DNA from: Leucosporidium creatinivorum
Taxonomy: Eukaryota > Basidiomycota > Microbotryomycetes > Leucosporidiales > Leucosporidiaceae
Direction: 5' to 3'
Length of the DNA: 64,000 nucleotides
NCBI GenBank assembly: GCA_001600635.1
Contig: BCKL01000024.1
Coordinates: 310,260-374,259, forward strand
The notes beneath the pieces were generated by a model. The model did not search any database and was not told the origin of the DNA. It saw only the letters and a program-made list of their open reading frames with translations. A program made the translations under genes and the position numbers. Position 1 is the first letter of the stretch, and each line of letters starts with the position of its first letter. Of this stretch, positions 1-64,000 are shown piece by piece.

Positions 1-1270
1 TTGTCTGAGAGGGAAGGTGGCGATCATGGCCGAGAGGCTGACTGATGTGATCGACTTGATGAGGTACAGGCTGCAAAGGCAATGGCGCTGTCTTAGCTCG
101 GAAGCCGGATGCGAGACGGGCTCGGCGATGGGAGAAGAAAGGGAAAAACCCGCCGGACTCGGAAGTCTCGCGGCGCGGGGGGAGAGAGGATGTAGGAGAG
201 TAAAGCTCACTGAGTGCGATTGAACTCCTGCGCCAATTCCCTCGTGCCTCCTCCAAAGGCGAAGCCGATCCCGAGAGGGAGAGGGCCGAGCGCTGGACTT
301 GGCGAGCTCAGAGTAGCGATGTGTACATTTGACGCAATCTCTACGGCGCTCCTTGAGAAGCTGAGCCACCCGACCGCATTAGCGATAAAGCGACCTTAGC
401 ATCCAGAGCGAGATGAGAGCAAGAGCCAGCGAGCGCAACCCAGCGCTCGGCTTCGCGTCCAGAGGACTGCAGAAGTCGGAGCTCAGCCACAAGCGAGGAT
501 AACAGAGTCGCCCGACCGCTGCGGCGACTAGGCGACCTCAGCGATCCCAGCAGCGAGCGAAGTTCAAGCGAGATCAGAGCGACTGCCTCCTCATCTCAAA
601 GCTGCAGGCGATCCTCGTCCGCGACGGAGGAAGCAGCTGGCTTCAGCATACCCACTCTGAGCACACCAGCGACCACCAGCCTCCACGAGCAACGAGATGC
701 ACGAGCAGCAAGACGTGGCGAGAAGCAAAAGGAAAAGAGGCTCGCTCGACTTGCTGGCCCAAGGCTCGATAGCTCGGCGACGGGAGAGCTCAGCACTCGT
801 ATAATTGGTGCCACAGGGTCGAGCATTAGCTAAGTTAACGTGACCTGCAGTGCGATAGGTGGTCTGCAGCGAGAGAGCGCCGTTCTCGGTCTCCCTTCGC
901 CGAGACTCTCTTCTCCGCTCCAAAGCCCCTGGGAAGCTTGAGAAACGACCGAGATGTCGTTAAAATACAGCTCAGCGGTCTCGTTCCCCTGCGACTACTC
1001 GCCGAGTCTCCTACGGTCTGGAGATGGCGAGCCGGGCAAAGAAGTGCTGAATCAGCTCGGCTCGGAGTTTGATAGTGAGAAACAGGCTCTTGGTGCTGCA
1101 TCAGAGCAGCGACCACTCTATCAGAGCTGTACCAACACCGGCAGTAAAGGTCTGTACCGCATCAAGCACCGAGCTCGAACCTCCTTAAGCTCGAGCCTTG
1201 TTGACCGCCGTCTCCTCTCTCCTGGCCTCGTCCACTTCTCCTCACTTCTCGACTCGACTACAGCAACAGG
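1..1270. repeat. Diverged dispersed repeat and upstream region of the SNF2 gene
   Basis: No gene is supported here. Bases about 365-900 resemble the inner inverted-repeat region at about 50,540-51,290 in the same orientation: both have CCGACCG followed by an AGCGAT-like motif, then a CTCCTCATCTC block, a GCGATCCTCGTC block, and a stretch around GAGCAGCAAGACG and GGCGAGAAGCAA. The match is degenerate, with many substitutions and small gaps. The last 300 bases before the SNF2 start are presumably its promoter and 5' leader. Confidence 0.5.
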
Positions 1271-4200
1271 ATGGCGATTCTCGAGTTCATCGAGGTTGAT
1301 GATCCTCAGCTCCCACCTCGACCACCTCCCCCTCCACCCGCTCCAGCTCCGGCTGCCGCTTCGTCCAGCTCCAAACGGCCGTCGAGCAGCTCATCTGTAG
1401 CCATGTTGGATCTCACAGGGTCACCTCCTCCCGTCTCTCCACCCAACAAGAAGCTCAAGATCGATACAGCCCAACAGCTCGACGAGTGGTTCGCGGACGA
1501 TGCGCCACTTCGCGCTTCCTCATCGGCTGGTGCTGCAGGGGTGCAGGGAGGGATGGCGGGTACGAGGAGAGTGGTACATACAGGTGCACCCCCTGCTGGC
1601 GCTGCTGTAGGACAGCGAGGTGAGTTCCAACTTCCGCGTCTCCGGCGCTGCGACGAAGCAGGCGGTGAAAGCGGTACGAGCTGACTATCAATGTAACACC
1701 TTACAGTTTCGCCTAATCCGAGCACTGGATTCGCCAAGTACTCCACTGCTCATTCGCCTACAGCAGCTGGCTCCCCTTCCTCCTCCGCCAAGCGCTCTTC
1801 CACTTCGACTTCCTCCTTCCGCCAGCCGCCCATCACCTCCGAGCAAGCACTAGGACTAGGAGGAGCGAATCGCATTCCCGTTATCTCATCCGCCTCTGCC
1901 GCTCGACTCCCCTCGGCTCGTCTCCCCGGTCAGCCTTCGCCTACCGCTGGAGCTGGAGCTGGGCCAGCAGGAGGGAGCAAGAACTACTATCGGATGCAGG
2001 CCGCCGCCGTCTCGACTTCGCTTGCCACTGTAGCAAAGCAAGTCGGTCTCAACCCCCTCCCGCCAGGCAAGCGAGCCAACTCGCTCAACGCCCTCTCGGC
2101 CGGCTCGGCTTCGGCGGGTCCTTCTCGCTCCAACACCCTTCCCTCCTCGCTCAGTACCTCGGGCATGATCGACCTCACCGACGACGCTTCCCCACCACCC
2201 GACGACGACCTCATCATCCCGCAGAACCAGCCCTCCGCCTCGCCGATCTGTATCGGTCAGCTGACCTCCCTCGCCTTGATCCTCTACCCCGTCGTCGAAC
2301 TCCTCCCTCCTCCTCCTCTCGACGCGAACGGCCAACCTCTCCCACCAGAGGAAGCCGCGCGAGCTCCCCCTCCTCCGCCTCAATCCCTCACTCCCCTCCC
2401 TATTCACATCCTTCGCGCCGACCCTCAAGGACCGAACGAGACGCTCAAGCTCGTCACTCCGGGAAGGAGGGAAACGTTTGGTGTGATGGAGCATCGAGTC
2501 GCGAATGTTGTTGCTGGGCTGTTCGGCGAAGGATGGACGGGAACGGGCGTGGGAGTACCAATGGGCAAGGGAGGGAGTGTTTGGTGTGAAGCGAGGGTCG
2601 TAAGGAGGGGAGAGAGGAACGTGAGTGCTGTCTCTGCTGTATCGCGGAGGACGCAGAGCCAGGAAGGGGTGCCGAGCCTGACGGGAACGCCGAGCTGACA
2701 TCCATCCCTCCATGCTCTCCTTCGTCGACTCGCACAACAGCCCATGATGCTACCCCTCCAACTCTTACTCTTCACCCTCCCCCACCTCGTCCCCAACGTC
2801 TCCTCCATCCTCGAAAAAACCGCCCTCTTCCTCGAGCACCCCGCCTCATACAACCCCGCCCAACACTCAGGCGCCGCTTACGCCAATCCGCATAATCCGA
2901 TGGTGGGAGGTGGACCGGGAGGATTAGGGAGTCGAGGATTGCATAACCCTGGAGGGTATGGGATTCCGAGGAGGCCGTTAGGCATGCAGGTCGAGAGCTC
3001 GGCGGAGATGCAGAGGAAGGATGTGGAGAGCACTTTGATGACGCTAAAAAGTGGGACGGATTTGGAGGAGTCGACGCCGCGTATGTACCCCTTCTTTCGC
3101 TCTCGCCCCGACTCACTTCATTGCCGAAGCCTGACCTTTCTCCGCTCCCCCCACAGCGCCAATCGTCACGACCATCCTCTATCCTCATCAAAAGCAAGCC
3201 CTCACCTTCCTCCTCGTCCGTGAAGCTCTAGTCGAGGTCCCCGCCGTCGATGAGGACCCGAGGAATAACCCTACGACCGTGGCGCTCTGGAGGAGGATTA
3301 GCGATACGTATGGAAGGCCGACGGGGTGGAGGAGTATTGTGACGGAGCAGGAGGTCGCTGGGCAGGAGGGAGTGCCGCAGGCGAGGGGGTGAGTTTTCGG
3401 TGTCCGCTCCGGGAGAGGCTGGGAAGGCAGGCGCTAATGTCCACCGTTCTCCCTCGCAGCGCCATCCTCGCCGACGATATGGGTCTCGGCAAAACGATCG
3501 TCATCATCTCCCTCATCGCTACTACCCTTCCCTCCTCCCGCCTTTGGGCTCAAAAACCGCCCTCCAAGGACTCGCACGACACCCGCTTCGACTCTATCCG
3601 CTCCACCGCCGCCTCCTCCTCGAAGCCCAAACTCTCCCTCTCCGACTTCAGCTCCAATCTCTACGGCCTAGCCGACACCGGTCCCGGAACCATCGCCGCC
3701 CCGCCGCTCGTCGCTGGCGGTCCTCCACTCGGCGCGAACGGACGGCCATTGAGCAAGAAGGCAATCGCGAAGAGGAAGAGGGAGATGAAGAAGGAGGATG
3801 AAGAGGGCCGTCGGTTCGAGAAGCTGGTGGTGAGGAGTCGGGCGACGTTGATCGTTTGTCCGTTGAGTACGGTGCAGAATTGGGAGAGTCAGTTGGAGGA
3901 GCATACGAAGGTTGCGGGAGTGGGGAGGGGGAAGGGTGGGAGAGGGAGGAAGGTGGTCGTTACGAAGGGGAATGGCGAGAACGAGGATGATGGCGAGGGG
4001 AGGGGGAAGAGTGCGAGGGCAACGAAGGGCAAGCGACGAGCAGTTGACGACTCGGAGGAAGACGAGGACGAAGCGTCCTTCAATGGCTCCTCCTCCATCT
4101 CCAACGCCGACGACTCCGACTCGGACGACCCCTCCTCCTCCGCCCCCGAATCGCGCCCCTTCTCCATCTACATCTACCACGGCAACCACCGCACTCCCGA

Positions 4201-6809
4201 CCCTCACTACCTCGCCAACCACGACGTCGTCATCACCACCTTCTCGACGCTCGGCACCGAGTTCAGCAAGCAGCAGCGCGCCGAGGAGGAGCGCGAGGAG
4301 GAAGCTGCTGCGCTCGCTAAGGAGGGGGAGGGAGAAGAGGAGGAGTTGATGCAGGTGTTTGGGTACGATGCGGATGGCAAGGTCATCGAGACGAAGCCGG
4401 GAGATGATGTCGTCAAGCCGGGCAAGCCCCTCAAGAAAAGGAAGAAGATGAGGAAGAAGGTCGAGGGAGTAGGAACGAGTCCGTTGCAGATGGTGCAGTG
4501 GTGGAGGGTCGTATTGGACGAGGCGCAGTGAGTGGCTCGATTTTCGGGGAACGGACGACGAACGGTGCGGGCGCTGACCTTCTACCTCTCCCACTCGTGC
4601 CAGCATCATCAAAGAGCACACGACGATCCAAGCTCGCGCCGCCTGCGAGCTCTCCGCCCAACGCCGCATCGCCCTCTCCGGCACTCCCCTTCAAAACTCC
4701 CTCAACGACCTCTTCTCCCTCGTCCGCTTCCTTCGCCTCGAGCCCTTCACCGACCGCTCCGTCTGGACCCAACACGTCGGCGCCCTCGTCAAGAGTGGCA
4801 ACGAACTCGGCCTCGAACGACTGCAGCTCATCATGCGCTACCTCACCCTGCGCCGAACCAAGGAGAGCAAGGATAAGGACGGCAAGCCCATCCTCTCCCT
4901 TCCTCCAGTCTCCCACCGCGTCATCACGCTCAAGCTCGACCCCGCCGAGGAGGCGTTCTACCGACTGCATCACCAAAGGTACAAGCACGCCTTCCTCAAG
5001 CTCGAGGAAACCGACTCGGTCATGAAGAACTTCTGCTCCATCCTCCAGGAGATCCTCCGCCTTCGCCAGATCTGCGTTCACATGGCGTTGGTCAAGGACT
5101 CGGAGGATCTGGGAGGCGACTTGATCGGCACGATCGAGAAGCATGGGATCTCGAAGCCGAGGGCGATTCAGCTCTTGAGCTTGATGAGGGAGGCAGGAGC
5201 GGCAACGTGCGCCGAATGTGGAGCCGAGATGCTCGCGTCGAACGGCCAGGTCGGCGAGCAGGAGGAGGACGTCAAGCCCGACGTCAAGAGGAAGGCACCC
5301 GCCAAGCGCGCTCGCAAGCCCGCCGCTTCGACCACCGCATCGGCTTCGGCTTCGGCTCTCAACTCGGAGGACGACGCCGCCGCCTCCATCTCGTCGTCTT
5401 CGGGCACAGAACTCCACTCGGTCGTCACCCGCTGCCAGCACCTCTTCTGCCGGGCCTGCTTCGCCTCCCACGTCTACCCTGGCTGGCCCAACAAGGTCGT
5501 CTCCGTCGACCGCGCCAGCTGCAGCGTGTGCCGATACGACTTGACGCCGGCGCTGGATGTGGTCGAGGTCGAAGCGAACGAGTTCGAGAAGGCGGTCGCC
5601 GCCGAGGAGGATGGTGAGGACGTCAAGCCGGCGCGAGGTGGCGGAGGAGGAAAGGGCAGGGGTGGAGCAGCGGACAAGAAGGGCAAGGCGACGACGAGGT
5701 TCTTCGAGCACTCGACCAAGACCAAGTGAGTAACGCTCTCTTTCACCTTTCTCGGCCACTCGCGCTAATCCTCTTTCTTCATGCAGAGCACTCATCAACG
5801 ACCTCCTCCCCTTCTCGCGCGCCAACCCTGCTTCGCTCAACTACTGGGGAGGGATGGACGACAACCTCGCGCCTGACGATGCGCCTGGAGGAACCATTGG
5901 CTTCCAGCCTGTCAAAGGAGAGGTCGTCAAGTCGGTCGTCTTCTCGCAGTGGACCAAGTTGCTCGATCGGTGCGTCTCGGTCTCTACTGCTTTCTCTTGA
6001 CGCCTCCTTAAATAGAGCTGACCCTCAATGATCGTTCCGACAGCCTCGGCGACGCCCTCGACCACGAGCAGATTGGCTACTACCGACTCGACGGAGGCAT
6101 GAACCGCGATCAGAGGAGTCGTTCCATGGAGGCGTTCAAGGTCGACCCGAAGTGCGAGGTTCTGCTGGTCTCGTTGAAGGCTGGAGGAGTTGGGTGAGCA
6201 CATTCTCTAAGCTTTCTTGCCGTCGAGTGAGTGCTGACCTTCGCTCCCGTTGCGCACCAGACTCAACTTGACGGCTGGCCGCCGAGTGTACCTCATGGAG
6301 CCTTTCTGGAACCCTGCCGTCGAGGTGAGTCGCTCGGCCGTCTTGCGCGTTCGCCGACTTGAGCTGACCTCCCGCTCCATAGAACCAAGCCGTCGACCGC
6401 GTGTATCGTCTTGGCCAAACCAAGTCCGTACAGACTGTCCGATTCGTCGTCAAGGGATCCATCGAGGAAAGGATGCTCGAGTGAGTGCCTCGCTCTCGGC
6501 GTCGGTTTGGATGGCTCGCTGACACTTCCTTCGCTCTGCTTCTCCCCTTCAGGATTCAAAAGAAGAAAATGGGTGAGTAGCCTCAGACTCTGCGACCCTT
6601 CCGAACCCTTGCTGACCTTTTTTCCTGCTCTCCCAGACCTCGCCGCGTAGGCTTTTTCGCTACCCTCTTTGACGCTGTTGAGCCTGCTCGCTGACTTTAT
6701 CTTCATCAGTAACGCCCTCAAGCAGACGAAGAGCAAAGCCGAGCTGCAGGCGGAGAGGAGGAGTGATTTCAAGTACCTCCTTAACGGAGGACCAGACGGT
6801 GGCATGTAG
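1271..6809 (+). CDS. Rad5/HLTF-like SNF2 ATPase with embedded RING finger
   Basis: Thirteen exons join in frame to 1549 residues: 1271-1619, 1707-2620, 2741-3080, 3157-3388, 3460-4527, 4604-5725, 5787-5969, 6044-6193, 6261-6324, 6383-6480, 6553-6572, 6637-6646, 6710-6809. The N-terminal third is Pro/Ser-rich, with a conserved patch (CIGQLTSLALILYP). A Q-motif (PHQKQAL) precedes the Walker A DDMGLGKT near residue 617; the DEAH box near 967 is split by an intron. RRTKESKD follows, then a C3HC4-type RING (CAECGAEM, CQHLFCRACF, CSVCRYDL; about 1170-1280), then helicase-C motifs VVFSQW (about 1391) and DRVYRLGQT. RING between the two ATPase lobes is the Rad5/Rad16/HLTF layout, linked to nuclear DNA-damage tolerance and PCNA ubiquitination. 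Long acidic inserts separate motifs I, Ia and II. No clear HIRAN domain was recognised, so an exact orthologue name is withheld. Confidence 0.93.
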
Positions 6810-7029
6810 ATAGGTACGGTTCGGCAGCTCGATTTCCCCTTCTCTATAATCCTTTCGTAATCGTTTGTCTGTGTTTAAGCAAAGCAGTCGTTTCCTCTCG
6901 CAATCTTGCCACGAACGTCGAACACGCCGAGAGCTCTCTCTGCAGTCGAGGCGGGCGAGAAAGGCCGTAGAATGTCTCAGAATGTTCCGAGAGTGTCATT
7001 AAAGTACCGCCACGCCTCTCCAGCATCTA

Positions 7030-8277
7030 TCAGGCCTTCAAACCTCCCTCGGCAACGATCTGCTCGGTCAACTCCCACAACTCCCTCGCAAAGGTTGGAT
7101 CGGTCGCCGGCGCAAATTCGGGCTTGACGATTTTGCCGTACGGGTGCATGTAAGCTCCGCGGTACTTCTTGTCCTCGCGTACTCTCGGCGAGGTGAGGGC
7201 GAAGAGGGATGTGAGAGCGCCTTGCGCGGGCGAAAGCCAGAGAGTCTTCACGATGGCGGTGATGATGATCCCGTACTGCAGCAGGCCGTCTGCAAGAAGG
7301 TCATGAGCCGAGACTCTATTAGTAAGATCAAGGCGAGCTCACCGGTAGCCACGCCTCCAGGGTGAAGGGAAACGCAGACGATGTCCGAACCCTCGGCCGA
7401 GAGCTGTCGCTGCAGCTCGACGGTGAAGGGCGTGTTGAGCATCTTGGAGGTCCCGTAGCTATGATTATGAAGTAGTTTAGCAATCTCATAGCTTTGCGGG
7501 AGCCTTGCGAAGCTCACCGAATGAACTTGATCCCGAACGAGTTGAGCTTGGCCTCGGTCGGCGCCTGAGTGTCCCCGAAAGCTTTGTGCGACAGCTTCCA
7601 GTTCTTGGGAGTCTTCATCATAGCGTTAGAGCCAATCTGGAGGGTTCGAACTGGGTCAGCTCGAGCTGCAATGCACCCGCTCGGCTCTTCAAGAACTAAC
7701 CGTCACGATGCGAACGTCTGATCCGGGCTCCTGCGCTGTCTTGCGGAGCAGTGGGAGAAGAGTGGCGGTGAAGACGAAGGTTCCAAAGTGGCTACGAGAT
7801 CACGAGAATATGCGGACAGGCGTGAGCGTTCGCTCGGCGCCGGTGACGCTCAAACTCAAATCGCCGAACTTACTTGACAGCCATCGACAGCTCAATTCCT
7901 TCCTCGTTAACGGTCCAAGGGACATCAATAAGTCTGCCCACACCGTTAATCAATCCGTCAAGCCTCGTAGTGAGCTCAAGCACCCTATCGGCACCCTTTT
8001 TGGCGCCTGCCATGGTCGAGAAGTCGGCTTCGAAGATGGTCACTCGTTCGGCGATCCCAGGATGGCTCTCCTCGAGCTTGCGCAGGGCAGATTGAGCGCG
8101 AGGGATGTCGCGAGCTGAGATGAGGAGGTCGGCGCCGCGAAGGGCGAGGACGAGGGAGGTTTCGAGGCCGATTCCAGTGAGGCCGCCGGTGACGACGTAG
8201 AGTTTCCCTTTGAGGGACGACATGTCGGGCTGGGGAGAGTGAACACGAGCGCTGACTTGCGAAATGAGGGCTCCCAT
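7030..8277 (-). CDS. Short-chain dehydrogenase/reductase
   Basis: Five exons (8277-7874, 7791-7701, 7636-7518, 7458-7343, 7289-7030) join in frame to 329 residues. The N-terminal cofactor loop is VTGGLTGIGLE, matching the TGxxxGIG nucleotide-binding motif; DGLINGVG stands where NNAG usually lies; the catalytic pair is in YGTSK, followed by the SLHPGGVAT segment. Rossmann-fold NAD(P)-dependent oxidoreductases of the WWOX/retinol-dehydrogenase-like group look like this; the substrate cannot be told. Start is uncertain: the Met at 8223, directly before SSLKGK, gives 311 residues and a more usual SDR beginning. It is convergent with the SNF2 gene, with 220 bases between stops. Confidence 0.88.
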
Positions 8278-8541
8278 GTTGTACAGGGGAGAGAGGGAGA
8301 GACGGGGAGTGAGGGAGAGGCGAAAGGTGGAGAGGCAAGAGAGAGAGAGAGGGGAGGGGAACGTCGTGTAGTGAGGTCAATGCATAGCTGTGGTCGGTGT
8401 TAAAGTGTAATTGTGGTCAGCTCCAGCTCCGAGCTGCTCTCGGCGCCGAACAGAGGGCGGAAAGCAATCGAATCAGGAACGCCGAGCCGCTCAAGAGAGG
8501 CGGAAAGCTCGTCGGGGACATACATCGAGCTTACAGCACAG

Positions 8542-11414
8542 CTACATGGACGACAATGCTCCCGACCACTCCCAATTGAACGACCCATCGATGTTCCACA
8601 TCTCTCCTCCACCACCCGTGTTCGACCCGCTCGCCCAATCGTCAAAGCGGAACTCGACATCCAACGCCGGCCACAACGCCTCTGCTGGCAGCTCACTCGA
8701 GATGCCCTCGAGCGCGACCAGGGAAGGCGACTCGAGATCTTCGCCGATGAGGTGGGTGATGAGTTGGATGCCGCGAGGAAGGATGGTGTTGAGTCCGCCG
8801 CCGCTGTCGAGGACGTCTCGGCGGAGCATGTCGACTACCTCGAGGATCTCGGCGCGGAGAAGACGGCGAGTGTTGGAGTCGGTGGAGCCGTGGACGTACT
8901 CGGTTGCGAGAACCATGCCGGAGAGGACCGTGTGCGCCCCGACGTGCCAGGTTTTCTTGACTAAAGGGGAAGCGGTCAGCGAGGCGCTCGAGACGAGCCT
9001 AAGGAAAGCTGTAGGACGTGCACATGGTCGGAACATGTCGTTTCCTCTCCTTGATGAGAGCCCTCGCAGCTTCGAGGCAAATCTGTTCGTCGACAGAGCC
9101 AGGTCAGCTCTCGTCTCGCTCGTCCAGCTCGGCAGCCTTACCTGTCTCGCATCGCTGAAGCGTGAATCGCTGAAGCTCTTGCCAAGGAAGTGACGGTACC
9201 ATCGGATCCTCGCAGGCGGGTTCATCGTCGCCCACAGGTGTCGACTCCAAGGCAGGTAGTCGAAAGGCTTCGTTGGGTCGATGATCGTCGGATAGGGCTC
9301 ATCCGAAGGCTGGAGAGCTGGGCAAAAGTCCAGCACCTTGAGCAGCCGTCGATCATGCTCCACGACGATAGCATACTGCTTGTCGATATCTCCTATCGCA
9401 GCGACCGAGAAGAACTGGTCGGCGAAGGACTTGCAGATCTCGGCGGCGAGGGACATGCCGAGGAGGTGGGAGACGAGAGTGGGAGTGGAGAGAGGGAGAG
9501 CTTTGATGCGGCGGGAGTCGGAGAGCTGCTCGTCGTTGATGTTGGATGGGAGGCAGGTGCGAGCCTGGGGGTGAGCGAGCATGCTCTTTTCGGTGTAGAC
9601 CAGAGTCATCCTGCGCGCTCAGAAGGGTCAGCAACGCTCGCAGAGCCGCGAAAGGAGTCTGAAAGGGCTGCAAGCTCTTCAGACACAGTGAGGAAGGATA
9701 GAAGGCTTACCATTCTCCGATAACGAGACAAGCCCAGATCCGTCGGCCGAGCTCTCGGTACGTCTGTCCTGCCAGTGGCGAATCACGAGTCTCGGGACCG
9801 AGTAGATGGAAGTGAAGCATTTGCGCCGAGTGGTTGGCGCTGTGCAAGAGGCCTCGGATGTAGGCGCCGGCGCTGTGGACAGGGGGGTCAGCATCAGCGA
9901 AAGCTCCAAGCCGAGTTAGCTAAAGCCGAGATGAATTTACCCGAACGTGTAGCCGATCATGGGGAAGACGCAGACGGCTTGTAGTGAGGTGATAGTGGGC
10001 GAGGAGAGGTGGTCGCAGCGCTGTAGGGCGTCGACGGCGAGGTCGAACCAGGTGCGTGGGAGCGAAGCAATTTGCTCTGGAGACGGCGGGAGTTAGCTGA
10101 GCAGTCGCGGTAGCTGATCAGAAGCTAACTCACCAGTAGTGAATCCGATTGAGAGGGCGTAGCTGTCGTCGACGGTGTAGAGGGCACTCTGCGAGCACGA
10201 GGAGATCAGCGAAAGGACCTCGGCGATGAAGGACGAGTCGGAGAGGGCGAACAGCGATGATAGCAAAGTCTGCAACGGTCAAGAAGGTCAGCGCTTCTGC
10301 TGTCGAGTTTTCCTTAAACTAACCAACTCACAAAGCGCCAACCAATCCCATTTCACCTCGGCCTCCTCCCCCTTCTTCAACGCCTCAATCCACCTCTTAT
10401 GCTCAATCCGAAACGTCGGTCCATGGATCACCGCATGCACATAGCTGAGGATATTGATATGCGCTTCGACGAGGTAGGTGCTCTGTTCGATGCTGGGAAC
10501 GGCGGCGAGGAATTGAGGGAGGTAGAGAGGGTTTGTAGCCAGCCAAGGCGGTTGCCAGGAAGGTGATGGAGGATGATGGGCCTGTGGAGAGGTGTACGAG
10601 GTTAGTGATGCTCGATGTGAAGGGAGTGGAGGGGACGAACCAAGCTCGAAGCCAGCTGACTCGGCGAAAGCGGGACGTTGGCCATGCCGAGCAGCTCGAG
10701 GTCCGCTCCGACGATAGCGTTCTCTCGTTCTTGTGCCGCCGACTCCGTTGGTCCGCTCGTCGAAGGTAGCGATTCAGCAGCGACTACGGGAGACGCATCC
10801 GACTTGGGCAGTAGGTCTCGTTGTAGGGAAGCGATCAGGCGCTCTTGCTGCCGGAGCTTGCGTTGGAGGGCTGTGTTCTCCAATTGTAGCTCGTCGGCAT
10901 TGAGAGTTCGTTTTGGTCTGTTTGAGGCGTGTGGGTGAGCTGGGAAGAGCGGAGGGAGAAGAGCGAGATACTCACGCCGGCGGAGGAGCGACGAGGGAGC
11001 CCCGAACGACGACGGGTCTGCAGAGGAGTGATTAGCGGGGAGCGAGTAGAGCAGTGAGAACACCGGGAGAAGCTCACTCGACCTCGCAAGTGTCGGCGAT
11101 GCCTCGTTGGATGCATGGCTGGCAAGGGAACTGTCGGAACGAGCAGCGGGATCAGCACCATCGCGCTCAGTCGGCATCGAAGCTGCGGGGGAAATGGAGC
11201 AAAAAGCTTGAGGACTCACGACCTTAGTGCACTTGATCTTGCGCCTGTAGCAGAAGGTGCAGCTGCTGGGCGCCCGCTGAGAGATCCGCGGTGTCTTGCC
11301 AGTCGAAGGCTGCAACGAGGCAGAGATACTTCCATCGCTGGGCAGAGCAGCGAATGATACAGATGAAGCTTGCTGGCTCCCGCTGGCGATTGGAGCAGAA
11401 GAAGACGAGTCCAT
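8542..11414 (-). CDS. Zn2Cys6 fungal transcription factor (fungal_trans domain)
   Basis: Begins at the Met before DSSSSAPIAS. The zinc cluster is split by an intron: CTFCYRRKIKCTK, then PCQPCIQRGIADTCEVE, giving the six cysteines of a Gal4-type binuclear cluster. A likely coiled-coil dimerisation segment follows (LQLENTALQRKLRQQERL). The downstream exons form a fungal-specific transcription factor domain, best seen in RRIWACLVIGEW followed by LPSNINDEQ, the usual layout of that family. It ends with an acidic aromatic tail, MWNIDGSFNWEWSG. Roughly ten short introns are present; not every boundary was fixed. It is a nuclear DNA-binding regulator with unknown targets. The BSP-family gene lies upstream on the same strand, 132 bases away. 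Confidence 0.88.
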
Positions 11415-11546
11415 GGTCGATGTGCGGAGCAGGAGATAGGCAAGAAGAGAGCTGGGCCGCGCTCCAGTAAGACTTGGAAGGCGGGGTCGGTGATTCGCTG
11501 GAAAGCTTTGTCGAGATACAGCAAAAATTGCGATCAATGCTTCTAG

Positions 11547-12474
11547 CTAATACTGAACATTGTAACCTACTCCTCCCGCTGCAAGAGTCGGCACCGGCTT
11601 CGGCGGATCCTCTTCCTTCTCCTCCTTCTTTCGGCGCTTCTCCAAGTCCTCCTTGTACTCCTCCCATAGGTCCTCGACATACTTGTCTTGACACAGCTTT
11701 CTCAGCGGCTTGCCGTCTTCCCATCCTGCCGAGCGAAGTGCGAGATTAAGCTCGGGGACGAGGACCGGGTTCTTGAACTTGGTCGAAAGCCAGGCGAGGA
11801 AGTAGGCGGTCGTCTGTGGTGTGGTAGCTTGAGTCATCGATATTCTCTACGTACTCGAGCAAGAGCAAAAGCTCACCTGATAGCCTGCATCCCAGGTATC
11901 GCCTCCTTCGCGCCAATGAGGAGGACCGAGATCTGCGCCGAGCCTGACCCAGTCGGCGATCCCCTCAATCACACCACCCGGGCACGTGCCAAACCCGTTC
12001 CACTGGAACACGTGTACGAGCTCATGGCCCAACACTCCTCTGATCTCATGATTGATGCGCCGAGAGTCGCCTCCGACTTGAGCGACGTAGTCGGCCGAGA
12101 GGTGGACCTCCTTGTGCTGCTCATCGAGGTCCGAGCCGCAGGTATGAGCTACTCCTCCGAATGGCCTAACATGTAGGGTGACCGAGCGGATCGTAGGCGG
12201 TCCAGGAGGAGGTGCACCGTGTTCGGAGACCAGAGTCGGAGGGTAGAGCGCGGCCAGGACGATCTCGCAGGACTTTTCGAGCGCCGAGTAGGGACTTGAA
12301 GTGTGCGAGAAGAACCTCTGTGCTCCTGTAAGGCATAAAACGAGGTTAGCGAGCAGTTCGAGCGCGAACAAGAGACGGCGAACGCGCACCTTCGTGCTTC
12401 AGATTGAGCACTTGCAAGTGAAGAGGTGGGATAGCATGTTCTGGTGGTGGTGAAGGTGTCGGTGTCGGCGCCAT
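11547..12474 (-). CDS. Basic secretory protein (BSP) family putative metallopeptidase
   Basis: Three exons (12474-12390, 12325-11877, 11813-11547) join in frame to 266 residues. The core has GVLGHELVHVFQWNG near residue 129, a zincin HExxH motif, followed by CPGGVIEGIADWVRL, the arrangement typical of the plant and fungal BSP family (Pfam BSP, peptidase-like). The family is usually secreted and linked to defence in plants, but this predicted N-terminus (MAPTPTPSPPPE) is Pro/Thr-rich with no hydrophobic signal, so either the start is elsewhere or the protein stays inside the cell. The C-terminal quarter is a charged, Lys/Glu-rich helix (about EDLEKRRKKEEKEE). It is divergent from the lipase gene, 205 bases away. 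Confidence 0.88.
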
Positions 12475-12679
12475 TTCCTGTAGTCGAACAGTCCCGAGAA
12501 TCGAACAGTTGCGGAGGAGAGCAACCCGTGTCGACCGTCATCATCTCGCTTCCTCGCTTCCGGCGCTCTTTCGCTTCGACCACTTCCTAGATCTTTCAGA
12601 GCAGGCAGCTCATCGTTAGCTCTCGCTTCAGCTTAAACTGGCGCGCATCCTTCGCTGCAGCCCTAAGAGGCTCCGTCCC

Positions 12680-15158
12680 ATGCACTCCTCGTCGCTGACC
12701 GCCTCGACCTCTTCGGCGTCGATTCCTTTGCCAGCCTCGCCGACTTCGCTACAGGACTCACCGCCAGCCAGCCCATTTTCAGTAACGCCTCCCTCGCTCT
12801 CCAAACCGCCATTAGCTCGCCTGCAATCCTCCTTCCAAGGCTCAAGCGCAACCTCAGCATCTCGCGCGCCGTCGCTGTCACCTCTCTTCCTCGACTCGCT
12901 CACGCGCGCTACCCTCCCATCAGCAAGCGTATCCGAATCAGTAGCGCGTCACCCCGTCCTCTCGTCGCCCAAGACCGATCGACCGCCGCTACTGCCAGGA
13001 GGGAGCCATTCGCCGCCGCACGCCAGGAAGGCTCTAGGAGGGGGAGGGAGGAATCGCAGCGCCTCGGCGGGGAGCTTGAAGTCGTTGTTGGATCGGGAGA
13101 AGAATGGAAGAGGAACGGGGAGCCTCTCGGCGAGGAGGATGAGCGGCACTTCCTCGTCCGAGACGTTGCCGCCCATCGAGGACGGCGCTGAGCAGGCGCA
13201 GGCGCCGGGGTTGGATCAGCTCAGCTGGGGTACCAAGTGGTGGCCATTTTCGGTTGTCGAGCCGAGCGCGGCGGATGTCAAGGGCAAGGGGCGAGCGGTC
13301 GAGCCGGACGACGATGGAGCAGGCCTCACCGAGCCCAGCGTCGAGGAGGACCCTCATGCTTCTGCGCGAGGGTTCATGTCTCTCTTCGGAGGACAGGGAG
13401 CCGTGACCAACGCTCAAGCCCAGCGGGAAGCAGCGCGAGCTCAGGACAAGGCCGAGGATGAGTTGCTCGACGCCGATCTCAACTCACTGGCGACCGCCGC
13501 CACTTCGATCAATATCAGCGACACTCCGACCAAGTACCGAGAAGCCGACGAAGGTTCTCCCAAGAGCTACCGCACCTCCCCTCCCTCGCGTCGGACCTCG
13601 ACCAGCAGCCCTCTCAAACCGACCTCATTCCTCCCCACCTCGGTCTTCTCCTCCGCCTCGACCTCCCATGCCCAACCCCTCGACGGCCCTTCCTCACTCT
13701 TCTCCTCCTTCTCTCTCTCCAACCCTTTCACCCCTCCCACCAAACCTCAACACGCTCGGCGCTACTCGTCCTCGGCGAAGAAGGGAGACGAGGACGACGG
13801 CCCCACCGCTAAACGGAGCGAAGTCGAGCGTTTCCTCGACGAGGAGGACACCCAAGCAGCAAAAGAGGAGGACGACCACCACATGGACGTCTTCTCCCTC
13901 ATCAAAGAGCGCTACCGCTGTCCCAAGTACCCAATCGTCTTCTGTCACGGCCTTTTCGGCTTCGATGTTATTGGTCCTTCGGGCATCAAGCCGCTGCAGT
14001 TTGCGTATTGGATTGGGATTAGGGAGGCGTTGGAGGCGATGGGAGTGGAGGTGCTTATCGGGAGGGTGCCGGCTTCGGCGAGTATCGAGGAGAGGGCAAA
14101 GGTGCTTTGCGAGTTGATCGAGGAGACGTTCCCGGGTCGAGAGGTCAATCTGATTGGTCACAGCATGGTGAGCAGTGACGTTCCGCTTCCCTTCGCTGTT
14201 CGGCGCTGACCAGTCCGCCTCCTTCGTCCCCTCCCTTTCTCCCTCCTCGATGTCTCTTCCTTTGCGTTCGCCTCGCTCTCTTCTTCGTAATCAACAGGGA
14301 GGACTCGATGGTCGTTTCCTCATCTCTCGACTCCAACCCACCACCTTCAAAGTCCGCTCCCTCACCACCATCTCCACTCCTCACCGAGGCTCCTCCTTCG
14401 CCGACTACCTACTCGAGGACCTGCTCGGCTCTTCACGAGTTCCAGCTCTCCTCAACGTCATGTCGACCTTCGGTGTACCGGGAGGAGGAAAGGCCTTCGA
14501 CGACTTGACGACGTGAGTCAACTTGCTGCTTGAGTTCGGCGGCGCAGGCGCTACCTCGGTCGAATGCGGTCTCTTTACCTCGCTTGGCTGACCTCTTCGT
14601 GACTCTGCTACAGTACCAAGATGGCTCGCTTCAACGACGAGACGCCCGACGATCCCAAGGTCAAGTACTTTTCCTACGGCGCCGAGTTCGAGCCGGGATG
14701 GAGCAACGTCTTCCGCGTGCCATGGGGCGTTGTGCATGAGCGAGAGGGTGAGTCTAGCCATCAGCTCTCAGGTCTCTTGTACGGTCGACCTGTCAGGCCT
14801 CAGCTGACCTTCACTCGCCCTCCCCGATCTCTCCCTCTCGCTCGCTCGTCCCGGCAGGCGCCAACGATGGCCTCGTCAGCATCGAATCCGCCAAGTGGGG
14901 TCAATACCAAGCGACACTCAACAACGTCAATCATCTGTACGCTTTCCGCACCTTCCTTTCCGGGCCGCCAACCGTTTTTTCTGACCTTCCCTCTCCCCTT
15001 CCCCATCCTCTCGCTTCCTCGGCGCGCGCAGGGATCTCGTCGGCTGGGTAGGCAAAGTTCGCTACGGCTGGGCCGAGTGGCTTGGCAAGCCCATCAAGTT
15101 CAAGCCTGTGTCGTTCTTCTGCGCAGTAGCAGAGATGCTGGCGGATGAGGACTTGTGA
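12680..15158 (+). CDS. TGL2-like lipase / alpha-beta hydrolase
   Basis: Five exons (12680-14167, 14298-14512, 14614-14747, 14858-14936, 15032-15158) join in frame to 680 residues. The first ~410 residues are Ser/Pro-rich and probably disordered, much longer than in yeast Tgl2. The catalytic part starts with YPIVFCHGLFGFD (oxyanion region), then NLIGHSM|GGLDGR, a GxSxG nucleophile elbow with Ser near residue 495, split by intron 1. TISTPHRGSS, then GANDGLVS (likely acid) and NNVNHL (possible catalytic His) follow. Tgl2 of budding yeast is a mitochondrial triacylglycerol/diacylglycerol lipase; the same substrate class is inferred here. The low-complexity N-terminus does not look like a clear presequence. 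Confidence 0.87.
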
Positions 15159-15686
15159 GCTGAGGCCGAGTGAGCTGAGGCCGAGTGAGGCTTGGGGGCG
15201 GGGCGAAACGGCAGAGCGAAGAGGGCAAGTAAATTGGGCGGGGGGGAAGGATCAGAGGGGTGTGAGTTGGTGTTGGTTGACTCGGAGTGAGGAAGTGGAT
15301 GGACGCTGTTGCGTATACGAGCAGTTTGGTAGTAGAAGGAGCAGAGTAATGACCACCTTCGAGCCTTCTCTTGACCAGCTCGGCGATTCAGCTCGGCGAA
15401 AGTTTAGAACGGAGAACCGCGTGTTGTTAGAGATGCTTGTGCGGTGCAGAGCGGAGAGATGAACATGCATGATGACTGGACGGGGTGTGTAGGGCAGCGT
15501 CGAATGATGGGACTTAGCGCAGCCAGAGGGGCGATATTCGGGGGGGCGGCGAAAGCTCTCCTTCCCCTCTCTCTGCCTCTTGCAACCCTCACCTTGCTCG
15601 TTCGACCGTCGACTGTACATCGTAGGACTCTACTGGAGTGCTTTCCTCGACGCCCACGCTCCCTCGGCGCTTTCTCGGCTTCCTCG
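15159..15686. other. Intergenic region before second Zn2Cys6 gene
   Basis: No gene-like reading frame is supported. It holds two adjacent copies of GTGAGCTGAGGCCGA-like sequence just after the lipase stop (about 15,156-15,187) and otherwise G-rich sequence. It presumably contains the promoter and leader of the regulator that follows. Confidence 0.4.
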
Positions 15687-18242
15687 ATGTCGTCCACCTC
15701 CTCACTGTCGCCTACCGCGACTCTCAAGAAGGCGGGCAGGATGACCTGCGACTCTTGTCGGATTCGCAAGGTGAAATGTCAACCTTCTGAAAATGGAGGG
15801 CCTTGTTCTCAGTGTGCAAGACATGCGGTACCGTGAGCTGTTTCCTCTCGCTCTCCCTTGCGCTTCGAAGGGGAGCTGATGCCGGTCTCCTACGCCTTCT
15901 GCACCAATCTAGATGCACTCACACCCCACATGTGAGGAAGAAGATGCTCCCTCGCAATGGGAAACGGATAGAACAGTGCAGGGCAGCGGCCAGCGAAAGC
16001 TCGAGGATCAACAACGCCAGGCTGGATGACTCGGGGTCACCAGAGTTGACGCTCAGTAGGGTAGATGGGGCATTGGCCTGCGCACAGATCTCTACGATAC
16101 TCGCCAGCCATCTCCTACAGCGTGAGTCCCTCGATTCTCGAGTTCGGCGTTCGCGCGGGCACCACATTCGCTCTTCGCCCCTGTCAAAGGCCGAGGCTCG
16201 CCGTCGGCTCAGGCTCCGAGCTGACTTTTGAACATCTTACAGAGTTCCGACATACGCCAGAAACTTACCTGAGCCTGCTAGACCTCTCCGGCCTCATCCG
16301 CGAGGTCGACTCGGTCGCAGGCCGCCTCTCGCTCCTTCCGCCAACGCACGAAGCTCTCGCTCGGGTCATCTTGGCTCACTCAGCCGCTCATTCCTCCCAT
16401 CCATTACTCTTTGGTCCTCCCGCATCGCCCCTCTCAGCTCCCGGTGTCCCCTCCTTCGACCTCGTCGCCGGGCCAGCACCACCTCCCTTCACCGACTTGC
16501 GCGAGTATGGGCGCCGTCGAGCCTCGCTGTGCCATGAGTTGAGGGAAGCGGCCATCAGATGCGTGTGGGAGAAGGGGACGATGGCCAAGGTGGACGACGA
16601 TGAGAACGCCGCGACGTGCTGGCTCATAAGTCGCTTGGTTGAAGGTGGGTTCGGACCTCGGCTTCCGTGAAGGCGATTACTAACGATGTCGCTCTGCAGC
16701 TCAACAAGTTGGAGCAGGAACTCCATATCTTGTGGCTGCCGTCACACAATTCCGCATCCTCGCTTCGAAGGGGCACAGTACCCCACGCGACAGCAAATGG
16801 CCTTTCTACTTTGTGAGCCGATCTCGCGCTGTCTACTGAAGGATAGCGCTGATCTCCATTCTCTCAACAGCTCCTGGAATCGCTCTACTCGCTACAGACG
16901 GGCATGCCTTCGACTTTGTGGGTCCTGCGCTCCATCGGAGCCCGAGCTCGGCGCTGACTCGGCGGTCTCGACAGCACCGATTCGGATTTCCTCCTCCTCT
17001 GCGGACCCATACCTCGCCCACTTGGAGAGTATGCACATCAAGCGCGACATATGGAGTGCATCGACGTCTTTGATGCTTTCGTCTGCCCTTGTGAGCCTTT
17101 CGTTCGACCTCGCTCGCCGAGAAATCGCTAACGAGGCTGCGATCACAGACCTCTACCACGCCGCTACTCTCGCCCGCAGTTGTGTTATACACTTTACTGG
17201 AGGTACGTCTACTCGCGGCGATCATGGAAGCCGAGCTTACCCTTCTCGCCGAGCAGCCTACGCCCGTCAGCAACCTCTCTCCGCCACCGCCATGCAAGAG
17301 TACCTCGCCTCACTCGAGTCCCTCCACGACCTTCTCTCCATCCTCGACATACGCGCCGACGGTCTACTCGCAGCCATGCCTCCTCACATCGCTCCTACCT
17401 GCCGCCTCGCCGCCTGTCGTCAGCTCGTCAACTTTGGCTGGTGCGCTCTCGCCCTTGCGCCGATTCAGGAACTCAAGCGCAGGATTTCCGAGCTCGATGC
17501 ACTAGGGGAGAGTGGTCGAACGCCGCTGGAACGAGGACTACAGAGGGAGGCGCTGGCGGTCATGCTCGCGCAGGCCAGCCGACTCGGCGATCGCGCGACA
17601 GCTATCTTTGTCGAGCGCGTATCGAGGATTTGCTCGCTTTCGTGGATGAGCGGGTATCTGGTGCAGCTCGACTTTGCTGGATGGTGGGAGCAGATCAAGA
17701 CGAGCCCAGCGAGGGAGGAGGATCGGCGTTCGAGGGCTGGGGGGTGAGTCGCGGTCTTGATTCAGAATCTGATTCTCTCCGAGCTTCACTACTGACTAAC
17801 TCTCGCATACAGGATTCTACATGCCGCTCTGCTCAGCGGATGGACTTCGGTCACGTCGGCGCCTCTCGACTCGGCGATCCAGGAGATGAACCACTACCTC
17901 TCGACGCCCTCCGCCCACTACGGCGCCCCAACACCCCAGGTTCTGTCCGTGCTTACCTCCGACTACAACAACGTCCACCCCTTTCCGTCCCCCGCTCAGC
18001 CTCAGCAGCCCTTCTTCGACTCCAACTCGCACGCCGCACACGCCGCCTACTGGTCCTCCTCGGCTACCGCCTCGACGTCGACCTCAGGATCCGGTACGAG
18101 ACATAGCTCTCCAGCTACAGAAGATGCGCCACCGCAATGGGCCCCATTAAGCTCGGGATTAACGGCTTCGGCGGAGGGGTGGACATATCCTGATCAGACG
18201 GGGTTCGGTGACGGGGGATTGGGGGGTCCTTATTATGGGTAG
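15687..18242 (+). CDS. Zn2Cys6 fungal transcription factor
   Basis: Start chosen at the Met of MSSTSSLSP, 32 residues before the cluster. The zinc cluster, CDSCRIRKVKCQPSENGGPC then SQCARHAVPC, has the exact C-x2-C-x6-C-x8-C-x2-C-x6-C spacing; its last Cys is encoded after an intron near 15,834-15,913. The middle exons form a mostly helical regulatory domain (LSLLDLSGLIREVDSVAGR and similar) as in fungal_trans proteins, and the last exon is Ser/Gln/Pro-rich, ending GGLGGPYYG, a plausible activation tail. About eight introns; most boundaries are clear but not all were traced. It is a nuclear regulator; targets are unknown. Confidence 0.87.
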
Positions 18243-18742
18243 AGCTGTAGAAGCATGTCAGTAGATGCTGGAAGCTGGCTCGTAGCTCCATTTCGACTGT
18301 CAACGGTCGCCGAGCCCCTCGAGCGACTCGGGCGAGCAAGTCGAGCGAGCTTCTTTCTCACTCTTGCTTCTCGCCTCGTCTTGCTGCTCTTGAAGCTCGC
18401 TGCTCGTTGGGTCTGCTGGTTGCTGGTGTGCTCAGAGTGGGCAAGCTGCAGCTGGCTGGAAGAACCTCTCGAGCCTGGGGTTCGCCTACAGCTCCCCCCA
18501 TCCGCCGAGCCTCGCTGACCTTCTCTCAGCCCACAGTGAGGTCGAGTCCTTGCGTTGAGTCACTAGAAGAACGATAAGAGAAGGCGTGTAACCCCTCGAG
18601 CTCTATGGTCCACTCGCTTTGCCTTCGTCGCCAGCCCTGACTTCGCCGAGAAGCGAAGATCGCAGCCGAGCGTCGAAACGCACGCTTCTGACCTACAGAG
18701 AGATGCGAGGGTATGCTTTGCGAACGAACGAATCAAGAACTA
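18243..18742 (-). repeat. Dispersed repeat copy between two genes
   Basis: The reverse complement of about 18,280-18,490 matches the repeat at about 640-830 and at 51,130-51,290: shared blocks include CACTCTGAGCACACCAGC, GAGCAGCAAGACG and GGCGAGAAGCAAGAG, followed by GCTCGCTCGACTTGCT. It is degenerate and has no coding sense. The rest of the stretch shows nothing recognisable. Confidence 0.55.
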
Positions 18743-21700
18743 CTACTGCTCATGCGGTACAGACTTCTCCACTTCCTCCTCTTCAAGCGCTCCATCCAAA
18801 CCCCACCCATCCTCGTCGGCGCCTTCTTCCGGTGCCGATCTAGTCGCTGCTACTGATTCCTGTTGCTCCGCCTTGCTGTCTGTACTACTCGTGAGTGTCG
18901 TCGCTGGATTCGAAGTGGGCGCGCCGCTGCTGGTTGTGGGCTCGGCGATGGCTGAGGAGGGAGATGGATCGACCAGAGGACGAGGTGGAACAGCGGGCGG
19001 TGGCGCCGAGGTTGGTTGGAGAGCAGCAGCAGCACCTCCAGACGAAGAAGCGACAGCTGAGGGCTGTGACGGGGCAGGAGGTGCTGGGACGGGTCGAGAG
19101 GTGACCTCGGCGGCGGTGGGAGGCCTAGGAAGCCCGACTTGGACGGCTGGTGCTAGCCGAGGCGGTGGTGGTGGAGGAAGCGTGGGGTGTGTCGTGGCGA
19201 CGCTAGGTGCGGGTGGAGCAGTTGAAGCGGCGTCGGCGGTAGTGGAGGCGGGACGGGTCGTCCACTCGGGCGTCTGCGTGGCGCTCTTCGTCGGAGCAGG
19301 TGGGACCTCCCTCTTCCTCTTCTCCACCTCAGCAGCTCCCTTCGTCTCCTTCAGCACCTTTCCCCCATCCTTCTCCGCCTTCTCCCCTTCCGTCGTCTCC
19401 TTCCCTTTACTCTCCTCCGCCGACACATGATCACTCGCGACCGCGTTCCTCCTACTCTCATCCCTAATCCCCGGAATCGCCATCATCGTAGCAGGCTTGT
19501 ATGCTCTTGCCGGAGTGGTCGTCGCAGTCGTCGAGGACTTGGAAGGCGAGGTGGAGAGAGAGGGAGAGCCGGTGGCGAACGTCGGGGCGGTGCTGAGTTT
19601 GGTAGTGGGAGAGGGCGCGGCGGGAGTGAAGTGGCCGGCTGAAGGCGACGAGGACAGCGAGGGGCGATGCGTTCGAGTGGTGGAAGTGCGAGGAGGAGAG
19701 GTCGAGACGGCGCTGCCGAAGTCTCTCGCTGCTCGAGAGGGGGAGGAGGAGACGTCGGGCATCGAGATGGGTGCGGTGGATGGTGAAGATGTCGAAGGAT
19801 CAGTAGGGAAGTAGTCGCCGTTGCCGCCGTTGCCCCTCTTGCCCGCCCTGTAATCGCGATACGACTCGACCTTCCTCGTTGGGCTTCCTTCCGCCTCTCT
19901 CTCCCTCGAGGACGACAAGCTCCTTCCACCGTCCTGCGGTGGACTCGAGGCTTCAACATCGTCGCCCGCGTCTTCCGGTACCGCCTCTTTGCCCGCACCC
20001 GCCTTACGAGCATTCCAAGTCGCTCCCCACCGCTTCATCGTATCCTTGGCCTGCGCGACCCCAGCAGCGAGCGCCTCCTTGTCGGCGGCTTTCGTACGCC
20101 AGGAAGAGAGGAGGGAGGAGGCCGTTGCCGCTGCTGAGTCGGCGGAGAGGGTCGTCTGATGGCTGAGATCTCGGCGAGGTGGGGGCGGAGGAGTGCTCGG
20201 GAGGGTTTTGGTGAACGAAGGGCGTGAGGGGATGGCGGGAGGAGCGAGCGAGGTGGTGGAAGCGAGTGTAGAGGCGGTGGAGGGCGTAGGAGAGGGAGGG
20301 CGTTCTGCTTTGGTGGAGAGGGAGGAAGTCGACCGAGATGTGGGTAGGGGAGCCGAGGGGGGCGCCGAGGGCAGGGCGGGGAGAGGCGAGGTGCCGAGTT
20401 CGGGGGTACCAGCAGCGCTGCCCGCAGGTGATTCGGTTAGAGGCATTTGAGAGGCGACGGAGAGCTGCGAGTCGGAGGTGTGAAGAGGGATGGGCGATGG
20501 AGCGAGGAGGGAGGCCGGCGAGGGTGTCGCCGAAGGGGTAGTCGACTTGGGCGCCGTGAGGGAGAGGCCGGACGGCTTCGACGTGACTTCGTCCTGAAGG
20601 GACTCTGCTGACTCGTCCTCTTTGATCGACTCTGCCTTGCCGACCCTCGTCTCCCTCTCGCGCTCCCTGCTCTGCGCTCGCTTCGAGAGGATGTCTCGTA
20701 GACGAGCCGCCGAGTCCTCAACGCCAGTCTTGGTGCTCGTGCTGTCGACCGAAGAAGTCGAGTCATTGGTGTTCGTACGAGCGAGCGAATTGAGGGAAGC
20801 GTTCGTGGGCGGGGTAGACGAGCCTTGCGAGGGTGACCTTCCTGCTCCGAACCAGCTCCTCCTCTTGTCGCCCGCGCCAGCTCCAGTCGTCGGCGAAGTC
20901 GAAGCGGTCGTCGCTGCCGATGCCCTCGACTCCCTCCACGACGAGAGGCTGAAGCTCGAAAGACTCGACGAGCTGGAGCCGCTCTTGATCGGCGCAGCTG
21001 GTCCCTCCGGCCTTCCCCTCTCTCCCCCGCTCGTCGTTCTCCTCCGATTCCTCGCCCTCGCCGTAGTCGTTGCAGCCTCCTTGGCCGATGGAGTCGACTC
21101 GATACCCTCCTGACCGGTCGCGCTCGGCACCGGTTCGCCTGCGACCTCCTCCACCTCGGGTGTCTCATTCGTGCCGATGGCGGTCGACTCGTCGCCCGAG
21201 CCTCCAGCGGGAGTGTGAATGTCGTGCTCCTTGCGAAGGGCGTCGCCCCAGATGCCACCGCGGGAGGAGAAAGGTCGAGTGTTGAAGAAGCTGAGGTCGT
21301 CCATGTGAGGAACGACGATGCTTTCCATGATCTGCGAAACGAGGTCAGCGATGGGAGAGGGAGAAGGTACAGACACCAACTCACCACCTCGCGGATCCTC
21401 GATTCGATGGGACTGGTGATCATGCTCCACTTGATCTGTCGGGTAGAGACGACGGGCTCGACGTTGAGGACCATCCGAGGCATGCTCGAGAAGCCGAACC
21501 ACACGCGGTTCGATGGCGGCTTCTTGATCTTGAGTAGAAGGTTGCCCTCAATCTCCTTGAGCACGACAGCGAGAACGAGGCGAACCGAGTAGGGCTTGAA
21601 GCGCGAGCCGAGGTTGATGGTCGCGACCGTCTCGATGGTGATGCGAAGGTCGCCTACGTACGAGACGTGCGTCTCCATACTGGCGTCTCCATCGGCGGTG

Positions 21701-22662
21701 AGCTCCTTGAGCATCGGCTTGGAGAAGAAGGGGATGGCCGTGCCGACGTTGACCTCGCGAACTTGGATCTCGGAGAGGATGGAGGGGGTTTTGACGCGCT
21801 TGAGTTTGCGGACAATTCGAGAGGTGATGTACTCCTCGAGAGTGGAGGTGCGGTAGACGGCGAGGAAGATGCGGCCGAGTAGAGCATTGAACCAGCGCAT
21901 GGGGATTGAATCGGGCTGAGCGTCGATGCCGTCGACGAGGGTGGCCATGTCGTCCGGGTCGAAAAGGGAGCGATCCTTGTCGAGCGTGGCGTTCGTGGTA
22001 GCGTTGCCGAGCTTGGAGGCCTGGACGAGGGAATGGTACCAGTCCTCCTTGTCCGAGTTGACCTTGGCGAAGATGAACCAGGGGAGAGGCTTGGTCGGCT
22101 CCATGTCGTGGGTCGTCTCCTCGGTGGCAGCGTGCGCGGCGAGTGCAGCATCTCCGTCGACGCCTCGGGGCTTGAGAGTGATGGCGTTGCGCTTGACAAA
22201 GAGCTCTCCGTCGAGGTTGCCCTCGGGGTAGATGATGACCTCGTGCTGAGAGACCTCGACGGCAGCCCAGCAATCGACCTGCTCCTCGTTGTCGTAGAGG
22301 AAGAGGACGTTCTGCTTGAGGACGCCATAGAACTGGTCCTTGGGCTTGGAGCGCCGAGGATCCCTCGACCGATTGTCCATGAAGGAGCGATATCCCGAGA
22401 CCATCATGCCGACGTAGGTGCCATTCGACTCGAGTAGCGGCTCGTAGGTCCTCCTGACCGTCAACCATCCAGCTCGGTAGAGTGTGACGGGGTGAGCTTC
22501 ATCCTCACTGGTCGTTCGGAGAGGAGGGATGCCCGTCTTGCGAGGGAGGTGAACGACGGGCGAGGTGTAAAAGAGGAAGCCGAGGAAGACGGCTAGGAGT
22601 AGCGGGATGAAGGTAAGTCCTCCGACGATGAAGGCGACGAGGAGAGCGAACACGCTGAACAT
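18743..22662 (-). CDS. NVJ2/TEX2-like SMP-domain lipid-transfer protein
   Basis: Two exons (22662-21385 and 21331-18743, one 53-bp intron) encode 1288 residues. Residues about 1-35 are a hydrophobic ER anchor (MFSVFALLVAFIVGGLTF). A PH-like domain follows (QFYGVLKQNVLFLYD; PWFIFAKVNSDKEDWYHSLV), then an SMP lipid-binding domain from about residue 240 to 450 (MRWFNALLGRIFLAVY; PFFSKPMLKELTADG; GNLLLKIKKPPSNRVW; STRQIKWSMITSPI). This anchor-PH-SMP order is that of yeast Nvj2 and animal TEX2, which move ceramide or phospholipid at ER contact sites. The last ~830 residues are Ser/Pro/Thr-rich and disordered, far beyond the usual length. An acceptor-like CTACAG sits directly before the ATG, suggesting a 5'-leader intron. 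Confidence 0.9.
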
Positions 22663-23782
22663 CTGTAGCGAGAGGGAAGTCAGCTGAGGAGTCCTCCGTC
22701 AAACACGACTCGGGGTGTTGCTGTAGGTCGTGCGAGACAAGCTGAGGACCTGCAGATCATTCTTGACATCCCTTTGACCATCATGTAGCTCTGCAGCTCT
22801 GTGTCACCCCTTCCGGGCCTGCCTCCCGTGCTTCACGCGACGCACGCCCCACTCGACACGTTCCCATGTCCCCGGGTATCGATGCGACTCCAGCACGCCC
22901 CTGCAAGGTCCTGTACCATCTCCAATCTTGCGCACAGCGAAGCGAGCTTACGTCGAGCGAGTTGGCGGGAGAGTCGTGTTCAGCAGGAGCGAGCGATGGG
23001 CGTCATGCGCTGTGAGTTGAGCTGTAGGTGAGCTTCGTCTGAGGCTGTACAGCAGCAAAGGCTCACCTGTAGCAATGTATCGAATTCCCAAGAGGCGAGC
23101 GAGAAGTAGACGAAGAGGCGGGAGAGCAACCCAAGGCCGAGGGCGTCGCTGGCAAGAGGCGAACCCTGGCGACTGAAAGGGAGCTCTGTTGAGCTACACG
23201 ATTGCACCGAGCAATAGCAGGTATAGCTCCGGGGCTACTCTGTGATCAGCTACACGCCTGCGTGAAGAGGCCCCTCTCCCTCTTGCCTCTCGCGCTCTCC
23301 GCTCCGAATCCTCTTGCTCTCCCGCGCTGCACTCGTTCATCTCTTCTCTCGTCATCACTCTGAATAGCTTGGGGCTACATATAGGGCTTGCTCTATCGTG
23401 GACTTGCCCTCGCGCACCTGCTCTGCCACCAGCGACTCGGAACCCTTGCGCCATTCTCTCGAGCTGAAAGGGTGAGTTGGGCTCACTGGGGTACAAGGGG
23501 CGCTGAAGAATAATGGTGGACTGTGAAAGAATGGGCGGGAGCCTCTGCTGAGGGAAGAGTGCAGCAGGGGTCGAGCGATCGGCCCCACGTCGAGTGGGCC
23601 GAGGAGGCGATAAAGCTACAGCGTGGGGGGAGGGAGGGGCAGAAGCGGGAGATAGAGAGCAGTAGTATATTCCTGCGTTCCGAGATGAATGCTAACTCAC
23701 CCTCGCTGTCCTGCACCGACACAGGTCTTGCCCTTCCCTCCTTCGCCGAGCCTTCCCCGAACCACTCCTCGACTCGCCCAGG
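22663..23782. other. 1.1-kb intergenic region
   Basis: No coding region is supported; all reading frames are short and lack recognisable motifs. It presumably holds the promoter of the NVJ2-like gene on one side and that of FB1 on the other. Confidence 0.4.
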
Positions 23783-25152
23783 ATGCCGACCGTCCAAGAT
23801 CTACCGCCCGAAGTGCTCTACCGGATCCCGGAGCTCGTGGAGGGCACCCCAGCTGCCCCCCTAGCGCCTCTCGCAAGCTCGTCACTCGTCGCCAGAGCAT
23901 GGAGGCATCCTTCGCAACGCCTCCTCATCAACAACATCCGTCCTCACCACTTGCATGAGCATATAGCCGGCAAGGCATCTCCTGTCATCACGTCTCGCAC
24001 CATTCGCGTGGCGCTCGTTTCCGAAGGTTCGGCGCAAGAATTGCTGGACTTTTTCGCTCAGGAGGACGTGATCATAGAGGGATTGGTGGTGCGTTGGACT
24101 CGCGCATGCGATCTCGACCTGAGTACGATAAGCATCAAGCTTCTGGCTGGTGAGTATGTACACGCTGTCGGCGAGGCGCGGAGGCTAATCCCTGTGCTTG
24201 GCCAGGCTTGAAACTCCTCGAAATCAAGGGGCACCTCGCCGAACGACTCATTATCCCCTCTTCCATCAGACTTGAGCTGCGGTATTTCAGTCTCGCAACA
24301 CGCTTCTTACCAGCGGTTTCCTTCCTCGGCTCTCTCTTCGAAGCGGCGCCTTCCCTCACCAGCCTCGATCTTCAACTCAGCCACTCGGAATCACTCACCA
24401 GTGACTACGCCGCAGTGATGCAAGTGTTGGCTCCTCAGCTCCGCCACCTGAGACTGGCCGCCGACGCGACCACTCTCGCGACCAGTCCGACGGCGTTCGA
24501 CTTCAGAGGATTCCTCGCTTCCTGCAGCTCTCTCCAATCCCTTGAGCTCTACAGCGCTACCCGATCACACACCAAAGCCATGCTAGCGGCTATCTGCTCG
24601 CCTCTCGTACTCCTCACCACCGACATGGACGACCGTTGGGCTCGAGCTGCCAGCGAGCAGGGAATCGCCGAGCTGGTAGCCCTACTGCAGCTTCCCGTCA
24701 TGGCCAGCCTACGACGGTGGAGGATACCTGAGGGCAGATCATTCAAAGGTCCCACATTGACTGCGGTTCAACGAGCTCAGTGGGAAGGTGGATGTCCGGC
24801 GAGGGGAGTGGAACCTCGCGACGAGCGCCGCCTCTTTACCGGTCAGCTCTCGCTGCTCTTGAGGTCGTTCTCTGCCTTCATCGACCGGGGCTGACTCCCT
24901 TTTCTTCCGCGCCACCCAAGCTTTCGAGCGTAAGTGGAGCCTTAGCGCCCTGTAGCCCCGCTTTCAAGCTGATAGAAGCTTTTATCGGTCTACAGAGCTA
25001 CAGAGCTACACGCCTATCATCCAACATGGCCGCCCTCTCCCTTCCGACGCCCTATCCTTCCCTCCCCTCAACGCCTGGACCTCTCGCGCTCAATACACCC
25101 CCGTTCAGCACACCGCCAGCCTTTTCTTCTCACAGACTACCCCGCCGAGTAG
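23783..25152 (+). CDS. F-box family protein FB1
   Basis: Three exons (23783-24149, 24206-24841, 25136-25152) join in frame to 339 residues. The F-box head is MPTVQDLPPEVLYRIPELV with SSLVARAWRHPSQ after it. The body has Leu-rich segments (FRGFLASCSSLQSLELY; LRRWRIP) like divergent LRRs, and the tail is ARGVEPRDERRLFT then DYPAE on the last exon. Such proteins usually present substrates to an SCF (Skp1-cullin-F-box) ubiquitin ligase; that role is inferred. Intron 2 is 294 bases against about 65-75 in its relatives, apparently because ~215 bp were inserted between branch site and acceptor. If that intron is not removed, translation stops at 24,894 instead. Confidence 0.72.
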
Positions 25153-26011
25153 CTGGACCGACACGTCCAGAGGTGAGCTCCCTCGTCGCCCTCTCCCCCT
25201 CTGCCGAGCCTCGCCGACCTACTCTCGCTTAGTAGGCAGGTCGGCGTGCTTGTTTCGAGACGACTAGATAAGGGGGAATAGCTATGGGGGTGGTGGTGTA
25301 CTTGCTCTTCTGTCATTCAGGGTCGACTTCGAGCAATCCGAAAGCGACGGAGGAGCGGGCTGCTCGGCGCTGGCGGAAGGTGGACATGAAGTGGTGCAGA
25401 AGGCTAGAGCCGACTCGTAGAAAGACAAAACGTGCTGAGATAAAACACACTTTAGCTCAGAACCCTCCATTCACCTGCAACTCCACCCCCCTCTCGCGCA
25501 GCCCCGGCCGAAGGTCGAGAGCGAAGTTCGAGCGAGCGTCTCTCTCCCTCCCCCTTCTCGCTCGACTTTGCTTCTCGTGCCCGTTCGACAGCTCTTGACC
25601 TCGGATCGGAAGCTCTACTAGTACCTCTCGACTACTCCTCCTTCGCTCGCTTGTTCAAGGACGACTCGCTCAGCTCGACAGCTCGAAACGGATGGACGCT
25701 GTGCGCTGAGACGAGGAAAGCTGGTGAGTTGTTACTGCTGCTGGGTGTGCTAGATTACTCGAACAAGGTGAGCTAGTCTGCTGAGTAGGTAGTCGTTGGC
25801 GCCAAGCTGGAGGTGAGCACCGGGCTGAGAGAGAGAAGCGACGCCGAGAGATAGCGAGGCGGGTCGAGCGTCTGTTGTGATGGGAAGAGGGAAAGAGGCT
25901 TAGATGGATCTACACTGAAGCAACGTAGGGATGTAGCTGATCGGTTCTCTTCTCGTCTTCACAGCTCAAGCTCTCCCTTCCTCACCCTCCTCGCTCCCTC
26001 TCCACCTCGAC
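25153..26011. repeat. FB-unit 3' module and FB2 upstream region
   Basis: Bases about 25,300-25,600 match the sequence after FB3, FB5 and FB6 (shared block around GGCTGCTCGGCGCTGGC and the pair of motifs around AGAGCGAAGTTCGAGCGAGCG). The F-box genes were therefore duplicated together with ~400 bp of downstream DNA. The remainder (about 25,700-26,011) contains no recognisable gene and precedes FB2. Confidence 0.55.
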
Positions 26012-27178
26012 ATGGCCGTCATCCAGGACCTCCCTCCCGAGCTCCTCTACCACATCCTTCTCCTCGGCGCTGCTCACCCAGTTCAACGTATCGCCAACCT
26101 GCGCAACACCTCACTCGTCGCTCAAGATTGGAAGACCCGTCGCAGGAGCTCAACGTCCGATTCGCCAGCTTGGAATGTCTGAAGAGCCGGATCGGAGAGG
26201 GACACGGCCTGCCGAAATCTTGGAGGAGCGACCTGTCCATCCAGGGCTCTGGCGTCAGCATTGGCACCTGGAACTCGACGTTGGAGCGGAACGCCCTGCT
26301 CGAGATCCTCGTCGGGCGGGGGAACACAGCGGAGCACCTCAGCGTACGCGGGCCCATTGCAGACGTGTGGTCCCTGCCGGCCGCGCTACTTTCGCGTGAG
26401 TAGGATGCACCGTTTCGGAGCGGGGAGGAAGTTCCCCGCTCGGGATCTCGGCGCAGGCTTCAAGTCACTCGAACTCGACACGGGGGTGCGGGGGGGCGAT
26501 CTCTCCCTAGCAGGACTTCAAATGTCTGATCGACAACTGTTTATCGAGCGCTTGGCCCTTGTGGCAGGCTCCCTATCCCCCATCAGCGGCTTCCAATCCC
26601 TCGTCGACTCGGCGCCTCGGCTCTCCCGTCTCGAACTCAGTTGGTCTCTCATCACAAAAAAAGGACAACCTTCCCCGTACCTTCCAGACTTCTCTCAACT
26701 GCCTCGGCCCTCGTCTTCAGCACCTTCGCCTACACGCCGCTCCCTCGCGTCGCGACCGGACCGCCGCAACTTCTCCCTGGACTCCTTCCTTTCCTTCTGC
26801 ATCTCTCTCCGCTCCCTCAGACTCGACGCAATCAGCTGCAATAACGCCATCCACTACGTGGGAAAGCTCCCCTCCGCTGCGCCTCTCGCTGTTCTCTCGA
26901 CTTGGATCACCCTCTCGGCGGTCGACGCCAACCAACTCATTGCCCTTCTCAACCTTCCGGCACTCGCTAGGCTCAAGCGGTGGAGGGCGCAGCTGAGCGA
27001 AGATCCAGAGCTGGTGCAGGAGATTTGGGCGCCGTGGGCGGCGGCGTGCGAAGCGAGGGAAGTTGAGCCGAGGGGACGGGAGACGTTCTTCACTGGTGAG
27101 TGATCGTCTCGGCTGCAATTCGACTGGGACAGGGCTGAGCTGACGTTCTTCCGCTGATTCGTAGACTAATACCATGGC
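26012..27178 (+). pseudogene. F-box family member FB2, frameshifted
   Basis: The head MAVIQDLPPELLYHILLLG and the body are those of FB4, its closest relative in this window (shared RNTSLVAQ, DPSQEL, NFSLDSFLSF, CNNAIHYVGKLPSAAPL, ALARLKRWRAQL). Compared with FB4 one base is missing just after the QDWK codons (about 26,130), moving translation out of frame. Two further shifts, one at the A7 run near 26,655 and one about 80-100 bases on, roughly cancel. The end also differs: the last exon would give FFTD then stop, lacking the Y-P-x-E tail. This looks like a decaying copy, though the homopolymer shift could be a base-calling error. Confidence 0.65.
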
Positions 27179-27564
27179 CAGGTACGAGCTTGAGCCACCT
27201 TGGACCTCGGCGCCGAAGCTTTTGAAGCTGACTTTTGCCTCTCTCGCCTTTCCTAGCAGTCTGCTGGAGTTCAGAAAGACGGCAGGGCTTCTTCATCAAA
27301 TCATATCTGTCTATGAGCTAGTGCAAGCAAGCGCCGACGTGGTATCAAAGCAAGAGTGAGGCGAAGGGGACGACTCAGCGCGACCGAAAGCCGAGGATGC
27401 ACAGCAAGATGGCGAGCCGAAACAGCAAAGCAGCAGCAATATCGAGCCTTGACTCTGTACATCTGAGCGCTCGCTGAGGAGAAGCCGACAGTTCAGGAGG
27501 CTCGAGGTTTCGCCTTTCGAAATGCGCCGACGCGCTTCTTGGCCTCCGCCATCTCGCTCGTTTC
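27179..27564. other. Gap between FB2 and phytochelatin synthase
   Basis: No supported gene. The sequence is the presumed promoter region of the phytochelatin synthase gene; no metal-response element could be assigned by eye. Confidence 0.35.
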
Positions 27565-29438
27565 TTGGCTCGGCACTTGTTCACCACGTCTTTCGCTATC
27601 TTAAAAGCCGTCTCGCGCGCCGCCCGGCCGGTCTCAACGCCTACATCCCCCATCCTTCCTCGTTGCGCCTCTTCCGCCACCAGCTCGAGCCGCCGCGCCT
27701 TCGCCTCTTCGACACGTACATCCCTGGCTACCGAGGCACAGCGCACAATACTTCCACATCACCCCAGGATGGCTGAACCAATGTTCGCTGCCGCCTCGCC
27801 ATCGTTCTACAAGCGGCCGCTTCCTCCATCCTGCATTCCATTCTCTGGCGCTGAGGGGAAGCAGTTCTTCGCGCAAGCGATGGCAGAGGGGAATACCGAG
27901 AGCTACTTTACATTAGCAGGTGAGTTGTAGTTCGACTAGACGGGAGAGAAGCGTCGATTCGGCGCGGTCTCGGACGCTCGCGGGAGACGTGAACGAGCAG
28001 CGATGGGAAAGAAGGGGAGAAAGAGGTACATGCGTTACGGATGCACGTGCTTCGTCTGGTCTGTCCCACTCTGGCTCGCCTTTCTGGCCTCTCTCTGGTT
28101 CGGCGCTGTCCCGGAGGTCTCTCCTCGGCCGCTTCCTAACGGCCTTCTTCACACACGATGCCCCGCCTTCCTCTCCCAACATTAGGTTCAGCTCAAACCC
28201 CGCTTTTGAGCGCCCACTGATTACTCACGCCCTTTCACAGGCCAGCTCCTAACCCAAAACGAGCCGGCCTTCTGTGGGCTCGGAACGCTCTGCATGGTCC
28301 TCAACGCCCTCGAAATCGACCCACAACGGAAATGGAAAGGGCCATGGCGATGGTACGAGCAAGAGATGCTGTCCTGCTGCCGGCCACTCGACGCTGTCGC
28401 CGAGGTTGGCATCACCCTCAACGAGTTCGCCTGTCTCGCCCGCTGCAACGGCCTGACCGCTACCGCCGTACAACCTCGCCTGGACTCTTCAGCAAGGGAA
28501 GAAGGGATCGCCAAGTTCCGAGCAGATTTGAAGCTCGCCGCGACGGGCAAGACGACGATGGCTCTGAGCTACTCGCGGAAAACCTTGGGTCAGACGGGCG
28601 ACGGGCACTTCTCATGCATCGCCGCATACTCGGAAAAGGACGATACGGTGCTCATCCTCGATGTCGCTCGCTTCAAGTACCCATCTTACTGGATTAGGTG
28701 AGCTTCGGCGCTCGACCTCCCGCTTCGGCGTCGCTGACTTAGCACATCTCTCGCAGTGTCGACCTCGCATGGGACTCGATGCTACCGCTTGACAAGGCTA
28801 CCGGTCAGCCTCGAGGCTACTGCCTTCTTGCACCACTACCAGAAGCCGACCCGAGCTCGCTACTCGCTCCCGCTTCCCTCACCACCCTCACGCTCAACAA
28901 GGTTCGTCTCGAATCGATGTTCAGCTCGCCTACGTCGACTGACGCTTATTCCCCACAGTCATCGTGGGCCACTGTCTCCAACGACATCACCAAGCTCCTC
29001 CTCGCTTCTCGCAAGCTCACCTCAGCCTCGGACGTCCTCACTAAGCTCGCCGCCCACATCGCTTCTCTTCCCACCGAGCCTCTCTCCGCTCGTCCACCAT
29101 CTTCTCCCACACTCGCCACCGACCTCTATCCTCTGCTCGCTCAAACCCGTCTCTCCTCCCTCACCGCCAGCGCAAATCCCCTACTCCCGCTGTTCTTCCT
29201 CGCCCTCTTCTCGCGCAAGAGCTCCCTCACGCCGCTGATACCGCTCGCGGCGAAGGCAGAAGTTGAGTTGATGCTGAATGAGGCGCTTAAGGTTGGTGGA
29301 GAGCTAGTCAAGGGTGAGGTGGAGGTGCTGGTCAGGCAGCTGGGAGCGCTCGGCGAGTGCTGTAGGGCCGAGGAGGATGCTGGTGCGGCGTGTGGGTGCG
29401 CTGGAGTTGGGAAGAAAGGAGCGGAGGTGGGGCTGTAG
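27565..29438 (+). CDS. Phytochelatin synthase (glutathione gamma-glutamylcysteinyltransferase)
   Basis: Four exons (27565-27919, 28241-28697, 28757-28901, 28959-29438) join in frame to 478 residues. The enzyme makes phytochelatins from glutathione to bind Cd, Zn, As and similar metals (EC 2.3.2.15). The papain-like triad is visible: Cys in NEPAFCGLG (residue 130), His in GDGHFSC (241) and Asp in ILDVARFKYP (259), with the 18-residue His-Asp spacing of plant PCS1. The variable C-terminal domain keeps Cys motifs (ECCRAEE, ACGC). Residues 1-68 precede the usual PCS start (Met-69 of MAEPMF) and are Arg/Ser/Ala-rich with few acids, like a mitochondrial presequence. Intron 1 is long for this locus (321 bp). 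PCS is scattered and uncommon in fungi; the best-known fungal one is in fission yeast. Confidence 0.95.
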
Positions 29439-30005
29439 ATTGGGCGTGTTGATAACATCCGACTAGCATTGTCGGCGCTCTCCGGGCTTTGGAAGGCGAC
29501 TCAAGCAGGCGAGGCGAGAGCTGTCACAGAGCTAGCCAAGGCGGTTACGAGGTCTAGGAGCTATATCTGGTGTGTGAAGCAATATTGAGCGGTAAGCAGA
29601 AGGGGGAGAGACGCTCGCTCTAAGTTCGCTCTCGACCGTCGGCTGGAGAGAGGGCTGTGCGAGAGGGGGGTCGAGTTGTAGGTCGATGTAGGGTTCCGGT
29701 TCAAAGCGGGCTCAGCTGCAGCACTTTTCCTCTCTCTGCGAGTCGACTGGAGCTGTCTGCACTACTCATCTCCTCCCTTCGCCAGCGCCGAGCCGCCTTC
29801 TCCTCTCTCGCTCTCAATTCGCTCGACCTCGAAGTTGACGGAAAGCAAAGCAGGTTTATCAGCATCCTCATGTCCAGCGAATCTCTTCTCTTCTTCTCGG
29901 AGCAAGCACGTCCACCTATTTGCGAAGCGAGAGAAGGTCGGCGAGGCTCGGCGGAAGGGAGAAGGCTGCGAAGGAAGGAGCTCACCTCTCGACTCGTCGG
30001 TCCAG
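29439..30005 (-). repeat. FB-unit 3' module downstream of FB3
   Basis: This stretch, read as the reverse complement, carries the same downstream module found after FB1, FB5 and FB6. About 29,600-30,000 aligns with 45,280-45,690, sharing TGACGGAAAGCAAAGCAGGT, GCGAAGCGAGAGAAGGTC and GGAGCTCACCTCTCGACTCG. No gene is supported. Confidence 0.65.
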
Positions 30006-31152
30006 CTACTCGGCAGGGTAGTCTGTGAGAGAGAAGGAGAGTCAATTCAGTTTGTGAAAGGCTGGGAACGACCTCAAGCGACAAGTGAGCTCACCGCTGA
30101 AGAAGCGGCGGTCATCGCGAGGCTCGACTCCTCGAGCTTGGCATGCCGCTTCCCATTGGCCTCGAGCTGTCTCCCCCATCAAGATTCCTCCTTCAACCTC
30201 GCGTAGTCTCCATCGCATCAATTTTGCGAGCGCATGCAGGTCGAGCACGGCTACGAGGGCAGCGACCCCTTGCCCCTTCTGCATCCAGCGAGGGGCAAGA
30301 TCCGTTTCGAACAGCACGATGGTGACAGGAAGCGCCGACAGAATCCCCGTCATTCCGTCGGGATTGGTCCATGATAACTTGAGAGACTGGAGCGACGCGC
30401 AGGAGGCGAGGAAGCGGCGAAAGTGGAGGGCTGGGTTGGCTGCAGCAGGGTCGTCGGGGAACGCGAGGTGCGTGAATTGGTGAGCAACTGGATGCAAGCA
30501 CTTGCCCACGTGGTCCGCAAATTTGTCGTGCAAACTTCTCGTCAGCTCAAGACGGGTGAGGGAGGGTGCGCCGCGAAGAAGGGCCTGCAGGAAGGCGGTG
30601 GAGGGCGGGAAGAGCGCGTCGAGCGAAAGCTCCTGAAGTTCAAACTCAACATTGGAAGGGGTGGTAGGCTGCCCTCGGAAGTTTGCGCGGAGCTGAAGGA
30701 CCTCGACGGCTGTGAAGCGAAGAAAGCGATACGATGAGCAAGCGAGCCGAACGGTGCATGGCGAGACGACGACAGCGACTGCAAGACCCACCGGAAAACA
30801 GCTTGAGGCTCATCGCGCTCAGGTCCATTTGAGAAGAGGAGCCGCTCTGCAGGGTCAAAGTCTGAACCGTAACCTCGTTCTCGCTCAGCATGCGAAGAGT
30901 CTCCGCTGACTGAGAGGGTCGGAGGACGACGCGACGAAGAGTAACAGCTTGAGTAAAGTGTGCCAGAGACGCGGAGAGCCTGGGTAAAGGCCAGCAGGGC
31001 AGGTTGTAGCGGCGGAGTTCTTGGGAGGGAGACCTCCATGCTGGGGCGACGAGCGAGGTATTGCGGAGGTCGACGCTGGAGCGGTATCCCTCGCAGAGAA
31101 GCTCGAGGATCCTTCTCAGCAGCTCGGGCGGTAGATCCTGGATGACTGCCAT
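30006..31152 (-). CDS. F-box family protein FB3
   Basis: Three exons (31152-30792, 30709-30095, 30022-30006) join in frame to 330 residues. The F-box head is MAVIQDLPPELLRRILELL, then NTSLVAPAWRSPSQ; the LRR-like body includes FRRFLASCASLQSLKLSW and ALAKLMRWRL; the end is ARGVEPRDDRRFFS and, on the 17-base last exon, DYPAE. Role in an SCF ubiquitin ligase is inferred from the F-box. The first ~130 bases and the promoter-proximal DNA are nearly identical to FB5, whereas the bodies differ strongly. Convergent with phytochelatin synthase. Confidence 0.8.
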
Positions 31153-32331
31153 GTTGAGCGAGCGAGCGAGTCGAGGGAGTGTCGGCGAAGGACGGGGGAC
31201 GGGTAGAGCTCTGCGGGAGACGGTGGGAGGTCAGCCTTCCAGTCTCGCGAATAGATGTACGCTGCTGTTTTTTGCCATTTCGTAGCCGTCGCCTCTGCAC
31301 GTTCGACGTCCCAAAGACTGAGCAACATCGCTCAAGACGGGCGCCTTCTCCCGAGTTGCTGCTCCCCATTTCAAGGCAAGCAGCAGCAGCAGCCCCTCCT
31401 ACATCCTGACCTCTCGCCCTCTCAGCCCAGCTACCTCCAACTCACCTTCAGTATTCAGCGAACGCGCTCAATCTCAGCAGCTTCCAGCAAGGCCTTTTGT
31501 CGAGCTCGTGTTGAGGTGCAGCGGGCGGGTGGGAGTGTAGCAGTCGAGGAGAGCTTCTTCCTGTAGCTTTGCGCACGAGTAGCGGCGGCGAAGGTGAGAA
31601 GACGAGACGAGACAAGTGAAGCGGGAGAGGGCAGGCGAGAGCGGGGAGGGAAGGCGAGCTGAGAGAGAGGGTGTCGGTAAGCTGGCGAGGGAGCGGAGCA
31701 GAAAGCTGTGTACTATCTTCCGACTCTCGTCTCGCCGCAGCTCAGCAGCGTAATTTCGAAAAGCTTCCTTGCGCCGATGTCAACTTCGCCGAGCAGCTCG
31801 AATAGCTTGCAGCGAGGTATAGCCCTCTTTTTGAGTGCTCTCTGGCAAGATACGGTACCTCATTACTCCTGGAAAGTACTCTGCAGCCTCATGATCCTGC
31901 CAAAGTCGCCAGGATTGAAGAACGCGACGCAAGCTGCTCGGCGTTGAGAGAAGCGTGGACTGTTCGCGAGGGAGACGAGCTAGGAGCTGGGGCAGCACGA
32001 CGAGGGGGAGCTCGAGTTTCAGAGAAGAGTAGGATCTGAGTAGAAGAAGGCCAGAAGCAAGGGAAGCAGCTCGGTCGAGGGAGAGCAGAGAGGAAGCAGG
32101 CTCGGCGTTCGCGAAGGCATGCAGCTCTCGATGGGCGACGACGAGACTATGAGGCAGAAGAGGGGTGGGTTGCAAAGGGTGTACAAGAAAGGAAAGGAGA
32201 AAAGGGGGTCGCCAGAAGAGAAGCAAAGAGGCAAGGTGGGCCTCGGCGGTGAGGGGCTGTGGGAGAGAAGGGAGGGCGGGTCAGCGGGGGGCAAGGAGAG
32301 CGAGTGAAGGGGAGAAGCATACGCGAGGAGA
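31153..32331 (-). repeat. FB-unit 5' leader module and unassigned sequence
   Basis: About 31,440-31,800 (minus strand) matches the region upstream of FB5 (46,860-47,250) and FB6 (about 61,860-62,190, other strand). All have a block around CTGCTACAC, a conserved stretch encoding or resembling ELERTLCWKLLR, and a GTGAG donor-like end, so this is probably a 5' leader exon of the F-box unit. About 31,800-32,331 is unrelated to the other copies and holds only an open frame of 148 codons without recognisable motifs (31,780-32,226, minus). Confidence 0.5.
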
Positions 32332-33456
32332 TCAGTAGAAGTCGCCACCCTTCTTGCCTCCACGGAAGCGGCGGTGCTGTGTGTGAGTGAGAGGGGAGAG
32401 GTCAGCGAGAGTGAGCAGCGAGAGCAGAGACAAGGGCGCACCTTGAAGTCATCATCCTCGTCCTTGCGGAAGTCGACGACCTTGAGCACATCGCGATCGT
32501 TGGCCTCGATCTGGTTGAAGTTGGCGTCATGCTCGGTAGCGTCGTGGACCTGATGGAGAGGAGCGGGAGGGAGAGGTCACCGCCGAGCAGGAGGGAGAGC
32601 GGAGAGGGAGAGAGCTCACGTTGAAGTTGGTCTTCTTGAACTTGTCCTCGTTGATGGCCTTGATCTCAACGAACTGTAGTGAAGGGGAGGTCAGTCAGCG
32701 GGAGAGTGGAGGCGAGGGAGAAGGAGAGCAGAACTGACCCTGATGTCCTCGCCGTCTCCGCCCGACCAGCGCTTGCGAAGGATGCCAAAGTCGCCGCCGT
32801 CGGAGTCGATCTGAAAAGAGAGGGCGAAAAAGTCAGTAAGAGGAGAGCGCGCAGGGGAACAGGGAGTGATGGAGCGCACCCTGTCGAAGCGGTCAAAGTC
32901 GAGGTCCGAGTTGAAGCCGATCTCGTTGCTGAGGTCGATGTTGAAGGCGAATCCGGCACCCTCGCGGNTGTCGAGNTCGTTGGAGAAGGCGTCGATGCGG
33001 GCGCGCTTGAAGATGCCGAACTGTGGAGCGGATGGAGCGAGAGGTCAGCGAGGGAGGGCGAAGGAGAGCGAGAGAGAACAGCTCACATCGTCCTCATCCT
33101 TGCGGAAGTCGACAGCCTTCAAGACGTTGCGGTCTTTGGCTTCGACTTGGTTGAAGTTGGCGTCGTGCTCGGTCGCATCGTGAACCTGTGAGAGAGGAGA
33201 AGGGGATCAGCTCGGCGGAGGAGGCAGAAGGCGAGAGGTGAGACTACTGACGTTGAATTTGGTCTTCTTGAACTTGTCCTCATCGATAGCCTTGACCTCG
33301 ACAAACTGTTGAGAAGTAGAGCAGAAGGTCAGCGAGAACGGACCGACGGAACAGCGAGCAACTCACCCTGATGTCCTCGCCATCTCCCCAGGGAAGAGCG
33401 ACGACGACAGCGGCGAGGGAGGCGACAAGGGCGAGGGTGGAAGCGCGAGCGAGCAT
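32332..33456 (-). CDS. Small secreted acidic protein built from duplicated exon blocks
   Basis: Eight short exons encode about 220 residues. Residues 1-21 are a clear signal peptide (MLARASTLALVASLAAVVVA-L). A module then occurs twice: GDGEDIR, FVEVKAIDEDKFKKTKFN, VHDATEHDANFNQVEAKDR... (about 24-81) and GDGEDIR, FVEIKAINEDKFKKTNFN, VHDATEHDANFNQIEANDR... (about 146-206). The two copies are split by introns at the same points, so an exon block was duplicated. The linker contains DFGIFKR and DFGILRKR, dibasic sites suited to Kex2 cleavage, and a FNIDLSNEIGFNSDLDF stretch. The end is Gly/Lys-rich (GGKKGGDFY). No known family was recognised; an extracellular peptide precursor or wall-associated protein is possible. 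Two N bases (32,968 and 32,976) fall in the linker. Confidence 0.85.
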
Positions 33457-34181
33457 CTTGAAGATTTGGTAGCGACGACGAGCGAGCGGGAGAGGCGACT
33501 ACTAGGGAACCAACCTGCGCGCTCGAGCATCTCAGCTCTCCTTCTTGTAGTCCCTCACTTCAGCTGAGCTCGGACCACCCTCTCACCGGGTGAGAGCTGA
33601 GATAAGCAGGAGGGACGCCCAGGAAGAGCAGGAGAAGAGCGAGATAGAGGAGCGGAAGGCGAGGACGAGCCCTGGCACCGAGAGGAGGGGTCGAGGCTGA
33701 AGAGGGCGGTCTAAGCTGCTGCAGGGTATCAGGCGAGATCAGTAGTAGTCGCGGGTGGTCTGGGAGTAATCCTTAAGCGGGTCACCTAACTCCTTGAAGA
33801 ATCCAGTCGCGAAATGGGCGCGAGAGGCATGTCTGTACCGAGCACCGAGCTGAGCAGCACGCGAGAGGCCGTCTGAAGACACGCTGATCGCAGCCGATAG
33901 ACAGCATAATAAGCCCTTCGTGAGCGTATCGTGGCTCGGCGACTGTCTCGTGCAAGACTGCAGATATCGAAGCGAGAGGCTGAGCGCTGAAGCTCCGCTC
34001 AAGGCAGTCGGAGGGGAACACCAGAGCCGTTTGTAGAGCGATCAGAGCCTCGACCCTTCATTTCTAATCCCTCCCCGAACGAGAGCGTGAGAGCAAGCAG
34101 TTGCCGGCAAGAACACAAGGAGCGAATCGTCGACTCGCGCTCTCTCGTTCTCGCCGTCGACTGGCTCTCAGCTCGCCGACG
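33457..34181. other. Intergenic region before NTE1
   Basis: No supported gene. A short minus-strand frame ends near 33,739 with a stop context (GAGATCAGTAGTAGTCGC on the plus strand) resembling the end of the secreted-protein gene at 32,330, but no upstream similarity was found. Confidence 0.3.
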
Positions 34182-37100
34182 ATGGACGTCTTACCGCCGC
34201 CGACACTGTCGGAGGATCTCATGGCCACGCTCAACGCTGCTAGCCGACTCACCTACTTTGCTCTCTCCCACATCTACTCCACGGTGCGCTTCTCCCCGCT
34301 CAATCGCTCTTTCTCTCGAGGCAGGGTTCTGTACCGGAATCTGAGCGGGCAGAAAGGTTGATATGGATTGCAAACGCGTGCAGAGCTGCTCAGAGCTGAA
34401 GGGGAAGCTGTTGCTGAGCTGTGAAGGCTGGACGTCATGCGGTAGGGGTCCGCGAGTGGCTCTGGAGTTGGCTGCTGGCTCTGGGGAGCCGCCTCGAGGC
34501 TAGGTAGAGGTCAGGCGGAGCTTTTTGTGTATCACTATGCTGTATCGGCCGCCCGCGACGTATCTGAGCCTTGCCAGCAGCAGCTTGAACCGAGCAGGAC
34601 GCGAGCTGATCCTTTCGCTCCTTCGCAGGCCACCTCGCTCGCCGCTTTCGTCACTCTGACGCTACCGAGATGGGCCTTCTTCGTGCTCTCGTGGGGAGCC
34701 ACCGTCACCCTGCAGCTCAACTTCACCAAAGTGGCCATCTCGCTCGCGCTCGGAGCTACCGTCCTTTCCTACGTCTGGAAGGTCCGCTACCTGAACCGCT
34801 ACACGACATTGAAGGAGCCACCTTTGACCAAGGATGAAGGCTTCGATCTGTACGTGGACAGTCTCCGACCCGCACCGCGTGCGAGACGCTGATCGCTCGC
34901 TTCACAGGCATCCCGACCTCGCAACGGATCAAGCTCCTTCTGGATTCCACAACTACCTCGACGAGTTCCGTGAGTGCTCTGACCGTTGTACGGCTGTCTC
35001 GTGGCTGACCTCTCCATATCAGTCTCGGCGATCAAGGTGTTCGGATACCTCGAGAAGCCGGTTCGTACTTCGGCGCTCCTTCTGCTTCGAAAGCTGACCT
35101 TCGCGACTCTCAGGTCTTCCACGAGCTCGCTCGTCATCTTCAAACGCGTCGCCTCGTTGCAGGAGACACGCTCAACCTTGATCAGGACAAGTCGTTCTAC
35201 ATCGTCGTCGACGGCTCGGTTCAGGTCTTCGCGCAGACTGGGTCAGGATCGCAGCGCAAGGATGCCTACGACGACGAGGACGACAACGGCTACCAGCTCC
35301 TTAATAATGTCGAGTCGGGTGGAACCCTGTCGAGCCTCTTCACCATCCTCTCGCTCTTCACGGAGGACGTCAAGCTTCGCTACGAGGAGGAGGGCAACCT
35401 CTCCTCCCGCGGCAGCTCGAACCACCGCGAGAGGAACCACGACGTCTCCGACTTTGTTCTCGACGACCTCGCCACACGCCCTTCCCTCACTCCCGAAGAT
35501 CGCCAGTCGACCGCCCCTGCCGCTCCCCTCCGTCGCGCCGGCCTCCACCCTCGCCCCGCCAGCTCTGGCTCATTCGGCTCGACTTCCACCGCTCGCAATA
35601 GCGGTAGCGGAGGCGACCTCACCGATACCGAGACTGAGCCTGGATCTCCACCCGTCTCGGCTCGGCGCCCTCCTCTCGACCCCATCAACTCGGCTCCCGG
35701 CACGCCTGGGTTCGCAGGGCTCAACGCCCCCAGTACGAGCCATGGCGGAGGGAGCAGCACGTCGAGGTCGAGGCAGCCGAGCTTCCAGGGCGAGGGTCAG
35801 CAGAAGGAGGGCACGATTGCGAGGGCGGCGACGGATACGACTCTGGCGGTCATCCCCGCCGAGGCGTTCAGGAGGCTCACCAAGAAGTTCCCCAACGCTG
35901 CTGCGTGAGTGGGAACCTGTCCATCTTTCGATCGAGTGAAGCTGATCTTCGTTTACTCTCACAGCCACATCGTCCAAGGTGGGCGCCGAGCGTCTTCTTC
36001 TGCTCAACATCTTCGCTGACGCTCTACCTCTCGCAGTCATCCTCACTCGTCTTCAGCGCGTCACCTTCCTCACCGCCCACAAGTACCTCGGTCTCACCCG
36101 CGAGGTCATTCGCACCGAGAAGGCCATCAACGAGCTCGCCAACTACCCTCTTCCCGAGGCCTTCTGGGAGACCGGAGGAGTCCATCGTCTTCGCCAACGC
36201 TTCGTTCCCGAGACCAAGCTTGCCGAAGAACCCGAGGAGGAGGAGCAGGACTACTTTACGCTCGACACGCCGTACGCTGCGCCAGCCCAAGGCGACGTCT
36301 TCTGGGACGACAGCAACGAGCGAGCGTCGGACGAGGGAGTCAAGCTTCGGTTCAGGCCGGCGCGGACGCCTCGAGCTCGTGGTCGCGGCGATGTGACGAG
36401 AAAGGCGGGAGATCTCCTCAGCATGTCGACCGTCGCCGATGAGAACGGCTTCGGCGGGCTTTTCTCGCCTTCGCTCGTCACGCCCAGGATCGAACGAGGA
36501 GGCAACTCGATCCCGCCGGCCGAGGACTTTGACCTTCGCGACGCCGTCATGGAGTGCATCTCCAAGGCGATTGGGCTCGTCCAGGGACCTTCGACTCCCG
36601 CCGCTTCGGTCGACCACTCGCCGATGGTTCGCCCTCAAGACTCGAACCTCCAGAAGGCCATGTTTAACTCGTCCTTCGGCTCGCTCTCGCTCCTTGGACT
36701 ACAGGGCTACGACGACGAGAGCTCGATGACTGGCTCGTCAGTCGCTAGCTTCTCGGAGACGGAGTTGGAGAACGAGGTCGAGGTGCTTTACTTCCCCAAA
36801 GGCAGCACTCTCGTCAAGGAGGGCGAGAAGAACGCTGGGCTTTACTACGTGATTGAGGGATTCCTCGACGTCTCCATGCCCGAGCCGACGCAAGACACCA
36901 ACATCAAGAGCAACCCCCGGCCCAAGCCTACGACCAACATCCCTACTACCTCCGCGGCCGCCAGCGCCAAAGCTAGGTCAGCAGGTCCTCCGGGCAACAA
37001 AACTCCCTCTCGGCCAACCTCAGGCGACGCTCGCCCTTCGCTCCGCAACGCCATCCCTCGCGCCACACAAGCCCACTTCGACAAGTTCAGCAACTCGCTT

Positions 37101-39882
37101 CCTCCCCTCAACGAGAAGTCGACCGAGAGCGAGGGCTCGTCGAACTCGATCTCGCTCTTCACCGTCAAGCCAGGAGGAATCGCCGGCTACCTCTCGTCGC
37201 TATCGGGATTCCCCTCCTACGTCGACATCACCGCCAAGACCGAGTGCTACGTCGGCTTCCTTCCCGCCAAGGCTCTCGAGCGCATGATGGACCGCAAGCC
37301 CATCGTTCTCCTCACCCTCGCCAAGCGCCTCATCTCGCTCCTTTCGCCTCTCAGTGAGTTCTCGCTTCCTCCAGCCTCGGTGAGCGCAAAAGCTGACCTC
37401 CTACTTGTCGCAGTCCTCCACATCGACTCGGCGCTCGATTGGCAGCACGTCAGCGCTGGTCAGATCATCTACCGCGAGGGCGAGCCGGCCGACTCGTTCT
37501 ACATCGTGCGTTTCTCCCTTTCAGTTTCACTCAAGCTTCGCTGACCTCCTTTTTACAGGTCATCAACGGACGTCTTCGCTCCATCAACGACAAGGCCGGC
37601 GGAGGAGTCCACATCCACAGCGAGTACGGCCAAGGCGAGTCGGTCGGCGAGCTCGACTGCATCACCGCATCGACTCGTCCCTCGACTCTGCACGCCATTC
37701 GGGACTCGGAGCTCGCCAGGATGCCCATGACCCTCTTCAACGCCATCAGCGTCCGTCACCCGCTCGTCACCATCCAGATCTCGCGCATCATCGCCAGCAG
37801 GCTCAGGCAGCAGGTCATGCCCAAGACGTCCGTGCCGCTGCCTCTCGGCGTTGGTGGAGTGACCGAGATGGGCAAGAACAACTTCAACCTCAAGGTGAGC
37901 TCGCTCGGACTGTATCTCGCTCTTGGCGGCTCGCTGACTGCCCTCGCTCCCTCGCAGACCGTCGCCATCCTCCCCGTCAACCGCCATGTCCCCGTCTCGG
38001 CCTTCGCCAGCAAGCTCCACAACGCGCTCGAAGCCATCGGAGCTCCTACCTCGTACCTCAATCAGGCGACCGTCATGCAGGTCCTCGGCCGTCACGCCTT
38101 CAGTCGGATGGGCACGTTGAAGCTCGCTGGGTGGCTCGCCGAGACTGAGCAGAAGTACAGGATCGTCCTCTACGTCGCCGATACGGCTGTTAGCGCTCCT
38201 TGGACGCAGACTTGCATTCGTCAGGTGAGTTCGATCTTAGGCGGTGCGGGAATGAGGCGCTGACCGGCTTCTCTTCCACAGGCCGACTGCATCCTCCTCG
38301 TCGCTGACGGAGGTAGCGACCCTGGACTCGGCGAGTACGAGAAGCTGCTCGTGGGGATGAAGACGACCGCTCGCAAGGAGCTTATCCTCCTTCACTCGGA
38401 GCGTAACGTCCCGCCTGGAACGACTCGCCCTTGGCTCAAGGTGAGCGATCTTCATAGCTGTCGGGCGAGGTATAGGCTGACTTTTCTACTCATCAGAACC
38501 GCCCCTGGATCCACGCTCATCACCACGTCGAAATGCTCGGCGCTACTCCCGAAGTCAACCGCTCGACTTACGATGACCCAGCGCCCGTCGTCGCCCTCCG
38601 CAAGATCGCCAAGCGCGTCGAGCTACAAATCGGCAAGTACAAGAAGTCGATGCCTCATCCCGTCCCGCAACGCCCTCCTGCCGTCAACGACTTTGCTCGT
38701 CTCGCTCGTCGCCTCTGTGGCAAGTCGATCGGCATCATCCTCGGCGGAGGAGGAGCACGAGGAATCGCGCACATCGGCGTGCTGAGGGCGCTGTCGGAGC
38801 AAGGCATCCCTATCGATATGGTCGGAGGAACGTCGATCGGAGCGTTCGTCGGTGGACTGTACGCGAGGGAAGGCGATCTCGTGTCGACCTACGGCCGAGC
38901 AAAGAGGTTCAGTGGGCGCATGTCGACACTGTGGAGGATCTTGACCGACTTGACCTACCCCGTGGTCGCATACACGACTGGTGAGTGGGCGTCGCTTGTC
39001 TCAGCGAGCCTCTGCTGACCGGTCGAGCTCTCACAGGCCACGAGTTCAACCGAGGTATCTACAAGTCCTTCTACGACGTCCACATCGAAGACATGTGGCT
39101 CCCCTACTTCTGCAACACCACCAACATCACCCACTCGCGCATGGACATCCACACGACCGGCTACGCGTGGCGCTACATTCGCGCTTCCATGTCGCTCGCC
39201 GGCCTCCTCCCTCCCCTCTGCGACGAAGGCAACATGCTCGTCGACGGCGGCTACGTCGACAACCTCCCCGTCTCCGTCATGCTCTCGATGGGAGCGGCCT
39301 CGGTCTTCGCCGTCGATGTCGGCTCGGTCGACGATACCTCCCCGCGCTCCTACGGCGAGTCTGTCTCGGGATGGTGGCTCCTCATCCAGCGCTGGAACCC
39401 CTTCTCTCCTCCTACCAACATCCCCAACATCACCGAGATCCAGTCGAGGCTCACCTAGTACGTTCCGCCTGAGCCGATTCGAAGGTTGAGCTGACCTTGC
39501 TCTCTCTCCCCAGCGTCTCGAGTGTCAAGACCCTCGAGGAGGCCAAAGCGACGCCCGGTGTCCTCTACATGCGCATGCCTGTACGTGATGGCTCTCTCCT
39601 CGTGCTTCGGCTCTCGTTGACGCTCCTTGTTTCTTCAGGTCACCGAGTTCGGCACCGTTCGTTGCATCCCTCTCTCCTTCCCATCTCGCACGATCTGACC
39701 TTTCCATCTCGCAGATGGAGTTCAAACGCTTCCCCGAACTGCTCGACATCGGCTTCAACCACGCTCAAAAGCTCATCGGCGAATGGGCCAAGAAGGGCGA
39801 GCTCCCTACCGGCACCGAAGGCGAGGTCTCGGCGCAGAAGATTCAGAAGAGGGGACAGAGCATCAGGAGGAACTCGATCTAG
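34182..39882 (+). CDS. NTE1: Lysophospholipase NTE1 (patatin-like, neuropathy target esterase family)
   Basis: A multi-exon gene of about 1500 residues. Transmembrane segments come first ([36 protein letters not shown]), placing it in the ER membrane. Cyclic-nucleotide-binding-like domains follow ([33 protein letters not shown]; later [20 protein letters not shown] and [19 protein letters not shown]), separated by long Ser/Pro-rich inserts. The catalytic patatin domain has [18 protein letters not shown], the nucleophile motif [11 protein letters not shown], and the Asp in [13 protein letters not shown], giving the Ser-Asp dyad. NTE1 deacylates phosphatidylcholine and lysophosphatidylcholine (EC 3.1.1.5) and affects Opi1-controlled lipid synthesis in yeast. 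Exon 1 (34182-34283) is joined to 34629 by an unusually long 345-bp intron; this first junction is the least certain. Convergent with BUD22. Confidence 0.94.
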
Positions 39883-40034
39883 ATTTAGGACCCGTTTGTA
39901 GCAGTACCGATACCCTTTCCTCGCACACACCCGTTCTCGGTCTCTCGCAATACCATCTCTCTTGGGACATCGGACTCTCCTCGAAGCGCAGCGAGCGAGC
40001 TTGCTGCACCACGCTGCATATCCGACTACACAGA

Positions 40035-42049
40035 CTAATCGAAGGTGATCTTCTTTCCCTTCGGCGCTGCCGCCAAGTTTGCCAACGCCTCCTGCGCCCT
40101 CCTCTTGGCCTCCCAACTGGGATGCATGCCCTCCTCGACCCTCGACGGCGCAGGCTTGGGAGGCGGTGGTGGTCCACCCCTCACTGGCCTTCCTCCTGGT
40201 CCGCCTCGTGCTGGGCTGGGAGCGCTCGGCTTCGTGAACTCGGCGATCTTGGCGACCGCGACGGGGACGATGGGCGCCTTGCTCTGGTAGGTGATGGTAG
40301 GGCGAACGACCTTGCGGACGCCAAGCGGTTGGGCGTTGACGTTGCTGGATCCGCCGGGGGCGTTGCGAGGGTCGAAGGGAGCGGCTTCGACGACCTCCTC
40401 CTCCTTCTTTTTCTTGCTCTTCTTGGCCTCCTTGCCCTTGGGAGCAGCGGCGACTCCTCCTGTGGTCTTGACGACGTGATTCGCGCCAGAGCCGTACTTC
40501 TTCTCCCAGATGCTGTTGCGAGAGACGGGGAAAGGGCGAGAGTGGAAAGGAGAAGGGCGCGGGAGAGATCAGGGGAAGACGGAGTCAGAGCAGAACGCCG
40601 GTCACAGTAAAACACGACACTCACGCCTGGCGAGCCCTCTGTCCACGACGGTTCTTCCTCTCCTTCTTCTCGCCCTTCTCGGCATCCTTCACCCACTTGG
40701 CATCCTCGCCGTCCGAGTCCGAGTACGAGATGTATCCTCCAGCGAGAGTCGGTAGGAAGGAGGACGAGGTTATGGGTTTGCTTGACGAAGCCTGCTTCAT
40801 CTTGCGAGCCTTCTCCGGCTTGACGGCGGGGAACGACGAGTCGGAGGCGAATCCCTCGTCGCCAGAGTCGTCTGCGTCGCTCTGATCTCCTGCTTCCGAT
40901 CCCGACCACTCTCCCTCCGAGCCGGATCCTCCCAGACGAGCCAACTCCCTTGCGACCTCGTCGTCGTCGTCGCCGCCGAAGTCCGAGCCCGACAGCGGTC
41001 CCTCATCCTCGCTCTCCTCCCCGTCACTATCGCTAGCTGCCGCGAGTGCCGCCATACGCGAGGGGTCCATCTTGATAGTCGGCTTGGGCAGGAGCGCCTT
41101 TGCTGCACCCTTGGCAGCCCGCTCGGCGCGCTTCGACAACCGCTTCTCCGGCTTCGGCTCTCCTTCCACGACCTCGACTCCATCGACCTGGACCTCCGGC
41201 ACAGCAGCGACGACGGGCTTCGCAGCGACGACCTTAGCCTGCACCGGCTTCTCCTTCTCCTTCCTCTCCTCGACCTCCTCGCCCATCCTCTTCGCAACGG
41301 CGCGCGAGACCTCGTCCCACGCCTCCTTGACAGCTTTGTTGGCGAGGGTGCGGTTGCGAGCTTTTCCATCGGTAGTGGTAGGGTCCAACTCGGCTTTCGA
41401 GGGTGCAGGAAAGGTGGGGAGGGAGGAGATGATGGCGGGGAGGAAAGCGACGTCGCGAAGGAACGGGAGCTTCGCCAGACGAGTCGACAGGATGTAGGAA
41501 ACGATGGGGTCGATGGGAAGAGCCTGTACAACCAAATATGAGCTACAGAGCTGCCTCAAGCGAGAAGCGGACCTACCTTGAGAGTCGCGAGCTGAGCTTC
41601 GAGATCAGCGACCACAGCAGCGTCAGGCGCAGGCTCTCCCTCCTTGGGCTCCCTGTTGGCAGACAGAAACGGTCAACATCTCGCACCTCCTCCGAACGGA
41701 CTACAGAGCTCCAACGCACTTGGTCTGCTTCAACTTTCGGGCGAGCTTCTGCGTCTCAAACGTCCGAGATTTCTTGAGCGCCTTGTTCAGCAGCTTGACG
41801 GCATGGAACTGTAGTGAAGCGAGATCAGTACAGTTCGAGCTATTTGCTCGCGGTTAGAGCTCACCATGTAGGCTTTGACGCTCGCCTCTTGAGCAGCCGG
41901 GTCCGTTTCAGCGGGCGCATCTTCTGTTCCCTTTCGCCGCTTGCCATAGGGCTGTAAGAGAGCAGGTCAGCTCGTGCGATGCCCTAGAAGCACTCGTTAC
42001 ATACCTGCTTGCTCGTCTGCTCCGTATCGCGTGCGCGTTTAGGTGCCAT
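40035..42049 (-). CDS. BUD22: BUD22-family ribosome biogenesis protein
   Basis: Several exons from MAPKRARDTEQTSK to a C-terminal GKKITFD. Helical N-terminal part (VKAYMFHAVKLLNKALKKS), then LPIDPIVSYILSTRLAKLP, acidic Ser/Asp stretches and the conserved end motif KNRRGQRARQ|IWEKKYGSGANH split by an intron, the signature of the BUD22/SRFBP1 domain. Yeast Bud22 is a nucleolar factor for 18S rRNA maturation and 40S assembly. The tail is Pro/Gly-rich. It converges with NTE1, with 152 bases between stops. Confidence 0.9.
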
Positions 42050-42214
42050 CGTTGTCGAGAAAGCCAAGGAGCAGCGAGCGCTTTCCGGCTCGAGAGAGGC
42101 GCTTCGCAAGGTGGGCGAATCGCTCGCTGCTCGTTGGTGACTGTCAGGGACGCATCCTTGAGAATTATACTGATGTACAACACGCTTCTATGGGCTCGCT
42201 ACACGTCACGACGT

Positions 42215-43248
42215 CTATTCCTGCGAGCTCGGCTCAACCTCCGACTGCCCTTTAAGCCGACTTGCCACCTCATACAGCTGTTCCTCCTCCGCCAGCGCCG
42301 AGATGCGCTCCATCGTCTGTTGCCTTCCGCCCAGCGTAATCAACAGGCACTCCTTCAGCCGCCTTAGCTTGAGCAGCCGAGCATTGCTCTCGGCCTTCTT
42401 CTCCGGAGACGACTGCCACACTCTGCATGCTGCACAGCAGCAGTCAAAGCCAAAGACGCGGGAGAGTTCCTCGCGGCGGTAGTCGATGGCGTCAAAGTCG
42501 AAGGGAATCTGTAGAAAAAAGAGTCGAAGTTGGCGAGAGTTCGGCGATGGCGGTTGGACGGCGGCGGCGACGTGGACCGAAAGCTCCACCTAGCTGGGCG
42601 TGGAGCTGCGGGGGAACTGGGGATGAGAAGGAAGTACTTACACCGAGGTATGGCCATGTCAGCTCGTCGCCTTCCTGGATGTCCAGCAGCGCCGAGAGCG
42701 ACAGAGTCCGAGCCTTGGGGTCGTAGAGCGGGCGAGTGAGGTTTGGCCGGCACGCAGAGTTGAAGCGCGAGAGGGTGAGGAAGAGTCCACCGGTCTCCTC
42801 GATAGTTCTGCAGGCGCCAAGAGTTCGGTCAGCGTTTTTCTCGGTGTGACAAGACTCGGTAGTCAGCTCACGAGATGGCGTTGGTAGTGAAAATGCCCAT
42901 AGCTGGTGGTAGCTCGTCGTGGGTGTTGGCGAGCTCCCAAAACAGCTCCCGCTGGTCCTCCGACTTCAGCTTGAGCGTCCGGCGAATGCCTCGATCCAAA
43001 AACTCCTCCAACGATGCAGCTTCCGTCTCATCCTCCTCGTCGCCTTGAATAGGTGTAGGTCCGTTCCCTCCTGCTGCTCGCTGGAAGAGGTAGGCCTGCA
43101 GCGGCGCGTCGACGACAAAAAGCGGCTGCTCGCAAAGGACGATGGTCCCCTTTTTGATGGGCACGCGAGCGAAGGCGCCGAGAAAGCCTGCTTTGGTCTT
43201 GCCGATCGTATACAGCGGCTGCTGTGCTGGCTGAGAGACGTCGGGCAT
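42215..43248 (-). CDS. SET-domain protein (SMYD-like)
   Basis: Starts at MPDVSQPAQQPLY; three exons separated by introns near 42,795-42,870 and 42,510-42,650. N-terminal SET motif GKTKAGFLGAFARVPIKKG, central FNSACRPNLTRP (equivalent of the NHSCxPN motif), IQEGDELTWPYLG, and a post-SET Cys cluster FGFDCCCAACRVW. This arrangement is that of fungal SET/SMYD-like lysine methyltransferases; the substrate is unknown. The substitution of S-A-C for H-S-C in the cofactor pocket is worth noting. The C-terminal helical tail is typical of the group. Confidence 0.85.
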
Positions 43249-43632
43249 GAGAGGCGAAAAGCGAGGTAATGTGCGGAGGGAGAGACGCGAAATGTCGAAA
43301 CTTGGCGAGATGCTCGGCGAAGTGAGGGGTCGGATGTAGCTCGGTGCATCAGGAAGGTCACGAGTCCAAACAGAAGCCGTTTTCGCTTGCTCTTGCCTCA
43401 TTGAGCGCCTTCGCTGAAGCTTGAGACCTTCGCCGAGCACCCCCGCAAGTTCGCTTGTCGCTTCTACGCTGAGAGTCAAACACGCATTCACAAGTACATG
43501 TAGCAGTAATCGGTTGTCCTATCACGTATCCATCTCGGCAGGCTTTTTCACGTCCCTGCGCAGACGGGAGGTCAGGCTGAGGGGCTCGGCGGAGGTGAGG
43601 CAGCTCTCGGGCGCACCATTCAGCTTCAAGAG
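43249..43632. other. Intergenic region between SET gene and FB4
   Basis: Holds the 5' region of the SET gene and the DNA downstream of FB4. Nothing else recognisable. Confidence 0.35.
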
Positions 43633-44803
43633 CTACTCAGGAGGGTAATCTGTGAACGAAAGACTGGTCAGCGCTGCTCTGCTCCTGCCGAGCGCAAATA
43701 AACGACTCGCCTGTGAAGAACCGCTCCCGTCCCCTCGGCTCAACTCCCTTCGCTTCGCATGCCGTCGCCCATAGGGCCCAGGCCACCTGTACCAGCTCCG
43801 GGTCATCGCTGAGGTGTGCCCTCCATCGCTTGAGTCTAGCGAGAGCCGGAAGGTCGAGGAGTGGGATGAGTCGGTTGGCGTCGACCGCCGAGATGGTAAT
43901 CCATGTCGAGAGAACGACGAGAGGCGCCGCGGAGGGGAGCTTTCCCACGTAGTAGACGGCGTTATTGCAGCTGATCACGTCGAGCGTAAGGGAGCGGAGG
44001 GATGTGCAGAGGGAAAGGAAGGAGTCCAGCGAAAAGGTGAAGGCGTCCTGCGCCGAGGGAGGCAAGGGGGCGGCGTGCAGGCCAAGATGGCGAAGTTGAG
44101 GGGCGAGGGTGTTCAGAGGGGTCTGGATGTGGTTGAAGAATCCGGCCTTGTGGTCCACGAGCGACCAGTCGAGGTCGAGGCGAGTGAGTCGATGCGCCGA
44201 GTCGAGGAGAGCTTGAAGACCGCGGAGGCGAGACGGGAAGCGCGCAACAAGGGCCAAATGTTTGATGGAGGAGAGCTTCAGATCGGCAAGCTGGAGACCG
44301 GTGAGAGACAGGTCCTCGTTGTCTTCCCACGTGTTGAGCTCGAGCGACCTAAATTCTACGCCGAGCAGTCTCGGTCAGTCCCGTCTGCCTCCAGGATGCG
44401 TCGATACTGCCTACTCACGCGGTACGAGTTCACCTGGTAGAAGAGCGATATTCGAGATAGGACCTTGAAGCCGGAGGTGGTCCACGTTGTTCCTACGCTC
44501 GACGAGAAGCGCGAGCAACGTCCTTTGCTGCCAGCTCAAACCCCAGCTGCCGACCGTAATACCAGAGGACTGAATCGTAAGGTCGCTCCTCCAAACGCGC
44601 GGTAAGCCTCCTCCCCTGCCTACACGCGCCTCCAAGTATTCGAAGCTGGCGAATCGGACCATCAGCTCTTGCGACGGATCCTTCCAGTTTTGCGCGACGA
44701 GCGAGAAGTTGCGTAGGTTGGCAATACGCTGATGATGATGGCCGCAACCGAGGAGGAGGATGTGGTAGAGGAGCTCGGGAGGGATCTCGTGAATGACGGC
44801 CAT
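43633..44803 (-). CDS. F-box family protein FB4
   Basis: F-box head MAVIHEIPPELLYHILLLG, then NFSLVAQNWKDPSQEL. The body has LRR-like strands (LSSIKHLALVARFPSRL; FLSLCTSLRSLTLDVIS) and ALARLKRWRAHLS, with the family tail AKGVEPRGRERFFT and DYPPE on the final exon. Intron 1 splits the codon after LVPR. The last intron appears to begin GCGAGT rather than GT, a GC-AG intron, since the flanking reading frames and acceptor match the other members exactly. An open relative of the damaged FB2. SCF adaptor role inferred. Confidence 0.78.
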
Positions 44804-45686
44804 GTCGCGGGAGGGAGGCGAGTGAGCCTCGAGGAGGGCGATGGGGAAGGGGGAGCTTGAGCTGTGAAGACGAGAAGAGAACCGATCAGCTACAGCCCTG
44901 CATTGTTCTAGTGTAGATTCATCTAATCCTTTTTCCTCCCTGCTCATCCGACCTCACCTTCATCACAACAGACGCTCGACCCGCCTCGCTCTCTGTCGGC
45001 GGCGCTCCTCAGCCGACCTACTGCTCTCCTGCAGCTCCCAGTCACCATCTAACTACTCAGGAGCACGACTCACCTTCGTAAGCAATCTATCACTCCCGGC
45101 AGCAGCAGCGAACCAGCTTTCCTCGTCTCAGAGCTCAGCGTCCGTCCGTTTCGAGCTTTCGAGCTGGTGAGTGGACGAGTGAGCGAGGACGGAGTCGTCG
45201 AGAGGTAGTCGAGGTGTAGTAGAGCTTCCTATCCGATTCGAGAGGTGTCGGACGGGCGAGAGAGCAACGTCAAGGGAAAAGCGGGAGGAAAAGACACGCT
45301 CGCTCGAAGTTCGCTCTCGACCTGAGGGGAGGGGACTGCGCGCAGAGTGGTGTCGAGTTGTAGGTCGATGCATGACTCTCGTCTGAGGCAAGGTCGACTC
45401 AAAGTCGTGGTGTCTCTCTGCGAGTCGGCGCTAGCTGTCTGCAGCACTCCGGAAGCTCCCTTCGCAAGCGCCGAGCAGGCTTGCTCCTGTCTCGCTCTCA
45501 ACTTGCTCGACCTCGACGCTGACGGAAAGCAAAGCAGGTTGATCAAAATCGTCGTATCCAGCGCATCTCCTTTCCTCGTCTCGAAGCAAGCACGACTACC
45601 TCCCTGCGAAGCGAGAGAAGGTCAGCGAGGCTCGGCGACGAGGGCGAAGGCTGCGATGGAGCTCACCTCTCGACTCGTCGTTCCAA
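44804..45686 (-). repeat. FB4 upstream region and FB5 3' module
   Basis: About 45,230-45,686 (minus strand) is the conserved module downstream of F-box genes, matching 29,600-30,005 and, inverted, 63,613-64,000 and 25,300-25,600. It marks the outermost part of the left inverted-repeat arm inside the window. The 44,804-45,230 part is the FB4 upstream region, with no gene seen. Confidence 0.6.
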
Positions 45687-46591
45687 CTACTCGGCGGCGT
45701 AGTCTGTGTGAGAGAGAAGACGTCAGCGATGGTCTGAATGGGCTCAGGGAGAAGCTCAGAAAGCTCACCGGTGAAGAAGCGGCGGTCGTCGCGAGGCTCA
45801 ATTCCTCGAGCTCGGCAAGCCTCGGCCCACTGGTCACCCTCCGCAGGTGCCAGGGTAGAAGAGTTGACATTGTTCTTCCACACTCGCCAACGCTTTAGAC
45901 TGCCCAACGCAGGAAGCTCGAGCGCCGCTATGAGCTCGACAGCACGGAAGTCGTCTTCGAAAAGTACCTGGGTCGCCAGAACATCGAGGCGGGCGTTCAA
46001 GTGTTCGAGGAGCTCCAAGATGATGTGCGTACGCATCCATTGGAGTTCCAGCGTCTTGAGAGAGGTGCACGCCGTGAGGAAGCCGGCGACGTTGAAGGAC
46101 TCGCTGCCGAGCCATGGCCCACCTCGAGCCGTGAGGCCTACGATCTTCAAGTGGTGCAGTCGGGCAGCGATAAAGCGCATAGGCGATTCGTAGTCCGCTG
46201 GGAGACTCGGGGCGCAAGTGGTGAGAGTGATGTCGAGGCGAGTTAAGGCAGGCGCTGCCTCGAAAAGGGAGGAGAGGAGATCAGGGGAGGGCGGGAACTC
46301 GGCGTTCAGACGAAGGTTCTTGAGCTCGAGCGTGGTGTCGGGAGGGAGACTGTGCAGTCCACTGCAAGGTCCGAAGATCTCGAGCGACTTGAGACCTACG
46401 CCAAGTCGGACGTCAGCTTCACGGGTGAGGGTGGTATCCGCATTGTAAACCATGAGGTCTTGGGAGGGAGACCTCCATGCTGGGGCGACGAGCGAGGTAT
46501 TGCGGAGGTCGACGCTGGAGCGGTATTCTTCGCAGAGAAGCTCGAGGATCCTTCTCAGCAGCTCGGGCGGTAGATCCTGGATGACTGCCAT
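45687..46591 (-). CDS. F-box family protein FB5
   Basis: Two exons (46591-45769, 45703-45687) give 279 residues. The head MAVIQDLPPELLRRILELL and following NTSLVAPAWRSPSQD are almost identical to FB3, the body (LRLNAEFPPSPDLLSSLFEA; LPALGSLKRWRVW) is different, and the end is ARGIEPRDDRRFFT then DYAAE. It lacks intron 1: the old acceptor region (CTGACG...GGCGTAG) is still visible but is read as coding, and about 227 bp present in FB6 between head and body are missing. Either the gene is a shortened functional version or a deletion derivative. Lies in the left inverted-repeat arm opposite FB6. Confidence 0.75.
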
Positions 46592-48640
46592 GTCGAGCGA
46601 GCGAGCGAGTGGGTGAGAGCGTCGGCGAAGGAGGGGAAAGGTAAGAGCTCTGCGGGAGAGCTCGACGAGGGTCAGCCCTCTAGTCTCGCGAGTAGATGTA
46701 CACTGTTGCTCCTCATCGCCTCGAACTCGCCCCTCTGCAGGCTCCGAGTTCCGGACACTGAGCAGCATCGCTCAACACGCTCGCCTCCCTCCAGCTGCGG
46801 CTATGAACTACGATCCCAGCAGCAGCAACAGCACCTCCTACATCCTAAACCCTCACTGTCACAGCCCAACAACCCTAGACTCACCTTCAGTCTTCAGCAA
46901 ACGCGCGTTCCAGTCTCTCAGCAGCTTCCAGCAAAGCGTCCTCTCGAGCTCGTCTTGAGGTGCAGTAGTCGAGTGGGCGTGTAGCAGTCTAGTAGAGCTT
47001 TCTCCTGTAGCTTTCCAGGCGAGTGGCGGCGACGTAGGCGAGAAGACGAGATCAGACGAGTGGAGCGGGAGAGGGCAAGGAAGGAGGCAGCGGGGAGCGG
47101 GAGGGAGGAGATGGGAGAGGGGTTGTGGGTCGGATGGCGAGGGAGCAGACCATGTAGCAGTGTATAGCTCCCATTTTTCTGCTTGCCGCAGCTCAGCAGC
47201 CCACTCTCGATAAGCTGCTCTTCCGCCAAGGTCGACTCGACTTCGCCGAGCAGCGTTCAAGGCTGAGCTTTCCTGGGCGGCTAGCGGGTACAGTCCACTA
47301 CTCTGCACTTGACTTCAGCTACGACCCTTCCTCCATCATCTTGCTGTACTCGAGCGTCCTCTCCTCACTGCGAAACGACCTGCGGAACAGCAAGTCCGAG
47401 TCAGCTGCCGTCGTTTCTGCAGGCTTGGTGGCCTTTCTACACCGCAAGAGCGATGATACAAAGGAAGTGCGTGCTTCTTGTTGCTGTCACTAACGTCGAA
47501 AGGGTGCCATTGGGTCTCCTGAGCAGCAAAAGCGTGGAGTCGAACCTCGGTCGAGGGCTGCAAGAGCGTCAAGCCGAAGGCAAGCTGCAGTCACTCCCTG
47601 ATCTGCAGCAGAGCAGCAATGTGTATATTCCGACTGGACCCGCTTTTTCAAAAGCTGCTGCAGCCCTACAACACAGAGAAGCGAGCAGTCTCAAGCCTGG
47701 CCCGCCGAGCTCGTTCGCTGCTGCAACGGCTGTGCTGCAAGTGTAAAACAGAACGTGGTGCAGCGCAGTACAGCTCGAGAATTATACGGCGAGGGGTAAC
47801 AGCCAACCCCGCTCACCAGGGTAGCAGTTCACTTCAGCATGCTCTCCCGCTGCGCCGCAGGGCGAAAGTCGAGCAGCGCGCTGTATCGATTCAGCAGGCT
47901 TGGAGCTGATTCCGAGCTTCGCGACGGAAGACGTCAGGATAGCTGTCTAGCTTTCCCAGCAGCAGAAAAGCCGCTATGACGTTGACTCCGCCGTCCCGAC
48001 ACTTGCGCCGAGCTTGTCTCGCTTCGCTTCCTCCATTCCTGCCAACAGCAAGCATGTCTGCTGTTCTGTACAGGTTCAAGCGAGGGGTGATAGTGATTGA
48101 AGAGGACGCTGCCAGATGCAAAGCAGCCCAGCAGCGACCCCCAGTGCCCTCGTGCTCGGGGCCGAAAGGGGCAGTGCGAAAAAGCAAGCTGGTGGCGCGC
48201 GCGATAGGCAAGAGCGCAAGAAGCGGCAGCCGAGATCGAGTGGGATCAAAGGCTAACCTCTAATCTGATGCAGAGCTGGGCCTACCCTCACTTTCTCAGC
48301 CGCTCCGAGTCCTTGCGAGCGAAGAAGCCGGCGAGCTCTCGCCGAAATGACAAGTCACCAGCACCCGGATCTGCTTACAGATCAGGGGGAACCTTGGTGA
48401 GAAGAAATTGTGGCAGCTCTAAGAGCACATCGGCCTCCATTGGAAGCAGAATCACTCCTCAGCGCGCCCGATCTCGACCGCCGAGCATCGCAGCGAGCTG
48501 GCTAGTCGGTGCGGAGTCGCTGAGCGTCCAAGCTTTGTATACGAGTCAACAGCTCAATTTCGACGCACATAGGCGACCGCTGCGCTTTGTCGAAGAGCTA
48601 CAGCCCCCTTGGCGTTCAAGAGCGTCGAACTACTGTTAAA
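46592..48640. repeat. Outer part of left arm (leader module and noncoding DNA)
   Basis: 46,860-47,250 is the F-box unit 5' leader module. 47,330-47,440 matches the reverse complement of 61,620-61,740 (shared GAGCGTCCTCTCCTCACTGC and AACAGCAAGTCCGAGTCAGC), and 48,270-48,640 matches 60,430-60,780. No convincing gene; open frames are short and not conserved between arms. Confidence 0.6.
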
Positions 48641-48845
48641 GGGCGAAAGCTCGGCGACCGAGACGTGAGCCGTGGCTGGCGTGTGTAAATCCCCAAGCAG
48701 CGCTGAGCGAGGTGTGCCAGAGGGAAAAGATCAGACTCCTCCCTGCACATGCAGGGAAGTCCTCTGATCGATCTCCAGCCCCCCCCCCCGCCGACCCCCA
48801 GCACAGGATTGGAGAAAGGGCAACAGAAGCAAACAACCTCCACTC

Positions 48846-50530
48846 GTGGGGAACTGGAGGTATACTCACAGACGTCCTATTATGTGTAGTGCACAGCGTC
48901 AGACCACTTTAGGTGTTCCCCGCTGTCCCCTGACCGCCGAAGTCAGCTGGTCATTTAGCGCCGAGCGGCCTGTTGAGTCTTCGAAACAANGCAAGCTCAA
49001 GCCGCTGATATGCACCACACCACCACGCGAAGATGCNGAGATGCNGGTCACCCTGCAAGGCAGAGCAGTCAGACGTCTCAGAGCCAGCCGAACGCCCGCC
49101 GAGCCGGGAGTGAACGTGGCTCGCTACTGTTCTTTCCGGTTTCGGTTGTCTACCGGCAGCCTTCGGCTATCCTCATTCAACCACTAGAACCCTCCAGGAG
49201 AGCACTGAGCAGCCTGAAAGCCTTTGTAAAGACCNCCGAGCTGGCGGCGTCGAGCAGAACGAGCGCCGTTGCTCTGACTAGCNAGGTGCACGCTCCTAGC
49301 CGAGTTATCTGAGGGAGCGAGCATGTGCGGTGCAGAGTGCAGCGCTAANCTCACTCAGCGAGAGCAGCACCACCCTCAGCCCTGCTCGCCTCGCCTTCCG
49401 TCGAGCGTTGCACTGGCAGGCGGTAGCTCTGAGCTCAGCCTTCAGTCCATCAGCTTGCCGCGGCACCGATGAAAAGTCAGAAGCAACCCACTGACTTATC
49501 TTATGAAGCAGCATGCCCCCCTCTGACTCCCCTACGGTGAGCCCAACCTTNGCAGAGCCGGCACCCTTTTGAAGCTCGGGATTTCCAGTGCACTACAGTG
49601 AGCCCAGATAGCTACCTGCGCTCGGACTTTTACATGCCCTACAACCTGGCCGCATACCTACTTGCAGTGGATGAGCGCACCAAGTAGGCGAGGCGAGTAG
49701 CGAGCGAGTTGAGGACCGAACGGCGGACGTCGACGGTGCAGAGAGGCAGAGTGGAGTTGGGTGGTGGAGTAGAGCAGACTACAACGCACCTTCAAGAAGC
49801 AGNGCACCCGTCTCAGCCCATCCTGGTCCCCTGCAGCGCCTTTCTCATGTTGCCTCTACTCGTTGGCTCGGCCTTCAGTCCAGCAAGAGCTCCCCTCCGA
49901 CTCTTGAGACTGCAGCTGGCGTTAGGCGACTGCTCACTCTCATGCAGCTGACCCACCCGACTCTGACCGCAGTCAGGCGAGCTCAGCAGAGCAGACGGCG
50001 CGACGAGGACGAGAGCCGAGAGGGGAGGAGGGACTNCGCCGCTCGAGCTGGGCGTGTCCAGAGTAGCGCTGCGTTGCGGTGAGCACACTCTACAATAATG
50101 TGCACATAGCACAGCCGCCCGAACTCCCGAGTGATCAAGCAAGCTCAGCGAGAGAAGAAACTAGGCGANAGCGAGCGAGCGGAGTGCAGTCGAGCGCAGC
50201 GCCGTTGTCCCTCGATGAGGTAATTACTTTCAGTGACCCCTACAACAGCTATCTACTCCGTCCAACCACCTTGGAGCGATCAGGCAAGCTCAGCGTGCAC
50301 GAGCAAAGGAAATGGAAATGGCTCTACAGCGTTGACTGACCGCCTGCTCGGCGTGCAGGCGACTTCTGGCTCTCGGACCTCTCAACCAGGTTCAGCTTAG
50401 ATGCCCGACCGCCTCTGCGATCAAGCAACCCCAGCACGGTTGAAGCGTACCGAGAGAGAGGACGAGACTCGCCGACCTCAGCGCACGGCGCGGCGTGCAG
50501 AGGATCACAGAAGCTGACGCTCATTACACG
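48846..50530. repeat. Near-identical core of left arm, with N bases
   Basis: Reverse complement of 55,893-57,577. It contains N at 48,990, 49,037, 49,045, 49,235, 49,283, 49,349, 49,551, 49,803, 50,037 and 50,168. The last seven have mirror partners in the other arm; the first three do not. No protein-coding function is recognised despite several open frames of 60-115 codons. Confidence 0.85.
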
Positions 50531-51060
50531 ACAATATAAACAGCAGGATCACCCGACCGACCTAGCGATCAAGCGAGCTCAGCAAGCGAGCGAGTTGGCG
50601 AAGCGCACGCGGAGCAGAGAGTCGACAGCGACCCTGCGCTCGGCTCGGCCTGCAGAGGGCTGCAGAACCTGACACCAGGTGCAACGGCGTGAGAAGCAGA
50701 GTCGCCCGGCGGCTTTAGCAACCGGACGAGCTCAGCAATCCCAGCAGCGAGCGAGCGAGCTCCAATCAAGGTCAGAGGGAGCGACTCCCTCCTCATCTCG
50801 AGAGCTGAGGGCGATCCTCGTCTACCGGCAAGACGTGGCAGCCAGCTCTGGCATATGCAGCTTGAGTACATACACCAGTAGCGAGCGAGCAGACCTGACG
50901 AGCAGCGGCGAAAGCAGAGAGGAGCCAGCCATTGCACCTTGACTCGACGTGCAGTGGAAAGCAGAAGTTGACACCCACCTGAGAGGAGGCGTCAGCAGAT
51001 CCGCCTGACCGCCTCAGTGATCAAGCGACCTGTGCAGCCCCAGCAGCGAGCGAGCGAGCG
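49950..51060. repeat. Degenerate satellite-like repeat, about 150-bp period
   Basis: A motif close to CCGACCGCCT-AGCGATCAAG followed by CGAGCTCAGC recurs near 49,957, 50,118, 50,260, 50,405, 50,547, 50,707 and 51,006, spaced 142-161 bp (one double step of ~300). Sequence between the motifs also aligns between neighbours (for example CGGCGTGCAGAGG...CAGAAGCTGAC and CGGCCTGCAGAGG...CAGAACCTGAC). Mirror copies lie at about 55,850-56,470, and two related units at about 365-560. Confidence 0.6.
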
Positions 51061-51314
51061 TGCGCAACGAAAGCAGAACGAGCGAGCGAGGAGGGCGTGC
51101 TCGTTACCCTACTCGACGGTCGAGTGAGCGTGCATCCAGCTACAGCATACCCGAGCTGAGAACACTATCAGCCAGCAGAGCCCTCGAGCAGCAAGACGAG
51201 GCGAGAAGCAAGAGGGAAAGAGGCAAGCTCGACTTGCTCGTCCACTGCGAGTCGCTCAGGAAGGCTCGGCTCGGTGCTCATTTCGCTTTCGAGGTTACTG
51301 CTCTACAAGATCTC
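51061..51314 (+). repeat. Dispersed repeat copy in the palindrome loop
   Basis: About 51,120-51,290 matches 620-830 and the reverse complement of 18,280-18,490 (blocks CAGCATACCC, GAGCAGCAAGACGAGGCGAG, AAGCTCGACTTGCTCG). Degenerate and noncoding. Confidence 0.5.
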
Positions 51315-52130
51315 TCAGTAGTGCGTCATTCGACGTCCCACGAAGCGCAGTGCTACAGAACTTGTCTCTACACCTAAACAGAACACACACTCGTTGCCTC
51401 CCTCTTTCCCCCCTCTCAACGCTCCCCTGCCTCGCCCGTACACTCCCTTCAACCCCTCTCCACCACCACGCTTCTCTCCTTCCCACCCACCGTTCCCCAG
51501 TTCATCCCACAGTCCGGCCCCATCTCCTCGCTGCTCCCCCAGCTCGCCCGCCGAGCCGAGCTTCCCCTCCTCGCATGATCCACCTCTCCACCTCTTCCAT
51601 CCTCCCCGTGCTCTCCTCCTCTCGTAGACAGCGATGGGTCTCCAGAGTTCGGAGGCAGCTCGGCGCTGGGGACAGAGAGGTGGGAGGTCATCAGTCGAGT
51701 GCGAAGGGATTGGAGGGTGAGGTTCGGCGATTAAGGTGCCGGATTTGGTGAGGGGCATCGAAGGGGCGTGGAGGGTCCCAGCTGAGGGAGAGGGAAAGGG
51801 AGGAGCAGAGCGGGTGGAGATGAGGGGAGGGCGGCGAGCAGGGAGGGCGGCGAGTAGAGAAGAGAAGCGGTGGGCGGATGGCGCGAGGCGGGAGAGGTAG
51901 GGAGGTAGGCGATGGAACACAGAGCTGCGTTGTGAGACGCGAGCGTGCTTGGTGAGGAAGAGCAGGTCTAAGGATTCGGGCGCAGGGTCAGCGCCGAGCG
52001 CTCCGAGAGAAGGGAGAGCTCACTGGCTAGCAGCTGCTCCGACAGGTCGAGCATCACATGACTCCCACCCTCCAGCAGCCTCGACCCCCTCACCTCGACT
52101 CCAGCCTCTTCATCCTCCTCCCCGAACCTC

Positions 52131-52221
<91 letters not shown>

Positions 52222-52378
52222 ACCCCCCCCCCCCCCCCCCGGGAGTCGAGTTGACCCTCCTCTCCCGCTCCCCGCTCGCCCTCCAGCTTCTCCACCCCCT
52301 CAGAACCACTTTCTCCCGACCCTGCCACTCCTCCCCCTCCCCCTCCCACGGGAGCCTCAGCTCCAGCGCCCGCTTCGA
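51315..52378 (-). CDS. Possible gene of unknown function with poly-glycine tract
   Basis: Two candidate exons join across a CTGAC-containing intron (about 51,968-52,017). The first reads through the poly-C tract as glycine and continues FGEEDEEAGVEVRGSRLL and VMLDLSEQLLA. The second reads DLLFLTKHARVSQRSSVFHR, LPPYLSRLAPSAHRF, LLAALPARRPPLIS and ELWRPIAVYE. The second exon looks like real protein rather than noise, but no family was recognised. The true start and 3' end are unclear, and the reading frame across the homopolymer depends on its exact length. Confidence 0.35.
52133..52240. repeat. Poly-C homopolymer tract (87 C, then GGA, then 18 C)
   Basis: 52,133-52,219 is an uninterrupted run of 87 C; three bases later 18 more C follow (52,223-52,240). 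On the minus strand this is a G-tract able to form G-quadruplexes or code glycine. Its length is probably uncertain in the assembly. Confidence 0.95.
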
Positions 52379-52874
52379 CTAACCGAGGGAGATGAGCGAT
52401 GGGGTGGTGCGAAGGAGAGTGATGTCTGGCGGGGCGGGCGTGAGATGAGTGTCAAGAGGCTTGAAAGAGGATGGGAGGGCGGCTTTTGGGGTGGGTGAGA
52501 TGGAAGAGTTCGGGGGAGGGCGCCGAGCCGAGTTGAGCTCGGCGGAGAGAGTTCGGCGAGCGGTCGAGGGCAGTGGTTGAGGGAGGGAGGGGGCGCTGTA
52601 GGTCGTAAGCTGGTCCTCGCGCTTTGTGCTGTGGCGAGGAGCAGGCGTCCGGTCTGCTCAATTAGCTAGCCCTCTCCATTCCCTCGGCGACGGCGAGCCT
52701 TCGCCCTCTCCCTCTCTTCCCCCCTCTCCCTCCCAGCAGTCCCTCAACGCGAGCAAGGCGTACCGTGAACAGCCTGATAATACACCTTCTAATCCTACAC
52801 ACATCGACTCCCGCTCTTGCTCCTGAGCATCCTCGCGCGCTCGCCGGTTTCAAAGTTCCCAACGCCTACATAGT

Positions 52875-53739
52875 CTACTCATCGTCCTTCGGCGGTGGAG
52901 GGCCGCAGGGTTGGAGCATCCTCTGTGGGTGGAGGTGAGTAGTCTCGTTAGCTATCAATCTTCTTCCTTCCTGTTTCTATCTCTTTGCTTCCTTCTCCTG
53001 GCCCCCTCCCTTCCCTCCCTTGCCTTCCCTCCCCTCCTCCTTCTTCTTCCAATTCTCGCTCCGCTCGGGCTCGTTCTCCTGCTATTCTTCCTCGATCCCT
53101 AATCCCCTCCCGTTCCCCCCCTCTTTTCTAACTCGCTTCGCTCGGAGGAGTTCCCCTTCGAGTCGCTCTCTAATCCCCCTCTTCCTCTTCTTCTAACTCG
53201 CTCCGCTCGAAAGAGGTCGCCTTCGGCTCCCTCTCTAATCCCCCTCTCCCTCTCCTCTGAACTCGCTCCGCTCGTAAGACCTCGCCTACGGCTCGGTCCA
53301 CTAACTCACCTCTGTCAACTCAAACTTCATCCTCCCCGTACTCTCCCCATCTGCCACGCTCATATAATTTAAGAGGGTAGGATGCCCAATGATGGAAGCG
53401 TAGGTGTCGCGATGTTGGTGGGTGAACCATTCACTGTGAGTTTGAGGAGCGAAGCGAGTCAGCGAGCGGCGGCGGCGGCGGGCGTGGCTGGGGAGCAGAG
53501 GGAAGGAAGAGGGAGACGGACTATTTGGTCATATCGGCGTGTCCCGTTCCTGTAGTAGAGCACACCCGTCAGCAGCGCACAGCAGAGAGAGAGTGAGAGC
53601 AAGGAGACGAGACTGACCAGTGTAGCGAGCGTGTAGTTGAGCAATTTGCGTGTTGGCCGTGTGTCGTAGATCGCTCTACAATGTACCGGATTAGCTCGGT
53701 GCTGCTGTAGCCTTGTAGCTCGTGAGGTGGGCTCACCAT
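52875..53739 (-). CDS. SF3B5: Splicing factor 3B subunit 5 (SF3b10)
   Basis: Five exons (53739-53737, 53675-53618, 53549-53522, 53433-53310, 52922-52875) join in frame to exactly 86 residues, the length of human SF3B5. Motifs are unmistakable: GTGHADMTKYEWFTHQHRD, GHPTLLNYMSVADGES and ERMLQPCGPPPPKDDE. It is a small core subunit of the SF3b part of U2 snRNP, acting in branch-site recognition in the nucleus. The first exon is only the ATG: the start codon is directly followed by a GTGAG donor. Intron 4 is long (387 bp) and contains a tandem repeat. Transcribed divergently from LRP1, with 87 bp between start codons. Confidence 0.95.
53095..53300. repeat. Three-copy tandem repeat inside SF3B5 intron 4
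   Basis: Three imperfect copies of a ~62-70 bp unit, each with CTAATCCCC, a pyrimidine run, AACTCGCT(T/C)CGCTCG and a CCTTCG- or CCTACG-like end. The unit contains a short self-complementary element (CGCT...CGCTCG). Lies wholly within an intron. Confidence 0.7.
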
Positions 53740-53826
53740 CTTGGGCTGAGGTTATAGTAGTTGGAAACCAACCCATCTCAGCTCTCTCTCTCCCGCTTTC
53801 ACCTCGTTTTCTGTACCTCATCAGCC
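53740..53826. promoter_or_regulatory. Compact divergent promoter of SF3B5 and LRP1
   Basis: Only 87 bp separate the two start codons, so both RNA-processing genes must share promoter DNA or overlap in their leaders. The middle is pyrimidine-rich on the plus strand (CTCTCTCTCTCCCGC). No TATA box is seen. Confidence 0.6.
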
Positions 53827-55194
53827 ATGTCCGACACCGACCCCACGCTAGCTTTGTCCTCCCTCTCCTCCTCCCTCTCCACGCTCGAACAAACCCTCCT
53901 TCCCCTCCTCTCAACTCCCTTCACCTCGCATCTCTCCGGCCCCGAAGGCTCAGAGGGGGTCGAACCACTGCTACAGGCGAGGTTGGAGGTGTTGACCGGA
54001 TATGTAGTGCATGATTTAATTTGGAGTGAGTTGTCTCTGTTCTCTCACTACAGAGGGATGCGCGAGGAGAGCTGGGCGAGGAGTGCGTTTTGCTGAGGAG
54101 GAAAGCTGATAGAGAGGGAGTAGTCTACTGCAGGACAGTAGGCGTGGATCCCAACGCACATCCCGTATTGCAGGAGCTGGTGCGTCCCTCCTCCTTCCTT
54201 CCTTCTGCAGCTGAGTGAGAAGCAGCCGAGCTAACCCTTCTCTCCTCCCCTCCCCTTTCCTCTCCCTCTCCGCGATGGGTTCCGGACACGCACAGCTCCG
54301 CCTGAAATCCTACTTTGACAAGCTCAAGAACGCCGAACAGCCTGTAGTAGAGAAGGGTACGCCTTTCCCTTCGCTTCGGTCCTCTCGGCTCGGCTCGCTA
54401 ATCTTCGCCGAACAACCTTCCTCTCTGCTCCTGCCGCCCTCCATCCCACCCACCTCATCTCCTCCCCCACCCCACCCCACCCCCACCCCGCTGGTCACCG
54501 AACCTCGTCCCGGCTTCATCTTCATCTTCCTAGCCCGACCCCAACTCGATAAAGCCGCCGCCTCGCGCTTCATCAACGCCGCTATCAACTCTGCTCGACC
54601 GAGGACCCCTGCAGACTACACGCCTACTGCTGGGCCGAGTACGCCGCAGGAGCTCGGCGAGAAGGGAACGCATACGAGGTTTGATGGGGAGGTGGAGGGG
54701 GATGTGGAGAGGTTGTTGGAAAGCGAGGAGGAGGGTAGTAGTGAGGAGGAGGTGAGGGTGGAGAAGGTGGAGCCTAAGAAGAAGGTGGACATCGGGAGCA
54801 AGGGCAAGGCGAGTGCTGCTGGGAGGCCGAGGATGGATCCTTTTGCTGGTGAGTCCCAGCTCTCTCATCCCTTCTTCCTTCTTCCCCTTTCTCCCTTGTA
54901 TCCCTCCCCTACTCGCCTGACCGCCCGACTCGAACCGCTCGCTAACGATTCGCCGAACTTGGAACAGGCTACGACGACCCCTCCTCCTCCTCCTCCAAGT
55001 CCAAGAAGTCTAAATCCGCCTCCAAGCCCTCCACCCCCCAACCTCCCACCACCACCGTATCAGCGCCCTCATCAGGGGAGAAGAGGAAGGCCACCGACTC
55101 CCCCTCGACCGGCGTAGCGGGAACGCCGAGCGGCAAGGCAGCGGGGAAGAAGGATAAGAAGCTCAAGATGAAGGGTGGGAAAGCTGGGAAGTAG
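53827..55194 (+). CDS. LRP1: Exosome cofactor LRP1/RRP47 (C1D family)
   Basis: Five exons (53827-54025, 54121-54179, 54296-54356, 54534-54848, 54968-55194) join in frame to 286 residues. The Sas10/C1D fold is seen in LSTLEQTLLPLL, YVVHDLIWIVYCRTVGVDPN, AHPVLQEL and RLKSYFDKLKNAEQ, ending with LDKAAASRFINAAI. The C-terminal half is acidic (ESEEEGSSEEEV) then Lys-rich (KKDKKLKMKGGK), as in yeast Lrp1/Rrp47, which binds Rrp6 and structured RNA in the nuclear exosome for rRNA and snoRNA 3' processing. It lies in the loop of the inverted duplication. Confidence 0.9.
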
Positions 55195-55780
55195 GGGGCG
55201 CATAGGAAGCTAGGAGGTGGTGGTGGTGGGAGTGTATTGTACGATTCGCCGCGCTACCAGATGGAAGAGGGAGAGGAGGAAAGTTGTGCCGAGAAGCAGG
55301 GCTCGGCGAGATAGATCTTTCGCTCCTCGTTGGGTCTGCTACAGCGTTCTACCACGGTTCGCTCGCTGAGGGATCAGACCTACTCTGCACGTTCTTGTCC
55401 TGGTAGTGGCCTGCTTGAGATGCGAAACGAATCCTCGAGGGTCGACTCGAAACTCGACTCGCTCGCCTCTCTCCCTCCTCCTGCCTCGACTCACCTCGTC
55501 TCGTCTCCTCTCTGCTTTGGCTCGCTGCTCATCGGTTCTGCTCCTCGCTACTAGTGTGCTCAGTTTGAGTATGCTGTAGCTGGGTGCTTGCATCTGTCTA
55601 CGAGAAGGGTCGCTACAGCGCTCTCGAGATGAGGAGGGAGTCACTCGTTCTCAGATCTTGTTGCGCTCGCTCGCTCGCTCCTAAGGCTGCGGCAGTCTCT
55701 TGATCGTCCAGGCGTTCGGGAGGCTGTGCTGGAACTTGGTGCCGAGCGAGAACCACTTGTGAAGCTCTCTCCACGCCGAG
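55195..55780 (-). repeat. Downstream of LRP1; diverged repeat copy
   Basis: The reverse complement of about 55,400-55,680 resembles 50,760-51,250: shared GACTCCCTCCTCATCTCGAG, CTCGTCTAC, AGCATAC and ACACTAGTAG-like blocks. Identity is much lower than in the core arms. No gene is seen. Confidence 0.5.
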
Positions 55781-57590
55781 CCGAGCGCTTGGGCCGCCGT
55801 TAACTCTCTGCTCCGCGTGCGCTTCGCCAACTCGGCAGCTTGCTGAGCTCGCTTGATCGCTGGGTTGGTCGGGTGATCCTGCTGTTGGTGATCATGTGAT
55901 GAGCGTCGACTTCTGTGATCCTCTGCACGCCGCGCCGTGCGCTGAGGTCGGCAAGTCTCGTCCTCTCTCTCGGTACGCTTCGACCGTGCTGGGGTTGCTT
56001 GATCGCAGAGGCGGTCGGGCATCTAAGCTGAACCTGGTTGAGAGGTCCGAGAGCCAGAAGTCGCCTGCACGCCGAGCAGGCGGTCAGTCAACGCTGTAGA
56101 GCCATTTCCATTTCCTTTGCTCGTGCACGCTGAGCTTGCCTGATCGCTCCAAGGTGGTTGGACGGAGTAGATAGCTGTTGTAGGGGTCACTGAAAGTAAT
56201 TACCTCATCGAGGGACAACGGCGCTGCGCTCGACTGCACTCCGCTCGCTCGCTNTCGCCTAGTTTCTTCTCTCGCTGAGCTTGCTTGATCACTCGGGAGT
56301 TCGGGCGGCTGTGCTATGTGCACATTATTGTAGAGTGTGCTCACCGCAACGCAGCGCTACTCTGGACACGCCCAGCTCGAGCGGCGNAGTCCCTCCTCCC
56401 CTCTCGGCTCTCGTCCTCGTCGCGCCGTCTGCTCTGCTGAGCTCGCCTGACTGCGGTCAGAGTCGGGTGGGTCAGCTGCATGAGAGTGAGCAGTCGCCTA
56501 ACGCCAGCTGCAGTCTCAAGAGTCGGAGGGGAGCTCTTGCTGGACTGAAGGCCGAGCCAACGAGTAGAGGCAACATGAGAAAGGCGCTGCAGGGGACCAG
56601 GATGGGCTGAGACGGGTGCNCTGCTTCTTGAAGGTGCGTTGTAGTCTGCTCTACTCCACCACCCAACTCCACTCTGCCTCTCTGCACCGTCGACGTCCGC
56701 CGTTCGGTCCTCAACTCGCTCGCTACTCGCCTCGCCTACTTGGTGCGCTCATCCACTGCAAGTAGGTATGCGGCCAGGTTGTAGGGCATGTAAAAGTCCG
56801 AGCGCAGGTAGCTATCTGGGCTCACTGTAGTGCACTGGAAATCCCGAGCTTCAAAAGGGTGCCGGCTCTGCNAAGGTTGGGCTCACCGTAGGGGAGTCAG
56901 AGGGGGGCATGCTGCTTCATAAGATAAGTCAGTGGGTTGCTTCTGACTTTTCATCGGTGCCGCGGCAAGCTGATGGACTGAAGGCTGAGCTCAGAGCTAC
57001 CGCCTGCCAGTGCAACGCTCGACGGAAGGCGAGGCGAGCAGGGCTGAGGGTGGTGCTGCTCTCGCTGAGTGAGNTTAGCGCTGCACTCTGCACCGCACAT
57101 GCTCGCTCCCTCAGATAACTCGGCTAGGAGCGTGCACCTNGCTAGTCAGAGCAACGGCGCTCGTTCTGCTCGACGCCGCCAGCTCGGNGGTCTTTACAAA
57201 GGCTTTCAGGCTGCTCAGTGCTCTCCTGGAGGGTTCTAGTGGTTGAATGAGGATAGCCGAAGGCTGCCGGTAGACAACCGAAACCGGAAAGAACAGTAGC
57301 GAGCCACGTTCACTCCCGGCTCGGCGGGCGTTCGGCTGGCTCTGAGACGTCTGACTGCTCTGCCTTGCAGGGTGACCTGCATCTCCGCATCTTCGCGTGG
57401 TGGTGTGGTGCATATCAGCGGCTTGAGCTTGCATTGTTTCGAAGACTCAACAGGCCGCTCGGCGCTAAATGACCAGCTGACTTCGGCGGTCAGGGGACAG
57501 CGGGGAACACCTAAAGTGGTCTGACGCTGTGCACTACACATAATAGGACGTCTGTGAGTATACCTCCAGTTCCCCACAAGTGGAGGTGTT

Positions 57591-58166
57591 GTGGTGGGGA
57601 GGGAGAATCAGCAGGAGCAAGATCCGGACAACCCCGTCTTCGAGGACATCTTCCAATCGGACTCCCCTTCCCCCTTCCCTTCCCCCTCGCTTCACTCCCT
57701 TTCGCCTTCGCCTGCCTCCATCTACGGCTCTCCTCCTACGAGTCTCGTCAACAGCAACATCACCTCCCTCGACGACGATGCAGTCGTACAGCAACCTTCT
57801 CAGCCCGAGCCTACGCAAGACCCTCGTCCTCGCCTTCGTCGTTACGAGTGGCCTTCGCCTCCTTCCGCCGACACCGAGACTGCTACCGAGGACCTCAGCA
57901 AAAGCAAGGAGCGCGAGAGGTCGCCTCACTCTTCCGACCTTCCTTCCCTTCCTTCCACTGCGCCTATCTCCGCCCAACTCCCTCTCTTTCGCGCTCCGTC
58001 CTCTTCGCCCCAAGCTTCGACATCGCGCATCCGCTATCCCACCCCTCCTCGCACTCGCAACCCCTACCGCGGCTCTCCCTACCCTACCAACCGTCTCATC
58101 GCCGCTCTTCCTCGCATCCTCGACCGTTCTGGCCGCGTTTGGCCCACCCTCATCCTCGCCGAGTAG
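57591..58166 (+). CDS. Ser/Pro-rich open frame within the insertion
   Basis: An open frame of 191 codons without an ATG at its start (opens GTG-GTG, V-V-G-R-E). It is Ser/Pro-rich with patches such as RRYEWPSPPSADTE and NPYRGSPYPTNRLIAALPR. No family recognised. It starts within a few bases of the insertion boundary, so it may be the 3' exon of a captured gene. Confidence 0.3.
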   Translation: MVGRENQQEQDPDNPVFEDIFQSDSPSPFPSPSLHSLSPSPASIYGSPPTSLVNSNITSLDDDAVVQQPSQPEPTQDPRPRLRRYEWPSPPSADTETATEDLSKSKERERSPHSSDLPSLPSTAPISAQLPLFRAPSSSPQASTSRIRYPTPPRTRNPYRGSPYPTNRLIAALPRILDRSGRVWPTLILAE

Positions 58167-58440
58167 AGATTCACCGGACTTGGGCATCAAGGATCGATTA
58201 CAGCGGACCCGGATAGAGCGGGAATGGTAGCGAGTAAGGTGGAGATGTATTGGGACACGTTTGGAAGGAGGGCGAGGGCATGGGATGGCCTTTGGGCTGG
58301 ATTGGGAAGGAGGAGCGACTCGGTCATGGGATTTTTTGGCTTCGTTTGGGTATAGGATGTATCGGAGGAGCAAGTAGAGTACGCATTCAGGTTTATTACA
58401 CACTTCCCCACTTTACTACCTCGTGCTGCGCCTTGGTAGT

Positions 58441-58452
58441 GGGTATAAAAGC
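58441..58452 (+). promoter_or_regulatory. TATA box inside the insertion
   Basis: GGGTATAAAAGCC lies upstream of a pyrimidine-rich leader and of an apparent 5' intron (donor GTGAGC near 58,581, acceptor CCACAG near 58,703). It suggests the insertion carries its own promoter for the gene at 58,774. Confidence 0.5.
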
Positions 58453-58773
58453 CGTTCTTCGTAGTTGCCTCTCTTGCTTCTTCACCACACCTGCAGTTTA
58501 AGTCTTTCACACTCTCTTACATCTTCCCCGAGATACATACGAGAGAAACCGAGCCTCGCAGTGCCCCCATCGTGCTCTTGTGGTGAGCCATAGCCCTCAA
58601 ACCCGCCTTTCCCCTTCACATCTCTCCTCCCCTTTCCGTCGCTTCCCACTCCTCCTTCCTCCTTCCCCTTTCTCCTACCACCTCCCTACCCTCACCTCCA
58701 CAGTGTGGTCGGTCGGGAGTCTTCTCCCTCCTTTACTCCCACTTCGCCTAACCTCTCGCCTACCACTCCGGAA

Positions 58774-59433
58774 ATGGCAACCCGCTCGCTCACCAACGAT
58801 CCCAACTTCCCCATCTACTACCCGCCTACACCTACTCTCCACCCCGTCGCCACCAACGCTACGACTTCAGCTTCAACCTCGGCCTCAGCTTCAACTTCGG
58901 CCTCGACCACGACTTCGGCCCAAACAGCTTCGGTGGATCTCACGCACGACGACATCCCCTCCACGACTGTCATCCCTTCCACGACCATCACTAGCTACGA
59001 TCAACAGCACGTCGCGCCAACCGAAGCCAACGCCGAGCCCTCTGGATCGCTTCGCCGCACCGACGTCGATGAACTCAGCTTTCAGTCGTTCTACCACCCC
59101 GACCCTCCCGCTTACACGTCTCCCAACACCACCCCTCATCGCCCTCGAGCTCGCACGCCCCCTGGAACTCCCCCTTCTCGCCGTCGCTCGCATCCCAACC
59201 ACTCGCCATCGATCTCATCTCCCCTCGCCTCCACTTCCTCCTCGCCTTCGTCACTCCGTCGTCACTCTAGGAGGAACCGAACCATGGTCAGCTACGTTGA
59301 TCTTGATGCGCCTGAGGTGGAGGAGCAAGAGCGGGAGGGATCGCCGAGGAGGGGGAGGACCTCGGAACCCATCCCCGAGGGTCTCGAGGAGTCGGTAGAG
59401 GCGGAGATGAGGGAGAGAGGTACCAGGGAGTAA
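58774..59433 (+). CDS. Ser/Thr/Pro-rich hypothetical protein within the insertion
   Basis: Start chosen at the first ATG after the apparent leader intron (MATRSLTNDPNFPIYYP), giving 219 residues. It has an alternating Ser/Thr/Ala low-complexity run (about residues 30-50), a more conserved-looking stretch RRTDVDELSFQSFYHPD, an Arg/Ser/Pro segment and a charged tail MVSYVDLDAPEVEEQERE. No domain recognised; likely disordered. The exon also begins with the V-V-G-R-E coding sequence seen at 57,591, upstream of this ATG. Confidence 0.4.
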   Translation: MATRSLTNDPNFPIYYPPTPTLHPVATNATTSASTSASASTSASTTTSAQTASVDLTHDDIPSTTVIPSTTITSYDQQHVAPTEANAEPSGSLRRTDVDELSFQSFYHPDPPAYTSPNTTPHRPRARTPPGTPPSRRRSHPNHSPSISSPLASTSSSPSSLRRHSRRNRTMVSYVDLDAPEVEEQEREGSPRRGRTSEPIPEGLEESVEAEMRERGTRE

Positions 59434-60227
59434 GGGGATCGAGGAACGAGGGAGTAGGGGGAAAAGGGAACGAGGGAAGGGAGGATTTGGGGGAGGGGCG
59501 AGGAGGAGATCGGACTTGGAGGGTGAGGGGGAAGAGGTGGAGGAGGGAAGAAAACAGGAAAAGAGGGTAGAGGAAAAGGGGGAGTAGGAGGAGCCGGGGG
59601 ATGTAGACGAGTAGGGGGATGTAGACGAGTAGGCCGTTCTGGGGTACACGTTCGAGGGTTCTTGGATTCGCCTCTTAAAGGCCGTTTCTCTCTTTCTCTC
59701 TTGTTCTTCACGACCCTGCAAGCCCAAGAATTTACCCATATTCTTTCTGCTGCTAATCCCTTCGCGAGCTCTTAGTCGTCAGCTCAATTCCCCTCCTTCA
59801 CACCTTTCGCCGAACTCCCCCCCCCCGCTCCCTCATCTCCCTCTCCTCCTTACTCCTCTTCTACTCCCTCAATTGCTCCCCTCGTTGAAAAGTCAACAAG
59901 GTTCCCATACATCGTCTACCTTCCCGTCACCTCACTTACTCTCTACCTGTCTTCCTTCCCTTCCTACCCCTCTTCGCCGAGCTCCGCCCTTCCCTCGAAC
60001 CTCGCCTCATTCTTCCTAGTCTCGCTCCCTCTTAGTTTAGCACTCTCGATAGTTTCCCCTTAATTAGTTCGTCCTCTCTAGTACTACTTCCTCTTCACTT
60101 AGCACTCCCCTTGTCGCGCCAGCAAGCCGACAATCTATCGCCGAACCCCTCAGCTCGCTCCTCGCTAGCTCACCCCTGCCTTCGCCAAGGCAGCGCCGGT
60201 CTCGCCACTTCACCCAGCGACACCACA
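59434..60227. other. 3' part of the insertion
   Basis: G-rich then pyrimidine-rich DNA with two adjacent copies of GGGGGATGTAGACGAGTA (about 59,595-59,632). No gene seen. Confidence 0.4.
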
Positions 60228-62480
60228 GAGGTTGTTTGCTTCTGTTGCCCTTTCTCCAATCCTGTGCTGGGGGTCGGCGGGGGGGGGCTGGAGATCGATC
60301 AGAGGACTTCCCTGCGTGTGCAGGGAGGAGTCTGATCTTTTCCCTCTGGCACACCTCGCTCAGCGCTGCTTGGGGATTTACACACGCCAGCCACGGCTCA
60401 CGTCTCGGTCGCCGAGCTTTTGCCCTTTAACAGTAGTTCGACGCTCTTGAACGCCAAGGGGGCTGTAGCTCTTTCGACGAAGCGCAGCGGTGCCTATGTG
60501 CGTCGGAATTGAGCCGTTGACTCGTGTTCAGAGCACGGACGCTCAGCGACTCCGCACCGACTGTCAGCTCGCTGCTCTGCTCGGCGGTCGAGGTCGACGA
60601 CGCTGAGGGGCGGATCTACTTCTAGTGGAGGTGGGTGAGCTCTTCTGACTGCAGGTATCTCCTCTTTGCCAAGCTTATCTGAGATGTCAGAAGTCTCGGG
60701 TGCTGGTGACATGTCATTTCGGCGAGAGCTCGCCGGCTTCTTCGCTCGCAAGGACTCGGAGCGGCTGAGAAAGTGAGGGTAGGCTCAGCTCTGCATCAGA
60801 GTACAGCGTAGGTTCCGACTCCCAGCTCATCTCTGCTGCGCTCTTGCCTATCACGCGCGCCACCAGCTCGCTTCTTCACCCTGCTCCTTTCGGCGCGGAG
60901 GACAAGGGCTCCGAGGCTTGCTGCTGGGCCGCTGAGCACTATGGCATCGGCCTCTATAACTCGAGCATTCTTTGACGATTGTACAACGACGGGCGGGCAT
61001 GCTAAGCTATCAAGCCACTCGCAGGGGGACGAGGCGGACTCGCAGTCGGAGCTCGGTGTGAGAGTTCAGAGCGGCATGAAGTGAGCTACTTTGCAGCTCA
61101 AGGAAGGAAGCGAATTCCTCTAATTGTCTACTGTCGAGCCCTTGCCGAAGCTTTGAGCTTTCTGTCTCGACACAGGGCGCCTGCCGGCTTTCGCCCCTCG
61201 GCGCAGTGGGAGAGCACGCTGAGGTGGACTGCTGCCCTGCCGAGCGGGGTTGGCATTTGCCTCTAGCTGTGCACTCACAAGCCTGCACGTTCACCAGCTT
61301 CCACCAGCTAGAAGCTTGCAGACATTGCAGCAGCGCCACACCTCGGGGAACGACGAAAAGACTTGAGGCTGCTCGCTGCTCTACAGGATGAGGCAGCAGC
61401 AGCTTCTGATGAGGTCGACGTGTTTTTCATACATCCATTATCGAGCTGCTGTCGAGCTGGGATTGACTGCAGATTGTCGTCCGTCTGACACCCTCTGGCA
61501 GCCCTCGGCCGACGGTCGACAGTCGAAATCCAGCTTTCACGCTGTCGAAGGACACTGTCATCCCTTTCAGCTTCGAGCACAGCGCTAGAAAAACGGGTCT
61601 CCATCCGCTCATCCCTAAGACATCGTGAGAAAGGCCTGCAACCCTGCAGAAACGACCGTGAGCTGACTCGGACTTGCTGTTTCGCAGGTCGTTTCGCAGT
61701 GAGGAGAGGACGCTCGAGCACAGCAAGCTGATGGAGGAAGGGTTGTAGCTGGATCAAAGTGCAGAGCTGTAACCTGTAGCCGCTAGCCGCCCAGGAAAGC
61801 TCAGCCTTGAACGCTGTTCGGCGAAGTCAACCTCGGCGGAAGAGCAGCTTGACGAGAGTGTTTCTCTGAGCCGCAGCAGGTCGAAGGCTCGAAGTTACCA
61901 GGCAGCTACATCTCTGCTCCTTGCAAGTCCACCAGCACCCCCTCTCCCAGGTCGCCTAGATAGCCTTCCCCTCCCCACCCTTTCTCCTCCCTTGCCCTCT
62001 CCCGCTTCACTCGTCTCAACTCGTCTTCTCGCCTACGTCGCCGCCACCCGCCTGGAAAGCTGCAGGAGGAAGCCCCACTCAACTGCTACACGCCCACTCG
62101 ACCGCTGCACTTCAAGACGAGCTCGAGAGGACGCTTTGCTGGAATCTGCTGAGAGACGGGGACGCGCGTTTGCTGGAGATTGAAGGTGAGTCGAGGGTTA
62201 CTGGGCGGTGGCAGCGACGGGCGAGGATGTATAAAAAGCTGCTGTTACTGGTCCCGGGACGAGGGTCAGCGTGTAGCAGCTGGACGGCGTCCGTGTCGAG
62301 CGAGACTGCTCAGTTGTGGGGGCTGGCGAGCTGCAGAGAGAACGGTAGCGAGGTGAAGAAAAGAAGCAGTCTCCACTGACGTGTGAGAGTCGCATGCTGA
62401 TCCTCGTCGTACCCGTCCGCAGAACTGTTCCCCTCCCCCTCCTTCGCCGACTCTCACTTCGACCTGCTCGCCCCCTCGAC
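60228..62480. repeat. Outer part of right arm up to FB6
   Basis: 60,232-60,430 matches 48,640-48,838 almost exactly; 60,430-60,780 matches at about 90%; 61,620-62,190 matches 46,870-47,440 with more changes, including the F-box unit leader module, which ends at a GTGAG donor near 62,187. A TATA-like TATAAAAAGC lies at 62,230, and an acceptor CCGCAG near 62,422 could end a leader intron just before FB6. No other gene is supported. Confidence 0.6.
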
Positions 62481-63612
62481 ATGGCAGTCATCCAGGATCT
62501 ACCGCCCGAGCTGCTGAGGAGGATTCTCGAGCTCCTTGCAGAGGCTCAACACGCCAGCGGCGAGCTTTGTAGGACCTCCTTGGTCGCCCGAGCGTGGCGA
62601 GAACCCTCGCGCCAGCTCCGTCTTTACACTACGGATTTCGGCTACCTAGTCCAGAAAGGATCCTGGTATCGTGTTCGCCATGCAGAAGCCTGCGCCATCC
62701 GACAAGTGGCATTCTTTCGGTGTAACGGGGAGGAGCTGCTCGAATTGCTGGAGGAGTTCCGCCCGAGCGTGCAGACGTTGGCAGTGGCGAGCGCTTACCC
62801 CGACTGGCGCGTAGATTTCAGCAGGATGAACGCCGAGGTCCTCGCCCGTACGCTCGTGCCTTCTCAGGTTGATACCGCGTTGCTCACCAATCCCCACTTC
62901 TTCCCAGGCGTACACTGCCTCGAGCTTTGGGGAGATGTCGATGGACAGCCGGACGTCACGAGCAACAGCATGCTCGAACTCCACGCCTTGGGCTTACACT
63001 CGAACTGCCCACCGTCCCCGCTCTTCCTCGACGCCCTTCTCAGCGCGACGCCCTTCTTGACCCGACTCCAGCTATGGGCAAGCGGCGGGGAGCCTTTCTT
63101 TCCAGCACACTTCAATTCAGCCCTGAGCCCCATTGCTCACCAACTCGTTCACCTCACACTTTGCGTCTCGTCGACGCCAATCGCACGGACTCGTTCGACG
63201 TCGTTGACTTTGTCGCCTCCTGCACTTCTCTTCGCTCCTTGAAGCTTTATGAAACTGTTTTCTCGGTCAGGAAGTGCCTTTTCGCGGCTCTGTGTGGCCC
63301 TCTCTTGCTTTTGGAGACCGACTTGGGGACAGTATGGAGTGAAGATGGCAAGGGCATCGCCGAGCTGATAACTATCCTCGAGCTTCCTCCGATGGCGACA
63401 CTTCGTCGCTGGAGGATCAATGGGCCAGCCAGTTCGCGGGATGTGCTGGACGAGGAAGAGCGGAGCCAGTGGGCAGCAGCTTGCCAAGCTCGAGGAGTCG
63501 AGCCTCGCGACGAGCGCCGATTCTTTACCGGTGAGCTTTCTGAGCTTCTCTCTGAGCCCGTTCAGACCATCACTGACGTCTTCTCTCTCCTCCAGACTAC
63601 CCCGCCGATTAA
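62481..63612 (+). pseudogene. F-box family member FB6, one frameshift
   Basis: Head MAVIQDLPPELLRRILELL, then RTSLVARAWREPSRQL; body with LELHALGLHSNCPPSPLFL and, in a second frame, FVASCTSLRSLKLYET, PPMATLRRWRI, ARGVEPRDERRFFT and a last exon D-Y-P-A-D (stop at 63,612). The two halves lie in different frames, joining near 63,160 where LVHLTL should run into RLVDANRTD. One indel there, real or a sequencing error, would explain it; no intron fits. The last intron (about 63,531-63,595) has a good CTGAC branch site. Partner of FB5 in the other arm. Confidence 0.7.
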
Positions 63613-64000
63613 CTGGGACGACGAGTCGATGGGTCAGCTCCATCGCCGCCTCTCCGCCGAGCCGCGCTGACCTCTCGCATCGCAGGGAGGTCGACGTACT
63701 TGCTGTCGAGACGATGTGAGGAGATGCACTTGATACGATGTTCTTGATGAACTTGTTTTGCTTTCCGTCAGCGCCGAGGTCGAGCGAGTTGAGAGCGAGA
63801 CAGGAGAAGGCTGCTCGGCGCTGGCAAAGGGAGCTTTTGGAGTGCTGCAGACAGCTAGAGCCGCCTCGCAGAGAAACAACAAGGATTTTAGTTGAGCTTG
63901 CCTCAGGTGAGAGCCGTGCATCGACCTACAACTCGACCACCCTCTCGCGCTCTCCCCTCCAGGTCGAGAGCGAACTTGGAGCGAGCGCCTCTTTCCCTCC
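63613..64000 (+). repeat. FB-unit 3' module at the window edge
   Basis: Reverse-complement match to 45,290-45,686 and same-strand match to 25,300-25,600: shared TTGTTTTGCTTTCCGTCAGC, GAGAAGGCTGCTCGGCGCTGGC, GGAGTGCTGCAGACAGCTAG and the GGTCGAGAGCGAACTT block. Runs off the window. Confidence 0.65.

Follow-up and report, generated by a model that had tools for sequence, protein, structure and literature searches.

Inverted gene pairs that are held alike, with gene conversion proposed as one possible cause, already have a published precedent in Caenorhabditis, in which long near-identical inverted repeats lie between paralogous gene pairs (PMC1803023). The palindromes of the human Y and X chromosomes have inverted arms more than 99% or 99.9% alike, and rare inversions have been reported for them (PMC3723533, PMC8981503). 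Basidiomycete F-box families supply a third reference point: a row of values for PF12937 in Rhodotorula reads 20, 34.6 and 13.1 (PMC10662464), and a row for PF00646 reads 3-43 (PMC4469406).

The locus described here lies in the window, the whole 64,000-nucleotide stretch of DNA that was analysed (contig 24, positions 310260-374259, of the 27.7-Mb Leucosporidium creatinivorum genome, which is assembled in 63 contigs). It resembles the Caenorhabditis pairs in its mirror-image paralogues and in arms much more alike than their flanks, but here many copies exist beside the pair, the comparison covers one genome, and the loop measures 5.4 kb and carries host genes; the Caenorhabditis structure recurs across species, and the spacers given for it are short, 126 and 414 bp (PMC1803023). 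With the human palindromes it shares inverted arms of the kind held alike by arm-to-arm conversion, whereas only about 1.9 of the 5.7 kb of each arm is near-identical here (PMC3723533, PMC8981503). As in the basidiomycete families, the genes are F-box-like, with related stretches mostly in two contig regions; with 150 candidates scored out of 330, the genome yields at least 149 matches to PF12937 at E<=0.1, a count of six-frame matches not strictly comparable with counts of annotated domains. A search for literature joining F-box, fungi, ectopic gene conversion and gene family found none.

The facing arms and their loop

The features of the locus, in window coordinates and with strand where one applies, are as follows.

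45284-48592: outer left arm, 84%, 74% and 86% identical to the right arm, block by block
45596-46591, minus strand: left-arm F-box-like gene, start codon at 46591, with related units on the contig
48593-50513: left copy of the core, near-identical, with 10 single-base Ns
50532-55891: 5,360-bp loop separating the two arms
53310-53441, minus strand: SF3B5 (SF3b10) exon, PF07189 at 60.5 bits against a cut-off of 27
53761-54093, plus strand: open frame, possible LRP1/C1D, weak Sas10/Utp3/C1D match
55910-57587: right copy of the core, inner part, with 7 single-base Ns, each mirrored
57588-60227: insertion of 2,640 bp, mobile-element-like
60228-60473: right copy of the core, outer part past the insertion, near-identical
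60474-64000: outer right arm
62481-63242, plus strand: right-arm F-box-like gene, start codon at 62481, PF12937 at E 2.7e-06, above the cut-off

Self-comparison covered 164 kb, namely the window and 50 kb added on either side. Within the window, an anti-diagonal with a coordinate sum of 106,423 pairs 48836-50924 with 57587-55505 at 94.1% identity over 2,101 columns, far exceeding chance. Beyond the 2,640 bp inserted into the right arm, the mirror sums shift to 109,056-109,284; the two F-box start codons add up to 109,072 where 109,063 is expected, and homology between the arms runs beyond the window end, reaching about 44757 on one side and 64534 on the other. The original prediction had drawn both landmarks, the core sum and the near-expected F-box starts, and they are borne out; the self dot-plot likewise contains the anti-diagonal whose absence that prediction had named as evidence against itself.

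The prediction of facing arms over 5 kb long was right about the symmetry and too generous about the likeness. The inverted core spans 1,696 bp at 99%, or about 1.92 kb (48593-50513) when the segment beyond the insertion is counted, with boundaries picked after the differences had been viewed, and the outer blocks of the left arm match the right arm at 85.9%, 73.7% and 84.2%. Two inverted arms and a spacer are thus present, but near-identity is confined to some 1.9 kb, with the outer blocks at 74-86%, and other copies are closer across most outer parts; the arms are nearest to each other within the core, and the right arm also has its top raw identity with the left arm over the F-box 3' part. 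The term "giant palindrome" overstates a genuine mirror symmetry.

The insertion is bounded by GAGGT at 57583-57587 and 60228-60232, a 5-bp target duplication, of which the left arm holds a single copy (ACCTC on the plus strand, 48836-48840), and its termini are short TGTGGTG/CACCACA. A genome search with it returned 21 matches including itself, among which partial copies reach either end and none is full length: positions 1-1113 recur twice on contig 2 at about 90%, and parts of 1938-2640 recur in many places, mostly at 73-78%. A target duplication together with copies elsewhere having the same ends marks it as mobile-element-like, and the three frames tried in it gave no Pfam match.

Both genes named for the loop by the original prediction were examined, and the two fare differently. 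The SF3B5 exon is secure and is the sole genome match at E<=0.1 in a profile search of the contigs. The open frame at 53761-54093 matches PF04000 weakly (E 0.0018, 19.3 bits against a cut-off of 30), the genome-wide PF04000 search missed it while returning one match on contig 7, and comparison with solved structures gave no match at E<=1, so that LRP1/C1D is a possible but weakly supported assignment. Next to the left arm, the loop contains a 108-base run (52133-52240) that is 97% C.

The two F-box-like genes have nearly identical starts. The left-arm gene matches PF12937 at E 0.006 and 16.8 bits, under the curated cut-off of 24.3. Similarity of the right-arm gene to it extends, by eye, in a different frame to about 63667, and the frame change after 63242 reflects either an intron or a shift. 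In eight of the 11 units within the 164 kb, an open frame beginning with a MAVIQDLP-like sequence, a pattern of our own devising, sits where it is expected; by that pattern the units at 299, 387 and 419 kb have none. The PF12937 profile search placed matches at three sites on contig 24 (372.7, 245 and 449 kb; 150 of 330 candidates scored). F-box-like matches are numerous on contigs 4, 8, 9, 16, 22 and 26.

Copies of the arm unit and their nearest relatives

The arm unit occurs four times on contig 24, three times in plus and once in minus orientation.

Contig 24, 304-311 kb, plus: arm-unit copy
Contig 24, 356.8-361.2 kb, plus: arm-unit copy forming the left arm
Contig 24, 365.8-372.8 kb, minus: arm-unit copy forming the right arm
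Contig 24, 387-391 kb, plus: arm-unit copy

A genome search with 45500-47400, which takes in the left F-box gene and the stretch upstream of it, returned 44 matches. Of these, 29 fall at 230-455 kb of contig 24 and 11 at 70-158 kb of contig 6; the other four are three short ones on contig 20 and one on contig 17. When neighbouring matches are merged by eye and short fragments near 236, 258, 335 and 386 kb are excluded, contig 24 has about 15 units with the F-box-start stretch, eight in plus orientation (261, 299, 304, 341, 356, 382, 387 and 418 kb) and seven in minus (230, 245, 286, 372, 404, 449 and 453 kb); several have in common just the gene start and the upstream stretch. Since many copies occur in either orientation, facing neighbours are expected, and 4 of the 14 adjacent unit pairs do face each other, against 3.5 expected under random orientation (including the 335-kb fragment adds one more facing pair). 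What had been taken for a special giant palindrome is one of several facing neighbours in a multicopy cluster. A solitary 150-bp piece of the unit's inner end is also found at window 18306-18458, 83% identical to the copy at 634-781.

That the core encodes a gene was considered and dismissed: no frame is prominent among the copies, as judged by eye, and none of seven frames from the arms' upstream region has a Pfam match at its own cut-off, six having no match at all and the frame at 47285-47743 having two weak ones (best E 0.0097). Observed/expected CpG ratios are 0.84-0.91 in the units, 0.89 in the insertion, 0.71 in the loop, 0.87 and 0.91 in two other stretches of the cluster and 0.93-1.10 in the remaining stretches, about ten in number; depletion in the units is mild, and we claim no footprint of repeat-induced hypermutation.

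Outside the core, the alignments indicate that the arms are mostly not each other's closest relatives. In a four-copy alignment, the left arm is 88-96% identical to the 387-kb copy over 47764-48329, and over 47570-48139 the right arm is 94-96% identical to the 304-kb copy, with left and right at 58-60%. In the core the two arms agree at 99-100%; the 304-kb copy follows at 89-97% over 48728-49494, beyond which it drops to 77% or lower. Further out, contig positions 370487-372793 (window 60228-62534) match the 304-kb copy at 84% over 2,346 bp. The F-box sequences give a similar picture. A tree of the 5' part (11 sequences) joins the right arm to the 419-kb copy with support 1.000 (90.6% identity) and places the left arm poorly (0.412), and a tree of the 3' part (8 sequences) joins the left arm to the 405-kb copy with support 0.994 (96.4%); left and right are 77.4% identical in the 5' part and 87.0% in the 3' part. 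The right-arm 3' part has no close tree partner, and its top raw identity is to the left arm, the next being 86.2%.

Runs of agreement at variable sites were compared with 2,000 permutations made by shuffling variable columns, which ignores rate variation along the sequence, so the resulting values are not strict probabilities. The longest left-right run, 658 sites over 48848-50465, was equalled in none of them. Outside the core, none reached the runs of the left arm with the 387-kb copy (80 sites, 47800-47997), of the right arm with the 304-kb copy (32 sites) or of the right arm with the 387-kb copy (14 sites), and a small left-right excess (11 sites) was matched in 4 of 2,000.

An alternative is a true palindrome, formed by one inverted duplication, in which, as the original prediction had it, conversion between the arms holds the centre alike while the ends drift. 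Strict mirror coordinates, an identity peak within the arms and the affinity of the right F-box 3' part to the left arm are all as such a history would have them, but each outer arm is mostly nearer a third copy, the arms share about 58-66% (ungapped columns) at 47382-48140 where each is 77-96% identical to other copies, and plus and minus copies are intermingled across about 225 kb of contig 24; we consider this origin unlikely. Its conversion component is retained, as conversion in the core is the best explanation and has the support of the 658-site run. Drift of the flanks sits badly with outer parts that are mostly nearer to third or fourth copies, a pattern to which the right F-box 3' part runs counter. 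The simplest account of the patchwork is ectopic gene conversion among many copies, the latest event being between the facing two; much the same picture would result if the pair had arisen by a recent inverted duplication and its flanks had later been converted with other copies.

Ambiguous bases in the core

Seventeen of the 19 Ns in the window fall within the two cores. All seven in the right core mirror Ns in the left core, which has ten; the three left-core sites resolved in the right arm are those that adjoin the insertion most closely, 154-209 bp off its junction, where the right arm is distinguishable. Because single-base Ns sit at mirrored positions, the core identity is partly an assembly consensus, and the predicted value of about 99%, though recovered over the 1,696 bp, is in part one consensus written twice. 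The pattern suggests that the assembler pooled reads from both cores, except in the right core near the anchoring insertion. Resolution of three sites only beside that insertion indicates that the two arms are probably both real, with a difference of about 0.3-0.8% between them.

Five resolved left-right substitutions occur over the roughly 1,920 bp of 48593-50513, which puts core identity at about 99.7% when no N is counted as different and about 99.2% when each of the ten is; a single length difference of 2 bases does not enter the estimate. Each of the five is of the CpG/TpG or CpG/CpA type, as 7 of the 10 core N sites could be, a bias that resembles true variants and not random errors. Isolated mirrored Ns are best fitted by converted ambiguity codes; the Ns may also be withheld letters.

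Across the 164 kb, 17 of 38 isolated N sites lie inside the core arms and 27 in repeats, the other 11, near contig position 263 kb, being outside any repeat of this stretch. A repeat pair on contig 2 (99.8% over 1,084 bp) has one N in common and one unshared. No N occurs in two 5-kb stretches elsewhere or in a 10-kb stretch that carries an inverted F-box pair of 90.7% identity. The first 10,000 bases of contig 24 contain 42 N runs, mostly single bases, and these, like the 11 isolated Ns outside repeats, speak against the pooled-copy account of the Ns. Judged from the assembly and not from reads, the middle of the core could differ more than it looks, and assembly switches could form part of the patchwork.

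Mirrored Ns would also be left by a core that is mainly a product of assembly, a single real copy, or two far less alike, written twice, and exact duplicates do occur elsewhere in this assembly. On contig 30, 1,773 identical bases lie on either side of a gap, probably an unmerged overlap; contigs 47 (53,587 bp) and 48 (53,564 bp) are identical in reverse over 2,413 of the 2,500 bases compared and are possibly duplicate scaffolds; the ends of contigs 24 and 6 are a third case, described below. At the core edges, however, resolved bases set the two arms apart and the flanks next to them are different, three left-N sites are resolved on the right arm, and the outer arms diverge on both sides, all of which leaves such an origin quite improbable. 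Because the flanks diverge on both arms and bases are resolved differently, it is unlikely that the second arm is an assembly error.

Origin of the facing pair

The facing pair is, with good probability, the joint outcome of a multicopy F-box cluster, recent ectopic conversion of the core and a pooled assembly consensus. This account builds on direct observations of copy number, orientations, the nearest-relative patchwork, mirrored Ns and the insertion. The cluster consists of dispersed copies of a unit in either orientation with other genes in between, the unit being an F-box gene start preceded by as much as about 4.5 kb of DNA that appears non-coding, and two adjacent copies face each other around SF3B5 by happenstance. 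Ectopic gene conversion has probably homogenised some 1.9 kb of these two copies recently, to about 99.2-99.7%, as earlier conversions probably did for other copy pairs. A mobile element would later have entered the right copy, or the conversion would have tolerated it. The assembler would then have put one joint consensus in both cores, with Ns where the copies differ. Such a mirror arrangement would need no special function.

Other inverted pairs exist in the assembly. Contig 16 carries a 1.29-kb pair, 90.7% identical, about 4.7 kb apart and with both members F-box. The end of contig 24 equals the start of contig 6 in reverse over 5,291 bp, made up of identical 1,137-bp inverted arms and a 3,017-bp loop with a glutamine-synthetase-like stretch (PF03951); beyond the arm end, similarity drops at once to ~86% over a 140-bp flank. 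This fits contigs 24 and 6 being neighbours at an unresolved inverted repeat, which would give one F-box cluster of ~390 kb, and it also fits separate ends that have a repeat in common. The latter reading is favoured by contigs 31 and 11, which share at least 2,050 bp near their ends at 99.9% and have no internal inverted arms in the 3.7 and 4.0 kb covered.

From general knowledge of inverted repeats, flipping of the loop between the arms is plausible. That the pair is an inversion switch for the SF3B5 loop, as inverted 1.9-kb arms at about 99% might suggest, and as might the opposite loop orientations at the ends of contigs 24 and 6 if these are neighbours, is extremely improbable, the second case being possibly the assembler's choice or two separate contig ends. 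A broader proposal is a long shot: an F-box cluster of perhaps ~390 kb over contigs 24 and 6, in which several near-identical inverted pairs recombine often and flip loops of housekeeping genes (SF3B5; the glutamine-synthetase-like stretch), so that gene order would vary within the species.

The arrangement is real but ordinary: two copies in a multicopy F-box cluster face each other, their core was homogenised recently, and their assembly is in part pooled. The case shows that such a pair can mimic a giant palindrome, and that mirrored ambiguous bases betray one consensus common to two assembled repeat copies. Should the loop prove able to flip, the segment being inverted would carry a splicing gene for which no second copy was found.
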